Virus record (IMG/VR): IMGVR_UViG_3300042892_004472
Coordinates: 1-46,391 of that record
Length of the DNA stretch: 46,391 nucleotides
Reading direction: 5' to 3' (one strand)
Origin: a virus
The position numbers and the translations under genes are program-made. The notes beneath the pieces were generated by a model that was not told where the DNA came from, ran no database searches, and saw only the letters and a program-made list of their open reading frames with translations. Below, in pieces: positions 1 through 46,391 of this stretch. How positions within the stretch are numbered: the first letter of the stretch is position 1; every line of letters begins with the position of its first letter.

Positions 1-1
1 C

Positions 2-712
2 GTAAAACTCAGCAACACCGTTGTGTACGATGCATCGTTTAATTCAACGGGTGCGCTACTGTACCTAGATCCAGGAAATGTTGCCAGTTATCCTGGTTCT
101 GGAACCACATGGACTGATCTGTCAGGCAACAACAACACAGCCACCTTAGTGGGTAGTCCAACTTTTACCAGTGCTGGGCCGGCCAGTTATTTCTCACTCA
201 ACGGCACCGGCTCACAGTATGCGTCCACTGTCTCTAACAAATACAATCAAACCTATACTGGCAAAACTGTTATAGCGGCCATAAGAATCAATGCCAGTGC
301 TTGGACTCCCGGGCTTGACCAATACCGTGGAATATTTGGCACAAACACTGGTCTTAGAAATTTCAACACTTATATACACCACGACACTTCAAACAATCTA
401 CAAATACATTACAGTGCAGCCACGTTTGGCGGACTCAGCGACAATGTGTCAATCCCCGCAAACACCTGGGCCATTATTGCTGTTACGCAAACCACAGGCG
501 GTGTAGTAACTTTTTATTTCAACGGACAAGCAGTAGGAGCTGTGGCTGGGCAGACATTTGCTCAATATCAAAGTAGTTCAACTGAAAATGTAGGCAGAAC
601 CGACAACTTCTGGTATGGCGACGTTGGTGTCACTGCGGTATACGGGCGAGCCCTGACCGCTGATGAAATACAACAAAACTCTAACGCATTACAATTAACC
701 TACGGAATATAA
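2..712 (+). CDS. LamG/concanavalin A-like domain protein, 5' partial
   Basis: The reading frame is open from the window edge (codon at 2-4) to the TAA at 710-712, so the N-terminus lies outside. The visible part has the composition of a laminin-G-like (concanavalin A-like) jelly-roll: Asn/Thr/Gly-rich beta segments, a 'WTDLSGNNNTATL' opening, a central 'WTPGLDQYRGIFG' segment and a closing 'VYGRALTADEI' segment typical of LamG_3 domains. In phages such domains sit on tail fibres or other virion surface proteins and bind glycans; that role is inferred. A GTG at 23 and an ATG at 30 are internal rather than likely starts. A terminator follows at once at 723-743. Confidence 0.8.
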   Translation, partial: VKLSNTVVYDASFNSTGALLYLDPGNVASYPGSGTTWTDLSGNNNTATLVGSPTFTSAGPASYFSLNGTGSQYASTVSNKYNQTYTGKTVIAAIRINASAWTPGLDQYRGIFGTNTGLRNFNTYIHHDTSNNLQIHYSAATFGGLSDNVSIPANTWAIIAVTQTTGGVVTFYFNGQAVGAVAGQTFAQYQSSSTENVGRTDNFWYGDVGVTAVYGRALTADEIQQNSNALQLTYGI

Positions 713-722
713 AGACAAAGAA

Positions 723-743
723 AAACCCGCCTTAGGCGGGTTT
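723..743. terminator. bidirectional Rho-independent terminator
   Basis: Perfect 9-bp inverted repeat (AAACCCGCC, loop TTA, GGCGGGTTT) with A and T runs on the two sides. It lies between the convergent LamG gene (stop 712) and the minus-strand 68-aa gene (stop 767), so it can end transcription from both directions. Confidence 0.85.
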
Positions 744-766
744 GTATTTGATACACTGCTGTTGTA

Positions 767-973
767 TTACTTTGGCATGCTGTTTACAAAAGCATTCATC
801 ATGGTCATGGCCTGTTTCATAGCATCCTCCACTGACGGCTGTTGAACGCACCCAGCTTTGATGCCCTGTGCTTGCCATTCTTTGGCAGAGGTCTGGCAGG
901 CCTGCTGTGTTGCAAATGTTCCGGCCGGGGCAGGTGCAGCCGAGATTGTTGTCACTAATAGTAATGTCCACAT
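767..973 (-). CDS. small exported protein (68 aa)
   Basis: Encodes 68 aa. The start ATG (973-971) overlaps the TAA of the upstream SWIM gene in a TAATG junction, which decides the start; longer in-frame versions would run deep into the SWIM gene. The first ~18 residues (MWTLLLVTTISAAPAPAG) look like a short signal peptide or membrane anchor. Two Cys follow in a 'TQQACQTSAKEWQAQGIKAGC' pattern. That pattern recalls other small phage proteins starting MW-hydrophobic with a spaced Cys pair, including the 58-aa ORF at 23624. No function recognised. Last gene of the operon, before the terminator. Confidence 0.7.
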   Translation of the reverse strand: MWTLLLVTTISAAPAPAGTFATQQACQTSAKEWQAQGIKAGCVQQPSVEDAMKQAMTMMNAFVNSMPK

Positions 974-1317
974 TATGCTGTTTCCTTGATGTGTTTGCAG
1001 GCGCCACGAAACTTGAATCCCGGGCAAGAACAGGTCTGTTCGCCCTGGTACTCGGTCACAGTGTATTCTGCACCTTTTGAGCCGGCCACGGTCCAACTAC
1101 GACCCTGCGGTGTTTCCAAGTTTTTTGGAACAAAATTCCACGAATTCGGCACTTCCCGAAATCGGCGTCCTGTGGTGTAAAAACTGATGGGCTTTTTGAA
1201 CTCCTGGATCTGTGCAGTACCAGACCGAACATACGCAACCATTTTGTTACGGGCATCGTTGAGGAAATACACATGATTGGGATGTGTCCACTCAGTGGTT
1301 TCTTGTACCACTTTCAT
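973..1317 (-). CDS. SWIM zinc-finger protein (114 aa)
   Basis: The C-terminus carries a SWIM-type zinc-binding motif, CxC...CxH (residues CSCPGFKFRGACKH near 97-110), preceded by the usual beta-strand segment (WTVAGSKGAEYTVTEYQGEQ). SWIM domains bind DNA or proteins in bacteria, archaea and phages; the target here is unknown. The ATG overlaps the upstream stop (ATGA at 1314-1317) and the stop overlaps the next start, so it is translationally coupled inside a compact operon driven from the promoter at 2183-2211. Confidence 0.75.
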   Translation of the reverse strand: MKVVQETTEWTHPNHVYFLNDARNKMVAYVRSGTAQIQEFKKPISFYTTGRRFREVPNSWNFVPKNLETPQGRSWTVAGSKGAEYTVTEYQGEQTCSCPGFKFRGACKHIKETA

Positions 1318-1472
1318 GCTGGGTCCTGTTGGTCGTATCGCACACCCAACTCATTCAACACCGACACAATCTTGCCAACGCTGATTTTTAGTTTGCTGGC
1401 AATTTCGTCGGGCTCGAGTCCGTCGATGTACAGCTCTTGAATGTCGTAGTGCAGTTCGCTAAAATAACTCAT
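1314..1472 (-). CDS. small helix-turn-helix-like protein (52 aa)
   Basis: Start chosen at ATG 1472, giving MSYFSELHYDIQEL and 52 aa; a longer in-frame version reaching 1565 would overlap the lipoprotein gene. Residues ~7-44 (DIQELYIDGLEPDEIASKL... VGKIVSVLNELGV) look like a short trihelical HTH of the kind that counts on a 'GLxPxEIAxxL' turn. Possibly a phage transcription accessory factor (inference). Stop and next start overlap as ATGA. Confidence 0.6.
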   Translation of the reverse strand: MSYFSELHYDIQELYIDGLEPDEIASKLKISVGKIVSVLNELGVRYDQQDPA

Positions 1473-1488
1473 GATGATTTCCCAGTTG

Positions 1489-1611
1489 TTAAATTTTACG
1501 AATGTATTCGCCTGCGCGGCCAAGGTCTTGCCCGGCTCCGGACACTGCGCCACCAATGGTACCACAGCCAGTCAAGCTGATCAAAATCAATGCCAATGCA
1601 ATTTTACGCAT
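1489..1611 (-). CDS. entericidin-like lipoprotein (40 aa)
   Basis: A 40-aa ORF: basic N-terminus (MRKIALALILI), lipobox LTGC with the lipidated Cys at residue 16, then a short Gly/Ala-rich tail (GAVSGAGQDLGRAGEYI). This matches entericidin A/B (EcnAB) lipoproteins in length, lipobox position and the 'GAGxDxxxAGE' signature. Entericidins are outer-membrane-associated antidote/toxin lipopeptides in enterobacteria; the phage role is unknown. A ribosome site GGAGAG sits 6 nt before the ATG. The start overlaps the end of the 154-aa gene by 8 nt. Confidence 0.7.
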   Translation of the reverse strand: MRKIALALILISLTGCGTIGGAVSGAGQDLGRAGEYIRKI

Positions 1612-2068
1612 GTTCGGTCTCTCCAATTGCAGCCAATGCTTCTGCCAGGGCCACTAACTTACTACCCTTGTCGGGGCTACCACAATACCACACACCGTCC
1701 CGCATGATGTAGTAATACTCTGCGCCACAGGCCTCGACCTGATCCAGGAAGGCAGCAAAGGTGTGTGCCACTTTGAAGTCCACGCCTTCTTCGCCACGGT
1801 CACGACCGTAAAAAGTGGTCATGTTGCCGTAGAGTTTCTCATACGCTTCGTCTGACATGTCAGTGTCAAATCGACTGAATGGATGCTTCTCACCAATCTC
1901 TTTGCACAGGCTACTGATGTCGCCCAGCGCCACAAGGTTGTTGGCGCGGGCGCTGTCGTAATGCTTTTGCAGGATGGCTCCATTGTGCTCCAGGTAGCCA
2001 TCCCAATGACAGTAAACACTCTTAACAGTGTCACCGTGCATGACCCCAATTCGACTGTGTGTACCCAT
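1604..2068 (-). CDS. conserved phage protein (154 aa)
   Basis: Starts MGTHSRIGVMHGDTVKSVYCHWDGY, a pattern I recognise from small early genes of marine and other T4-like phages; no biochemical role is known. ATG 2068-2066 overlaps the stop of the 28-aa membrane peptide (TAATG), and a GGAG lies ~7 nt upstream. Soluble, mixed alpha/beta, C-terminus Ala-rich. Second gene of the operon from the 2183-2211 promoter. Confidence 0.75.
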   Translation of the reverse strand: MGTHSRIGVMHGDTVKSVYCHWDGYLEHNGAILQKHYDSARANNLVALGDISSLCKEIGEKHPFSRFDTDMSDEAYEKLYGNMTTFYGRDRGEEGVDFKVAHTFAAFLDQVEACGAEYYYIMRDGVWYCGSPDKGSKLVALAEALAAIGETEHA

Positions 2069-2154
2069 TAAAACTCTCCTTTGATCAACAAAACCAAACC
2101 CATAACAACAATGGGCATCAAAACAATAGCAAGATTAATCAGTGGTTGAATCAT
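2068..2154 (-). CDS. 28-aa single-span membrane peptide
   Basis: ATG at 2154-2152 preceded by AAGGA (2161-2165), stop TAA sharing bases with the next ATG. The product (MIQPLINLAIVLMPIVVMGL...KGEF) is almost entirely one hydrophobic helix. It is the first ORF after the promoter. Tiny single-helix peptides recur in this window. No function recognised. Confidence 0.6.
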   Translation of the reverse strand: MIQPLINLAIVLMPIVVMGLVLLIKGEF

Positions 2155-2182
2155 TGTGTTCCTTGTTGCTGTTTAAGTGTTA

Positions 2183-2211
2183 ATTATAGCAGATCGGCAA
2201 TTATTGGTCAA
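2183..2211 (-). promoter_or_regulatory. cassette promoter (TTGACC-17-TATAAT)
   Basis: Minus-strand sigma70-type promoter: -35 TTGACC (2206-2211), 17-bp spacer, -10 TATAAT (2183-2188). The leader (TTAACACTTAAACAGCAACAAGGA) is nearly identical to those of the other cassettes. Drives the operon 2154-767. The TGA stop of the upstream 108-aa gene is inside the -35 box. Confidence 0.85.
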
Positions 2212-2534
2212 TCGGCTCGTGAGCTCATGTATGCAGTGATGCCATGCGACTTAAGGACCTCGGCATAGGCTCTGGCGCCGGTTTCTTTGATGTCCATGCT
2301 TTGCGTGAAGCTGCCACCGGGATTCCAAAGTTGGAGTCCACCGCCGTATGCTTTGGTAAAGCCCACAGTTTTCAGCGCACGACCCAATTTGGTACTGGCC
2401 TTTTCGTGTACGCTGACCCAGGCAAAACCACAGTAACCAGGCTCGCCGTGTTGAGCACGGAAATCTGCTTCGGCTTGTTGTGCGGCGGCAACGGCAGTGT
2501 TATGGACGGATTCGATATTGTCTAGTGCGAACAT
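2208..2534 (-). CDS. conserved phage protein (108 aa)
   Basis: Ala/Glu-rich N-terminal helix (residues ~5-30), then 'GYCGFAWVSV' and 'GGGLQLWNPGG' segments and a C-terminal 'YAEVLKSHGI' helix. This layout matches a widespread uncharacterised small phage protein. AAGGAG stands ~8 nt before the ATG. Single gene between two cassette promoters; its stop codon is part of the downstream -35 element. Confidence 0.75.
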   Translation of the reverse strand: MFALDNIESVHNTAVAAAQQAEADFRAQHGEPGYCGFAWVSVHEKASTKLGRALKTVGFTKAYGGGLQLWNPGGSFTQSMDIKETGARAYAEVLKSHGITAYMSSRAD

Positions 2535-2564
2535 TCGGGACTCCTTGTTGCTGTTTAAGTGTTA

Positions 2565-2593
2565 ATTATAGCAGAACGGGAATTATTGGTCAA
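2565..2593 (-). promoter_or_regulatory. cassette promoter (TTGACC-17-TATAAT)
   Basis: -35 TTGACC (2588-2593), 17-bp spacer, -10 TATAAT (2565-2570), leader ending in AAGGAG. Drives the 108-aa gene. The end of the upstream 51-aa ORF runs through the -35 box. Confidence 0.85.
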
Positions 2594-2738
2594 CCAAATT
2601 CTGCGTCATCTTTTGTGCATTCATTGCACAGATTTCGCTCATGATCTTGAGAATTTTGATGGTGTTGGCCGCTGTGGCCTGGCCAGATTCCAGTACTTCC
2701 ACCGCAGTTTTCAAATAATTCAAATGTTGAACAGTCAT
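2583..2738 (-). CDS. small helical protein (51 aa)
   Basis: ATG 2738, stop TAA 2585-2583; 51 aa (MTVQHLNYLKTAVEVLESGQ...NLVDQ), predicted almost all helix. Chosen over an alternative frame giving a 96-aa ORF, because this frame has normal amphipathic helices and a start 5 nt after the stop of the upstream small gene. An AAGAG sequence is upstream. Its 3' end reads through the downstream promoter. Confidence 0.6.
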   Translation of the reverse strand: MTVQHLNYLKTAVEVLESGQATAANTIKILKIMSEICAMNAQKMTQNLVDQ

Positions 2739-2743
2739 AATGG

Positions 2744-2896
2744 TTACTCTTGAAATTGTCGAACATGTTTGACTCGTCGAGTGTACGCCACTCGTGACTG
2801 TTCAACACGGGGTTTGAACGGTGTGTCGCGGCTGTACAGTTCCACAGCTCGGCGCCGCTGACGCGGTAGTTGTATAACAAAGGATACAGTTTTCAT
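2744..2896 (-). CDS. basic 50-aa protein with ArfA-like C-terminus
   Basis: ATG 2896-2894, 5 nt after the previous stop, 50 aa. Highly basic. Residues ~17-44 (AVELYSRDTPFKPRVEQ then VAYTRRVKH) resemble the core of ArfA, whose family signature is helix, D-P-x-F-x-x-R-V-E, then a basic YxRKxKH ribosome-binding tail. ArfA rescues ribosomes stalled on mRNAs without a stop by recruiting RF2. The match is by eye and the KGKGS segment of ArfA is shortened here, so the call is tentative; a nucleic-acid-binding peptide is the alternative. Confidence 0.5.
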   Translation of the reverse strand: MKTVSFVIQLPRQRRRAVELYSRDTPFKPRVEQSRVAYTRRVKHVRQFQE

Positions 2897-2903
2897 AATA
2901 GTC

Positions 2904-3119
2904 TCAACCAAATTCTGCGTAGATTTCTTGTTCCACTTCGCGATTCAGCGCCGCAGCCAATTCCTGGGCCTGTTCCCAACCGTCAGCGGTGGGGTCAAAT
3001 TCGGCGCGGATATCGCTGGTGCGATTGCCCTCACCGTCGTCTGACAGCACTTCCGTTACCAGCCAGCTGGAAGATGCTACATCTTCACCACGATAAAACC
3101 GAACTTGAAACTGGCTCAT
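2904..3119 (-). CDS. small conserved phage protein (71 aa)
   Basis: MSQFQVRFYRGEDVASSSWLV... 71 aa, acidic; an early beta-hairpin and a C-terminal helix (WEQAQELAAALNREVEQEI). Preceded by AGGAG and the cassette promoter at 3150-3178. Ends AEFG-stop. No function recognised. Confidence 0.7.
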   Translation of the reverse strand: MSQFQVRFYRGEDVASSSWLVTEVLSDDGEGNRTSDIRAEFDPTADGWEQAQELAAALNREVEQEIYAEFG

Positions 3120-3149
3120 TTGCGACTCCTGTTTGCTGTTTATGTGTAT

Positions 3150-3178
3150 ATTATAGCAGATTGGTGAATAATGGTCAA
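3150..3178 (-). promoter_or_regulatory. cassette promoter (TTGACC-17-TATAAT)
   Basis: -35 TTGACC (3173-3178), 17-bp spacer, -10 TATAAT (3150-3155), leader ATACACATAAACAGCAAACAGGAG. The stop codon of the upstream 52-aa gene (TGA, 3177-3175) lies in the -35 box. Confidence 0.85.
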
Positions 3179-3333
3179 CCGTTGGTCAACTCACGCAATT
3201 TTTCAGCTATAGCAGCCTGCTTGATAAAAATGCTGCCACCGTAACGACCGTTACAGCTGATAAGAGTCAGCCACTCGTACTCGGCTGTCAAACGCTCGAT
3301 CTCTGCTGCCTTCTGTTCTGGTGTCATCTGCAT
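3175..3333 (-). CDS. small protein (52 aa)
   Basis: ATG 3333 with GGAG 5 nt upstream; 52 aa (MQMTPEQKAAEIERLTAEYE...), helix, short turn 'CNGRYGGS', helix. Single-gene cassette between two promoters. No function recognised. Confidence 0.65.
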   Translation of the reverse strand: MQMTPEQKAAEIERLTAEYEWLTLISCNGRYGGSIFIKQAAIAEKLRELTNG

Positions 3334-3361
3334 GTCTGCTCCGTTTGCTGTTTATGTGTAT

Positions 3362-3390
3362 ATTATAGCAAAACGGGAATTAATGGTCAA
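3362..3390 (-). promoter_or_regulatory. cassette promoter (TTGACC-17-TATAAT)
   Basis: -35 TTGACC (3385-3390), 17-bp spacer, -10 TATAAT (3362-3367). Drives the 52-aa gene. The TGA of the 213-aa gene (3389-3387) is embedded in the -35 box. Confidence 0.85.
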
Positions 3391-4028
3391 CCAGGTTCGT
3401 TTTTTGCATCTATGGAGTAAAACCAGTCATCTCCTGCTGACCACTTGCGTGTGCCATCCACTGTGAATATGGTCTGTGCGGCTTTAAAGTCTGGGAATTT
3501 GGTCACACCTGAGATCAAACTCTGATCATACCACAAGCATCGGTTGTTGGGCTGGCAAGCAAACTGCCCGTTTTCCAATCGAATAAAATTAAACGATTTG
3601 TGCTCTTCGGCCACTTCAGTAAAGCCGGTGTCCACATCCATGCCGTCAGCACAGAAGTCCACAGTGAACAGGTAGGTGCCGTAGTGCCACTGCCGATCCT
3701 TGCCCAGAAACTTCACACCCAGATTACGCAGACCAATTTTTTCAATGATAGTAAAACGATAACCCATGCAGTCCCAGAGTTGCAGGGTGTCTATGGGCAA
3801 TGTGCCTGTGTAGTTTTCTTGCCATACATAGGCATGGATCGGCAGTTTGTCGTAGAGTGCTCCGTAGTTGGGCAGTAAACTTTCAATACGAAACACCTGG
3901 CCTCTTAGTGCTTTGATACTGACCCAGATGGCTGGTTCCAGTTCGCCATGACCTTTTTCAAAGTTGTAGAGAAATTCTCGTTTTACCCAGCACTTGATGG
4001 GCGGTAGTGATCCTACTATGTAACTCAT
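3387..4028 (-). CDS. conserved phage protein (213 aa)
   Basis: Mixed alpha/beta soluble protein starting MSYIVGSLPPIKCWVKREFL, with a 'HAYVWQENYTG...LWDCMGYRF' centre and a C-terminal 'WSAGDDWFYSID' segment. I recognise it as a conserved gene of T4-like aquatic phages without assigned function. Start overlaps the preceding membrane-peptide stop (ATGA). Confidence 0.75.
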   Translation of the reverse strand: MSYIVGSLPPIKCWVKREFLYNFEKGHGELEPAIWVSIKALRGQVFRIESLLPNYGALYDKLPIHAYVWQENYTGTLPIDTLQLWDCMGYRFTIIEKIGLRNLGVKFLGKDRQWHYGTYLFTVDFCADGMDVDTGFTEVAEEHKSFNFIRLENGQFACQPNNRCLWYDQSLISGVTKFPDFKAAQTIFTVDGTRKWSAGDDWFYSIDAKNEPG

Positions 4029-4120
4029 TCTATGGTTGTCCTGTCATCCTGATTGGAACGGTATGCCATGTATAACACACCTACTATAACACCTAATAGG
4101 AATCCCCAAAAGAAGTTCAT
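4025..4120 (-). CDS. 31-aa membrane peptide, copy A of a duplicated pair
   Basis: ATG 4120, stop TGA 4027-4025 overlapping the next ATG. One membrane helix (NFFWGFLLGVIVGVLYMAYR) followed by a polar tail SNQDDRTTIE. Nearly the same peptide is encoded at 4348-4449, so the two are paralogues separated by the 75-aa gene. Confidence 0.65.
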   Translation of the reverse strand: MNFFWGFLLGVIVGVLYMAYRSNQDDRTTIE

Positions 4121-4344
4121 GCCATCACATCCAAATTGGGACGAACATTGTGCCGGGTCACAACTGCACGGTTATCATAAACTTCAATGCTGTTGTGATA
4201 GACCCTGGTGACCGTGGCACCATTGGGATAAGTGGTCTGTTGCCAGCTTTCCTGTTGCACAACACCTTTGCCCACAGTGGCAATGGGTAACACGCCAGTA
4301 AAGCTGTTGGCAAATTGAGTTACGGGCATGATGGAATCAGTCAT
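4117..4344 (-). CDS. hypothetical protein (75 aa)
   Basis: MTDSIMPVTQFANSFTG..., 75 aa, beta-rich middle (TVTRVYHNSIEVYDNRAVVTRH). Start 3 nt after the stop of membrane peptide B; its stop overlaps the start of membrane peptide A. Not recognised. Confidence 0.65.
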   Translation of the reverse strand: MTDSIMPVTQFANSFTGVLPIATVGKGVVQQESWQQTTYPNGATVTRVYHNSIEVYDNRAVVTRHNVRPNLDVMA

Positions 4345-4347
4345 GGT

Positions 4348-4449
4348 TCATTCCGTAGTTGTCCTGGAATCCAGATTAGAACGGTATGCCATGTACAGCA
4401 CTCCCACAACATACCCTAATAGGAATCCCCAAAATAAATCCCAAGTCAT
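4348..4449 (-). CDS. 33-aa membrane peptide, copy B of a duplicated pair
   Basis: ATG 4449 overlaps the stop of the 79-aa gene (ATGA). Product MTWDLFWGFLLGYVVGVLYM then AYRSNLDSRTTTE, about 70% identical to the 31-aa peptide at 4025-4120. One membrane span with a polar C-terminal tail. Tandem duplication with one gene between the copies. Confidence 0.65.
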   Translation of the reverse strand: MTWDLFWGFLLGYVVGVLYMAYRSNLDSRTTTE

Positions 4450-4685
4450 GGTTCAACTCCAAAATGTTCTCTAATCAAATCGCCCTGTGTCCCACCACCT
4501 TCGGCAAGTATCCAATCAACTCGGCCAGCACATTCTCGAACAATCAACTCGGCGAACTTTTCCATCTTAGTATCAACAAATTGAAACTGGTATATCAAGT
4601 CCTCAATGCCATAATGTCCTTTACCGACATTGTCCAAGGCATATTTTTCAGCCTGCTCAGCAAGTTCTCGAATTCGTTCGTTCAT
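4446..4685 (-). CDS. conserved phage protein (79 aa)
   Basis: MNERIRELAEQAEKYALDN... with a conserved 'EKFAELIVRECA' helix, a recurring small-gene family in T4-like phages; function unknown. Start overlaps the stop of the 70-aa gene (4682). Confidence 0.75.
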   Translation of the reverse strand: MNERIRELAEQAEKYALDNVGKGHYGIEDLIYQFQFVDTKMEKFAELIVRECAGRVDWILAEGGGTQGDLIREHFGVEP

Positions 4686-4894
4686 TTCGCAACTCCAAAA
4701 GCGTCAGCGTCAGCATCATCCAGTCGTTCAGCAATGTTCAGGAAGTTTTCGCAGTATTCTCGCATGAGATCGTAACTGCGTTTTTCGTCACGGCTCAGTT
4801 CCAGTTCAGCCATGGTCTCGGCCGCATCCATGGCCTCCAGGCACTGACGCAGATCGTTTGCGGTGTTTTGAAACATACAATAGCTCATGTTCAT
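4682..4894 (-). CDS. conserved phage protein (70 aa)
   Basis: Start placed at ATG 4894, 6 nt after AAGGAG (4901-4906); ATG 4888 (MSYCMFQNT) is also possible. The 'MSYCMFxNTxxDLxxC' opening is typical of a small family common in aquatic phages. Two acidic helices follow. First gene of the run 4894-3387 behind the promoter at 4925-4953. Confidence 0.7.
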   Translation of the reverse strand: MNMSYCMFQNTANDLRQCLEAMDAAETMAELELSRDEKRSYDLMREYCENFLNIAERLDDADADAFGVAK

Positions 4895-4924
4895 GACCAA
4901 CTCCTTGTTGCTGTTTATGCGTTA

Positions 4925-4953
4925 ATTATAGCAGAATGAGAATTATCAGTCAA
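4925..4953 (-). promoter_or_regulatory. cassette promoter (TTGACT-17-TATAAT)
   Basis: -35 TTGACT (4948-4953), 17-bp spacer, -10 TATAAT (4925-4930), leader TTAACGCATAAACAGCAACAAGGAG. The stop codon of the upstream 109-aa gene (4952-4950) is within the -35 box. Confidence 0.85.
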
Positions 4954-5279
4954 CTGCGGGCAATACGATAAGTGATGCCTTGTGCGGTAATTACTTTGGT
5001 AATGTTGCCTTGTGCGGTATAATCTTGTTCCAACAGAGCCAGTGTCTTGCGGTCGCGCACTTGAGCTTGATCCAATTTGATAGTCACAAACTTCTTGCGA
5101 TAAGTGAGAAAGGCACTCTTAACGGAGTACACCATTTCAAGACCCAACTTCATACGCTCGGCACGAATTTTTTGAGCCTCTGTGTAAAGAGTGCTGGCAG
5201 CATAACTTTTCACAGCCGCATCTCTGGCCGCAAGCCAGGCAAATGGTGCTGTTTTTGTATCCAATTCTGTTGCTTGCAT
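4950..5279 (-). CDS. hypothetical protein (109 aa)
   Basis: Start at ATG 5279 (MQATELDTKTAPF), preceded by AGGAG; a longer in-frame ORF to 5306 would start inside the promoter leader. Ala/Lys-rich helices (LAARDAAVKSYAASTL, AQKIRAERMKLGLEM) then a beta-rich end with Gln/Asp. Single-gene cassette. Not recognised. Confidence 0.65.
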   Translation of the reverse strand: MQATELDTKTAPFAWLAARDAAVKSYAASTLYTEAQKIRAERMKLGLEMVYSVKSAFLTYRKKFVTIKLDQAQVRDRKTLALLEQDYTAQGNITKVITAQGITYRIARS

Positions 5280-5308
5280 TGTGGCTCCTGTTTGCTGTTT
5301 ATGCATTA

Positions 5309-5337
5309 ATTATAGCAGAATGGGCATTTGGAGTCAA
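5309..5337 (-). promoter_or_regulatory. cassette promoter (TTGACT-17-TATAAT)
   Basis: -35 TTGACT (5332-5337), 17-bp spacer, -10 TATAAT (5309-5314), leader TTAATGCATAAACAGCAAACAGGAG. Located right after the terminator at 5347-5367. Confidence 0.85.
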
Positions 5338-5346
5338 CCAAAAGAA

Positions 5347-5367
5347 AACCCGCCAACCGGACGGGTT
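5347..5367 (-). terminator. Rho-independent terminator
   Basis: Inverted repeat AACCCG...CGGGTT (5347-5352 / 5362-5367) followed on the minus strand by TTTTCTTT. It lies just below the stop (5387) of the 43-aa gene and just above the next promoter. Confidence 0.7.
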
Positions 5368-5386
5368 GTTCACTAGCAAAAAAGTA

Positions 5387-5518
5387 TTACTTTTTGGCAG
5401 GTTTTTCCAGTGCAGCAATTTTTCCGGAATATGCACCGTTGGAACGATGAATTAGTCCTGTTTTGGTATAGGTAATGGTGCCGCCGGTGGCAGTGCAGAT
5501 TGTAACAGGAACAGTCAT
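5387..5518 (-). CDS. hypothetical small protein (43 aa)
   Basis: ATG 5518 gives 43 aa (MTVPVTICTATGGTITYTKT...KPAKK). An in-frame ATG at 5557, directly after the upstream stop (TAAATG), would add 13 residues; neither start has a strong ribosome site. Beta-rich, Thr-rich, basic C-terminus. Followed by a terminator. Not recognised. Confidence 0.55.
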   Translation of the reverse strand: MTVPVTICTATGGTITYTKTGLIHRSNGAYSGKIAALEKPAKK

Positions 5519-5557
5519 GGTTTTCTTTCTAGGGTTGATAACGGGATTGAAAATCAT

Positions 5558-5731
5558 TTAATAGATTTCTTTGATTACTTGATACTGCTCGGTGGGATAT
5601 TTTGTTTTGAATTCGTCAGTTTTCACAAAATCATTATATGCTTTTGCATCAAAAAACATCTTGCGGAACACACTTTTATGTTCACCTTTTGGTGTGACCG
5701 TAAGATAGACTGATTTTGCTTTGCCTGCCAT
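5558..5731 (-). CDS. small basic protein (57 aa)
   Basis: ATG 5731 with AAGGAG upstream; MAGKAKSVYLTVTPKGEHKS... 57 aa, Lys-rich, a beta-hairpin then a helix. First gene of a two-gene cassette. No function recognised. Confidence 0.65.
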   Translation of the reverse strand: MAGKAKSVYLTVTPKGEHKSVFRKMFFDAKAYNDFVKTDEFKTKYPTEQYQVIKEIY

Positions 5732-5755
5732 AGGACTCCTTGTTGCTAAGTGTTA

Positions 5756-5784
5756 ATTATACAACAAATGGATTTATCGGTCAA
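5756..5784 (-). promoter_or_regulatory. cassette promoter (TTGACC-17-TATAAT)
   Basis: -35 TTGACC (5779-5784), 17-bp spacer, -10 TATAAT (5756-5761), shortened leader TTAACACTTAGCAACAAGGAG. Drives the 57- and 43-aa genes. Confidence 0.85.
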
Positions 5785-5792
5785 CTGTTATT

Positions 5793-6383
5793 TCAGCGTT
5801 TTTCCACGATCTTATCAATCAACCCATAATCCAACGCTTCTGCTGCACTCATGAAGGTGTCTCGGTCCATGTCACGCTCGAATTCCTCATAGGTTTTGCC
5901 ACGGCTGTTGTGCTTGACATACAGATCGGTCAGCATCTTTTTCATGTGCATGATTTCTTTGTAGCTGATTTCAATGTCACTGGCCTGGCCACGAGCACCA
6001 CCTGAAGGCTGATGTATCATGTGTCGTGCATGTGGCAGCATCAAGCGTTTGCCTGCTGTGCCGGCCTGTGCTAAAAATGACCCCATTGAGCAGGCTTGCC
6101 CCATCACAATGGTGCTGACATCACATTTGATAAAGTTCATTGTGTCGTAGATGCTCATGCCACTTGTGATCACACCGCCTGGGCTGTTGATGTAAAACAA
6201 GATGTCTGCATCGGGATTTTCACTTTCCAAAAACAACATCTGCGCCACAATCAAGCTGGCCGAATGATCACTGACTTCGGTGTCTAACATCACAATACGA
6301 TCCTTGAGCAAACGGCTGTAGATGTCGTAACTGCGCTCGCCTTTGGAGGTTTGCTCGATTACCATTGGGACTAGATGCGGCAT
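5793..6383 (-). CDS. clpP: ClpP serine protease
   Basis: 196 aa from ATG 6383 (AAGGAA upstream), normal length for ClpP without a long propeptide. Catalytic Ser99 in GQACSMG, His124 in MIHQP and an Asp near 171-173 in the [10 protein letters not shown] region are all present, as are the NSPGG oxyanion-loop segment (66-70) and the C-terminal 'ALDYGLID' signature. ClpP forms tetradecameric chambers fed by ClpX or ClpA in the cytoplasm. The phage also encodes ClpX with an intact IGF loop (31714-32922), ClpS and a second ClpP-like protein, so it may act with phage or host partners. Own promoter at 6411-6440. A longer frame to 6443 would begin in that promoter. Confidence 0.92.
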
Positions 6384-6410
6384 AAAATTCCTTGTTGTTA
6401 AATATACAGT

Positions 6411-6440
6411 ATTATAGCATTGACCATCACAACAAGTCAA
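6411..6440 (-). promoter_or_regulatory. clpP promoter (TTGACT-18-TATAAT)
   Basis: -35 TTGACT (6435-6440), 18-bp spacer, -10 TATAAT (6411-6416), leader with AAGGAA ahead of clpP. Related to the cassette promoters but with a different spacer sequence. Confidence 0.75.
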
Positions 6441-6503
6441 CACAGTGATTTGTTCATATGTTTCTAAATGTGATAAGTAATATACTTAACTAAAGAGCGA
6501 ACT

Positions 6504-8105
6504 ATGCGTGATATTTTAAACTTACTTGACTCAATATTAGCAGAGGCCCGCGGACTTAGCGGTCGAACACCTGGTGAGCAGTACACCAGAGGCGATGAGT
6601 TGGAAGATCAAATCGTTTTTCAAAATTTAACATTTTATCCCAAAGTTGGGCAGTATCAGACTCAAGATGAAACCCAAGCAGCATTTGATGCAGTACAAGC
6701 ACAGTTACCACATCCTGTTCATCTAATTAATCAACCCAGCAATGCCAACAAAGCGTTTGGTATAGCTACATTTGACACTGCGGTTGGCCCACGATATTTG
6801 GCTAAATTTGCCAAAGAGATCAAACCTGTGTTTGATCAAAATAAATTCTTTCAAACCAAAGACATTCCCGGAGGCTTTGGACAAGCTGATGCCAAAGGCA
6901 GCAAAGAAAAAGTTGGATATAAACCCACTGATGTGTTGACTGAATTTCGAGATCAAACGCCAGCATCGATTCTGGCACAAATTGCTGCACGGTTTGGACA
7001 GAACAGCAACGAGTACCAAGCTGCTGTTATTATTTCCGATGCAACAAGTTTTCCAATATCAGTGCCTGCAGGCAATATGGATTTTACCGGCTTCCGTGAT
7101 TACTTTTGTGAAATGCTACAGCCCATTGCACTTATCAACGGATTACCAGTGAAGGGCAATGCAGCACAAGCTGCTGCAACATTTATGGGCAAAAAAGGAT
7201 TCAGCGATTGCACAGTAAGTTTTAATAAAAGTGTGTCTGGCGAATTGTACGATTCGTTGCTGGTCAGTCCAGAAGGCAAACAAATCAAACTGTCTAGCAA
7301 AGGCGACAAAGGTGCCATGGCTTCCAGTGTGAACTTGTTGACAGCAGTGCGTGAACTCGAAGCTGCGGGAATGACTCAATTTAGAAAACAATACAGTGAT
7401 GTCATTGATATTTTAGGCATCATTGACAAAGGCAATCACGATTCTGGTCCACTGAAATTAGCTGTTGATCAAGGCATGATTACACCGGCCGAAGCACAGG
7501 AAGTGATGAGTTTAAAAAAATATGCAGGAGTTAAAAATTTTGATATTGATGACACAGATGTCACAGACAACTTGAAGAAAATATACAAAGAACGCAGTGC
7601 CAAAGACCCCAGTAGGGTTGTGCCACTGAATCACATGGTGAGTTCAATTGCATATAAAGTTGTTAACTATATCAACCTGAACACCAACTTCTCTGCGGCC
7701 GCAGCCGACATTCTTAACAATTCAGCATTTGTGCAGATGTACACCTTGGCCAAGCAAGGCAAAGGAGAGTTTATTATTCAGGGGTTTAACACAGTATGGC
7801 CTAGCAAACTGTTCACTGATGTTACACTTGAAGCACAAAAGAGTTATTCTAGCACAGCAAGTTCTGGTGGTAAATTGGTCTTTAGCATTAACAAAGATCC
7901 TAAAAAAATTCCAAACCAAGACGATGAATCTGAATCTGCTGTGGCACAGGCCGCTACTAGAACATCACCTGAAGAGTTGGATGCAGTAACACAAAAACGC
8001 TCTGGAATCACTGCCAGGGCCGGTGGTGTTGCAGAGGACGAGGCAGAAGTTGTGAAACCTCCAAGAGATAATGTGTCAGTGTTTGGCCGAAAGCGTCAGC
8101 GCTGA
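6504..8105 (+). CDS. uncharacterised large phage protein (533 aa)
   Basis: Starts MRDILNLLDSILAEARGLSGRTPGEQYTR, a coiled N-terminus seen on several large-phage proteins. Centre (residues ~230-265) contains YDSLLVSPEGKQIKLSSKGDKG. This has the look of a beta-hairpin with an acidic residue followed by QxK, as in PD-(D/E)xK-type nucleases, but the match is weak and I do not assign it. The C-terminus is low-complexity and charged (AQAATRTSPEELDAVTQKRSG). It is the only long plus-strand gene between two minus-strand blocks and overlaps the second ClpP-like gene by 10 bp at the 3' end. A GAGCGA upstream is a poor ribosome site. Confidence 0.75.
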   Translation: MRDILNLLDSILAEARGLSGRTPGEQYTRGDELEDQIVFQNLTFYPKVGQYQTQDETQAAFDAVQAQLPHPVHLINQPSNANKAFGIATFDTAVGPRYLAKFAKEIKPVFDQNKFFQTKDIPGGFGQADAKGSKEKVGYKPTDVLTEFRDQTPASILAQIAARFGQNSNEYQAAVIISDATSFPISVPAGNMDFTGFRDYFCEMLQPIALINGLPVKGNAAQAAATFMGKKGFSDCTVSFNKSVSGELYDSLLVSPEGKQIKLSSKGDKGAMASSVNLLTAVRELEAAGMTQFRKQYSDVIDILGIIDKGNHDSGPLKLAVDQGMITPAEAQEVMSLKKYAGVKNFDIDDTDVTDNLKKIYKERSAKDPSRVVPLNHMVSSIAYKVVNYINLNTNFSAAAADILNNSAFVQMYTLAKQGKGEFIIQGFNTVWPSKLFTDVTLEAQKSYSSTASSGGKLVFSINKDPKKIPNQDDESESAVAQAATRTSPEELDAVTQKRSGITARAGGVAEDEAEVVKPPRDNVSVFGRKRQR

Positions 8106-8671
8106 AGTATTGAAATACTGTCGCAGATGCGGAGTCTCAATGCATCTTCCGCAGTGAGCCATACATCATGTGGCGGTAGTAAGTTTTTGCGAATGTCGTC
8201 TTCGTCAAGCCCAGTACATTCTTGATAGTGCTTGACCATGCGGTGTTGAGTCAGTTCAAACTCTTTCATAGTGGCAAACAGTTCGTGAACCTTGCCTTCG
8301 TTGTACCAAGAGAATTGATGACTTAGTATCGAAGTGTTGGGAGTCAGCACACGGCGTCCGGCACTGCCAGCAAGAAAAATCAACAGTCCCGAACTGGCAA
8401 TCATTCCCAAGCCTACTGTCTTTACAGGAATAAGACTGCTGCGCATCACATCAATCAAGGCAAATGCATCTTGCACATCGCCGCCCTCACTACAGATCAT
8501 CAACAAGAGTTCTTTGCGTTTTTTCTTGGACACAAAGTTTTCATGTAAAATCCATTCGATTACAGGTTTGACTGTTTCGGCATTGATTTCTCCCATCAGC
8601 ACATACATGCCTATGTCGGCCAAGGCCTGTGTGTGGTCTTTGTTGAATTCTGTATCTGTTTGGTTTGCCAT
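8096..8671 (-). CDS. divergent ClpP-like serine protease (191 aa)
   Basis: ClpP/crotonase fold: SEGGD oxyanion loop (61-65), Ser93 in MIASSG, His118 in LSHQF, Asp169 in HDVWLTAEDA, so the Ser-His-Asp triad appears intact. It differs from the 196-aa ClpP in having a longer acidic N-terminus and in lacking the GQxxSMG context, like the ATP-independent or regulatory ClpP paralogues of cyanobacteria and large phages. It could form mixed rings with ClpP or act alone. Convergent with and overlapping the 533-aa gene. Candidate promoter at 8704-8732. Confidence 0.85.
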   Translation of the reverse strand: MANQTDTEFNKDHTQALADIGMYVLMGEINAETVKPVIEWILHENFVSKKKRKELLLMICSEGGDVQDAFALIDVMRSSLIPVKTVGLGMIASSGLLIFLAGSAGRRVLTPNTSILSHQFSWYNEGKVHELFATMKEFELTQHRMVKHYQECTGLDEDDIRKNLLPPHDVWLTAEDALRLRICDSISILQR

Positions 8672-8703
8672 GATGTGATCTAATTAAAGTTATAGTAGTT
8701 AGC

Positions 8704-8732
8704 ATTGTACAGCTAACCAAATTGGTACACAA
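8704..8732 (-). promoter_or_regulatory. promoter with palindrome over the -10 box
   Basis: Minus strand: TTGTGT (8727-8732), 17-bp spacer, TACAAT (8704-8709). The -10 box sits inside an inverted repeat GTTAGC (8698-8703)/GCTAAC (8712-8717), which could be an operator. A separate 9-bp hairpin TTATGGCAC/GTGCCATAA (8737-8745/8750-8758) lies just upstream, at the 3' end of the preceding gene. Confidence 0.5.
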
Positions 8733-8764
8733 CTACTTATGGCACAATCGTGCCATAATCCAAA

Positions 8765-9829
8765 TTAACAACCAGGTCCGCGAACCAGGGATATTTCCAC
8801 TTTGTCCAGCCGGTTTGCCGGCACAGAACCAAGATTGATCAATGTGCTGAATCTCTTGCTGGCCTGGCCGTTTATGGACACTTTGTTGTGGTCCAGCGTT
8901 ACATAATACCAGGCCGCGTACTCGCGATAATCCAGTTCTTTGGCATAAAAGCACTGTTTAAACTGTTCATTGCCGTTCACATCCATAATGGCCACACGAA
9001 CGGTGGGCTGGCTTTGCACCATTTCTTTTCGTATCAGTTCTTGTGCATTGCGATCATCAAAATATGCTGTGGTGGTGGATCCAAATCCACGCCGTTTAAC
9101 AGTCACTTCCGAAGTCACATTGGTACAGCCGGGAAATCTACCGCAGTCGGGTCTTTGATTTATTGCAGCAACAGCTTCGGCTATGCTGTCAATGTACAAC
9201 TTGTTCCAGGACAGATGAAATGCCACTTCTAGTTGCCCATTTCTGTTGGCATCAAAAAATACCCGAGTTGGCGCCAATTCAACATCAAATGCTCTGCGTG
9301 GATAGTCTGCTAGCACAGATTGCAGCAATCGATCTCCGGATACTCGTTCTCGTTGCAACGACTGTATCTGTGCGCTGATTCGTCCGCCGTCAATGGTGCC
9401 GGCTGTTTCGGATTGGTTCAACAATCTATTGGCCAACTTGCTGTGCTTGACCCATATTTTCATGCTGACTTGAATTCTATTTCCCGCCTGCTGTTGTTTG
9501 ACAATTTCAAATCGATCCACATAGCCCGAAGAGTAGGTAATGATTTCGTCCCGTGCTATACGACTGTTGCGCACCGCTGTCTCGCTCACAATCACAGTGC
9601 CCACAGCATGTTCTACTGCCAGTGCAAATCCCTGTTGTCTTGCTTGATCTACAGTGGCACCTTCGCCTACAACTTCTACATAAAGAATTTTTTCTTGGCC
9701 TTCAGCCAGCCATCGAACCAACCCAATGCCCACAGTCCACGGCGTTGGTAAAAATATAGAAAGCACATCAGCATGAGCAGTTGTCAGCACTGCCGCAGTG
9801 CTGATGGCCAGCAGTAAACGCTTGAACAT
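8765..9829 (-). CDS. exported protein with FlgT/LPP20-like N-terminal domain (354 aa)
   Basis: Signal peptide MFKRLLLAISTAAVLTTAHA with likely cleavage after residue 20. Residues ~50-140 (VEVVGEGATVDQARQQGFAL... AVGTVIVSETAV...YVDRFEIVKQ) follow the pattern of the FlgT N-terminal/LPP20 domain: a VxGxG strand, an Ala-rich helix, then a long beta-hairpin. The rest is beta-rich with a Cys pair (CGRFPGC) and a C-terminal Cys. FlgT stabilises flagellar outer rings in Vibrio; here the domain only suggests a periplasmic or outer-membrane location. It starts 1 nt after the stop of the lipoprotein gene, so the two are coupled. Confidence 0.65.
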   Translation of the reverse strand: MFKRLLLAISTAAVLTTAHADVLSIFLPTPWTVGIGLVRWLAEGQEKILYVEVVGEGATVDQARQQGFALAVEHAVGTVIVSETAVRNSRIARDEIITYSSGYVDRFEIVKQQQAGNRIQVSMKIWVKHSKLANRLLNQSETAGTIDGGRISAQIQSLQRERVSGDRLLQSVLADYPRRAFDVELAPTRVFFDANRNGQLEVAFHLSWNKLYIDSIAEAVAAINQRPDCGRFPGCTNVTSEVTVKRRGFGSTTTAYFDDRNAQELIRKEMVQSQPTVRVAIMDVNGNEQFKQCFYAKELDYREYAAWYYVTLDHNKVSINGQASKRFSTLINLGSVPANRLDKVEISLVRGPGC

Positions 9830-9830
9830 G

Positions 9831-10517
9831 TTACTGCATCATTGCAGAACGCACAGTGGGACGAACAGCATTGCTCCGGGCGTCCCATCGATAGACGGTC
9901 ATTACAGTTTTGCCGCTGTTGATCACTTTACCTTCGACCAGGTACAGTCCGCCCAGGATACCCGAAGCTTTCACAGTGATTGTGTTGTTCACAGTGCTGG
10001 CAATTTTCAATGCGTCATTGCGTACAGCAGTGTTGGTTTCGTTGTTGTTGATACGATTGGGATTGACAGCCGTTTCAACTTCGGCGAACTCGTCAGTGGA
10101 CTTGACCACATTGCTTACAAAGTTGTTTTTCTTGTTGTCTGTGGCCTGCTCCAGATTATGACTGATCATTTTGACCGAAGTGCTGCTGGTGATGTTTTCA
10201 CGATTGATAAAATCGTTAAGACTTTTCTTGGCTTCGAGTTCGGCCACACGGAATGATTCTCGCACTGCGGATGCACTGTTGCCCCAGACTGGAGCATAGC
10301 CGGTGGCTTCAATGCTTTCAAGCTCACCTGTGATCAATTTGTATTTGATACGCACTCCGATGCGGGTAAAGTCATTGACTGCCACTTGCTCACTGATGGC
10401 AGTGGTGGCACTGGCACCGGGGTCTGCGCCGCCGCCGGGTTTGAGTGGATTGTTGCTGCATCCTGTGGTCATCATAGCAGCAGCCAATGCCACAGCAGTT
10501 AAAATACGATGTTTCAT
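9831..10517 (-). CDS. outer-membrane-type lipoprotein (228 aa)
   Basis: Lipoprotein signal MKHRILTAVALAAAMMTTGC with the lipidated Cys at residue 20, followed by Ser-Asn (no Asp at +2, so outer membrane is expected). A Gly/Pro linker precedes a domain with a 'IEATGYAPV...SAVRESFRVAELEAKKSL' stretch like LPP20/FlgT-type domains, and a Val/Asn-rich beta region. Transcribed with the secreted 354-aa protein. Two promoters may serve it: 10616-10644 and a weaker one near 10543-10569. Confidence 0.75.
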   Translation of the reverse strand: MKHRILTAVALAAAMMTTGCSNNPLKPGGGADPGASATTAISEQVAVNDFTRIGVRIKYKLITGELESIEATGYAPVWGNSASAVRESFRVAELEAKKSLNDFINRENITSSTSVKMISHNLEQATDNKKNNFVSNVVKSTDEFAEVETAVNPNRINNNETNTAVRNDALKIASTVNNTITVKASGILGGLYLVEGKVINSGKTVMTVYRWDARSNAVRPTVRSAMMQ

Positions 10518-10542
10518 TTCAATACCCTTAAATGTTGATGGT

Positions 10543-10569
10543 GTATTACCACTAAACTTGATTGGTCAA
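10543..10569 (-). promoter_or_regulatory. possible promoter of the lipoprotein gene
   Basis: TTGACC (10564-10569) and TAATAC (10543-10548), spacer 15 bp, or ATACAC at 17 bp. The -35 is good but the -10 and spacing are weak. Confidence 0.35.
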
Positions 10570-10592
10570 CCAGAATTGGTTTGTGTAAATCC

Positions 10593-10633
10593 AAAAAAAT
10601 CCAGCTCATGTATCTAGTGTACACGAACTGGAT
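10593..10633 (-). terminator. terminator hairpin of the FkbM gene (repeat copy 1)
   Basis: Minus strand: ATCCAG (10628-10633) pairs with CTGGAT (10599-10604), with further pairing TCGTGT/ACATGA inside, followed by a run of seven T. Ends ~50 nt below the stop of the FkbM gene. About 40 nt are shared with the element at 11466-11516. A promoter is embedded in the hairpin. Confidence 0.65.
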
Positions 10634-10644
10634 TAATTGGTCAA
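10616..10644 (-). promoter_or_regulatory. promoter embedded in the terminator (copy 1)
   Basis: TTGACC (10639-10644), 17-bp spacer, TACACT (10616-10621). The spacer is the first arm of the terminator hairpin. Drives the lipoprotein/exported-protein pair. Confidence 0.6.
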
Positions 10645-10681
10645 GTGTTGGCAACTCAAATGGTCAATTGTGTTGTTATTG

Positions 10682-11431
10682 TCACACTTGTTGCAGTCCT
10701 GTGGTGGAAATGTTGACCAACCGTTCTTTGGGGGCAACCAACATGTTTTGGTAATCAACCAAATAAAAAGAATAATCGGTAAGGTCTGCCAGGGCTGCTT
10801 TGATTGGTTCGGTTCCGGTGATGAAATACTCAACCCAAATCCACGGACGATGTTGTTTGATTGTGTTGAGAGCCCCAGTCAACGCTGGAACTTCGTATCC
10901 TTCAACATCCAGTTTGAAGAAATCCAGTCTGGGCAAATGCATGTCATCAATGCTTACAATGTCCACCAAACAGTCGGCCATCCAGCTGTCTTCAATGAGT
11001 TTGGTTTGATCGGTCAAAGACACTGTGCCAAAATCTTCTATGCGACTGTAATCCACTTTGGGCAAAGTGCCGATGCCGGGCTTGGCGCCAAGTCCACGGT
11101 TGTGTAGATACACATGATCGTATCCGTTCAAGGCCAAACTGCCACCCAGTGCATGGAACAATTGTCGTTGTGGTTCAAACGAAATGATCCTAATACCGCG
11201 GCCCTGTGTTTTGTGGGCCACAGGCACAGTGAAGAATCCAATGTTGGCTCCGCCATCCACAATCACTGCATCATCGGGCAGTGTGTTGACCAGTGCAAAA
11301 ATATTAGCCAACTCACTTTCGATGTGGGTGCGGCCGGTCTTGACCAAGGCTTCGGCCTGGAACAAACAGGTTCTGGCCACAATAAATTTACCATACACGC
11401 TGTCTAACACTACAAAATTATCTACAGACAC
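10682..11431 (-). CDS. FkbM-family SAM-dependent methyltransferase
   Basis: Rossmann SAM-binding signature DGGANIGFFT, then IISFEPQ and FFKLDVEG, the hallmark motifs of FkbM methyltransferases, which O-methylate sugars or small molecules; phages often place them near glycan genes. Start is uncertain. The frame is open to a GTG at 11485, but that codon is upstream of the expected transcription start of the promoter at 11488-11516. I prefer GTG 11431, preceded by GGAG at 5 nt, giving 249 aa and the usual family N-terminus. No other methyltransferase is in the window. Confidence 0.8.
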   Translation of the reverse strand: MSVDNFVVLDSVYGKFIVARTCLFQAEALVKTGRTHIESELANIFALVNTLPDDAVIVDGGANIGFFTVPVAHKTQGRGIRIISFEPQRQLFHALGGSLALNGYDHVYLHNRGLGAKPGIGTLPKVDYSRIEDFGTVSLTDQTKLIEDSWMADCLVDIVSIDDMHLPRLDFFKLDVEGYEVPALTGALNTIKQHRPWIWVEYFITGTEPIKAALADLTDYSFYLVDYQNMLVAPKERLVNISTTGLQQV

Positions 11432-11465
11432 ATCGACTCCATTTATTCGTTTATGTACACCCAAG

Positions 11466-11505
11466 AAAAAATCCAGCTCATGCACCTAGTGTACACGAAC
11501 TGGAT
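11466..11505 (-). terminator. terminator hairpin of the phasin gene (repeat copy 2)
   Basis: ATCCAG (11500-11505) and CTGGAT (11471-11476) form the stem, with inner pairing as in copy 1 and a T run on the minus strand. It lies 30 nt below the phasin-like stop. Confidence 0.65.
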
Positions 11506-11516
11506 CCATTGGTCAA
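11488..11516 (-). promoter_or_regulatory. promoter embedded in the terminator (copy 2)
   Basis: TTGACC (11511-11516), 17-bp spacer, TACACT (11488-11493). Same arrangement as at 10616-10644; drives the FkbM methyltransferase gene. Confidence 0.6.
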
Positions 11517-11534
11517 GTGATTTTGAACTGAATA

Positions 11535-11816
11535 TTACTTGGCTTTGGCTGTGTTTTGAGCAGAGTAGGCCTTCATGATACCTTCACCAAATTTGGAATA
11601 GTCAAACTTGGCAGCAGCCTGTGCAGCTTTGACTGTTTCAGCAGCAATTTCTTGTGCAGCATCAGTGCTTGCTTTGAATGCTTTTTTGGTGTAGTCAGCT
11701 TGGCTGTCAACAAAATGATTCATTGACTCAGCAATGTGATTGTTTGTGATGAAAGTTTTGATCCAGGTTTTTTTGGCTGTTTGGACAGTGTCCACGAATG
11801 AGTCGGTTGTAAACAT
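11535..11816 (-). CDS. phasin-like protein (93 aa)
   Basis: Ala/Lys-rich all-helical protein with 'HFVDSQADYTKKAFKASTDAAQEI' and a 'KFDYSKFGEGIMKAY' end, the pattern of phasins, which coat polyhydroxyalkanoate granules. Shorter than most cellular phasins (usually 110-190 aa). AGGAG precedes the ATG. Followed by the copy-2 terminator. If correct it points to a PHA-storing proteobacterial host and to phage influence on carbon storage; any amphipathic helical protein could give a similar look. Confidence 0.6.
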   Translation of the reverse strand: MFTTDSFVDTVQTAKKTWIKTFITNNHIAESMNHFVDSQADYTKKAFKASTDAAQEIAAETVKAAQAAAKFDYSKFGEGIMKAYSAQNTAKAK

Positions 11817-11885
11817 AATTTTCTCCTAATTTAAGCGAGTTTACTGAAAATAAGACCCGCCTTATTGCGGCATCCTATGGTTGTT

Positions 11886-11894
11886 ATTATAACA
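11886..11894 (-). promoter_or_regulatory. extended -10 promoter of the phasin-like gene
   Basis: Minus strand TGTTATAAT: -10 TATAAT (11886-11891) with TG one base upstream, no clear -35. The leader contains a GC-rich hairpin CCGC/GCGG around 11855-11875. A T4-late-like CATAAATA also lies near 11898-11905. Confidence 0.5.
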
Positions 11895-11970
11895 CACTTA
11901 TTTATGATTTATGTTGCACTGCCGCAATTTTTGCTGATCTATCTCTCCAAAAAGTTCTAGTTAGGACAAA

Positions 11971-12027
11971 TTAGTTGGATGGTTGATTAAACCATGCTTC
12001 CCATTCTTCATCAGTTACGGGCCACAT
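11971..12027 (-). CDS. possible 18-aa peptide
   Basis: ATG 12027, 1 nt after the stop of the 33-aa membrane peptide: MWPVTDEEWEAWFNQPSN. Very short, acidic, four Trp/Phe. It continues a chain of tightly linked tiny ORFs, which is the only support. Confidence 0.35.
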   Translation of the reverse strand: MWPVTDEEWEAWFNQPSN

Positions 12028-12028
12028 G

Positions 12029-12130
12029 TTACAGTTTCCCGATCAAATGCAGGGTGTTGACCAATGCTAGTCCAAAAGTAACAACAGCTATACTCAGTGC
12101 TATTACCACATTGATGATGCTGTCTTTCAT
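12029..12130 (-). CDS. 33-aa membrane peptide
   Basis: ATG 12130 overlaps the upstream stop (ATGA). One hydrophobic helix (NVVIALSIAVVTFGLALV) with a short basic end. Part of a run of four small ORFs, 12398 to 11971. Function unknown. Confidence 0.55.
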   Translation of the reverse strand: MKDSIINVVIALSIAVVTFGLALVNTLHLIGKL

Positions 12131-12255
12131 GGATGTGCCTTTTCATATATTTCTCTAGCTTGTTTAATGTGGCCGCGGCGTGTCAGCCAAGCAGCACGAT
12201 TAGCAGAACTGATTATTTCAGACAGATCATATATAATTTTAACAATTTTTTTCAT
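12127..12255 (-). CDS. small protein (42 aa)
   Basis: ATG 12255 overlaps the previous stop (TAATG), with AAGGA upstream. 42 aa, two helices with a 'RAAWLTRRGHIKQAREIYEKAHP' C-terminus. Not recognised. Confidence 0.55.
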   Translation of the reverse strand: MKKIVKIIYDLSEIISSANRAAWLTRRGHIKQAREIYEKAHP

Positions 12256-12398
12256 TACCAATTTCCTTTGTGCTGATATACTCTCATCCAATGTTCAACA
12301 TCGCCTGCATTTTTGGGATTCTTACTTGAAACGAACATTTCAATATCTGAAGGCCGATAGAAAACTTGTTGTAAGAGCTGTTTGATAGATTTTAACAT
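12255..12398 (-). CDS. small protein (47 aa)
   Basis: ATG 12398, 47 aa. The C-terminal half (SSKNPKNAGDVEHWMRVYQ) resembles short phage/bacterial proteins in which a 'sKNP...adVExl' helix is conserved. First of four coupled small ORFs; a 15-bp inverted repeat lies 19 bp upstream. Confidence 0.55.
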   Translation of the reverse strand: MLKSIKQLLQQVFYRPSDIEMFVSSKNPKNAGDVEHWMRVYQHKGNW

Positions 12399-12416
12399 TG
12401 TGTGTTTTTCTTTCTC

Positions 12417-12459
12417 ATGGTTTCTACTGAGTTATTTAGTGTCTCTCAGTAGAAACCAT
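12417..12459. repeat. perfect 15-bp inverted repeat
   Basis: ATGGTTTCTACTGAG (12417-12431) and its exact complement (12445-12459), loop of 13 nt. It sits between divergent small genes (minus start 12398, plus start 12536). There is no T run directly after it on either strand, so it is more likely an operator or a leader-RNA hairpin than a terminator. Confidence 0.65.
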
Positions 12460-12535
12460 TAGTATTCTTCAACATTTTTTACACTTGTTTTGGCAGTTTG
12501 AGTAAATATGTTTAACATAACCAAAAGGAAACTTT

Positions 12536-12757
12536 ATGTCATTTTTATCAGCGATTAAGAACTTTTTTGTCAGTACTCCAAAACAAGAATCAACAGTAGA
12601 ATCAGCACCATACAAGATTCCAGAGCCGGCTGCAACTACTCCAATTCCATTGGTGGCGGAAGTTGCTCCTGCGGTGGTTGAAAAGAAAAAGCCGGCTGCA
12701 AAGAAACCGGCTGCGGCCAAGGTTGTTGCTCGCAAGCCACGAGCACCCAAAGTTTAA
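12536..12757 (+). CDS. Ala/Lys/Pro-rich histone-H1-like protein (73 aa)
   Basis: Plus strand, AAGGA upstream of ATG. N-terminus MSFLSAIKNFFVST, a Pro/Ala/Val-rich middle, then a basic tail with AAKKPAAAK repeats, as in histone H1-like bacterial proteins. Likely binds nucleic acid or is a linker-type virion protein (inference). Its stop overlaps that of the convergent 100-aa gene by 3 bp. Confidence 0.65.
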   Translation: MSFLSAIKNFFVSTPKQESTVESAPYKIPEPAATTPIPLVAEVAPAVVEKKKPAAKKPAAAKVVARKPRAPKV

Positions 12758-13056
12758 TTCTGCAACAGGTATCGGATCAAGCCGACACCATCGATCACAA
12801 CCAGGAACACGGAATTGGCCATCAAGCCAAAACTCCGTCTGGTCCAACATGCCCAGGCGCTGGCAAAACAGCCTGCAATAAAAATCGTATACAGTGGCAC
12901 CACTGGAATATTGGGCACAGTGGCTGCAAACATCACAGCAGAAACTACGCTGCAAGCCCAGGCAAATACTTCTGTACAAAAACGCACACGATTGCTGGCC
13001 CAGTCAGTACGAATATACTGACGCACACTGCCGACTGCTTTTGAAATAAAATTCAT
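12754..13056 (-). CDS. conserved phage membrane protein (100 aa)
   Basis: About three hydrophobic segments (~28-48, 51-68, 77-95). The 'GSVRQYIRTDWASNRVRF' start and 'WTRRSFGLMANSVFLVVIDGVGLIRY' end are conserved in cyanophage-like T4-type phages. Function unknown; inner-membrane location expected. Immediately follows uvdE. Confidence 0.75.
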   Translation of the reverse strand: MNFISKAVGSVRQYIRTDWASNRVRFCTEVFAWACSVVSAVMFAATVPNIPVVPLYTIFIAGCFASAWACWTRRSFGLMANSVFLVVIDGVGLIRYLLQN

Positions 13057-14087
13057 TACGCCAATCCCAGTTCAACAGCACGACGATAAACTTGTTCACT
13101 GGCTAAATTTTTGCCTTTGGATTCGCACTGTATATCAAACTGACCCCAAAAGGTCAAAGCCCAGTCAGTCACTGACTGATTCCAATAAAAATCACTGTGT
13201 GCTCGCATCTTTTGTTTTTTGTAGCCGGCCTCTAACAACTCAGCATGATCCGGAATGATATCAGTAGGATGATCCACCAGCACATCTTCACGACTCACAC
13301 TGTAATGCAGTGCAGGTCTAACACCACGCCAACTGTCAACTATGCCTTTGACCCTATCGTCAGTGGCCTGGATGTATTCTCCTGTGCGAATCCAATGATG
13401 GTGTATGTCCAACACAAGGGCACAGTCTTGGGCCAGTTCAAGGCTTGAGTCAATGCCCCAGGCGTTTTCATCGTTTTCGATTGTGATCGAACTTCTTGCT
13501 TCAGGTGAAAGTCGTTTGAGTGCATCTCGAATACCGGCTGGCCCGCGTTTGCCTGAGATGTGTACATTGATCTTAAAGTCCTGGAAGGTTCGGCCATAGC
13601 CCATCCAACGCACCATGTCTGCATGATATTCGAATTCTTCTATACTGCGTTCTACAATGCCGGGATTCTCACTTGCCAACACGCAAAACTGTCCAGGATG
13701 GAAGCTGAGTCTAACATCCAGTCTACGAGCAGTTTCACCAATGGGTGCAAATATACGAGCCAGATGATCCTGTATCTCTGGCTGTTGCCACCAGGCCTTC
13801 CAACTGGGTTCAGTGTAGCCTTGCAACATTTCTGATCCTAGCCGCACCATTCTGCGATTGGCCGGCAGTGTGGCCACACGCTCGATCATTCGCACAGCAG
13901 CAGCAGTGTTATGATTCATGATATCCCACTGGCGCTGTTCAGCTTCGGCAGGATGTTCGCGCAGCCAGCGCATGGTGGTTGATCGGCCGTTTAGTTCACG
14001 GTCCACAGCATTGACTTTCATGCCGCCGCATTCGGACGGATCATTGAGCCATTTGCAACAGAAACCAATACGCTTTAGTGTAGTCAT
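13056..14087 (-). CDS. uvsE: UV damage endonuclease UvdE/UvsE
   Basis: TIM-barrel UV endonuclease, 343 aa from ATG 14087. Family landmarks: IGFCCKW start, LSFHPGQFCVLASENP, EFEYHADM, INVHISGKRG, SITIENDEN, ALVLDIHHHW, which contain the His/Glu/Asp metal ligands. The enzyme nicks 5' of UV photoproducts, an alternative to T4 DenV. ATG 14087 is preferred because the strong promoter TTGACA-17-TACAAT ends only 7 nt upstream; longer frames to 14123 would start inside the promoter. The mRNA is therefore expected to be almost leaderless. Confidence 0.9.
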   Translation of the reverse strand: MTTLKRIGFCCKWLNDPSECGGMKVNAVDRELNGRSTTMRWLREHPAEAEQRQWDIMNHNTAAAVRMIERVATLPANRRMVRLGSEMLQGYTEPSWKAWWQQPEIQDHLARIFAPIGETARRLDVRLSFHPGQFCVLASENPGIVERSIEEFEYHADMVRWMGYGRTFQDFKINVHISGKRGPAGIRDALKRLSPEARSSITIENDENAWGIDSSLELAQDCALVLDIHHHWIRTGEYIQATDDRVKGIVDSWRGVRPALHYSVSREDVLVDHPTDIIPDHAELLEAGYKKQKMRAHSDFYWNQSVTDWALTFWGQFDIQCESKGKNLASEQVYRRAVELGLA

Positions 14088-14094
14088 ACAGAGT

Positions 14095-14123
14095 ATTGTA
14101 CACTGATCATTGGACATTGTCAA
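14095..14123 (-). promoter_or_regulatory. uvsE promoter (TTGACA-17-TACAAT)
   Basis: -35 TTGACA (14118-14123), 17-bp spacer, -10 TACAAT (14095-14100). The start codon begins 7 nt downstream, leaving no room for a ribosome site. The -35 overlaps the end of the upstream 186-aa gene. Confidence 0.75.
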
Positions 14124-14677
14124 GTGGACAGTAGTTCCATTACATTTTGTAGGGTATCTTGTGTCAAGTTATCAAAATCAGCCAATTCGGGCATAACATC
14201 GCCTTCGTGGTCTACCAAAACCCATTGGGTCTCGGGGTTGTTTCGCACAGCGTCCACAACAAATTTACGATAGTTGTTTGCTCTGTGTGCTATTAACCGA
14301 TCACTGCTGACGGGCTTTTCGGTCCAATCAAATCCCATCAGTAACACAATATCGCTTTGGCCGGATACCAATTGTATAGCAATCAGTTCATCTTGATTGT
14401 CTACCGCAAATGTAAACTGGCCACCAAACAACCGAATCGATTGAGGTCTATCCAATTCAGCATACATGGACTCGGGGATATACATGTTGCACATTTCTTG
14501 CATGTTGCGTTTTAACAATTCGCGAGCTTTGCCGGCGTCATTGCACACCACATTGTCGGTGCTGCATCCACGCCAGGTGCGCCAACTGCCCCAAATGCTG
14601 GCAATGTTCTTGATGGCAGCAATGTCCACATCTGGTGCAATCACCGTGGCGTCGGCCACAACCCAGTTGATTCTCAT
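14120..14677 (-). CDS. conserved phage protein next to tail-fibre gene (186 aa)
   Basis: Start at ATG 14677 (MRINWVVADATVIAPDVDI), which overlaps the tail-fibre stop (ATGA); this matches the N-terminus I recall for cyanophage relatives. Conserved blocks: IKNIASIWGSWRTW, NVVCND, LLMGFDW. In T4-like aquatic phages it accompanies the fibre gene, so a virion or fibre-assembly role is likely but unproven. Confidence 0.75.
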   Translation of the reverse strand: MRINWVVADATVIAPDVDIAAIKNIASIWGSWRTWRGCSTDNVVCNDAGKARELLKRNMQEMCNMYIPESMYAELDRPQSIRLFGGQFTFAVDNQDELIAIQLVSGQSDIVLLMGFDWTEKPVSSDRLIAHRANNYRKFVVDAVRNNPETQWVLVDHEGDVMPELADFDNLTQDTLQNVMELLST

Positions 14678-15951
14678 TCCGCTGCCCGCAGCACTTTCCA
14701 GTTGTGGCCGCCCAGACATACCCAGGCAAATGCACTGTTGGGAACAGGATTCACATTGAACACAAGGTCGCCTTTGGTACCAGCATAGCCGGGTACTGAG
14801 ATACCGTGCCCAATCAGGTACTGTGCCACTCGCAATTTTTTAATGCTGGTGATGCCGTCAGTGCCAATGGTAATATGCGGAAGTTTATTAACGCCAATGT
14901 TCAGTGCTTGATCGCGGTTGGTTCCAAAATATGCTTCATGATTTTTATATTTGCCTGCGGAAATGCTGACTTCCTCGTCCCATAAATTGAGCGCAGCATC
15001 CGGTTGTTCTGTATTGATGCCCACTCGTTTCTTTACCACCGTCACTGTTTCATTCAAACTTGTTTCACCATCCACTATCAAGTCCTGCAGTCGACCTACC
15101 TTGCGTAAACTGCTCTGTGTCACAGTTCTGGCCAGCTCAGCACCAGACACCAATGGATATCCATCAACTTTTACATTGGCAAAATCAATCCCATTGGCTT
15201 TAATTTCATCTGCTACCTGAGCAACCAGCCGGTGTTTCCAATCTTGATCCAGCTGTACCAGTGTCTTGGCACTGATGTCAACAGCCAAGGCATTCCAGCT
15301 GTGATTGTCTGTGTTGATAGATCCTGTTACTGCTAGATCTTTTACTGTGACAGATTCTACAAAATTTGCAGACCTAGCAGTCAGTGTGTTTTCAATCACC
15401 GTGACATCGTCCATGATGGTCAGCTGACACTCAGTTGCTTTGTCATCTATACCAGTGCTGGAAAAACTCTCCAGCAATTCACGCTTGAACACCGCCATGT
15501 TTTCGTCCACACGCTGATGAATAATGGTGGCAATGTCAATTGACCCAATGGTCATCATTGTTTGACGAACAACTGCTTGATTAATTAATTTTTCAATTTT
15601 TTCTAACCATGCTGGGTCTTTGAACAGTTCTATCACAGTTGATTGTGTTAGCTTTTCTACCCCTTTGTCCACTGTGGCTTGGATGAGTTTGTTGTCAACA
15701 AATGCGGATACTCCGGGTATGTGCCCGTTGGCAAATAGCTCACCAACACTGGTTTTGACAGCTTCAATAATTTCAGGCATTGCAGTTGAATTGGCAAATT
15801 TGGAAAGTATACGATCCTGAGTGTATTTTAATATTTTTTCTTCAATTGGCTGTGCCCATTCGTCGGATGTCAGCACACCGGACACATGACTACCAACAGT
15901 TTCAGCAATCTGCTGTTCTATCATTCGTTTTAGTACTTCAGTGTCAATCAT
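14674..15951 (-). CDS. tail-fibre-like virion protein (425 aa)
   Basis: N-terminal ~150 residues are helical with 'VLKRMIEQQIAETV', 'MPEIIEAVKTSVGELFANGHIPGV' and 'DPAWLEKIEKLINQAVV', a module shared with structural proteins of T4-like cyanophages. The middle is a beta-repeat fibre (VESVTVKDLAVTGSIN; RVGINTEQPDAALNLWDEE, a typical fibre phrase), and the C-terminus ends in a small Gly-rich domain (GYAGTKGDLVFNVNP...VCLGGHNW). Start at ATG 15951 with GGAG upstream. Likely host-recognition fibre. Confidence 0.8.
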   Translation of the reverse strand: MIDTEVLKRMIEQQIAETVGSHVSGVLTSDEWAQPIEEKILKYTQDRILSKFANSTAMPEIIEAVKTSVGELFANGHIPGVSAFVDNKLIQATVDKGVEKLTQSTVIELFKDPAWLEKIEKLINQAVVRQTMMTIGSIDIATIIHQRVDENMAVFKRELLESFSSTGIDDKATECQLTIMDDVTVIENTLTARSANFVESVTVKDLAVTGSINTDNHSWNALAVDISAKTLVQLDQDWKHRLVAQVADEIKANGIDFANVKVDGYPLVSGAELARTVTQSSLRKVGRLQDLIVDGETSLNETVTVVKKRVGINTEQPDAALNLWDEEVSISAGKYKNHEAYFGTNRDQALNIGVNKLPHITIGTDGITSIKKLRVAQYLIGHGISVPGYAGTKGDLVFNVNPVPNSAFAWVCLGGHNWKVLRAAE

Positions 15952-16861
15952 GTTTTCTCCGTGTGTCAAGTGTTACACAATGGAAGCCGCCGCCTAAGGT
16001 ACGACTGTGACTGAGTGTATGCGGAATCGCATCAACTCCCTTTGACTTTAACAATGTAATTAGCTCAGTTTGTTTCTGATCGACGATAACTGTCTTGGGA
16101 TCCAACACCAGCATGTTCATTGCAATCCATTTGGATGCGTACGGATATTCAAAAAAGCCTTGCGGAACCACATCATTGATGTAGATTTTTTCCCACGAGT
16201 CAAAAGCTCGAGGACAGTTTGATTCGTTTACTCTGCTGCCATTCAACAGTACAAGACCTTCGCGTATGGGCACAATGGTGGAGTCAATGTGTACGCCAGC
16301 ATAAAAGTTACACAACTCAATGTTGATTTCAGGGAATTGTTCACACAACCAATTGTATGCAGCACGGTTGCCACTGTGACTTTCCAGATATAACCATGTG
16401 TCGCCCAGTCTGCACACATTGGCAGCATCTAATGTCATGCCTTGATCTCGTGGCATTGTTTTGATAATTCTGGCCTGATCCAAGACTGTGCGCAGCGCTT
16501 GGGATTCTTGATTTCTACAAGGATACATCATGTTGCAATCTACTACTGTGTCTCCGGCCACGATAAGTCGATCTCTAGGACAGTAGTTGTACATGCCGTT
16601 TCGTGCCACAAAGTCCATCGGCATTGGTCTGTACACAACAGCACCGTAGTCCACTAATATTTCTGTCAGCTTATCCAGTTCCACATTGGCTTCTTCTACT
16701 ATCCAGCCGGGCACAGGCCCGCTGGGCACAGGAGTTTCAGTCCACAGCGTACGAGATGCTTCTTCGGCAAACACTGGGTCTGAGCTGGGCCAGTTGGCCA
16801 TTGATGCACTGCCAACCACTATTGCTTGCAATGGATCCCATTCGTTGCGACTGTCAATCAT
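15944..16861 (-). CDS. amidinotransferase-family enzyme (305 aa)
   Basis: Pentein/amidinotransferase fold. The catalytic set is visible: Asp145 in MTLDAANV, His191 with Asp193 in GVHIDSTIV, and Cys295 in LGGGFHCVTLD near the C-terminus, as in glycine/inosamine amidinotransferases (arginine + amine to ornithine + guanidino compound). A CPRDRLIVAGD segment (94-104) also fits. The substrate cannot be read from the sequence. It sits between a 2OG oxygenase and the tail fibre, with overlapping stops and starts, suggesting a joint role in modifying a glycan or virion component. Confidence 0.85.
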   Translation of the reverse strand: MIDSRNEWDPLQAIVVGSASMANWPSSDPVFAEEASRTLWTETPVPSGPVPGWIVEEANVELDKLTEILVDYGAVVYRPMPMDFVARNGMYNYCPRDRLIVAGDTVVDCNMMYPCRNQESQALRTVLDQARIIKTMPRDQGMTLDAANVCRLGDTWLYLESHSGNRAAYNWLCEQFPEINIELCNFYAGVHIDSTIVPIREGLVLLNGSRVNESNCPRAFDSWEKIYINDVVPQGFFEYPYASKWIAMNMLVLDPKTVIVDQKQTELITLLKSKGVDAIPHTLSHSRTLGGGFHCVTLDTRRKHD

Positions 16862-17370
16862 ACATGTCCTGTGATCTGCAAAGTGTATCTGGGAGTCAGC
16901 CCCAGGTTAGCTGCCATGTGCGGAGTGTCATAATTCCATTCCACGGTGGCGCCGGCTGACCAATTTACAAATGGTTGGTTACTGTACTCGGCATAATGAC
17001 CGGGTGCCCAGTCATCTAAAAACACTATGGCACGACGAATAGCTGACGGTTTCTCGTGCAGATCAAACAGGTCGATATACCGCAAGTATAGATCACTGTG
17101 TGTGGGCAACACTGTTCCGGTGTTCATACGATAGTAACTGGTACCAATGTCTCGCCATCCCTGGGCAGCAAAGATATCAACAAATCGTTGGTTCCACGAA
17201 GGTTGTGAGTGTCGCATGTCGCACATGTCCCCGGTGAACCGGTTGGGGTATCCTTGTGTCAACCATCGAGCAGACAGCTCAACATCGTTGAAGTTTTCAT
17301 TGGCATACGCTAAATTTTTATACTCGTCATCCCAGAACTTGTACAGTTGATATTTTTTTACATTATGCAT
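16858..17370 (-). CDS. 2-oxoglutarate/Fe(II) oxygenase-like protein (170 aa)
   Basis: Double-stranded beta-helix signature of aspartyl/asparaginyl hydroxylase-like enzymes: His91-x-Asp93 (LPTHSDLYLRY), distal His151 (DTPHMAANLG) and Arg161 (PRYTLQITG) for 2-oxoglutarate. Such enzymes are frequent in T4-like aquatic phages; the target is unknown. Start overlaps the end of the UDP-glucose dehydrogenase gene by 8 bp; stop overlaps the amidinotransferase start (ATGA). Confidence 0.8.
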   Translation of the reverse strand: MHNVKKYQLYKFWDDEYKNLAYANENFNDVELSARWLTQGYPNRFTGDMCDMRHSQPSWNQRFVDIFAAQGWRDIGTSYYRMNTGTVLPTHSDLYLRYIDLFDLHEKPSAIRRAIVFLDDWAPGHYAEYSNQPFVNWSAGATVEWNYDTPHMAANLGLTPRYTLQITGHV

Positions 17371-18625
17371 TATTTTTACGAGTATTTCCGTAGTGTATTA
17401 CTGTGATACCATTCATTGTCTTGGACAGTTTGCGCCATGGATCAACAATAATGCTACCTGGATGAATTGTACAGTACGGTTGTGTGTCTTGTTGATCACC
17501 GGTGTATTCATAGGTAATTTTACGATTGTGTGCCCACAAAAATACCGCAGGGCCGTCAACCGTGGCCACTACATCGGCAGGGTCATCGGCCAGTGGGTCA
17601 ACATATTTGACTAGCACTCCTAGCTCTTTCAAGTAGTGTCCGACCAAGGTGCTGTAGCTGCCAATACAGTACGACACGTCGGGCTTGTAGGCTTTGCCGT
17701 GAATCACAATGGGCAAAAGACCAAAGGCCTTTCCATCCTGAAGGGCAGTGTCAAACAAAAACTGAGCAAGATTCTTTGCCTGCACTTCTCTGGCACTCAT
17801 CACTGTGTCAAACAGGTCGTAACCAATGTTGTATTCTTCCGCCAACCAGCGCAGAGCAATGTTGTCACGCGGATGGCAAGCACCTGCATCGCCCATGCCT
17901 GCTGTCATGTACTTGGGTCCCATGATACGCATGGTGCTGCGAGCCAGGGCGTCAGTGACCACATCCACATTGATATTGCCAATCTTCATGGCAAAGTCTT
18001 GTATCATGTTGACCAAGCCTACCTTGGCACTAATAAATGTGTTGTAAAAAATCTTTATTGCTTCACATTCGTCCCAGGTGCCAATTTCGTAGCGTGGATT
18101 GTTTTGCATAATCTGTTTGTAGATGTCTACCAGTTCAGATGCCACACCGTTCCAATTGCCATCTTCGGTTCCAATCATGACCATTTCTGGGTGAGCCATG
18201 TCCCATTTGACCGAACCCATGGCAATCAGGTAAGGGTTGTATAAAAATTGGTGTTGTTTGTCTAGTAGATTAACGAAATGTCTGCGTGTGGTGCCGGGCA
18301 ACACTGTGCTGATCAACACAATCTTTTTAGGCGTGGCGGCGTATTGATTTATCTTGGAAATGGCATCTTTGACAGCGTCATGTCCAAAATCTTTTGGCGT
18401 CATATGACTGCTGGGCACTGACCCATCGTATCCAGCTTCGTGCGGTGTGGGAACAGCAATAAAGATCCATTCACTTTCATTTACAGTTTCTTCGATGCCA
18501 CAAACTTTTATCAAGTCACTGGTTCTTGGGTAAATATCATAACCCCGCACTGTGAATTTCTCTGCCATGACTTCGGCACAATCCAGTCCTAATTTTCCAA
18601 TGCCAATAAAGCCTATATTTTTCAT
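17363..18625 (-). CDS. UDP-glucose/GDP-mannose dehydrogenase family, likely UDP-glucose 6-dehydrogenase
   Basis: Rossmann GFIGIGKLGLD at residues 5-15, Lys191/Asn195 in EAIKIFYNTF, catalytic Cys250 in DAGACHPRD, and the C-terminal GKAYKPDV segment: all hallmarks of the family that oxidises UDP-glucose to UDP-glucuronate with 2 NAD+ (or GDP-mannose to mannuronate). 420 aa, near full length. UDP-glucuronate is the donor for glucuronosyl-diacylglycerol made by Agt-type enzymes, so this gene may supply the agt product at 23779; surface-polysaccharide synthesis is the alternative. Its ATG is 3 bp from the divergent ATG at 18629, so its promoter must lie within the neighbouring gene. Confidence 0.85.
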   Translation of the reverse strand: MKNIGFIGIGKLGLDCAEVMAEKFTVRGYDIYPRTSDLIKVCGIEETVNESEWIFIAVPTPHEAGYDGSVPSSHMTPKDFGHDAVKDAISKINQYAATPKKIVLISTVLPGTTRRHFVNLLDKQHQFLYNPYLIAMGSVKWDMAHPEMVMIGTEDGNWNGVASELVDIYKQIMQNNPRYEIGTWDECEAIKIFYNTFISAKVGLVNMIQDFAMKIGNINVDVVTDALARSTMRIMGPKYMTAGMGDAGACHPRDNIALRWLAEEYNIGYDLFDTVMSAREVQAKNLAQFLFDTALQDGKAFGLLPIVIHGKAYKPDVSYCIGSYSTLVGHYLKELGVLVKYVDPLADDPADVVATVDGPAVFLWAHNRKITYEYTGDQQDTQPYCTIHPGSIIVDPWRKLSKTMNGITVIHYGNTRKNNA

Positions 18626-18628
18626 ATT

Positions 18629-19936
18629 ATGAGTATTCCTTTAGATCGATTGTATCACTACATTCATGCGATTGCCGAACAAGTGCGCGGCAACTATGTA
18701 TTAATTTATCGCTTTACACCGCATGGCTCAAAAAATATCGAAGATTTAAATGTATTATTTGAATATGCCGGAAACTATTCGTTACCGACCGCACGAACAT
18801 ATCCGCAGATAGTGTGTCACGATCAAGAACCACTGGATTACGATTTTTACCAGGCACTCAACTATGATCCCACTGGTGAAGGAATAAATTTTGATATTGT
18901 GGCATCAAATTTAAGAACATATATTAATAATATATATGATAAATGTATATTGTTGCATAGTGAACAACAGTCTAGTAATGTTCAAAAATACCGAAGCAGC
19001 CATTTTATACCGGTGTATTATTGGGCACATGCTATTGTTGCGCATGACTGGTTTAGATTTGCAAAGCATGTTAACATCAAACCTAACAAATTACAAAAAC
19101 AATTTCTCATTTATAATCGTGCTTGGTGCGGAACAAGAGAATACAGACTTAAATTTGTAGAATTATTACAACAACACAATCTAGTTGATGATTGCCAAAC
19201 ATCGTTCAACCCGGTTGACCCTGAACACAATGTACACTACACCGCACATGAGTTTAAAAATACAGCATTTAAACCAGTTCAAATTCAAGACATATTGCCT
19301 ACTACCGCAGCACCAAGTTGTTCTAGTGCAGATTTTAACATGGATGATTATGCCAACACAAAAGTTGAAGTTGTGTTAGAAACACTATTTGACGACAAGA
19401 GAATACAGTTAACTGAAAAAATACTCAGACCCATTGCATGCGGGCATCCGTTTATACTGGCATCGACTCCGGGCAGTTTGGCATATCTAAGAGATTATGG
19501 GTTTAAAACATTTGACGGGATCATTGACGAATCATATGATACTGAGTTGGACTCAGTTAAACGATTAAATTTAATTATTGCAGCAATGAAAAATATCACT
19601 GCATGGACTCCAGAAGAACAATTACTTAATTGGGATAAAATTAAAGAAATTACAAATTATAATAAACAACATTTTTTTAGTGAACAGTTTTTTAATTCAA
19701 TCATTGATGAATTAAAGTGTAATTTAACGATGGCATTTGCTACCTTGGAAGACACTAACACTAGTAAAACATTCATTGAATATAGAAAAAAATATAATAT
19801 ATCACTTGCGGCGAGGGGACTGGATGAATATAAAACAAAACAGGACGGTAGAAAAATTGTAAAACACCTGTTGATACCTGTATTGCTCAAAGCCAGAAGC
19901 TACTACAATCGATACTTAAAATTGCTTAAAGAGTAA
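18629..19936 (+). CDS. glycosyltransferase-like protein (435 aa)
   Basis: Contains a block near residues 265-305 (LTEKILRPIACGHPFILAST... LRDYGFKTF... DESYD) like the donor-binding end of exostosin-like/GT-B glycosyltransferases. Similar proteins occur in cyanophages and marine bacteria. The gene is distinctly A+T-rich beside its neighbours, notably after 19600, suggesting recent acquisition. No ribosome site is visible before ATG 18629. It is the first gene of the plus-strand island that ends with agt. Confidence 0.6.
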   Translation: MSIPLDRLYHYIHAIAEQVRGNYVLIYRFTPHGSKNIEDLNVLFEYAGNYSLPTARTYPQIVCHDQEPLDYDFYQALNYDPTGEGINFDIVASNLRTYINNIYDKCILLHSEQQSSNVQKYRSSHFIPVYYWAHAIVAHDWFRFAKHVNIKPNKLQKQFLIYNRAWCGTREYRLKFVELLQQHNLVDDCQTSFNPVDPEHNVHYTAHEFKNTAFKPVQIQDILPTTAAPSCSSADFNMDDYANTKVEVVLETLFDDKRIQLTEKILRPIACGHPFILASTPGSLAYLRDYGFKTFDGIIDESYDTELDSVKRLNLIIAAMKNITAWTPEEQLLNWDKIKEITNYNKQHFFSEQFFNSIIDELKCNLTMAFATLEDTNTSKTFIEYRKKYNISLAARGLDEYKTKQDGRKIVKHLLIPVLLKARSYYNRYLKLLKE

Positions 19937-19948
19937 ATATTCACAAAT

Positions 19949-19966
19949 TTGTAACAAAACTGTAAT
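19949..19966 (+). promoter_or_regulatory. Pho-box-like element upstream of pstS
   Basis: Two 7-bp direct repeats separated by 4 bp: TTGTAAC AAAA CTGTAAT, matching the PhoB-binding Pho box layout (CTGTCAT-like halves, AT-rich 4-bp spacer). A -10-like TTAAAT starts 10 bp downstream (19977), the normal distance for Pho promoters. No -35 box is present, as expected for PhoB-activated promoters. Confidence 0.75.
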
Positions 19967-19976
19967 ATATTAACAC

Positions 19977-20020
19977 TTAAATAATTGTGCAAGAGCATTC
20001 TGCATTGCACAATTATTTAA
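19977..20020 (+). repeat. 16-bp perfect inverted repeat before pstS
   Basis: TTAAATAATTGTGCAA (19977-19992) and its exact complement (20005-20020), 12-nt loop. The right arm runs into the pstS ribosome site AAGGA (20019-20023). It may be an operator, a ribosome-site-masking hairpin, or a terminator-like relic of upstream transcription. Confidence 0.6.
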
Positions 20021-20032
20021 GGAACATAAAAA

Positions 20033-21034
20033 ATGAACAAACTATTAGCTATTTTACTGGCGGCCATAACTGTCACAGCTCACGCAGACATCACTGGCGC
20101 AGGCGCAACATTCCCCTATCCCATCTATGCCAAGTGGGCAGAAGCCTACAAGAAAGAAACAGGCATTGGACTCAACTATCAGTCAATTGGCAGTTCAGGC
20201 GGTATCAGACAAATCAATGCCAAGACCGTGACATTTGGTGCCACTGACGCACCTGTTGCCGGCGCCGAACTAGACAAAAATGCTCAGGTTCAATTCCCAG
20301 CTATCATTGGCGGCACAGTGCCCATTGTGAACTTGGACGGATTCCAACCAGGCGAACTGCGCATCACTGGACCAGTACTGGCCGAAGTGTTCATGGGTGA
20401 TATCACTCGTTGGAACGACGCCAAACTGGCAGCCCTGAATCCTGGTAAGAAATTGCCCGATCAACCAATCACAGTGGTGCATCGTGCTGACGGTTCAGGC
20501 ACAACATTCAATTTCACTGACTACCTGGCTGCTGTCAGCCCCGACTGGAGCAAGCGTATGGGTCGTGGTGCAGCAATCAAATGGCCCGCAGCCAGCAGCA
20601 TTGGTGGCAAAGGCAACGAAGGTGTTGCAGCCAATGTGAATCGTGCCAAGGGCAGCATTGGTTATGTAGAGTATGCTTATGTAAAGAAGAACCGGATGAC
20701 ATTCCTGCAACTGCAAAACAAGGCAGGCAAGTTTGTGAGTCCCGATGACGTGACATTTGCAGCCGCTGCCGCAGGTGCTGATTGGTTCAGTGTGCCAGGC
20801 ATGGGCGTGAGCATTGTGGATCAAAAAGGTGACGCTACATGGCCAATAACCACTGCCAGCTTTATCATCATGTACAAAAATCCTGAGGACAAAAAGGCTT
20901 CAGCTGACGTACTAAAGTTTTTTGACTGGGCATTCCGCAATGGCAAGAAGGATGCTGCTGACCTTGACTATGTGTCATTGCCAGACAGCTTGACTCGACA
21001 AATTCGTGAACGAGTTTGGACACAAATCAAATAA
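20033..21034 (+). CDS. pstS: PstS, phosphate ABC-transporter substrate-binding protein
   Basis: 333 aa with signal peptide MNKLLAILLAAITVTAHA and mature start DITGAGATFPYPIY. Phosphate-binding loops present: GAGATFP, SIGSSGG, FGATDAP, HRADGSGTTFNFTDYL. PstS captures phosphate in the periplasm and hands it to the host PstCAB importer; none of those are encoded nearby, so the phage protein must use host PstCAB. pstS is a known auxiliary metabolic gene of cyanophages. Controlled by its own Pho-box-like site. AAGGAAC lies before the ATG, and a terminator follows at 21081. Confidence 0.95.
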   Translation: MNKLLAILLAAITVTAHADITGAGATFPYPIYAKWAEAYKKETGIGLNYQSIGSSGGIRQINAKTVTFGATDAPVAGAELDKNAQVQFPAIIGGTVPIVNLDGFQPGELRITGPVLAEVFMGDITRWNDAKLAALNPGKKLPDQPITVVHRADGSGTTFNFTDYLAAVSPDWSKRMGRGAAIKWPAASSIGGKGNEGVAANVNRAKGSIGYVEYAYVKKNRMTFLQLQNKAGKFVSPDDVTFAAAAAGADWFSVPGMGVSIVDQKGDATWPITTASFIIMYKNPEDKKASADVLKFFDWAFRNGKKDAADLDYVSLPDSLTRQIRERVWTQIK

Positions 21035-21080
21035 ACCGGCCGCAAAATTGAGCGGAAGCTGGAACTCGTAACCAGTACTA

Positions 21081-21102
21081 AGGGCCGCAAGGCTCTTTTT
21101 TA
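21081..21102 (+). terminator. Rho-independent terminator after pstS
   Basis: AGGGCC-GCAA-GGCTCT hairpin with a GNRA tetraloop (stem 21081-21096), followed by TTTTT. It separates the Pho-type pstS unit from the ahp operon. Confidence 0.85.
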
Positions 21103-21147
21103 TTGGCAAATGATTCTTTCCCGATCCTATTAATTTTGTTAATTGCA

Positions 21148-21180
21148 GTCATTGATTTTTATTCAGTAAAAATCAATGAC
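21148..21180. repeat. 14-bp perfect inverted repeat upstream of the ahp promoter
   Basis: GTCATTGATTTTTA (21148-21161), loop TTCAG, exact complement (21167-21180). It ends 6 bp before the -35 box of the ahp promoter. No T run follows, so an operator or activator site is as likely as a terminator. Confidence 0.6.
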
Positions 21181-21185
21181 GCGGC

Positions 21186-21214
21186 TTGACTTTACAGCTA
21201 TATACTATTACAAT
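21186..21214 (+). promoter_or_regulatory. ahp operon promoter (TTGACT-17-TACAAT)
   Basis: -35 TTGACT (21186-21191), 17-bp spacer, -10 TACAAT (21209-21214). The transcript would begin near a small hairpin ACTCAGT/ACTGAGT (21219-21225/21232-21238), a 5'-end stem that could stabilise the mRNA. Confidence 0.75.
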
Positions 21215-21262
21215 AAACACTCAGTACTAACACTGAGTACCATTTTTAACAAGGAACAAATT

Positions 21263-21817
21263 ATGAAAACAGTTGGCGATAAATTGACAGCATTTGCTGT
21301 AACTGGTGTGAACCCAGGCAAGGATGATTTCTTTAGCATTACGGACAAGAGTTTTGAAGGCAAGTGGAAAGTGATTGTGTACTATCCCAAGGACTTTACA
21401 TTTGTGTGCCCCACAGAGATTGTGGCCTATGACAAACTGTTCCAGGACTTTGCTGACCGTGATGCAGTCCTGCTCACCGGTAGCACAGACAATGAGTTCT
21501 GCAAACTGGCCTGGCAGCGTAGCCATGAAGATCTGAGCAAGATCCGGCACATTCAGTTTGCTGACACTGCTCGTCATCAACCCGGTGAAGAGCGCGGTGG
21601 TGTAAGCCTGATTGAACAGCTGGGCGTGTTCTACGCTCCAGCCGGTGCTGCACTTCGTGCCACATTCATTGTGGACCCAGACAATGTTATTCAACATGTA
21701 ACAGTTAACAACTTGAATGTGGGTCGTAGCCCAGACGAAACACTGCGTGTGTTGGATGCACTGCAAACTGGCGAGCTGTGTGCATGTAACCGTACTGTAG
21801 GCGGCGAAACACTTTAA
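21263..21817 (+). CDS. ahpC: AhpC peroxiredoxin
   Basis: 184 aa from ATG 21263 (AAGGAAC upstream); longer frames to 21176 would start before the promoter. Peroxidatic Cys49 in FTFVCPTE; resolving Cys173 and Cys175 in LCACN. The CxC pair near the C-terminus is the arrangement of mycobacterial-type AhpC, which is reduced by AhpD rather than AhpF. Reduces H2O2, alkyl hydroperoxides and peroxynitrite in the cytoplasm. ahpD is two genes downstream in the same operon. Confidence 0.93.
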   Translation: MKTVGDKLTAFAVTGVNPGKDDFFSITDKSFEGKWKVIVYYPKDFTFVCPTEIVAYDKLFQDFADRDAVLLTGSTDNEFCKLAWQRSHEDLSKIRHIQFADTARHQPGEERGGVSLIEQLGVFYAPAGAALRATFIVDPDNVIQHVTVNNLNVGRSPDETLRVLDALQTGELCACNRTVGGETL

Positions 21818-21828
21818 TCGGAAAACAA

Positions 21829-22230
21829 ATGTTGGATTGTTTGATCATCGGGGATAGTATTGCTGTGGGAACCAAAATGTTCCGTCCAGATTGTGCAGAC
21901 TATGCACAAGGTGGAATTACCAGTCACGGTTGGAACAAGAAGTTTGGTAACAACAAGCTGTCTGCCAATAGTGTAATCATTAGTCTCAGCACCAACGATT
22001 GGGAAAAAGCAGATACCTATGGCATGTTGATGAATATTCGTACCAAGGTAATTTCTGAACGAGTTTATTGGATTTTGCCTAACGAAGAATCTAAACCCGA
22101 TGCTGTCAAACATGTCCGTCGTGTGGCAGCACAATTTAACGATACAATCATCCCAACTACAAGATGGCAGAAAGATAAGATCCATCCTAGTTGGGCTGGT
22201 TACAAAAATATTGCGGAGAAAACAAAATGA
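21829..22230 (+). CDS. SGNH/GDSL-type hydrolase (133 aa)
   Basis: Short SGNH hydrolase: Ser10 in IIGDSIAVG, Gly in QGGITSHGW, Asn56 in LSTNDW and Asp116/His119 in KIHPSWAGY give the block I, II, III and V residues. These enzymes deacylate esters, acyl-glycans or lipids. At 133 aa it is small for the family (usually 180-250). Located between ahpC and ahpD; its stop overlaps the ahpD ATG. A link to peroxidised lipid esters is speculative. Confidence 0.75.
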   Translation: MLDCLIIGDSIAVGTKMFRPDCADYAQGGITSHGWNKKFGNNKLSANSVIISLSTNDWEKADTYGMLMNIRTKVISERVYWILPNEESKPDAVKHVRRVAAQFNDTIIPTTRWQKDKIHPSWAGYKNIAEKTK

Positions 22231-22733
22231 GTTTTATTGATACAGTAAAAGGTGCGTTACCGGACTATGCCAAGGACACCAAGTTAAATCTTGATGCTGT
22301 TCTACTGCGTAGCACATTAGATGCTGATGTAGCCGTGGGTTGTGCTGTGGCCGCATTGGCCGCAACAGGCAACGGTAAAGTATTAAGCATTCTATTAGCA
22401 GATGGTCCAGTACATGCTGAGTCAGCAATGACAGCCGCAAGTATTATGGCACAGAACAATGTATGGTATCCTTATGTTGAGATGGCTGATGATCCTGCGC
22501 TAAAAGGCCTACCAGCACAGTTACGCATGAACGCAATTACTAGCCATGGTAGCACTACCAAGTCAAACTTTGAAGCATTCAGTCTTGCTGCCAGCATTGT
22601 GGGCAAGTGTCACTTCTGCGTGAAAGCACACTACGACACACTCAAGACAGAAGGCTACTCAGTGGAACAGCTTCGTGACATTGGTCGTATTGCCAGTGTA
22701 ATAAATTCGGTTGCAAAAGTGTTAAACAGTTGA
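22227..22733 (+). CDS. ahpD: AhpD alkylhydroperoxidase
   Basis: 168 aa from ATG 22227, overlapping the previous stop (ATGA). Active-site layout Glu116...Cys128-x-x-Cys131...His135 (GKCHFCVKAH) matches AhpD of Mycobacterium (E118, C130, C133, H137) residue for residue in spacing. AhpD transfers electrons from dihydrolipoyl proteins to AhpC and has weak peroxidase activity of its own. With ahpC it forms an apparently complete peroxide-reducing pair. Confidence 0.88.
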   Translation: MSFIDTVKGALPDYAKDTKLNLDAVLLRSTLDADVAVGCAVAALAATGNGKVLSILLADGPVHAESAMTAASIMAQNNVWYPYVEMADDPALKGLPAQLRMNAITSHGSTTKSNFEAFSLAASIVGKCHFCVKAHYDTLKTEGYSVEQLRDIGRIASVINSVAKVLNS

Positions 22734-22819
22734 TACATATTCGTCAGTAGGACACAACCATAAAACAGCAACACAAGGCCGAAGGAAACCCGTGTACAGC
22801 TAAGTGGACTTTAGTAAAT

Positions 22820-22837
22820 GTGTAACACAACTGTAAC
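22820..22837 (+). promoter_or_regulatory. Pho-box-like element upstream of plcP-agt
   Basis: GTGTAAC ACAA CTGTAAC: two 7-bp direct repeats with a 4-bp spacer, 6 of 7 positions the same in both halves and very close to the site before pstS. A weak -10 (TGATAG, 22848-22853) begins 10 bp downstream, the spacing seen at pstS. No -35 box. Suggests PhoB-dependent induction on phosphate starvation. Confidence 0.78.
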
Positions 22838-22872
22838 ACAAAAGGCTTGATAGAGCGATAAGTAAGGATATG

Positions 22873-23757
22873 ATGTCCAAAACTTATCGCTCTATTTTTA
22901 TATCCGACGTGCATTTGGGCACACGAGACTGTCAGGCCGGCAAGTTAAACAACTTTCTCAAACACAACACCTGCGAAACACTCTACATGGTGGGCGACAT
23001 ACTGGATGTGTGGCGCATACAACAAAACCGTTGGCGCTGGAAACAAAGCCATACCAATGTGGTTCGTCGTATCTTGGGTCATGCCAAGCGCGGCACCAGA
23101 GTGATCTATGTAGCTGGCAATCACGATGAATTCCTAAGACCATTGATGCCATATGGCATTAACTTTGGCAATGTGGAAATCGTAAATCAATTTGAACATA
23201 TTGGCATAGATACCAAACATTACCTGGTCACACACGGTGACTTGTTTGATGGCATCACACGTCTAGCGCCCTGGATTGCTTTCTTGGGCGACAAAGCCTA
23301 TGACTTTGTTCTTGGACTCAACAGTAAATTTAATTGGATTCGTCACCGCATGGGTTTTGGGTACTTTAGCCTTAGCAAGTTTCTTAAGCACAAGGTCAAA
23401 AAAGCAGTGGACTTTATTTTTCAATTTGAAAAGAATCTAGCAACCTACTGCAACAAGCGTGGCTATGATGGTGTGATCTGCGGTCATATTCACCACGCTG
23501 AGATAAAACTAATAGACGGCATTGTGTACATGAATGATGGCGACTGGGTAGAAAGTTGTACCGCGCTGGTAGAGCACCACACCGGCCAGTGGGAAATTGT
23601 GACTTGGACCAAGGAGAGTGACGATGTGGATCTTGATACTGATAGCAACACACATAAACGATCACGCCGATCAACCGGGACGAATAGAGATACAGTTTCC
23701 CACCCAACAGAGTTGCGAGCAAGCTCTAAACACTCTCAAGTGGCAGCTGAAGTTTAA
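22873..23757 (+). CDS. plcP: PlcP, phospholipase C of the LpxH-like metallophosphoesterase family
   Basis: Metallophosphoesterase with all ligand motifs: SDVHLG (12-17), VGDILD (41-46), GNHDE (83-87), THGD (121-124), CGHIHHA (204-210), then NDGDWVESCTALVEHH (222-237); numbering counts from the upstream ATG 22870. This last block and the FLxHxxCETLYMVGDI...W phrase are typical of PlcP, which hydrolyses phosphatidylglycerol/ethanolamine to diacylglycerol in phosphate-starved bacteria, rather than of true LpxH. ATG 22873 is preferred (AAGGA 4 nt upstream); 22870 is possible. Residues beyond ~250 form an unusual Arg/Ser/Thr tail because another ORF is read in the next frame. A Pho-box-like site precedes it and agt follows. 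Confidence 0.87.
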   Translation: MSKTYRSIFISDVHLGTRDCQAGKLNNFLKHNTCETLYMVGDILDVWRIQQNRWRWKQSHTNVVRRILGHAKRGTRVIYVAGNHDEFLRPLMPYGINFGNVEIVNQFEHIGIDTKHYLVTHGDLFDGITRLAPWIAFLGDKAYDFVLGLNSKFNWIRHRMGFGYFSLSKFLKHKVKKAVDFIFQFEKNLATYCNKRGYDGVICGHIHHAEIKLIDGIVYMNDGDWVESCTALVEHHTGQWEIVTWTKESDDVDLDTDSNTHKRSRRSTGTNRDTVSHPTELRASSKHSQVAAEV

Positions 23758-23800
23758 AAATTTCAAGGTATTGAGCGAATGCAAAAAACAATCCTTATAG
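23624..23800 (+). CDS. 58-aa membrane/exported peptide overprinted on plcP and agt
   Basis: ATG 23624 has a perfect AAGGAG (23611-23616) at 7 nt. The product MWILILIATHINDHADQPGR... has an N-terminal hydrophobic segment, one Cys in 'QSCEQAL' and a second near the end (SECKK), the pattern of the small 'MW-hydrophobic, two Cys' phage proteins. It overlaps the last 134 bp of plcP in another frame and the first 22 bp of agt. The odd plcP tail is probably a by-product of this overlap. Confidence 0.6.
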   Translation: MWILILIATHINDHADQPGRIEIQFPTQQSCEQALNTLKWQLKFKNFKVLSECKKQSL

Positions 23801-24786
23801 TCACAGACAACCTATATGACCAAATCAATGGTGTGGTTACGACCTACAAGAATATTGAGGCGTGTGCGATTCGCGACAACTATCGTGTTGTATATCTTGA
23901 TCCCGGGCGGTTCCGCTATGTTGATTGCCCTGGCTACAACGAAGTCAAGATTGCCTTTCCCCGGAAGGTGGGCGCGATACTTGAGGAGATCCGTCCGGAT
24001 TATATCCACATCGCCACCGAGGGTCCTGTGGGTCTGTGTGTTAGACAATATCTTGACAAACACGGTTATCGCTATAATACTGCTTATCATACTAAGTTTC
24101 CAGAAGGACTTAAAAAACTATTTGGAATTCCTGAAGCCCTTACTTGGCCTCTAGTGCGCTGGTTTCACAAGCATTCGGGCAAGGTGTTGACCACCACAGA
24201 GTCCATGGTTCAAGAACTTCGAGCACATGGATTTGACGGTGATATTGTTCCCTGGACCCGTGGAGTTGATCGTGACATATTCACCCCTGAATCTAGAGAA
24301 CCACACCAGGGCACTGTGCTGGTCTGTGTGTCAAGAGTCAGCAAAGAAAAGAACCTAGACATATTTTGCGGCCTAGACTATCCGGGTGCAAAGAAAATCC
24401 TAGTGGGCGATGGACCTTATCGAGCAGAACTTCAGGCAAGATATCCTGATGTTGAGTTTGTGGGCTTCAAACGGGGAATGGCGTTGGCCTGGTACTATGC
24501 CAATGCTGATGTGTTTGTGTTTCCCAGCCGCTGGGAAACTTTTGGTATTGTGATGATTGAGGCCATGGCCTGCGGTACGCCAGTGGCAGCTTATCCTTGC
24601 CAAGGACCCGAAGATGTTGTGGAGCCTGGAGTTACTGGTTGCCTCAATGAAGATCTATCGCAGGCCATAACAGACTGTTTGGCCCTGGACAGAAACACAG
24701 TTCTCAAAGGCAGCCGTCGTTGGAGTTGGGAACAGGCCTGGATCATATTCCGCGACAACTTAGTAGAAGCCAGGCATAAAGACTAA
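23779..24786 (+). CDS. agt: Agt-type GT4 glycosyltransferase (glycolipid synthase)
   Basis: 335 aa, GT-B fold. N-terminal 'QINGVVTTYKNIE', 'DYIHIATEGPVGL' and 'NTAYHTKFPE' are landmarks of diacylglycerol glycosyltransferases in the Agt/MgdA-like group; the C-terminal domain has CVSRVSKEKN (R186, K189, K191), VGDGPY and the E-x7-E motif E253...E261 in WETFGIVMIEAMACG. Known Agt proteins glycosylate diacylglycerol with glucose or glucuronate. Immediately downstream of plcP, as in the bacterial plcP-agt operons. Stops 3 bp before the convergent desaturase stop. Confidence 0.85.
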   Translation: MQKTILIVTDNLYDQINGVVTTYKNIEACAIRDNYRVVYLDPGRFRYVDCPGYNEVKIAFPRKVGAILEEIRPDYIHIATEGPVGLCVRQYLDKHGYRYNTAYHTKFPEGLKKLFGIPEALTWPLVRWFHKHSGKVLTTTESMVQELRAHGFDGDIVPWTRGVDRDIFTPESREPHQGTVLVCVSRVSKEKNLDIFCGLDYPGAKKILVGDGPYRAELQARYPDVEFVGFKRGMALAWYYANADVFVFPSRWETFGIVMIEAMACGTPVAAYPCQGPEDVVEPGVTGCLNEDLSQAITDCLALDRNTVLKGSRRWSWEQAWIIFRDNLVEARHKD

Positions 24787-24788
24787 AC

Positions 24789-25514
24789 TCAAACTGAACT
24801 TTGCGGCTGTCTTGTGGTCACAGTTGCTAGTCCCACTGAGTTAAGTATAGTAATATACATCCATCCTATGTCAAATTCAAACCAGCGCCGGCTCAGTTGA
24901 GGGTTAGCAGGATCCAAATGATGGTTGTTATGAAGACACTCCCCACCAATAATAATACCCCAAGGCATAATGTTTCTACTGTGATCTTTAGTTTTGCCAT
25001 TTCTATATCCTATCCAATGTCCTACTCCGTTGATCACACCTGCGGCCCAAAAAGGTATCCAGATCATTTGTATGCCCCAAATCAACGGCCCCCACCAGCC
25101 AAACACCGCTAGGTTGAACACAAAGAGAATGCCAATGCCAAGTCTACTGTGAGCAGTGTATATGTTGCGCTCCACCCAATCAGCAGGAGTACCAACGCCG
25201 TATGAATCAACCATGACTTTATCTTTGCTTGCTGCATGATATAACATTGCTCCTCGAAATAACACACGCCAAATGCCATACACATGTGGTGTATGCGGAT
25301 CACCTTCTTGATCACTAAATCTATGATGCTTGCGATGTATTGCAACCCATTGTTTGGTGACCATGCCTGTGGTCAGCCATAGCCAAAAACGCATAGCATG
25401 CGCAACTACAGGATGAAAAATCACGCCACGATGTGCTTGGCTACGGTGCAAAAACAAAGTCACGCACACTATGGTAATGTGCGTGACTATCAAGGTGTAA
25501 ATTAAATATGTCAT
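24789..25514 (-). CDS. membrane fatty-acid desaturase (delta-9 type)
   Basis: 241 aa from ATG 25514 (overlapping the upstream TAA as TAATG). The three His boxes are present: HRSQAH (23-28), HRKHH (60-64), HNNHH (195-199), plus GHWIGYRN and four hydrophobic segments. This matches the SCD/DesC-type di-iron desaturases that insert a double bond in acyl-CoA or acyl-lipid chains. It lies convergent with agt and last in a minus-strand cluster of membrane proteins. It could adjust membrane fluidity while phospholipids are replaced. Confidence 0.9.
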   Translation of the reverse strand: MTYLIYTLIVTHITIVCVTLFLHRSQAHRGVIFHPVVAHAMRFWLWLTTGMVTKQWVAIHRKHHRFSDQEGDPHTPHVYGIWRVLFRGAMLYHAASKDKVMVDSYGVGTPADWVERNIYTAHSRLGIGILFVFNLAVFGWWGPLIWGIQMIWIPFWAAGVINGVGHWIGYRNGKTKDHSRNIMPWGIIIGGECLHNNHHLDPANPQLSRRWFEFDIGWMYITILNSVGLATVTTRQPQSSV

Positions 25515-26062
25515 TACATACTTAGTGGAGCCCACAGCCATAGGCCTTGACTCATGAGCACCAGACCTAGTGCGCCTACTCCTATTGATCCCCAGTACAT
25601 TCGCATGTTAACTGTTAAAATACTGGCAGATAACAGCACAATAGCCAGTTGAAACAGCATGCCTGAAAAGTTCAGCCACGGACTATGTAGTCTAGCTTCA
25701 TCTCTTGCAGCTTCTTGTGCTCGTGCTTTGACCAATAACTCTTTCTTGCCTTCGCCTGTGTCAGGTTCAGATTCGTAGCGATCAATCTTGGCCTGCAGTT
25801 TTTCCATGCGTTCTTTGTTGCCGACCAGGCGGGCTTCTTCCAGTTGTCCTTCGGCTAGAGTTTGTTTGATACTTTTGGACTGATAGAATCCGTAGGTGTT
25901 AGATGCCTTCAGCAGATTGGTTTGCGCTACACTGCTGAAGTTGTTGGCAATATAGGTGTTGGCTGCTAGGAATAGGGCCATGAAAACAATTACTAAGCCT
26001 GCTTTGTCTTTGATTTGTGCCTCACGCTCAGATCGTGAAAGGGGTTTCTTTTCTTCAGTCAT
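25514..26062 (-). CDS. DUF4337-like membrane protein (182 aa)
   Basis: One N-terminal membrane helix (GLVIVFMALFLAANTYIA), the 'NTYGFYQSKSIKQ' motif typical of DUF4337, a charged coiled coil (residues ~75-125), then two C-terminal helices. Function unknown in bacteria and phages. Translationally coupled to the desaturase; ATG preceded by AAGGAG. Confidence 0.75.
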   Translation of the reverse strand: MTEEKKPLSRSEREAQIKDKAGLVIVFMALFLAANTYIANNFSSVAQTNLLKASNTYGFYQSKSIKQTLAEGQLEEARLVGNKERMEKLQAKIDRYESEPDTGEGKKELLVKARAQEAARDEARLHSPWLNFSGMLFQLAIVLLSASILTVNMRMYWGSIGVGALGLVLMSQGLWLWAPLSM

Positions 26063-26077
26063 GTTAGCTCCTTTGAA

Positions 26078-26698
26078 TTATTTACCAGCCAATGGATTGT
26101 CAATGGCCCGCTGAATTTTTTGATCAAGTTCTTTCTTCAATGCTTCCACTTCTCTATTGACTTCTCTCTTGAGTGATTGAGTTTCAGAATTGATCTCTCT
26201 ACGAGCATCAGCCATTTCTTTGCGTATAGTATTGACTTCTGCACGAGCCTTGTCAAGGTCTTCGCGCACATCTTTACGAGCAGCTCGCATTTCGGCTTCA
26301 GTTTCACGCTGAGCTGTTTTGACACTGCGTTCCACTTGTTCTGTTACAGTTTCGTTGCGACGAATATCGTTCTTTAGATCATTCTTGATGTCACGAGTGT
26401 AGTCGCTGGTCTTGCCTGAATTTTCTTCAATCACGGCCAGACGCTTGTCAAAGCCTGACAAGTCTGGTGCTGAGTATTCAGCAATCTTCTTCTTCATGCT
26501 CTGATAGTCCTTGTACACTTCAAACGCACCGTACAAGCCGCCTAAGGTAGAACTCACAATGGTAGCTGCTATCATGAGCTTGGCCGGTGTAAATTCATAC
26601 CCGCCAATGCTGATCACAGTGTCTTTGCTGGCATACTTCTTTACAGCTTTTTCGGCTTGGTCAATTTTGGCATTAACATCTTTGATTTCTTCTGACAT
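26078..26698 (-). CDS. membrane-anchored coiled-coil protein (206 aa)
   Basis: One membrane segment (residues ~38-60, LMIAATIVSSTLGGLYGAF) followed by ~140 residues of charged heptad coiled coil (ETEAEMRAARKDVREDLDKA...). Similar proteins occur in T4-like marine phages. Ribosome site AAGGAG. Could organise membranes or partner the DUF4337 protein; speculative. Confidence 0.7.
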   Translation of the reverse strand: MSEEIKDVNAKIDQAEKAVKKYASKDTVISIGGYEFTPAKLMIAATIVSSTLGGLYGAFEVYKDYQSMKKKIAEYSAPDLSGFDKRLAVIEENSGKTSDYTRDIKNDLKNDIRRNETVTEQVERSVKTAQRETEAEMRAARKDVREDLDKARAEVNTIRKEMADARREINSETQSLKREVNREVEALKKELDQKIQRAIDNPLAGK

Positions 26699-26710
26699 TT
26701 TTAGTCTCCT

Positions 26711-28948
26711 TTATTTTTTGTATTGACTGTCCACCATGTCTTGGTGGATTCTATCACTGCGCACCATCAGCAATCTTGCTGCAGGTGAGTCTATGTTGCG
26801 CTGCCCAGGATAGATATCAAATGGCTTGTATCCCACAGCGTCAGGTATGGTGCTGCGGCTGTATGTATCAAATCCTGCTACAAATCCCATCGCACCTAGT
26901 ACCACGGATTGCAGTTCAACCTGTTGTTCCATGCTGCCTGCTGTGTCCATTTGTGCTGACATTGCAGCAGGATTTTGCTTGGCCGCGGCTGCTGCCTTTT
27001 CACGTGCTGCTTCCATTCTGCGCTCGGCCAAGGCCTGTCGAGTGGTCTTGGGCTGCTCTTTTGACCCACCGCCGCTGGCTGTGCTGCTGGATGTGCTGCT
27101 GGTTGCATCAGCAGTCTTGGTTTCTTTCTTGCTTTCTGCAGGTGCTGCTGCGGCCACGGGTGCTGATGGTGGCACAAGTTGTACAGGGGCAGTGGCAGAC
27201 TCTGCTGGCGATGCTGTGGCCACGGATGCAGGTGCTGCTGGAGGAGGAGGTTCGGCTGCTGGAGGAGGTGCCGCAGCCGCGGCCACTAACACTGTTTCTT
27301 CTGCTTTGGGTTTTTCAATCACAATGTATTTCAAAGCATATGCTTCTCGATAGCCTGTACACTGCGAATTGTAAAGTGGATCCAGGCTGCACTGTTGGTC
27401 AAAGTAGGCCTGTGCATAGCCTGTACAACCTGAATCATACAGTGGACTAACGGTGCATTGTTGTACATAATAGGCATCAGCATAACCTGGACACTGCGAA
27501 TTATACAGTGTGTTCAAGCTGCACTGTTGGTCAAAATAGGCCTGTGCATATCCTGCGCAACCTGTGTGGTACAATGGGTTTGCTGAACACTGATAATTGT
27601 AGTAGGCAGTGGCATATCCTGGGCAGGCAGTGCTGTACAAGGAATTGGCTGTGCATTGTTGGTTGAAATAGGCCTGAGCATAGCCAGCACACTGTGAGCT
27701 GTATAACGCATTGTTCGAGCACTGTTGGTCAAAGTAGGCTTGAGCATAACCAGTACACTGTGTGCTGTATAACGCATTGGCACTGCACTGTTGGTCAAGG
27801 TAGGCCTGTGCATAGCCCGAGCAGGTGGTTGAACTAAGTGGGTTGGCCACACACTCGTCTATGGTATACGCGGCCTGGCTGTACATGCCAAAAATTGTAG
27901 AGTTGCCTGCGGTTGTGGCCGAGTATCCAATGGTGCTCAGGTCGGTGATTGATCGGGGATTGGCAAATCTGTATTGATAATCTCTGCTGCGATTGCCGGT
28001 ATTATTGCCAGTTTCGATGTGAGTGGTATCATACAACAGGCTATTGGTGCTGCTGCGAATTTTGAAGTTCACATCCACTCGCGGATTAAACGACATGGTC
28101 CATGAGCAACTGCCGTCTTGATTGAACGCTGTACACTGAGAGTATGAACTGCCCAGATTGTATTGATAGCCATAATTGAAACCGTGGATCACAACACCTG
28201 CGCCCACTGCACTCAGGGCCTGGTTGATGGCATAGGTTTGATTGATGCTTTGTCCAGCAGTGGTCCAGTGATTGGGAGCAGGCACCAGGTTGTCTGAAAT
28301 AATTGTGTAGCCCGGGCATGAGGGCGAACTCTGCGGATTGACCACACAAGGATCCGGCTGTGCTGTGGTATAGTTCACAGTCATCTCAACATCGCGCACC
28401 TGAGGGCCGTAATAGCCGCCCCAGGAGCCGCTGTCGTTGGCCACAAACTGAATGCCCAGGTAACCAGCATCTGCCAGGCTCACACTAGTGGGCAATCCCA
28501 CTGTGCCGGAAAATCTAGTCCAGTCGAACTGTGTGTTGTAGTGTCGGTCATCCTGCACCAGGAACTGATTGAACCTATTGGTCATGAATGTGGTGGCCAC
28601 AATAGAGTCAGTTCCGCTTTGTAGACCACGCACACCGTTCATGTTTCTCAAATCGTAACCCCAGTTGTATCCATTGATTTGTACACCAGAGCCAGACAGT
28701 GCTTGATTGATGGCTATGACTCTATGCACAGCAGTCAGAGTGTAGGAGAAATGTATGGTATTGGTTGCAGGATCATACAGGGGTTGTGGACCGCCCCAGC
28801 AACACTCATTGGCACCGGGATGAGTGCCGGTCACTACATTGTTCCAACTGCCTGTGAGTGGAGCACTGGTTCCTGTGGTCTGTGCTGACACAGTCAACCC
28901 TGAGATTGACACAGCCAATGCCACAAGCAGTTGACTGATCAGTTTCAT
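26711..28948 (-). CDS. large exported repeat protein (745 aa)
   Basis: Signal peptide MKLISQLLVALAVSISGLTVSA. The N-terminal half (25-360) is a beta-rich, Asn/Tyr/Gly-rich domain in two similar parts ('AINQALSGSGVQINGYNWGY' and 'AINQALSAVGAGVVIHGFNYGY'). Residues ~364-540 hold eight units of 22 aa with the consensus QQCsxNxLYxxqCxGYAqAYfd, two Cys per unit. A Pro/Ala/Ser-rich linker (560-640) leads to a helical C-terminus. Likely a secreted or virion surface adhesin. Start overlaps the end of the 191-aa gene. Confidence 0.75.
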   Translation of the reverse strand: MKLISQLLVALAVSISGLTVSAQTTGTSAPLTGSWNNVVTGTHPGANECCWGGPQPLYDPATNTIHFSYTLTAVHRVIAINQALSGSGVQINGYNWGYDLRNMNGVRGLQSGTDSIVATTFMTNRFNQFLVQDDRHYNTQFDWTRFSGTVGLPTSVSLADAGYLGIQFVANDSGSWGGYYGPQVRDVEMTVNYTTAQPDPCVVNPQSSPSCPGYTIISDNLVPAPNHWTTAGQSINQTYAINQALSAVGAGVVIHGFNYGYQYNLGSSYSQCTAFNQDGSCSWTMSFNPRVDVNFKIRSSTNSLLYDTTHIETGNNTGNRSRDYQYRFANPRSITDLSTIGYSATTAGNSTIFGMYSQAAYTIDECVANPLSSTTCSGYAQAYLDQQCSANALYSTQCTGYAQAYFDQQCSNNALYSSQCAGYAQAYFNQQCTANSLYSTACPGYATAYYNYQCSANPLYHTGCAGYAQAYFDQQCSLNTLYNSQCPGYADAYYVQQCTVSPLYDSGCTGYAQAYFDQQCSLDPLYNSQCTGYREAYALKYIVIEKPKAEETVLVAAAAAPPPAAEPPPPAAPASVATASPAESATAPVQLVPPSAPVAAAAPAESKKETKTADATSSTSSSTASGGGSKEQPKTTRQALAERRMEAAREKAAAAAKQNPAAMSAQMDTAGSMEQQVELQSVVLGAMGFVAGFDTYSRSTIPDAVGYKPFDIYPGQRNIDSPAARLLMVRSDRIHQDMVDSQYKK
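27340..27867 (-). repeat. eight 66-bp tandem coding repeats
   Basis: Eight in-frame copies of a 66-bp unit inside the 745-aa gene, each coding for 22 residues with paired Cys and a GYAQAY phrase. DNA copies are diverged at third positions, so the protein repeat is selected rather than freshly duplicated. Boundaries are approximate. Confidence 0.75.
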
Positions 28949-29520
28949 TTGACCTCAGGAGTCTCAGACACAACAGCAGCAGGTGCTTTTTTGGGCGGTA
29001 CGCCGTAGAAGCCAATGGCTTTTTTGTCATCTGCCAGCACACCGCGACTGTCCCATTCGGCCTTGGCCTGTACACCAATTTTGCCGTCTATGGGGCAGGG
29101 TGTTCCTGCTGCAATCATGGCAGCAAACACACGCTCGTCTTGGCACAGAGTGGCCACTGCTGCTACTTTCATGCCCATGTCAAACAGATTCTTGCTGAGT
29201 TTGATACGCTCGCAGTTCATGTCACGCATGGTACCGCCCATGCTGAATCCAAAAATTTGTGTTTGCACAGCACCCGATGCTACCACAGCACACACATCAT
29301 TGTTGATGGTTGTGACTGCTGGTGCTACGGCTGTGGGTGGTGGCGACCGTAGAGTTTGAGTGCTGTCACTCACACTGCGACTGTCACTGATGTTGGTATT
29401 GGTATTGTTACTGGTACTAGTGCTACGACTGGTACTGTCAGTCACAATCGGATCCGACTGTGCAAATGCAGAAAAGGCAACGAAACCCAAAATCGCTGCC
29501 AAGGAATTTACTTTTTTCAT
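28945..29520 (-). CDS. exported protein (191 aa)
   Basis: Start at ATG 29520 (MKKVNSLAAILGFVAFSAFA) with AAAGG upstream gives a clean signal peptide; an in-frame extension to 29547 is unlikely. A Ser/Thr/Asn-rich linker (SRSTSTSNNTNTN) leads to a conserved domain (VCAVVASGAVQTQIF... RDMNCERIKLSKNLFDMGMKVAA... LCQD... GTPCPIDGKIG) with four Cys. Similar exported proteins occur in large phages. Stop overlaps the start of the 745-aa gene, suggesting that the two work together. Confidence 0.7.
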   Translation of the reverse strand: MKKVNSLAAILGFVAFSAFAQSDPIVTDSTSRSTSTSNNTNTNISDSRSVSDSTQTLRSPPPTAVAPAVTTINNDVCAVVASGAVQTQIFGFSMGGTMRDMNCERIKLSKNLFDMGMKVAAVATLCQDERVFAAMIAAGTPCPIDGKIGVQAKAEWDSRGVLADDKKAIGFYGVPPKKAPAAVVSETPEVK

Positions 29521-29565
29521 TTCACTGGCCTTTATAATCACAGCCAATCTTTGTTGGCTTGTTGA

Positions 29566-29573
29566 TATTTATC
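29566..29573 (-). promoter_or_regulatory. T4-late-like promoter GATAAATA
   Basis: One mismatch from TATAAATA, 46 nt before the 191-aa exported protein. The leader has a 6-bp hairpin AGCCAA/TTGGCT (29542-29559). Confidence 0.5.
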
Positions 29574-29592
29574 GCACCAGTATCAAATAAAA

Positions 29593-29955
29593 TTATGCTG
29601 TGTATTTTTCTATGACACCGTCCCATTGCGGGCCTGGATCATTTTCCATAAACACATTGATTCTATTACGCACATCATCGTAGAATGAATCCAACTCGCC
29701 ATTCCAACTGCCAATCAGATGATCCAGTGCTTGGTGACAATAGTTCCAATCGCGTTTGCGATAGTTTTCCAATAGACCGTTGTGTAGATTTCGCTTGCTT
29801 TCTGTCAAATGCAATTCCAAAATAGGAATTGTTTCAATCACACAATAGGCCGTCACTTGTTTGTTGTCCGGCACCATGCGAATAGTGTCCAGTTCTAACA
29901 CAGTGTATTTTTCCTGATATGTTTTCAGCTGATCTGGGTCAATAATAATGTTCAT
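29593..29955 (-). CDS. conserved phage protein (120 aa)
   Basis: MNIIIDPDQLKTYQEKYTVL... with 'VTAYCVIETIPILEL' and 'NYRKRDWNYCHQALDHLIGSW' blocks that I recognise from T4-like cyanophages; function unknown. AAGGA before the ATG. Divergent from the metallophosphoesterase gene, 26 bp away. Confidence 0.8.
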   Translation of the reverse strand: MNIIIDPDQLKTYQEKYTVLELDTIRMVPDNKQVTAYCVIETIPILELHLTESKRNLHNGLLENYRKRDWNYCHQALDHLIGSWNGELDSFYDDVRNRINVFMENDPGPQWDGVIEKYTA

Positions 29956-29981
29956 GTTGTAAATCCTTTTAAATATGTATC

Positions 29982-30770
29982 ATGCAAATGACCTTTGATT
30001 TAATTTCCGACCTGCATTTGGGTCCGCACGAGACCCTGGACTGGATGGGTCAAGCTACTAGTCCTATTTGTATAGTTGCAGGGGACATTTCTCGTGATGT
30101 AGAAGTGGTGAGAGAAACTCTTGAGCACCTGGGCAAATGCTATCAAGCAGTGTTTTATATAGATGGCAATAACGAACACAGATACAATTTAGATGTGATT
30201 GAGCAGAGCTATTCTATACTGGAACACGCAATAACCGACATTCCAAATGTTGTGTTTTTACAAAACAACTGTGTGATCATCAATGGCGTTGCTATCATTG
30301 GAACCAATGGATGGTGGACCTGGGACTTTGATCGCAACATAGACGAACAACAGTGCAAGCTGTGGTGGACTGATGTGATGAAAACCAATTACGATACCAC
30401 CGCAGAAATAGAGTCTTTTGCATTTGATGATGTTGCTTATCTAATCAACAGTGTTAAAAAACTACAAACACATTCGGATGTCAAACGCATTGTTGTGGTC
30501 ACACACACTGTGCCTGCCATGGATCTTATCAGTCACGATGTGACCATAACCGACACCTACGAGTTCAACAAAATGGGCAATTCACACATGTCATTGGTGC
30601 TGGATGAAGACACAGAAAACAAAATAGATACATGGTGTTTTGGTCACTATCACAATTCAGTGGATCGCAACATCAACGGTGTGCGCTATGTGAACAATTG
30701 CAAGGGCCGGCAAGAAGACAGTGGCTGGAAACCAACTTATTATCCCAAACGCATCAGCATAGATTTTTAA
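29982..30770 (+). CDS. calcineurin-like metallophosphoesterase (262 aa)
   Basis: Motifs SDLHLG (9-14), AGDIS (33-37), GNNEH (in place of GNHE), THTVP and FGHYH give a nearly complete two-metal site; the GNNEH variant changes the usual His to Asn-Glu-His order. Start at ATG 29982 or 29988 (MTFDLISD); no ribosome site is obvious. Such enzymes act on nucleotides, phosphoproteins or phospholipids; the substrate is unknown. It is not closely similar to PlcP. Confidence 0.85.
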   Translation: MQMTFDLISDLHLGPHETLDWMGQATSPICIVAGDISRDVEVVRETLEHLGKCYQAVFYIDGNNEHRYNLDVIEQSYSILEHAITDIPNVVFLQNNCVIINGVAIIGTNGWWTWDFDRNIDEQQCKLWWTDVMKTNYDTTAEIESFAFDDVAYLINSVKKLQTHSDVKRIVVVTHTVPAMDLISHDVTITDTYEFNKMGNSHMSLVLDEDTENKIDTWCFGHYHNSVDRNINGVRYVNNCKGRQEDSGWKPTYYPKRISIDF

Positions 30771-30777
30771 ATTTTAT

Positions 30778-31092
30778 TCAATTCACAACTGTTTCAGGTT
30801 CCAACTTGATCTGCAATGGAAAATTATGGTTGCGAGCATCCACAGTGACTTCAATGCCTTTTTGTTCGGCAATTTCATAGGGCAACACTGCCACCACTGC
30901 GGATCCAGAATTATGGATATCTTCGGTAATGGCAACAGCAGTGTCTGCTGTGTATTCAAAATGTGTGATTAAACTTTCAACTACAAAATCTACTGACGTT
31001 TTGGTGTCATTCAAGTAGATGATCTTAAACATTGGTGGTTCACGCAGTTCTACTTTTGATTTGATTAATGTATTGATATCTGGTGATGTCAT
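30778..31092 (-). CDS. clpS: ClpS, N-end-rule adaptor of Clp protease
   Basis: 104 aa from ATG 31092 (AAAGGA upstream). Core 'PPMFKIIYLNDTKTSVDFVVESL' and 'EDIHNSGSAVVAVLPYEIAEQK' are ClpS signatures. Asn28, Asp29 and His60 correspond to the residues that bind the N-degron. In bacteria ClpS delivers substrates to ClpA; this window has ClpX but no ClpA, so the phage ClpS would use host ClpA (redirecting it) or the phage ClpX. Confidence 0.88.
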   Translation of the reverse strand: MTSPDINTLIKSKVELREPPMFKIIYLNDTKTSVDFVVESLITHFEYTADTAVAITEDIHNSGSAVVAVLPYEIAEQKGIEVTVDARNHNFPLQIKLEPETVVN

Positions 31093-31153
31093 AGTGTGTC
31101 CTTTGTTGTAGTAGTGGCAGCAGGGTGCTGCCACTGTACTTATGATTATTATA

Positions 31154-31612
31154 TTACTTTTTGTAGTTGATTGCAATGGTCTTTGGCTTGGCTTCTTCAG
31201 GAATATCACGCTTTAGGTGTATGCTCAAGATACCCAGTTCGAGATTTGCATTGACAATTTCCACATGGTCAGCTAGTTGAAATTCTCTGCGGAAATGTCT
31301 TTCACTAATGCCTTTGTGCAGATACTTTGCAGTGGAATCTTCATTGTCCACAGTGTCACGACTGTGACGACCTTCAATGACCAAGACTTTTTTGTCCTTG
31401 ATTACTGAAAGATTGTCGTCGCCAAAGCCGGCCACAGCCACAGCGATCATGTACTCGTCATCATTGATTTGTACAATATCATACGGTGGATAATTTGTGG
31501 TAGATTGTTGAGCACTCACACGCATGAGATCGTCAAACATGTTGTCGAATCCGATACCAAATTTGTGAATTGCAGGAATGTCGAAAGAGCGAAGGGTGAG
31601 AGTTTTTGTCAT
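31154..31612 (-). CDS. hsp20: small heat-shock protein Hsp20/IbpA-like
   Basis: 152 aa with an alpha-crystallin domain: 'YPPYDIVQINDDEYMIAVAVAGF', 'ERHFRREFQLADHVEI' and 'LELGILSIHLKRDIPEEAKP', followed by a C-terminal extension (KTIAINYKK) with an IxI-like element. Hsp20 genes are common in T4-like cyanophages. Holdase for unfolded proteins in the cytoplasm. Promoter TATAAATA at 31678-31685; ribosome site AAAGGAG. Confidence 0.92.
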   Translation of the reverse strand: MTKTLTLRSFDIPAIHKFGIGFDNMFDDLMRVSAQQSTTNYPPYDIVQINDDEYMIAVAVAGFGDDNLSVIKDKKVLVIEGRHSRDTVDNEDSTAKYLHKGISERHFRREFQLADHVEIVNANLELGILSIHLKRDIPEEAKPKTIAINYKK

Positions 31613-31677
31613 TTGTTTTCTCCTTTATTAAGCAAGATGACTTTTAAAATGTAGCCCCACCATGGGCACTACACGAT

Positions 31678-31685
31678 TATTTATA
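31678..31685 (-). promoter_or_regulatory. T4-type late promoter TATAAATA
   Basis: Exact TATAAATA on the minus strand, 66 bp before hsp20. The leader can form a hairpin (GTAG..CCCA/TGGG..CTAC) downstream. Confidence 0.65.
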
Positions 31686-31713
31686 ACAGATATCTCAGCA
31701 TCTGTCAATAAAT

Positions 31714-32922
31714 TTAAGAATTTTGTTGTTCTAATTTAAGAGGCGTTGTGACTTGTGTTTTGTCAATGGCAATTTTTAGCACATTGCGTGACTGATAATC
31801 TTTCAAGTTGTACATGTGCGGCAATAACACACGCTCTAGTTCTGTATGCAGTCCGCGAGCACCAGTTTTTGTGGTTATTGTGCGCTCAGCAATTAGATCC
31901 AAGCTGTCAGTATCAAAGTCCAATGCTACCCCATCCTGGTTGAACAACCATCTGTACTGGCCAACCAGGTTGTTTTTTACTTCGGTAAGGATGGTAATGA
32001 GTTGTGGTTTGGTTAGTTCGTCCAGTTGTATAATGCTGGGAAATCTTCCCACAAACTCCGGTATCATTCCGTAGCGCACTAGATCGTCTGGGGTAATTGT
32101 TTCTGTTGTGGCGTTGTTTGGCACTGCTAACTTTGCACCAAATCCAATGGCAGTTCCGTGTGTACGGGTTTTGATAACTTTGTCTAGCCCAACAAATGCG
32201 CCGCCACAAATGAACAGGATGTTGGTGGTGTCAATGTCAACTGTTTCGCCGGTTGGAGCCTTGCGACTATTTTGCTGGGCCACTTTGCACTTGGTACCTT
32301 CGATCAGTTTGAGCAGTGCTTGTTGTACGCCTTCACCTGATATGTCTCGTGTCACAGTGGCGCTTTCGCTTTTGCGGGCTATTTTGTCTACTTCGTCTAG
32401 GAATATAATACCACGTTGTGTGCGTTCCACATCATTGCCACTGGCATGATATAACCGTGTGATCAAACTGTCAACATCATCGCCCACATAACCTGCTTCG
32501 GTCAATGTGGTTGCATCTGCAATGACAAAGGGAACATCTAAATATTTGGCCACAGTACGGGCCATCAGTGTTTTGCCTGTGCCAGTTGGTCCTGTTATCA
32601 GGATGTTGGCTTTTTGTATTTCTTGTTCTAGCCCGGTATCGCTGATTCGTTTGTAATGATTGGCCACGGCCACACTCAACACAATTTTAGCCGTTGGCTG
32701 ACCAATCACATACTGATCGAGATATTTGTGTATTGCTCGTGGATCTAAAATTGATTCTTCTGTGGCGTTTTTTGTTTTGGCCTGTTCTTTTACCAGTAAC
32801 CCGTGGCAGAAATCAACACACTCGTTGCATATGCCTACATTGTGCCCCACAATCAGCTTGACGACTTGATCCTTGTGCTTGTCACAAAAACTGCAATGCG
32901 TGGGGGTTGATCTGATGGTCAT
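31714..32922 (-). CDS. clpX: ClpX AAA+ unfoldase
   Basis: 402 aa (E. coli ClpX 424). Zinc-binding domain Cys10, Cys13, Cys32, Cys35; Walker A GPTGTGKT (111-118); pore loop GYVG (144-147); Walker B IIFLDE (172-177); ISGEGVQQALLKLIEGT; ClpP-docking loop IGF (259-261); arginine finger VGRFP; sensor 2 GARGL. Every functional element is intact, so it should unfold substrates and dock on ClpP. With phage ClpP (5793-6383) it forms a full protease. Start overlaps nothing; the 582-aa gene stops 2 bp upstream. Confidence 0.96.
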   Translation of the reverse strand: MTIRSTPTHCSFCDKHKDQVVKLIVGHNVGICNECVDFCHGLLVKEQAKTKNATEESILDPRAIHKYLDQYVIGQPTAKIVLSVAVANHYKRISDTGLEQEIQKANILITGPTGTGKTLMARTVAKYLDVPFVIADATTLTEAGYVGDDVDSLITRLYHASGNDVERTQRGIIFLDEVDKIARKSESATVTRDISGEGVQQALLKLIEGTKCKVAQQNSRKAPTGETVDIDTTNILFICGGAFVGLDKVIKTRTHGTAIGFGAKLAVPNNATTETITPDDLVRYGMIPEFVGRFPSIIQLDELTKPQLITILTEVKNNLVGQYRWLFNQDGVALDFDTDSLDLIAERTITTKTGARGLHTELERVLLPHMYNLKDYQSRNVLKIAIDKTQVTTPLKLEQQNS

Positions 32923-32923
32923 T

Positions 32924-34672
32924 CTAGTTTCCAGTTAATCTTTGTTCGATCTGTTCTCTCTCGGCATCGCTCAGCAGGTCTGGATCATACTCGCCAGTGT
33001 CTATCTTGGAGATGAGATAATCAATGTATGCTTCATCGTGTGCGTAACGGTCACTGAGAGCTTTGTCTACTTCTATCCAGCCTGTGCCATTGAACTTGTA
33101 CAACACACTTGGCAGTCGGTCCACACGCAAATAGCTGTCACCTTTGTTGGGGGCAGTAGGAAACGCAATGCCAAATCCTGATTGGGTTTCGTTGCCTAGA
33201 TCAATGTCTGGAACCAAGCTAGAATTGTATTTTGCTGCCAACCACGGAAGCTGTGGCAGTTTTCCCATGTCAACTAGTCGTCGTTGAAATTTTAAAGTGT
33301 GACCCGGATGGTCTGCTTTCCATCGTCTGGCTGCGTCCTTTTCAACAGAATCCATCGACATGAGTTCGTCGTCATCATCTACTGGCTTGTTGCTGCTGGC
33401 AATTGTTGGTGGTGGCTGCACTTCTGGCCCGACCACTGTTTCCGGTTGCACAAACAATTTGTAAGAACGGTACTCTGAGGGCAATGGCTGGGTAAAATCA
33501 AGTTCTAGTTGATCATCCCACAATGGGCCGTCTAGTACATCACACGCCTTGTTGGGGCAAAATAACCCGATGCCCGGTGCATTTACTAAATCAGTGCCGC
33601 ACTTGTGACAAGGGATAGTATCTTCCTCAGAAATATACTCTGTGGGCTGCGGTCCAAAGTCATTGATGCTTGGATGTTTTGGCGGTGTAGTTGTTTCACC
33701 CGGTTTATGCACCATTGGTGTAAGATTTTTAAAATGCACAAACGGCTGGTCCAGATAAGGGTGTTGCTGTGCTAGTGTTTTTTTAATCTGATCAACTTGA
33801 TCGTTGCTCAACGCTCCGTCGTCGGGTTCGTACTTGGGCTCGGCCACTCTGCTAAGATCCTGCATTGTTTCTGTTAACTCTTGCTCAATCCTTTTGTGGG
33901 CGTCTTCATCCGTTTCTTCACGATTCCATTTTATACTTTGTTGAGCAGCAAGAATTAACATCAGCGCCAGAGGATCAAACACTGCAACAATAATAATAAT
34001 CACCCATGTCACTGCTTTTTCCAACAAATTGGCGTCGGGATTATCACCATAGATAAATGCCGCAATGTATTTTATTGGTCCAACCTCGGCTTCAACTTTA
34101 CGGACCTCAGCGGCAATAGGCGCACGGGCATTGTTAAGTTCCGCAATAGACTTTTGCGACTGCGATATTTCAGTTTGAAGGCGAGCACGTTCTTTCTGCT
34201 GGGACCTACGCAGAGCCACTGCTTTGTCGGCACCCGTTTCTGATGTTGAGCGGCCCAGTACTTGGTCCACTCCTTCATCCATCTGTTTAAGTGCTTTACG
34301 GTTTGCTTCAATATTCTCTTTTTCGGTTTTGATCTTTTCATCATATATTGCAATCTTGCTTTGAACGTCGCCTGACACTAGACTTTGGTCGCTGTGTGCC
34401 TTACTCAAGAAGCCAAAGATACCCATGCTGGTCAACAACATAAGGAATACCAGTGCTGGAACCAGATACAGTTTATAAGTTATACTGGCACGGTGCCAAT
34501 TTAATTTCAACCAAATTGCGGCTGTGATTTTGCCTACTCCAAGTGCAACACCCATAATAACCACCGGCCAAAAAGCTGCGGAAAAAATAGAAGTCAGGCC
34601 TATAATGCTATAGAACTCTGCCACTGCACTGATGACCAGTGCAACAAATAATGTAAAGTATCCGAATATCAT
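32924..34672 (-). CDS. conserved phage membrane protein (582 aa)
   Basis: N-terminus with three membrane segments (MIFGYFTLFVALVISAVAEFYSIIGL; FWPVVIMGVALGVGKITAAIWL; LYLVPALVFLMLLTSMGIFGFL), a coiled coil (110-205), a fourth span (WVIIIIVAVFDPLALMLILA), then a long soluble part with a CxxC...CxxxxC zinc ribbon (~365-390). The 'KAHSDQSLVSGDV' phrase is strongly conserved in T4-like cyanophages. Function unknown. Late promoter TATAAATA ends 6 nt before the ATG and no ribosome site is visible. Confidence 0.8.
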   Translation of the reverse strand: MIFGYFTLFVALVISAVAEFYSIIGLTSIFSAAFWPVVIMGVALGVGKITAAIWLKLNWHRASITYKLYLVPALVFLMLLTSMGIFGFLSKAHSDQSLVSGDVQSKIAIYDEKIKTEKENIEANRKALKQMDEGVDQVLGRSTSETGADKAVALRRSQQKERARLQTEISQSQKSIAELNNARAPIAAEVRKVEAEVGPIKYIAAFIYGDNPDANLLEKAVTWVIIIIVAVFDPLALMLILAAQQSIKWNREETDEDAHKRIEQELTETMQDLSRVAEPKYEPDDGALSNDQVDQIKKTLAQQHPYLDQPFVHFKNLTPMVHKPGETTTPPKHPSINDFGPQPTEYISEEDTIPCHKCGTDLVNAPGIGLFCPNKACDVLDGPLWDDQLELDFTQPLPSEYRSYKLFVQPETVVGPEVQPPPTIASSNKPVDDDDELMSMDSVEKDAARRWKADHPGHTLKFQRRLVDMGKLPQLPWLAAKYNSSLVPDIDLGNETQSGFGIAFPTAPNKGDSYLRVDRLPSVLYKFNGTGWIEVDKALSDRYAHDEAYIDYLISKIDTGEYDPDLLSDAEREQIEQRLTGN

Positions 34673-34678
34673 AATGTG

Positions 34679-34686
34679 TATTTATA
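34679..34686 (-). promoter_or_regulatory. T4-type late promoter TATAAATA
   Basis: Exact TATAAATA on the minus strand, ending 6 nt before the ATG of the 582-aa gene. Transcription from it would give a leaderless or nearly leaderless mRNA. Confidence 0.65.
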
Positions 34687-34690
34687 GGAT

Positions 34691-35089
34691 TTAGTACCAG
34701 CGCTGATGCTGTTCTGCCACCCACTCCCGACCATCGTACTCCATGATTTCCCATTCAACACTGGCAGGGATTTTTACAATTTTTAAGGCGGCATACGGAC
34801 CATTGGCTTTTTTCCCCAATCTTTTTACCACAGATACCAACACAGGATCGTCTCTTTTTAAATTGGCCGATCTCCACTCAACTCCGTCGACCATTAGACG
34901 CGGGCCAAATCTTGCAGTGTCATCGCGACTTTCGCGATCCTGTGTTGTATAGTCAACCATGGCCAGTTTAAGATACAACAGGTCAGCATCATGACTCAGC
35001 CCAAACCCGCCATGACATCTGTTAATGACTATTTCTTGTATGCCTTTGAGATGCCGAATCAGATCATCGTGGGTTTGATCGTTGCTCAT
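34691..35089 (-). CDS. conserved phage protein (132 aa)
   Basis: MSNDQTHDDLIRHLKGIQEIVINRCHGGFGLSHDA..., with 'LYLKLAMVDYTTQDRESRDD' and 'EWEIMEYDGREWVAEQH' blocks shared by T4-like cyanophages. Function unknown. Its start overlaps the end of the 153-aa gene. Confidence 0.75.
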   Translation of the reverse strand: MSNDQTHDDLIRHLKGIQEIVINRCHGGFGLSHDADLLYLKLAMVDYTTQDRESRDDTARFGPRLMVDGVEWRSANLKRDDPVLVSVVKRLGKKANGPYAALKIVKIPASVEWEIMEYDGREWVAEQHQRWY

Positions 35090-35547
35090 TCGTCAAATTT
35101 GTATTCGTAATTTACCGATGTTGAATTGACCTGTAGTACACTGGCGCCGTTGCTGAGATGAAATCGGCGTGCCATGTCAGTCATCGGACTCAGTGTAACA
35201 AATCTTTTGATATCGGGCATTGTGTTTCTAATCAATTCAGCCACGCCCAACACAATTGTTCTACCTGAACCAGGCCGGTAACTCCACACAGTATAGAATA
35301 CTGCATTGGTGCCTCGAGCGCTGTGTTCGTCCACTGGTGTGGAATATTTTTCTAATTCACCTTCGTCAACGGGTATTTCGTTGCAGAATGCCACACATAT
35401 GATTGCAGTAACTTCATTGGTGTCGTCATCTTCCAACACATAGACTTCGCGATTGGGTTCTACACGCCAAAAGGTCGGCAGATGAGGACGAACAGGGTCG
35501 TCCTTAATGAAATTCAAATAATAGTCTGTCCTTACATTTTTTATCAC
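35086..35547 (-). CDS. GNAT-like conserved phage protein (153 aa)
   Basis: GTG start at 35547, preceded by AAGGG at 7 nt. 'DYYLNFIKDDPVRPHLP', 'REVYVLEDDDTNEVTAIICVAFC', 'YRPGSGRTIVLGVAELIRNTM', 'RRFHLSNGASVLQ': the strand-helix order and Arg/Gly stretch resemble a degenerate GNAT acetyltransferase. Seen in cyanophages; activity not shown. Expressed from the strong promoter 35583-35611. Confidence 0.7.
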   Translation of the reverse strand: MIKNVRTDYYLNFIKDDPVRPHLPTFWRVEPNREVYVLEDDDTNEVTAIICVAFCNEIPVDEGELEKYSTPVDEHSARGTNAVFYTVWSYRPGSGRTIVLGVAELIRNTMPDIKRFVTLSPMTDMARRFHLSNGASVLQVNSTSVNYEYKFDE

Positions 35548-35569
35548 AATAAACCCTTGACATTTGTAT

Positions 35570-35581
35570 GCTATGCATAGC
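35570..35581. promoter_or_regulatory. 12-bp palindrome at the transcription start
   Basis: GCTATGCATAGC, perfect dyad directly below the -10 box at 35583. The position would suit a repressor operator. Confidence 0.4.
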
Positions 35582-35582
35582 G

Positions 35583-35611
35583 ATTATAACAGAAGCAACA
35601 GGTGTTGTCAA
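35583..35611 (-). promoter_or_regulatory. promoter (TTGACA-17-TATAAT)
   Basis: Consensus -35 TTGACA (35606-35611), 17-bp spacer, consensus -10 TATAAT (35583-35588). Drives the 153-, 132- and 582-aa genes. Confidence 0.85.
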
Positions 35612-35615
35612 TTTA

Positions 35616-35711
35616 TTACTCAGGTTTATTTGCCAGGCCAGCAATGCTGTAGTAGGCAGCAATAACGCTGAGGCTCAGAGCCACAGCTAGAGTTATAAGA
35701 CTAAGAAACAT
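35616..35711 (-). CDS. 31-aa membrane peptide
   Basis: ATG 35711, 31 aa: MFLSLITLAVALSLSVIAAY then YSIAGLANKPE, one membrane helix. The helix resembles the first segment of the 582-aa membrane protein (ALVISAVAEFYSIIGL). Ends just above the consensus promoter. Function unknown. Confidence 0.55.
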   Translation of the reverse strand: MFLSLITLAVALSLSVIAAYYSIAGLANKPE

Positions 35712-35715
35712 AAGA

Positions 35716-36030
35716 CTATTTACCGGGTTTTATCTTGGCAGTCACAGCGTACTTTACCGAGATCCAGGATGCGAATGATTCGTCGGGTACATCAAACCAA
35801 ACTGGGTGAGACACTGGGTTGCCCCAGATGTTTTCCAGTTTGCGCTTGACCCGGGATTGACTTTTCCAACCGCCGATGCCATAGAGTTTTTTTGCTTCAC
35901 GCTGGATTGAATACCAGACGTCGGTGCTTGAGATATCGAACCAAATACGGTGCATGACCAAGGGCGTTGATTCAAGAGAGCTGAGTGACTCGGGCATGCT
36001 CGACGCAGAGACCCCAATTTCAACAGACAT
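35716..36030 (-). CDS. hypothetical protein (104 aa)
   Basis: Start at ATG 36030 with AAGGA at 7-8 nt; ATG 36036 lies too close to the ribosome site. Contains 'MHRIWFDISSTDVWYSIQREAKKLYGI' and 'WGNPVSHPVWFDVPDESF'. Basic, mixed alpha/beta. Not recognised. Confidence 0.65.
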   Translation of the reverse strand: MSVEIGVSASSMPESLSSLESTPLVMHRIWFDISSTDVWYSIQREAKKLYGIGGWKSQSRVKRKLENIWGNPVSHPVWFDVPDESFASWISVKYAVTAKIKPGK

Positions 36031-36113
36031 ATACATATCCTTTCACTGTGTTATTCCTTATTGGCATACCCCCGGCTACCAACCAGGTTTTGATTTGACT
36101 CAAGGACAGTGTC

Positions 36114-36203
36114 TCAACCTACGTGACTTATGTTCACATGCCACAGTAACAGTGGGCCTAGGATCCCCACCGCACTATTGAACAGCACCATCTCCTTGAT
36201 CAT
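36114..36203 (-). CDS. possible 29-aa membrane peptide
   Basis: ATG 36203, 29 aa (MIKEMVLFNSAVGILGPLLL then WHVNISHVG); one hydrophobic helix with a 'VGILGPLLLW' phrase seen in other small phage peptides. No good ribosome site for the first ATG (only 9 nt below the -10 box, so possibly leaderless); AAGGAG lies directly before the second ATG (36191). Confidence 0.45.
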   Translation of the reverse strand: MIKEMVLFNSAVGILGPLLLWHVNISHVG

Positions 36204-36211
36204 GCATAGTA

Positions 36212-36240
36212 ATTATACAGATCATGTGACATGTTGTCAA
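36212..36240 (-). promoter_or_regulatory. promoter (TTGACA-17-TATAAT)
   Basis: Consensus -35 TTGACA (36235-36240), 17-bp spacer, -10 TATAAT (36212-36217). Drives the 29-, 104- and 31-aa genes. Confidence 0.85.
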
Positions 36241-36244
36241 CTGG

Positions 36245-36922
36245 TTATTCAGGTTTATTTGCCAGGCCGCGCCATTCTTTGACAGCCTCGCTCCACTGCT
36301 TGCCATTCCACTCTACCATGGTAGGAAACGGCCACATGGGTGCTGCCGCAGTGATTGCTTGATAATTGCCTTTATGCACAGGCTTGACATCTGCTGTGAA
36401 CCAATCTGTAACAGCAGGTTCTTCTAGTTCAGGCATGGTGGCAATCAGCTCGTCCAACTCTGCTATCAACTGTTGTTCAGTGTGCTCTTGAGGCTCAACA
36501 GCGCTACCCAGGAATACTTGCCCGGTGTCTTCGTTGGTCAACTCTAGCGGACCGTAATAGTAGTATTCTGTATCGTCATTGCTCCAGCCCAGAGCTTCTA
36601 CACCATCATAGCTGTCTTCTTCCCAGGCCTGTTCAAATGCTGTCACATCTTCTTCGGTGGCGTCGCGCAAGGCGTCAATATCTAGCCAACAACCGTCTGT
36701 CATTTCAGACAGTTCCCACGACTCGTCGTTGTCAATACAACCAAGTTCATAACCGTCTTCATTTACCAGTTCTAGATCAGTAAGCGGACGTTCATCTGAT
36801 TCCACTGTGAACGTGCCCCAGCGCCAGCCTTGTTCAACAACAATAGCTTTGCTGCCATTGTAGAAAAACATTTTTTCTACTGCTGATTTTTTATTCTGCG
36901 GTGATAGTTTCCAAGTGGCCAT
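36245..36922 (-). CDS. acidic phage protein (225 aa)
   Basis: Strongly acidic, Trp/Tyr-rich protein (many DDTEYYYYGP-like stretches) with a basic N-terminus (MATWKLSPQNKKSAVEKMFF) and a C-terminal 'MVEWNGKQWSEAVKEWRGLAN'. Likely soluble. AAGGA upstream. Function unknown; a nucleic-acid mimic is possible on composition alone. Confidence 0.7.
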   Translation of the reverse strand: MATWKLSPQNKKSAVEKMFFYNGSKAIVVEQGWRWGTFTVESDERPLTDLELVNEDGYELGCIDNDESWELSEMTDGCWLDIDALRDATEEDVTAFEQAWEEDSYDGVEALGWSNDDTEYYYYGPLELTNEDTGQVFLGSAVEPQEHTEQQLIAELDELIATMPELEEPAVTDWFTADVKPVHKGNYQAITAAAPMWPFPTMVEWNGKQWSEAVKEWRGLANKPE

Positions 36923-36932
36923 GATGTTGTCC

Positions 36933-37145
36933 TTAGCTATCCAGGTCCATCTCGCCGGCTTCTTTCACAAGAATCAGCACCTCGTCCAGTGTGTTGCACA
37001 GGATCTTGGCAGTGACATAGTCGCCTTTTTTGTTGCGTCCACCTGCTTCTATCATGAAGCCGTTGTCGTAACGATACACAGTGTATGATTCATTTATCTT
37101 GATCAGTTTGTCGCTGATTTTAGATACTGTTGCTTTAGTTGCCAT
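36933..37145 (-). CDS. small conserved protein (70 aa)
   Basis: MATKATVSKISDKLIKINES then YTVYRYDNGFMIEAGGR, beta-rich then one helix (NTLDEVLILVKEAGEM). Start overlaps the end of the next gene upstream by 11 bp. Not recognised. Confidence 0.7.
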   Translation of the reverse strand: MATKATVSKISDKLIKINESYTVYRYDNGFMIEAGGRNKKGDYVTAKILCNTLDEVLILVKEAGEMDLDS

Positions 37146-37599
37146 TTTTTCTTTCCTTGGTAAGTTTACATATTAACATAAATTTCTCCCATGCGTCAAC
37201 CACTGCGGGATGACTCATTAGATAATCTGCTTCGGTCTGCATGGCTTTGACACCTGCCTCGGCTAGATCTCTAGAACTGGCGTGCATCAATGGACACAAT
37301 TCATCACCGAATTCTTTGGCTAATTTTTTCCAGGCCTTGAGTTGACCCGGAGTGATGGGTGTGCGTTGCGGACGCATTTCACTGGCCTTGTGTAAGGCCT
37401 GACAGATAGCATCTTCAGCCACACGCCCTGCGGCAATCATGGCCGCATGGTTAGGTTCCACGTTAAACCTACGGGATTGTCCCCCGGGGTATACGCAGAC
37501 AAGGTGACTACCTCGATGGAAACTATCCAAAAGATCGCTATCATACTCAGCCACAGGCCGATACCGCCGTCCAACTTTTTCATAGTATACCTTTTTCAT
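37135..37599 (-). CDS. conserved phage protein (154 aa)
   Basis: Start at ATG 37599 (MKKVYYEKVGRRYRPVAEYD), overlapping the previous stop (ATGA). 'GSHLVCVYPGGQSRRFNVEP' and 'AAMIAAGRVAEDAICQAL' are conserved in T4-like cyanophages. Function unknown. Confidence 0.8.
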   Translation of the reverse strand: MKKVYYEKVGRRYRPVAEYDSDLLDSFHRGSHLVCVYPGGQSRRFNVEPNHAAMIAAGRVAEDAICQALHKASEMRPQRTPITPGQLKAWKKLAKEFGDELCPLMHASSRDLAEAGVKAMQTEADYLMSHPAVVDAWEKFMLICKLTKERKNGN

Positions 37600-38036
37600 T
37601 GATAGTCTCGATCCAACTTTGTATTGGTCAACCCAGCCAGCATCTGAAACTGATCCCATGCTGCCTTTACTGCGGGGCGCGATTCCAGTTCTGAGTCAGG
37701 CAGCACTGCTTCCAACCAAAATTCACCACGCCGACTTGGATGTGCGCCAAACTTGCGTGGCTGGTGCAGCTTGCCCAACTTCCATAAGCCTACACTCACA
37801 CTACGGAAAAGATCTTCGTCAGTTTGACCAGCCCACTCTGGCGCACTACGACTAAAACCCCCGATGGAGTCAAATTCGGGGGTGCCCCCACCGTAGGCAG
37901 TCCATATGTTTGTCCACTGGGCATCGTCATTGGGATCAAAATCTGTACGAGCAATAACCACTAGCACATCGTCGATGTCTACTCGACCTTCCGCAATGTC
38001 TCGAACACACCGACTGTAACTGAGTCCAATTTTCAT
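37596..38036 (-). CDS. conserved phage protein (146 aa)
   Basis: MKIGLSYSRCVRDIAEGRVD..., then 'VLVVIARTDFDPNDDAQWTNIW' and 'GKLHQPRKFGAHPSRR', a family known from T4-like cyanophages. Function unknown. Last codons overlap the next start. Confidence 0.8.
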   Translation of the reverse strand: MKIGLSYSRCVRDIAEGRVDIDDVLVVIARTDFDPNDDAQWTNIWTAYGGGTPEFDSIGGFSRSAPEWAGQTDEDLFRSVSVGLWKLGKLHQPRKFGAHPSRRGEFWLEAVLPDSELESRPAVKAAWDQFQMLAGLTNTKLDRDYQ

Positions 38037-38231
38037 TTAACCACCAAAATGCTTGATAACAGCATCCAGATGGTGGATCATGATTTGGTTTCCACTTACA
38101 TCTTCAGGATGCAGGTACTGACCTTTTTTGAAGTCAGCCAATTCTTTTTTGAGATACCGGCGCTGTTCTTTCAGTGTAAGTAACGTGATACCATCTGCTG
38201 TTTCAAAGTCAATTTCGAGTTTCTTGCTCAT
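38037..38231 (-). CDS. small conserved phage protein (64 aa)
   Basis: MSKKLEIDFETADGITLLTL then KEQRRYLKKELADFKKG, a beta-hairpin followed by a charged helix and 'HPEDVSGNQIMIHHLDAV'. Recurrent in aquatic T4-like phages. Stop abuts the next ATG. Confidence 0.75.
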   Translation of the reverse strand: MSKKLEIDFETADGITLLTLKEQRRYLKKELADFKKGQYLHPEDVSGNQIMIHHLDAVIKHFGG

Positions 38232-38247
38232 ATGTTATTCCAAATTG

Positions 38248-38799
38248 TCAGTCGTTGTACAGCTGACCAAATCTTTTTGGGTTGTCTTCGCGGAGTTGAA
38301 TAGCCTCAGTCAAGGCCTGCACCACCAATTCGTTGAATGTGATATCACGCTCGTGCGCCATTTTCATGTACTTCAACAAATCTTCATCAGAGAAGTCCAC
38401 TTGTATCTGCACACGGGTATCGTATTCCTCACCTGCTCGGATGGCCAGGCATTTTTGAATAAAGTCGTCTGCCACTTCCAAATCCACATAGTCAACATCG
38501 TCCCAGGCTTGATTAGCCGGCACATTTCTAGACTTGGCTTCGTTATGATACTGCTCTGCATAGTCCGAATTGATCATTCGGTAAGCACGATTGTTGGTGT
38601 AGTCGTATGCTGACACTTGATACGCTGTTTGTGCAGATTCAGTACTGAACACAATGCTGAAACTGTATCCACCTTCGCCTTGAACACCGTTCCACGAATC
38701 TAGTGTATAAGCATTGGGACCGTAACATGACCAGCCGTATGCACTGCCTTCGGTGATCTTATAGTCGACCAATTCCATCCATTCTTTCATTGAAATCAT
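38248..38799 (-). CDS. conserved phage protein (183 aa)
   Basis: ATG 38799 overlaps the stop of the 57-aa gene (ATGA), fixing the start (MISMKEWMELVDYKITEG). 'YGWSCYGPNAYTLDSWNG' and a C-terminal ribbon-helix-like 'HERDITFNELVVQALTEAIQ' segment; the latter recalls Arc/MetJ-type helices. Function unknown. Confidence 0.75.
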   Translation of the reverse strand: MISMKEWMELVDYKITEGSAYGWSCYGPNAYTLDSWNGVQGEGGYSFSIVFSTESAQTAYQVSAYDYTNNRAYRMINSDYAEQYHNEAKSRNVPANQAWDDVDYVDLEVADDFIQKCLAIRAGEEYDTRVQIQVDFSDEDLLKYMKMAHERDITFNELVVQALTEAIQLREDNPKRFGQLYND

Positions 38800-38969
38800 T
38801 TGAACATCCTAGCATCTAAAATTATTGCCGCACCTAATACTAACCATAATATTCCAGGCCAAACACTGCCACCGGCGATTGCGGCAATGCCAGAACCTAA
38901 GTTAACACCACCGACAGTGTATCCAATCGTCTTACGGTGCCGACCAAACCATTCCATAAATTTTTCCAT
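38796..38969 (-). CDS. 57-aa two-span membrane protein
   Basis: ATG 38969 with AAGGAA upstream; MEKFMEWFGRHRKTIGYTVG then GVNLGSGIAAIAGGSVWPGI and LWLVLGAAIILDARMFK, two membrane helices. Similar small proteins occur in cyanophages. Coupled to the 183-aa gene. Confidence 0.65.
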   Translation of the reverse strand: MEKFMEWFGRHRKTIGYTVGGVNLGSGIAAIAGGSVWPGILWLVLGAAIILDARMFK

Positions 38970-38987
38970 TTTCAATTCCTTGTTAGA

Positions 38988-39089
38988 TTAATTTTTTGTT
39001 TGTTTGCCAAAAAATATAAAAATTGCTGCCAACCCCAGAGCCAGCGGCAGGTTAACAAATGCCAAGATCAATACCAACAGCCAATGCAT
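38988..39089 (-). CDS. 33-aa membrane peptide
   Basis: ATG 39089 overlaps the ligase stop (TAATG). One helix (HWLLVLILAFVNLPLALGL... FIFF) with a basic tail GKQTKN. Function unknown. Confidence 0.6.
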   Translation of the reverse strand: MHWLLVLILAFVNLPLALGLAAIFIFFGKQTKN

Positions 39090-40465
39090 TACAGTTTCTC
39101 CCCGGCTTCAAATCCACGGAATCGAACATGTCGAGGGAATCTTAAACTGAATGATCCGTCTTGATTTTGAGTAACTGCATCAGCTTGGATTTCGCCAATG
39201 ACACCAAGTAACTGATCCCGGGCAGCCCAAAACTCATCACGATCATTATCACTATAGCCAGTACCAACATTAACCCGAATATTTCGTTCATCGTCAACTC
39301 CTTCGTAAATTATAGCACCCAACCGGCCTGCATTGCGACCAGTTCCTTCTTCAAAACCCACAATGGTCAAATCCACTGTGATGGTGGGTTTCCATTTCAT
39401 CCAATGATCACTGCGCTTGCATTCGTACGGAGCGTCGAGATTTTTAATCATGATGCCTTCGTAACCTTGCTCAACTGACGCTTCAGCAAACCTGCGCATG
39501 ACATCATGTCCTTCCGCAGTGTCCAAGTCCACATTCATACCAGGCATGATACGCAAACAATCGGTTTCGTCCAAAACCGTCTTGGCACTGTCAATCCACT
39601 CTATACGCTTGTACTGTTGCAAGTTGCAATGACCTTCTTTGAGAGCATCCAACGGGATGATATCAAAAATGTGATAAACCATGCCAGTTGTTTTGGCATT
39701 GCTTTTGCGTTGTGCCTGTTTCATTAGTGCTTGGAAATTCTCACCTACAATTTCACCATCCAACACAAAGTGTCCACCTGTGCCGCGACCGTACTGGAAT
39801 GCCCGACGGTTGTCCAAGATGGCCTCGGCAATCTGCGGAAAGTTTTCAAATCCTTTGCCATTGCGGCTGTACAACACACAGCTATTGCCCGACACCACTG
39901 CCAACACACGCACGCCGTCCAGCTTGACTTCCAGGCGTTTGATGCCCTTCATCTTCTTGGGGTGGTCGGTGGAGTCCTGTGCCAGCTGACAAGTAAAGGT
40001 AGGGATCTTCCATTCTGTTTTGCCCACAACTTTGTTGATGGTCTTTTCACTGATGCCGCATCGCAGGTCTTTGATCAGCACTCGACGACACAGCATGTTC
40101 CATTCGGCACTGTCAAACTCTTGGCTCACAGCCGCAATACGATCACGAGCTTCGTGCCCGGTCAAGCTACGAGTGCGCAGTGCTTCACACAAGGCCCAGA
40201 ACACAGGCCAGTTGTTGGGTTGGTTCTCAAGTCCAGTGGTCTCGGGTATTTGTTTGACGCCGAACACATAGAAAGGGTTGTAGGCCTGATAGCAGTTGAA
40301 CAAAAAGCATTGAGCACTGGCGCTGCCAAGTTGTGAGGCCACATAGGCTTTTTCGATCACAGATTCTTTGTGTAATCTACTGTCGCTGCTTTCAAGATCT
40401 CGAATCCAGTCTGCTGCCAACTTGATCCCTTCAAATTCTTTTGTGCTAAAATCTATTTTGTTCAT
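39089..40465 (-). CDS. ATP-dependent DNA ligase
   Basis: 458 aa from ATG 40465 (MNKIDFSTKEFEGIKLAADW); a longer frame to 40549 overlaps the upstream gene. Adenylation Lys181 in motif I (VKLDGVR), motif III (HIFDIIP), motif IV (EGIMIK), motif V (WMKWKP) and the C-terminal OB-fold (VDLTIVGFEEGTGRNAGRLG) are present. Equivalent to T4 gp30, sealing nicks and Okazaki fragments. The ATG is 1 nt after the preceding stop. Confidence 0.95.
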   Translation of the reverse strand: MNKIDFSTKEFEGIKLAADWIRDLESSDSRLHKESVIEKAYVASQLGSASAQCFLFNCYQAYNPFYVFGVKQIPETTGLENQPNNWPVFWALCEALRTRSLTGHEARDRIAAVSQEFDSAEWNMLCRRVLIKDLRCGISEKTINKVVGKTEWKIPTFTCQLAQDSTDHPKKMKGIKRLEVKLDGVRVLAVVSGNSCVLYSRNGKGFENFPQIAEAILDNRRAFQYGRGTGGHFVLDGEIVGENFQALMKQAQRKSNAKTTGMVYHIFDIIPLDALKEGHCNLQQYKRIEWIDSAKTVLDETDCLRIMPGMNVDLDTAEGHDVMRRFAEASVEQGYEGIMIKNLDAPYECKRSDHWMKWKPTITVDLTIVGFEEGTGRNAGRLGAIIYEGVDDERNIRVNVGTGYSDNDRDEFWAARDQLLGVIGEIQADAVTQNQDGSFSLRFPRHVRFRGFEAGEKL

Positions 40466-40466
40466 G

Positions 40467-40631
40467 TTATTTACTGTTGCGTTGCTGATGTTTATACTCT
40501 CGTTTAAGCCAATATTTGTATCGGTTAAAATACTCTTGTTGGCTGACAACAGGCTCTTGATGGGCCTGATGTTCTTCGCGATTTTCCATCCACATCTGTG
40601 TTAACCACAAACGAAAAGTTGATTGTTTCAT
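40467..40631 (-). CDS. small phage protein (54 aa)
   Basis: ATG 40631; MKQSTFRLWLTQMWMENREE then HQAHQEPVVSQQEY and a basic tail. A 'W-x(3)-MW-x-E-x-R-x-E' helix is seen in similar short proteins of other T4-like phages. TATAAT at 40647-40652 is upstream but lacks a -35. Function unknown. Confidence 0.6.
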   Translation of the reverse strand: MKQSTFRLWLTQMWMENREEHQAHQEPVVSQQEYFNRYKYWLKREYKHQQRNSK

Positions 40632-40647
40632 TTGCAAGCACAGTCAA

Positions 40648-40923
40648 TTATACTGTTTCCAACATGGCAGCCGGAACATTGTATCGAACACCAACATCGG
40701 TGTCGACCAGAATATTCTTCAGCTTGACCTTGTTGACTGTTCCGGTATAGGTCACACCAGTTTTACGATTGTGAAACTTGACGCGAGTACCAATCACAAA
40801 GGATCCAGTGTTGCGGCGAGTGAGTTGACTACGAGCAAATCGCACTGCATCCGCAATGCTGGTCAGCTGATCGTTAGTAAATGAGCCTTGAAGGATGGCA
40901 GTGTTGATTTCTTGGATATTCAT
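40648..40923 (-). CDS. conserved phage protein (91 aa)
   Basis: Start at ATG 40923 with AAGGAG upstream. 'NIQEINTAILQGSFTNDQL', 'AVRFARSQLTRRNTGSFVIG' and 'RVKFHNRKTGVTYTGTVNKV' are a family common in T4-like cyanophages; the second half looks like a small SH3-like barrel. Function unknown. Confidence 0.75.
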   Translation of the reverse strand: MNIQEINTAILQGSFTNDQLTSIADAVRFARSQLTRRNTGSFVIGTRVKFHNRKTGVTYTGTVNKVKLKNILVDTDVGVRYNVPAAMLETV

Positions 40924-40933
40924 AACATACTCC

Positions 40934-41119
40934 TTAGTCAATTTGAATGTCGGCAATTTGGCCGTTGCGAAAAATAAAATACTCGTTGATCACGCCGTGG
41001 TAAGCCCAGATGCAATCGTTGCCTTTGGTCAAGGTATAATGCTTGACGCCACGCTTTCTGTAGTGCTCCTGCACCAGCATGACTTCAAACAGATTAAGAT
41101 CAGGATGGATTGATATCAT
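40934..41119 (-). CDS. hypothetical protein (61 aa)
   Basis: MISIHPDLNLFEVMLVQEHY..., 61 aa. Start overlaps the end of the 73-aa gene (ATGA). No recognised domain. Confidence 0.65.
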   Translation of the reverse strand: MISIHPDLNLFEVMLVQEHYRKRGVKHYTLTKGNDCIWAYHGVINEYFIFRNGQIADIQID

Positions 41120-41337
41120 GCTGCCGCCAGTACCGCCATCAAACTGTTGTTGATCATGTCCATCTCGTCGCGTTCCACATAGAAGTCTGTGGTTGGATCA
41201 TAGTACTGACCTTGTTTGACATCGTAGTAGAGCACACGACCCGAGAAGTTAAACGGACCTTCAAGTCCCGCCCGTGGACCGTATTTGACACGCATCAGGT
41301 CTGTCTCGAATTTGTCTGCCAGTACCTTGTAGCCCAT
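41116..41337 (-). CDS. hypothetical protein (73 aa)
   Basis: ATG 41337 with AAGGAG at 8 nt; MGYKVLADKFETDLMRVKYG, 'GPFNFSGRVLYYDVKQG' strands and an Asp/Glu-rich helix. First gene behind the cassette promoter at 41368-41396. Confidence 0.65.
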   Translation of the reverse strand: MGYKVLADKFETDLMRVKYGPRAGLEGPFNFSGRVLYYDVKQGQYYDPTTDFYVERDEMDMINNSLMAVLAAA

Positions 41338-41367
41338 GATTAACTCCTTTTGTGTCTGTGTATGTAT

Positions 41368-41396
41368 ATTATAGCAGAATGGCAATTTTGGGTCAA
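41368..41396 (-). promoter_or_regulatory. cassette promoter (TTGACC-17-TATAAT)
   Basis: -35 TTGACC (41391-41396), 17-bp spacer, -10 TATAAT (41368-41373), leader ATACATACACAGACACAAAAGGAG. Same family as the copies at 2-6 kb. Confidence 0.85.
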
Positions 41397-41402
41397 CCAA
41401 AA

Positions 41403-41627
41403 TTAGGCAAACAATTCTCCGTACATTTCTTCGTACACTGCATCAAAGTCTTCGCGGATCCATTCGATGGCATATCCGCGCTGGGCATAGTCATCGGCCA
41501 TGACCTGCAGGTAGTGCAGAGCCTGTGTGGCGCTCATATCGCGATCAGCCATCAGGCTTAGATTACTGCAATGAGCAAAATTGTTGCTGTCTCTGTGGGC
41601 ACTAACTTGGACAAATTGCTTGATCAT
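41403..41627 (-). CDS. hypothetical protein (74 aa)
   Basis: MIKQFVQVSAHRDSNNFAHC..., 'ALHYLQVMADDYAQRGYAIEW' helix, acidic C-terminus. AGGAG precedes the ATG. Single-gene cassette between two cassette promoters. Confidence 0.65.
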   Translation of the reverse strand: MIKQFVQVSAHRDSNNFAHCSNLSLMADRDMSATQALHYLQVMADDYAQRGYAIEWIREDFDAVYEEMYGELFA

Positions 41628-41657
41628 CTCTGGCTCCTGTTTGCTGTTTATGCATTA

Positions 41658-41686
41658 ATTATAGCAGAATGGGCATTTTGAGTCAA
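41658..41686 (-). promoter_or_regulatory. cassette promoter (TTGACT-17-TATAAT)
   Basis: -35 TTGACT (41681-41686), 17-bp spacer, -10 TATAAT (41658-41663); leader nearly identical to the copy at 5309-5337. The stop of the 77-aa gene (41685-41683) falls in the -35 box. Confidence 0.85.
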
Positions 41687-41916
41687 CCAAATGCTTTTAC
41701 CAGCCCAGAAAAGCCAATTGCTACACTTACAAGATTCACAAACATCTGTGGTTTATTTGCAACACGAATAGTCCATGCTAGAAACAGTATTGTTCCTATA
41801 AAAAATGTAAGGATATTGTAAGGATAGGCCTCAGGACCTATGGCGTTCAGGCTATGCCCGGCCACTATGAATACAGCGCCGGCCCACTGCAAAATTTCAT
41901 TAACATCTAATTTCAT
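41683..41916 (-). CDS. small membrane protein (77 aa)
   Basis: Start at ATG 41916 (MKLDVNEILQWAGAVFIVAG); a longer frame to 41967 would begin upstream of the promoter. Two or three hydrophobic segments (8-23, 34-49, 56-75). The -10 box ends 6 nt before the ATG, so the mRNA is likely leaderless. Function unknown. Confidence 0.65.
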   Translation of the reverse strand: MKLDVNEILQWAGAVFIVAGHSLNAIGPEAYPYNILTFFIGTILFLAWTIRVANKPQMFVNLVSVAIGFSGLVKAFG

Positions 41917-41922
41917 AACTGT

Positions 41923-41951
41923 ATTATAACAGAATGGCAATTCGGGGTCAA
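41923..41951 (-). promoter_or_regulatory. promoter (TTGACC-17-TATAAT), leaderless type
   Basis: -35 TTGACC (41946-41951), 17-bp spacer resembling the cassette spacers, -10 TATAAT (41923-41928). Unlike the cassettes it has no leader or ribosome site; ATG follows after 6 nt. Confidence 0.75.
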
Positions 41952-41969
41952 CCGTTTTATGCCACAAAA

Positions 41970-41986
41970 ACCCCTGATTTTGGGGT
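41970..41986. terminator. Rho-independent terminator
   Basis: ACCCC (41970-41974)/GGGGT (41982-41986) hairpin with A/T runs on both sides; on the minus strand followed by TTTTTG. It closes the virion-gene operon that ends at 42013. Confidence 0.7.
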
Positions 41987-42012
41987 AATTTTTGTTGTTT
42001 TTTAACAACAGA

Positions 42013-43962
42013 TTAGTAAATTACATTGGCGCGAGCAGCGCTTTCGCTCACTATGGACGGGATCAAATTTGCTTGCGGTGGTATCTGATCTGGATCAGCA
42101 GGCACCAAATTGGCTGCGGTTCCTACGCCGGACGCATTGAGTCCTAACTTGCTGCGTCCTTCTCTCAAGGCGGCCACTATTGCTTGTCCGCCTGCTGTGG
42201 CCGTGGTAGCAACATCTTCGAGATATTGTGCAGTGCCACCTACTTTGGTATCAACGCCGTAGCTGGGCAAAGAGAATATAAAACTTTGAGTGGAGGTTTG
42301 ACTGGCCACAACATTTGCAACATCTATTGCGGCTGCTGTTTGGAAAGAGACTTCTGAAGTTATCTGTGAACTGATTGCTGAGAAGTATGTGTTGAGTTCT
42401 GTGGTCTGTGCAGGATTGGCCGCGATAATATTTCCAATTTCAGTTTGTGCTTGCCCAATCAAGGTCAGTATTGTGGCATCCGATGCCACATTCCCCAACA
42501 TGTTGTTGTAAATGGTAATTAGATTGGTCAGCTGGCCAGCAGCATACAGTGAATTTATAACTGTGACAGAATTGTTTAAACTGTCAATGATGTTGGTGCC
42601 CACTGCTGTGCCAAGAATATCTGTTATCAGTATTGTGCCGTTGTCGCCAGAACCCGTGGCATAGGTGTTGGCATAGTAATCTAAATCTGTTTGCGGAACA
42701 GCCTGAGTCTGTGCAGTGATATCTGGCAAGTCAGTGTTTGTTTCCACTGCCAAGAATGCATCTGACAACTGTGGCAATGTCATTCTGCTGATGTTGGTAA
42801 TTTGCAATAGAGCATTGGCTAGCGCTTTGTTGGCCAATGCCAGGCCTGGCTCGGTTATGATGGACAAGCGCTCAAGACTTATACCAAACGGTGGCAGTGT
42901 GGTTTCCAAGTTGGAATTCACTGTGTAAAATGTGCCTGAACTGGTATTGTTGGTGACAGGAATCGTGGAACTTTGTCGCACTGCACATGCCAATGGGCGT
43001 TCAACCACTCGTGCTGCGGCTTCTTGATCTAAAGTGCTGTAGGGTGGCACAGGGTCGGGTGTTATATAGATGCCACGAAGACCATCAGCAGTGGCTGTTG
43101 TCAATGATGCATAACTGTTGGGCAGCATTATGGCTGGGTTTAATAAATCTGCCAATGAATTGATGTTGGGAGTCCATATGCCAAGTGTTTGCAGTATCTG
43201 TTCTAGTGTAGAGCCTGTTATGGCTGTCAATGCCAAGTACATGATTTTTTGCACATCGTCAGTGACAATTAAATCATTGTTGCTTAGGTTCAATATGATA
43301 TTTTCATTTATGCCGGCATCAGACAATGCGCCAATCAGCGGAGTTATTGTACCCGATCGCAATGAGATTTGTTGTATCAAGGCCAAGGGTGATCCTAGGT
43401 TGGCCAAGTTACCTAAATTTATCCAATAGCCGGCATTGAACAAATCATCGCCCATGGCCCGAGTTGCCAAATTTACATCTGTCAATCCACCGGTGGTCAG
43501 ACTATTCATGTTGGTGAATGTGTCTGCCAGATAAGTGTTGGCGTTTACAGCACTGTTGATAAAGATATTTGTAGTGTCTGCATATGCTGCTGCGGTGTTG
43601 AATATCTGTGTAAACTTGCTGACATTGTTGTTGCCCAAATACTCATCAGCAGTCAATGTAATGATGCCGGTCATGCCTGGATCAACGATGGTAGACGACA
43701 CCAACGACACAGTTCCAGTCACTATGGAATCTGCCAATGCAGGACAACTATTGCCAATGTTGCCTGCAAAAGTTTGTAAGGCCGTTTGTGTACTTTCTGG
43801 CAGAGCACTAGAATTGCCGATGGTTGCAATCAAGTTTGCCAGCAACGGCAACGATGTATAATTGGTGATTGCTGTTGTCAGTGTAGAAGGAATGTTGATT
43901 CCTGTATTTTGCAACAGAGCAGCACCTGCTTGCAATTGCAATGGTGTTAGTATTGCAGCCAT
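42013..43962 (-). CDS. virion structural protein, baseplate/tail-associated (649 aa)
   Basis: Large Asn/Thr/Ala-rich protein, no signal peptide, N-terminus MAAILTPLQLQAGAALLQNT, many short helices and 'TNISRMTLPQLSDAFLAVE'-type segments. Directly downstream of the PAAR gene, overlapping its stop, the place of a large structural gene in T4-like cyanophages. Precise position in the particle is unknown. Confidence 0.75.
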   Translation of the reverse strand: MAAILTPLQLQAGAALLQNTGINIPSTLTTAITNYTSLPLLANLIATIGNSSALPESTQTALQTFAGNIGNSCPALADSIVTGTVSLVSSTIVDPGMTGIITLTADEYLGNNNVSKFTQIFNTAAAYADTTNIFINSAVNANTYLADTFTNMNSLTTGGLTDVNLATRAMGDDLFNAGYWINLGNLANLGSPLALIQQISLRSGTITPLIGALSDAGINENIILNLSNNDLIVTDDVQKIMYLALTAITGSTLEQILQTLGIWTPNINSLADLLNPAIMLPNSYASLTTATADGLRGIYITPDPVPPYSTLDQEAAARVVERPLACAVRQSSTIPVTNNTSSGTFYTVNSNLETTLPPFGISLERLSIITEPGLALANKALANALLQITNISRMTLPQLSDAFLAVETNTDLPDITAQTQAVPQTDLDYYANTYATGSGDNGTILITDILGTAVGTNIIDSLNNSVTVINSLYAAGQLTNLITIYNNMLGNVASDATILTLIGQAQTEIGNIIAANPAQTTELNTYFSAISSQITSEVSFQTAAAIDVANVVASQTSTQSFIFSLPSYGVDTKVGGTAQYLEDVATTATAGGQAIVAALREGRSKLGLNASGVGTAANLVPADPDQIPPQANLIPSIVSESAARANVIY

Positions 43963-44243
43963 TATGCAGCCCTTACATCAGCGCTGCCACCGGATCGCGG
44001 ATGACCGCAGGTGTCGGTGTCTCCAGTTCGGATCACTGGCTTGCCGCCAGCTCGCACTGTGGCACTGCCACCTTTGACTGTGGCAGTAGCATGCGGAGGA
44101 TGCGGTGGTCCCCACGGAGCATGCGGGGTGACGCCGTTGCCAGCAACAATGATAGGACGGCCATTTACTCGTACAGAAGCTACGCCACCGGTGGCTTGGC
44201 CGCCTGCTGAATTTGAATCGCCTACTCGTTGCACTGCTGGCAT
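43962..44243 (-). CDS. PAAR-repeat spike-tip protein
   Basis: 93 aa with repeated PAAR motifs: 'PAVQRVGDSN' start, 'VRVNGRPIIVAGNGVTPHAPW', 'HPPHATATVKGGSATVRAGGKPVIRTGD', 'DTCGHPRSGGSADVRA'. His and Cys residues bind the iron/zinc at the tip. Equivalent to T4 gp5.4, which sharpens the central spike (gp5) for membrane penetration. Confidence 0.93.
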   Translation of the reverse strand: MPAVQRVGDSNSAGGQATGGVASVRVNGRPIIVAGNGVTPHAPWGPPHPPHATATVKGGSATVRAGGKPVIRTGDTDTCGHPRSGGSADVRAA

Positions 44244-44244
44244 G

Positions 44245-44550
44245 TTATCCTAGTATAAGTTTCTTCTCTGGTACTTTAATACCAGTGGTTGCTTCAATGT
44301 ATTTCATTTTGACTGAATCATCAGTCTTGGATACCAAAGAAACGCTGTTAGTATTTAACCGAATTTCTTCCTTGGGATCTGCTGTGAACATGCTAGGCAC
44401 AAGTCCCATGCCTTGAGGGCCCGGAGCGATACTCACTGGTTCTTCTAGTGTGATCCAATCTCCACCGGATTGTTTTACTTTGGCAACCATTTCTTCGCCT
44501 GAGTTCAATTTGAATGTGTATACTTGATTGTATTCAAGAGCTATTTGCAT
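44245..44550 (-). CDS. conserved phage protein (101 aa)
   Basis: Starts 'MQIALEYNQVYTFKLNSGEEM', followed by 'APGPQGMGLVPSMFTADPKEE' and ending 'YIEATTGIKVPEKKLI'. A highly conserved small family next to nrd/grx in T4-like cyanophages, with an Sm-like beta-barrel appearance. Function unknown. Stop is 2 bp from the PAAR start. Confidence 0.8.
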   Translation of the reverse strand: MQIALEYNQVYTFKLNSGEEMVAKVKQSGGDWITLEEPVSIAPGPQGMGLVPSMFTADPKEEIRLNTNSVSLVSKTDDSVKMKYIEATTGIKVPEKKLILG

Positions 44551-44771
44551 TATGCTAGTTTCTTTCTGAGTTCTGTAAATCCGCCCACAAGTTCTTCATC
44601 CAAGAAGATCTGTGGTAATGTTCGAGCAGTTGGTACTGCTTCTAGTAGTTGTTCACGTGTCCAGTTCTGGCTCACGTTGCGTTCTTCATATTCAATGCCT
44701 TGAGATTCCAATAGTGCTTTTGCTTGAGTGCAGAAAGAACAGGAATCTTTTGACCATACAATTGCTTTCAT
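44550..44771 (-). CDS. grx: glutaredoxin
   Basis: 73 aa, thioredoxin fold with the redox motif Cys12-Ser-Phe-Cys15 (KDSCSFCTQAK), cis-Pro region 'TLPQIF' and 'GGFTEL' glutathione-binding end. Supplies electrons to the phage ribonucleotide reductase, whose small subunit gene is just upstream. The stop shares a base with the next start. Confidence 0.92.
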   Translation of the reverse strand: MKAIVWSKDSCSFCTQAKALLESQGIEYEERNVSQNWTREQLLEAVPTARTLPQIFLDEELVGGFTELRKKLA

Positions 44772-45224
44772 TTAGTTTCCTTCTTTTGATTTGTCGTAAG
44801 TTTTGGCAAATATGTCTGATTTGACAACACCATAATCCCCAGGGCCGTGCTTGACAATATAGTCATTGCCCTTGGTATAGTTTAAATCTCCCCAGCTGGC
44901 TCGGACAACACCATCATGGTCAGCAAGTCGAGCCACCTTCATGATCTTTTTGGGTGTTGCTGTGCCATCACCATTGTCGTTGTAGTATGCAGCAAACTTG
45001 ATGGGACTCACAGGATACTTTTCTCCCTTGGGTCCAGTAATGATCTTGTGACCCACTGTGTAGTCCACAGGACCTTCTAGTGTTTGAACCACACCGTTGT
45101 CCGTGGCAGTTTTATAACTGATAGGGGTTGGGTGTTTGTAGGTTTGGAAACCTCCAGCATCAAACCAGGCATCATCTACTCCGGGTGCGGTTGCTGCAAT
45201 AGATTGTCGAATATCGTCATTCAT
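44772..45224 (-). CDS. conserved phage protein (150 aa)
   Basis: 'AWFDAGGFQTYKHPTPISYK', 'GPVDYTVGHKIITGPKGEKYPV' and a C-terminal 'KHGPGDYGVVKSDIFAKTYD'. The 'DYxxG...I..G..GE.YP' repeats look like a duplicated small beta-domain found in phage and bacterial proteins; function unknown. Lies between nrdB and grx. Confidence 0.7.
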   Translation of the reverse strand: MNDDIRQSIAATAPGVDDAWFDAGGFQTYKHPTPISYKTATDNGVVQTLEGPVDYTVGHKIITGPKGEKYPVSPIKFAAYYNDNGDGTATPKKIMKVARLADHDGVVRASWGDLNYTKGNDYIVKHGPGDYGVVKSDIFAKTYDKSKEGN

Positions 45225-45226
45225 TT

Positions 45227-46327
45227 TTATAGCTCCGGTAGTTGTTCGTAGTCCAGGTCAGACGACATCACGCCAATGACATAATTTGTGCTTTCATTTT
45301 CTTGCAAAGCTGTCTGCTTGTTGGCTGTGTTTGTATGCTTGTTGAACCAAGGTATAGGTGTGCTACGAGGTGCAGGCTCTTGATACTTGATACCAATTTC
45401 TTTCAGTGCGCCCACGGCTGTGTAGTCCACAAAGTCTTTGAGAATGTTGGCGTTGAGACCAATCACCGGTCCTTGATTGAACAGGTAATCTGCCCAGGCT
45501 TTTTCTTCACGAATAACATCCAGATACATTTGATACACTTCGGCTTCGCATTCTTGCTTGGCTCGGGCAAAGCGTGGATCTTCTTTGACCACCTGATTGA
45601 TGATCCAGGCTGTCCAGTCCTTGTGTAGAATTTCGTCTTGCAGTATCAAGCTGATGATATTGCCATTGCCAATGAAGATTCTGTTCTCAACCATGGCCAA
45701 GCTGGTGGCAAAGCTGACCATAAAGCGAAACGCTTCCAGACCGTAGCTGGCATTGAGTGCTAACCAGATGGCTTTGATGTGTTCATATTCGTCAAAATCT
45801 TCTTGTAGTTCTTTGCGGCAGTTGATCATGTGCAGGCGATCATAATACAGGCCAATTGTACTGGCCATTTCAACAATTTCTTTTGTGTCATGGATTGTGC
45901 TGAACACATCCTTGGGCACATTGTAGATGTTACGGATGATGTGACTGTAACTTCTACTGTGAATGTTGGTTTCAAAGAATCCCCAGTTGTACATCAAGGC
46001 TTCTAATTCAGGAATTGATACCACAGGGGTAAACACCTGTGTAGGGCCTCGGCCTTGCAAACTATCCAGGGCTGTTTGACGCAGCAGGTTGCTGGTAAAG
46101 ATATGTTTTACTGTGCTGCTGGCTTCCTTGAAGTCGTTGGCATCCTTGGTCAGGCTCACTTCCTCAGGCACCCAGAAGAATCCGCGAGCCTCTTGTTCAA
46201 ATTTTACAATTTTGTTGTATTTGACTTCTTCAAACCGTTGAATGGTCACAGGACCAGCAGGGTCAAGAAACATCTTGCGATTGAGATAATCTGTTTTTGT
46301 TTTTAAGTTGTATTGCGATTGGCTCAT
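45227..46327 (-). CDS. nrdB: ribonucleoside-diphosphate reductase class Ia small subunit
   Basis: 366 aa from ATG 46327; a TTG 21 bp upstream is possible. Di-iron ligands visible: Glu/His in 'ELEALMYNWGFFETNIHSRSY', Glu in 'LNASYGLEAFRF', Glu-x2-His in 'LQDEILHKDW'; the radical Tyr is in 'SRSYSHI'. The C-terminal tail (DYEQLPEL), which docks to NrdA, is intact. Provides dNTPs for phage DNA synthesis. nrdA should lie upstream, outside the window. Confidence 0.95.
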   Translation of the reverse strand: MSQSQYNLKTKTDYLNRKMFLDPAGPVTIQRFEEVKYNKIVKFEQEARGFFWVPEEVSLTKDANDFKEASSTVKHIFTSNLLRQTALDSLQGRGPTQVFTPVVSIPELEALMYNWGFFETNIHSRSYSHIIRNIYNVPKDVFSTIHDTKEIVEMASTIGLYYDRLHMINCRKELQEDFDEYEHIKAIWLALNASYGLEAFRFMVSFATSLAMVENRIFIGNGNIISLILQDEILHKDWTAWIINQVVKEDPRFARAKQECEAEVYQMYLDVIREEKAWADYLFNQGPVIGLNANILKDFVDYTAVGALKEIGIKYQEPAPRSTPIPWFNKHTNTANKQTALQENESTNYVIGVMSSDLDYEQLPEL

Positions 46328-46328
46328 T

Positions 46329-46391
46329 TTAATATTTTCCTGATGCAAGTACTATCTTGCAAATATGTTCTAGTCTCTCTATGTGCTCGTA
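46329..46391 (-). CDS. 3' end of an upstream ORF, partial
   Basis: On the minus strand a frame is open from the window edge to a TAA at 46331-46329, giving YEHIERLEHICKIVLASGKY. It ends 1 nt before the nrdB ATG, as expected for a preceding gene of the operon. Too short to identify; it does not look like the C-terminus of a class Ia NrdA, which usually ends in a Cys pair. Confidence 0.4.
   Translation of the reverse strand, partial: YEHIERLEHICKIVLASGKY

Follow-up and report, generated by a model that had tools for sequence, protein, structure and literature searches.

The closest described counterpart of the genes reported here is the AhpC-AhpD pair of Burkholderia thailandensis, in which a three-cysteine AhpC (C57/C171/C173) is reduced by AhpD (CxxC at C131/C134) with SucB, Lpd and NADH, and in which OxyR binds and represses the ahpC promoter (PMC6626918). 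The AhpC and AhpD proteins of Mycobacterium tuberculosis (2bmx, 1gu9) provide a second point of comparison. A phage peroxiredoxin is encoded by prxU of Microcystis phage MaAM05, although no isolated-phage record contains AhpD. The open-licence PMC papers searched yielded no description of AhpC-AhpD as a phage gene pair and nothing relevant on phage genes driven by OxyR. Cyanophage pstS, which is controlled by host PhoB, is an example of a phage auxiliary metabolic gene under a host stress regulator. The operon described below likewise combines host-derived metabolic genes with a candidate host-type regulatory site; here, however, the signal and regulator are peroxide and OxyR, and predicted, rather than phosphate and PhoB.

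We find the ahpC-ahpD pair of large uncultivated phages to be genuine and conserved, an auxiliary gene pair whose chemistry is known. We consider it likely that large T4-like phages captured a Burkholderiales-type ahpC-ahpD operon and kept it as an auxiliary metabolic pair, powered by host lipoyl proteins and, in many members, possibly tuned by host OxyR, with the SGNH hydrolase gene seen between the two genes here being a passenger. The window (the whole stretch of 46,391 bases analysed, identical with the virus record) has phage-type gene packing, and ahpC, the SGNH gene and ahpD form a single operon on this viral contig, with catalytic residues intact in all three (Table 1). The tetranucleotide ATGA (22227-22230) is common to the end of the SGNH gene and the start of ahpD, while an 11-nt gap separates ahpC from the SGNH gene. 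Thus the overlapping codons described in an earlier note on this DNA exist on the ahpD side and not on the ahpC side.

Table 1. Features of the ahpC-ahpD operon and its control region in the window
Feature	Position	Strand	Remarks
Perfect 14-bp inverted repeat, 5-nt loop	21148-21161/21167-21180		Right arm overlaps the OxyR-like half-site
Candidate degenerate OxyR-type half-operator	21163-21177	+	TCAG-N7-CAAT (TCAGTAAAAATCAAT); then, 16 nt on, ACAG at 21194-21197
Sigma-70-type promoter	21186-21214	+	TTGACT-17-TACAAT; 10/12 match; same layout before ahpC in relatives
Hairpin	21219-21238	+	ACTCAGT-ACTAAC-ACTGAGT; close to where the mRNA is expected to start
ahpC	21263-21817	+	2-Cys peroxiredoxin, 184 aa; ATG at 21263, stop at 21815-21817; peroxidatic C49, resolving C173/C175
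SGNH hydrolase gene	21829-22230	+	133 aa; GDS, G, ND and DxxH blocks; S10, G29, N56, D116, H119; apparent passenger gene
ahpD	22227-22733	+	168 aa; predicted CxxC reductase of AhpC; E116, C128, C131, H135

The window AhpC matches Pfam AhpC-TSA (1.6e-19), reads FTFVCPTE around C49 and has the C-terminal CxC pair reported earlier (CAC, the two resolving cysteines); its three-cysteine architecture is that of the B. thailandensis protein. Its score against the NCBIfam AhpC equivalog TIGR03137 is 109.8 bits, under the cut-off of 272, and it is therefore filed only as an AhpC/TSA-family protein of Burkholderiales type. In contrast to Burkholderia AhpC, the phage protein has no NNHEENG loop, and its residues 103-115 form a hypervariable insertion. 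The insertion is a loop that differs in length among loci, with at least 76% conservation over the rest of phage AhpC, and is absent from the aligned bacterial homologues. The window AhpD matches Pfam CMD (6e-8, within the cut-off) and scores 115.7 bits against the NCBIfam ahpD subfamily TIGR00777, under the cut-off of 191.95; its CxxC pair corresponds to that of B. thailandensis AhpD.

For both proteins the best PDB sequence match is the M. tuberculosis homologue, with the same fold and catalytic residue spacing, and the predicted AhpD model superimposes on 1gu9 with Z 24.1 and rmsd 1.6 over 162 residues. The mycobacterial active site E118/C130/C133/H137 becomes E116/C128/C131/H135 in the phage enzyme, a spacing correctly recognised in the earlier note; CSHC is replaced by CHFC, with F130 in place of H132. 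Still, identity to the mycobacterial AhpD is ∼35%, versus 48-55% for AhpD of Burkholderiales. The label 'mycobacterial-type' thus fits mechanism and residue spacing, but not nearest relatives.

The nearest cellular relatives are ahpC-ahpD operons of Burkholderiales (AhpC 59-66% identity), in which ahpC adjoins ahpD, as it often does in the phages, with no SGNH gene in the gap. Among the best 80 cellular AhpD loci all are from Burkholderiales but one, and close AhpD occurs in only three of 299 sampled Pseudomonadota genomes, the other matches being far. The single exception (L163, labelled as a Bacteroidota MAG) carries AhpD together with an AhpC of phage type (86%), and we take it for a phage contig that was probably misbinned in the genome collection. 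In the AhpD tree the phage sequences and L163 fall into one set that neighbours Burkholderiales (support 91), and in the AhpC tree the phage sequences make one group (SH-aLRT 86). A mycobacterial donor is rejected in view of the Burkholderiales best relatives and the AhpD tree. Phylogeny, which had been proposed as the way to locate the donor, points to an ancient transfer from a line that probably belonged to Burkholderiales or was closely related to them; no genus is named by the trees. The phage version of the pair differs from that of Burkholderia in being phage-borne and in that its two genes are frequently coupled stop to start or have passengers between them.

A scan of IMG/VR detected AhpD relatives in at least 591 stretches and AhpC relatives in at least 598. 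Among 50,697 isolated-phage records there was no AhpD, and AhpC matches were distant only (all <60% identity; 28-32% for full-length ones). The pair is, therefore, common in uncultivated phages and absent from isolated ones, and the earlier statement that such pairs are rare in phages holds for isolates but not for uncultivated viruses, with at least 590 IMG/VR contigs. The related loci were sampled as the best 80 per query, so counts from them are lower bounds and the samples lean to close relatives. Both genes were present in 78 of 80 AhpD-selected and 77 of 80 AhpC-selected loci, the exceptions lying near contig ends; at 119 distinct loci ahpC and ahpD are on the same strand and close together, abutting in 46. 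Pairing of the two genes is obligate. The catalytic cysteines C49, C173 and C175 are invariant in 114 distinct viral AhpC sequences, and E116, C128, C131 and H135 in 113 distinct viral AhpD sequences. Median dN/dS is ∼0.07 for AhpC and 0.07 for AhpD (0.23 for the SGNH protein); AhpC and AhpD are under strong purifying selection.

Each of 13 large pair-bearing contigs (156-358 kb) has a single AhpD, and 10 of them have a T4-type Gp23 capsid gene. Contigs with Gp23 near that of one carrier were considered as further carriers, and AhpD was missing from all 13 (51-303 kb, possibly fragments); the trait looks patchy. A relation to pmoC-phages was considered as well and rejected: AmoC/PmoC was not found in the 13 large contigs in a search made with no positive control, and the pmoC-phage paper does not mention AhpC. 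In the window itself no capsid gene was recognised, while PAAR, DNA ligase, NrdB, glutaredoxin and ClpP-like genes match phage families.

A function of the pair in peroxide defence, as the earlier note proposed, is supported by the invariant catalytic residues, the obligate pairing and the purifying selection. During infection C49 of AhpC would reduce H2O2 and organic hydroperoxides and then form a disulfide with C173/C175; the CxxC motif of AhpD would re-reduce AhpC, drawing electrons from host lipoyl proteins (SucB/Lpd, NADH). Homology to the B. thailandensis pair predicts the same reactions for the phage proteins, with SucB/Lpd supplied by the host. The host is the predicted electron source because, unlike in the Burkholderia system, the 13 large phage contigs showed no gene for an Lpd-type flavoprotein; nor did they show a catalase gene. 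The infected cell would be protected until lysis, with peroxide-sensitive phage enzymes (the diiron ribonucleotide reductase, for example) probably shielded, and host respiration too.

Upstream regions of phage ahpC have a common layout: an AT-rich block, a sigma-70-type promoter, a hairpin and a ribosome-binding site. The promoter that the earlier note called strong is present in the window and its layout recurs in relatives, but in a simple scan promoter-like matches were no commoner than in shuffles of the region (three found versus 3.8 expected). Stems of at least 7 bp occur in 25% of 118 phage ahpC upstreams versus 4% of dinucleotide shuffles; arm sequences vary among relatives, with pairing kept. 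The same hairpin module is found at a few other phage genes, and another 5'-end hairpin behind a sigma-70-type promoter lies on the minus strand of the window, downstream of 31176. The 14-bp inverted repeat was also correctly noted before the operon; it is the only perfect inverted repeat of at least 14 bp (loop 3-10) in the window and sits upstream of the -35 box at 21186. As a conserved operator it was rejected because relatives, L080 and L083 among them, do not preserve the full palindrome.

The AT-rich block resembles an OxyR operator. In Burkholderiales, ahpC upstreams have [T/A]TAG-N7-CTAT ∼16 nt before ATAG and a -10 box, and the layout common to phage and Burkholderiales ahpC promoters is [A/T]TAG-N7-C[T/A]AT - N15/16 - ATAG - TATA box; like Burkholderiales, many of the phages have a candidate OxyR-type site upstream of ahpC. 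A hand score, devised after viewing both the phage and the Burkholderiales sets, reached at least 16 in 42% of the phage ahpC upstreams (n = 120) and in 76% of those from Burkholderiales (n = 75), against 3% of other intergenic regions of the phages (n = 236). A PWM trained on Burkholderiales alone told phage ahpC upstreams apart from the other phage intergenic regions (AUC 0.75). As the upstream sequences are related, p-values are not given as probabilities. The site in the window differs by one element base from the TTAG-N7-CAAT form of Bordetella and Achromobacter loci and has a hand score of 16; the Burkholderiales-trained PWM places it no higher than the 77th percentile of the control intergenic regions of phages (best 37-mer at 21141). 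This predicted OxyR-like site is degenerate and suggestive only, and for this reason we infer OxyR control at clade level. The 13 large phage contigs showed no LysR-family/OxyR gene, in which respect they again differ from the Burkholderia system, so any regulator would be the host's. Given a candidate operator arranged like that of Burkholderiales ahpC promoters, host OxyR probably tunes ahpC expression to peroxide in many members of the clade. Since OxyR represses ahpC in B. thailandensis (PMC6626918), the direction of this control in the phage operon is uncertain.

The SGNH protein of the window matches Pfam Lipase_GDSL_2 at 6.6e-4 (20.7 bits, below the gathering score of 32.9), and 27 of 28 SGNH members match this family at E 0.01 or better. 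Its AlphaFold model (pLDDT 96.4) has the SGNH fold, and residues G8, D9, S10, G29, N56, D116 and H119 (blocks I GDS, II G, III N and V DxxH) are invariant in 54 distinct sequences. The closest PDB structures are the OatA catalytic domain (TM 0.71) and a mannan acetyl-esterase, which are O-acetyl-sugar enzymes rather than lipid-peroxide esterases; the tie to oxidised lipids suggested in the earlier note is not borne out. A multi-copy SGNH family in these genomes was considered and discarded, as the six of 13 large contigs having the gene carry one copy each.

The ahpC-ahpD gap accommodates more than 20 other gene families (e.g. at loci L003, L004, L014, L031, L086, L091, L098, L105, L119 and L142), nearly all in the operon direction. 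They include class II aldolase-like, SHMT, TerC-like, BI-1-like, GIY-YIG-like, cysteine-desulfurase-like, IMPDH-like and alternative oxidase genes; the alternative oxidase and class II aldolase inserts are confirmed by Pfam and the others were named by eye. The junction is an insertion hotspot, a docking site for genes of which SGNH is the commonest passenger. In L004 a phage-borne alternative oxidase gene (∼2836-3447, Pfam AOX 9.7e-76) stands between ahpC and ahpD. In the gap of L098 (∼2420-3270) we discerned by eye a truncated ahpD remnant, then a GIY-YIG-like endonuclease gene, then the intact ahpD, an order that suggests endonuclease-driven insertion and replacement.

Would AhpC, the SGNH protein and AhpD work as one functional module, in which the SGNH enzyme would hydrolyse peroxidised acyl esters or assist the peroxidase in some other way? 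The SGNH gene occupies the gap at 35 of 119 distinct loci and lies elsewhere nearby, within the fetched stretch, at more, which is above chance for genomes of ∼345 kb; it also overlaps ahpD translationally and keeps its catalytic residues. Yet seven of the 13 large contigs showed no SGNH gene, and in two of the other six the gene is far from ahpCD. Of 79 newly fetched SGNH loci, 59 had no ahpC match in the fetched stretch (some stretches being short) and 20 had one. On the trees of 118 loci the SGNH-in-gap state changed at least 26 times (AhpC) and at least 19 times (AhpD). In Mantel tests SGNH gave r 0.11 with both AhpC and AhpD, a modest contrast given an r of only 0.31 between AhpC and AhpD; recombination is therefore general. 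Single loci show the same discordance: SGNH is close (90%) and AhpD distant (66%) in L161, and AhpD is close (94%) and SGNH distant (43%) in L002. With the O-acetyl-sugar neighbours of the fold, the many unrelated genes using the same gap (among them aldolase-like, AOX, SHMT, IMPDH and TerC-like genes) and the Burkholderiales operons having no SGNH gene there, we regard the module as quite improbable. The joint role proposed earlier is rejected against the co-occurrence counts, the state changes and the Mantel test, and the tempting picture of an SGNH esterase working with the peroxidase is corrected. By these comparisons the SGNH sequence history is largely independent of AhpC and AhpD, and the SGNH gene is best described as a mobile passenger, not a functional partner, one of many that would enter and leave the junction; since it lies near ahpCD more often than by chance, a weak functional link may exist. 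It is hardly credible that the contigs are misbinned bacterial DNA instead of viral. The genes are of bacterial origin and the window has no recognised capsid gene, but the Gp23 genes of the large relatives, the window genes matching phage families, the phage-like packing and the separate phage group in the AhpC tree all speak against it.

Another reading concerns the upstream element, which could be a phage-specific AT-rich promoter module merely resembling an OxyR site. The window copy is weak, the strict core [A/T]TAG-N7-CTAT is missing from 58 of 81 thinned phage ahpC upstreams, and the hairpin module at other phage genes makes part of the region generic. However, the core is present in the remaining 23 (28%) versus one of 213 (0.5%) other phage intergenic regions and 1.1% of same-composition shuffles, and the spacing to the ATAG/-10 element is the same as in bacteria. 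A generic module has a substantial chance of being the right answer, though well short of even. It is rather unlikely that the pair serves mainly in anti-defence, neutralising a host oxidative burst or ROS-mediated abortive infection instead of general peroxide housekeeping; in favour of this is the promoter with its 5' hairpin, and the OxyR-like operator of the clade would respond to infection-triggered peroxide. Returning to the captured, host-powered operon, host OxyR would adjust its expression to peroxide in members with the operator. We put forward only tentatively the fuller picture of a phage peroxidase operon wired to a host sensor, in which OxyR would read peroxide at infection time and switch AhpC-AhpD, keeping the cell alive until lysis, while the junction would dock passenger genes, including SGNH, under a stress-responsive promoter.

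Control by OxyR is the most interesting point of the finding: if host OxyR drives the operon, phage success would be linked to environmental and respiratory peroxide. The presence of ahpCD in hundreds of uncultivated viral contigs under strong selection implies that peroxide limits infection of the hosts, which are probably Burkholderiales-like and aquatic.

Several other genes of the window deserve mention. The operon is flanked (20033-21034 and 22870-25541) by genes for PstS, an LpxH-like metallophosphoesterase, a GT4 glycosyltransferase and a DesA-type desaturase; several of these recur near ahpCD in relatives, i.e. they belong to an auxiliary-gene island. Two ClpP-like proteases and one ClpX-like ATPase are encoded in this one phage fragment (5793-6443, 8096-8671 and 31714-32922), and a gene for the UV-damage endonuclease UvdE is found at 13056-14123 (Pfam 1.2e-31). 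Finally, the gene at 3387-4028 encodes a protein of unknown family (MSYIVGSLPPIKCW...), and members of the same family are inserted between ahpC and ahpD at about nine loci.
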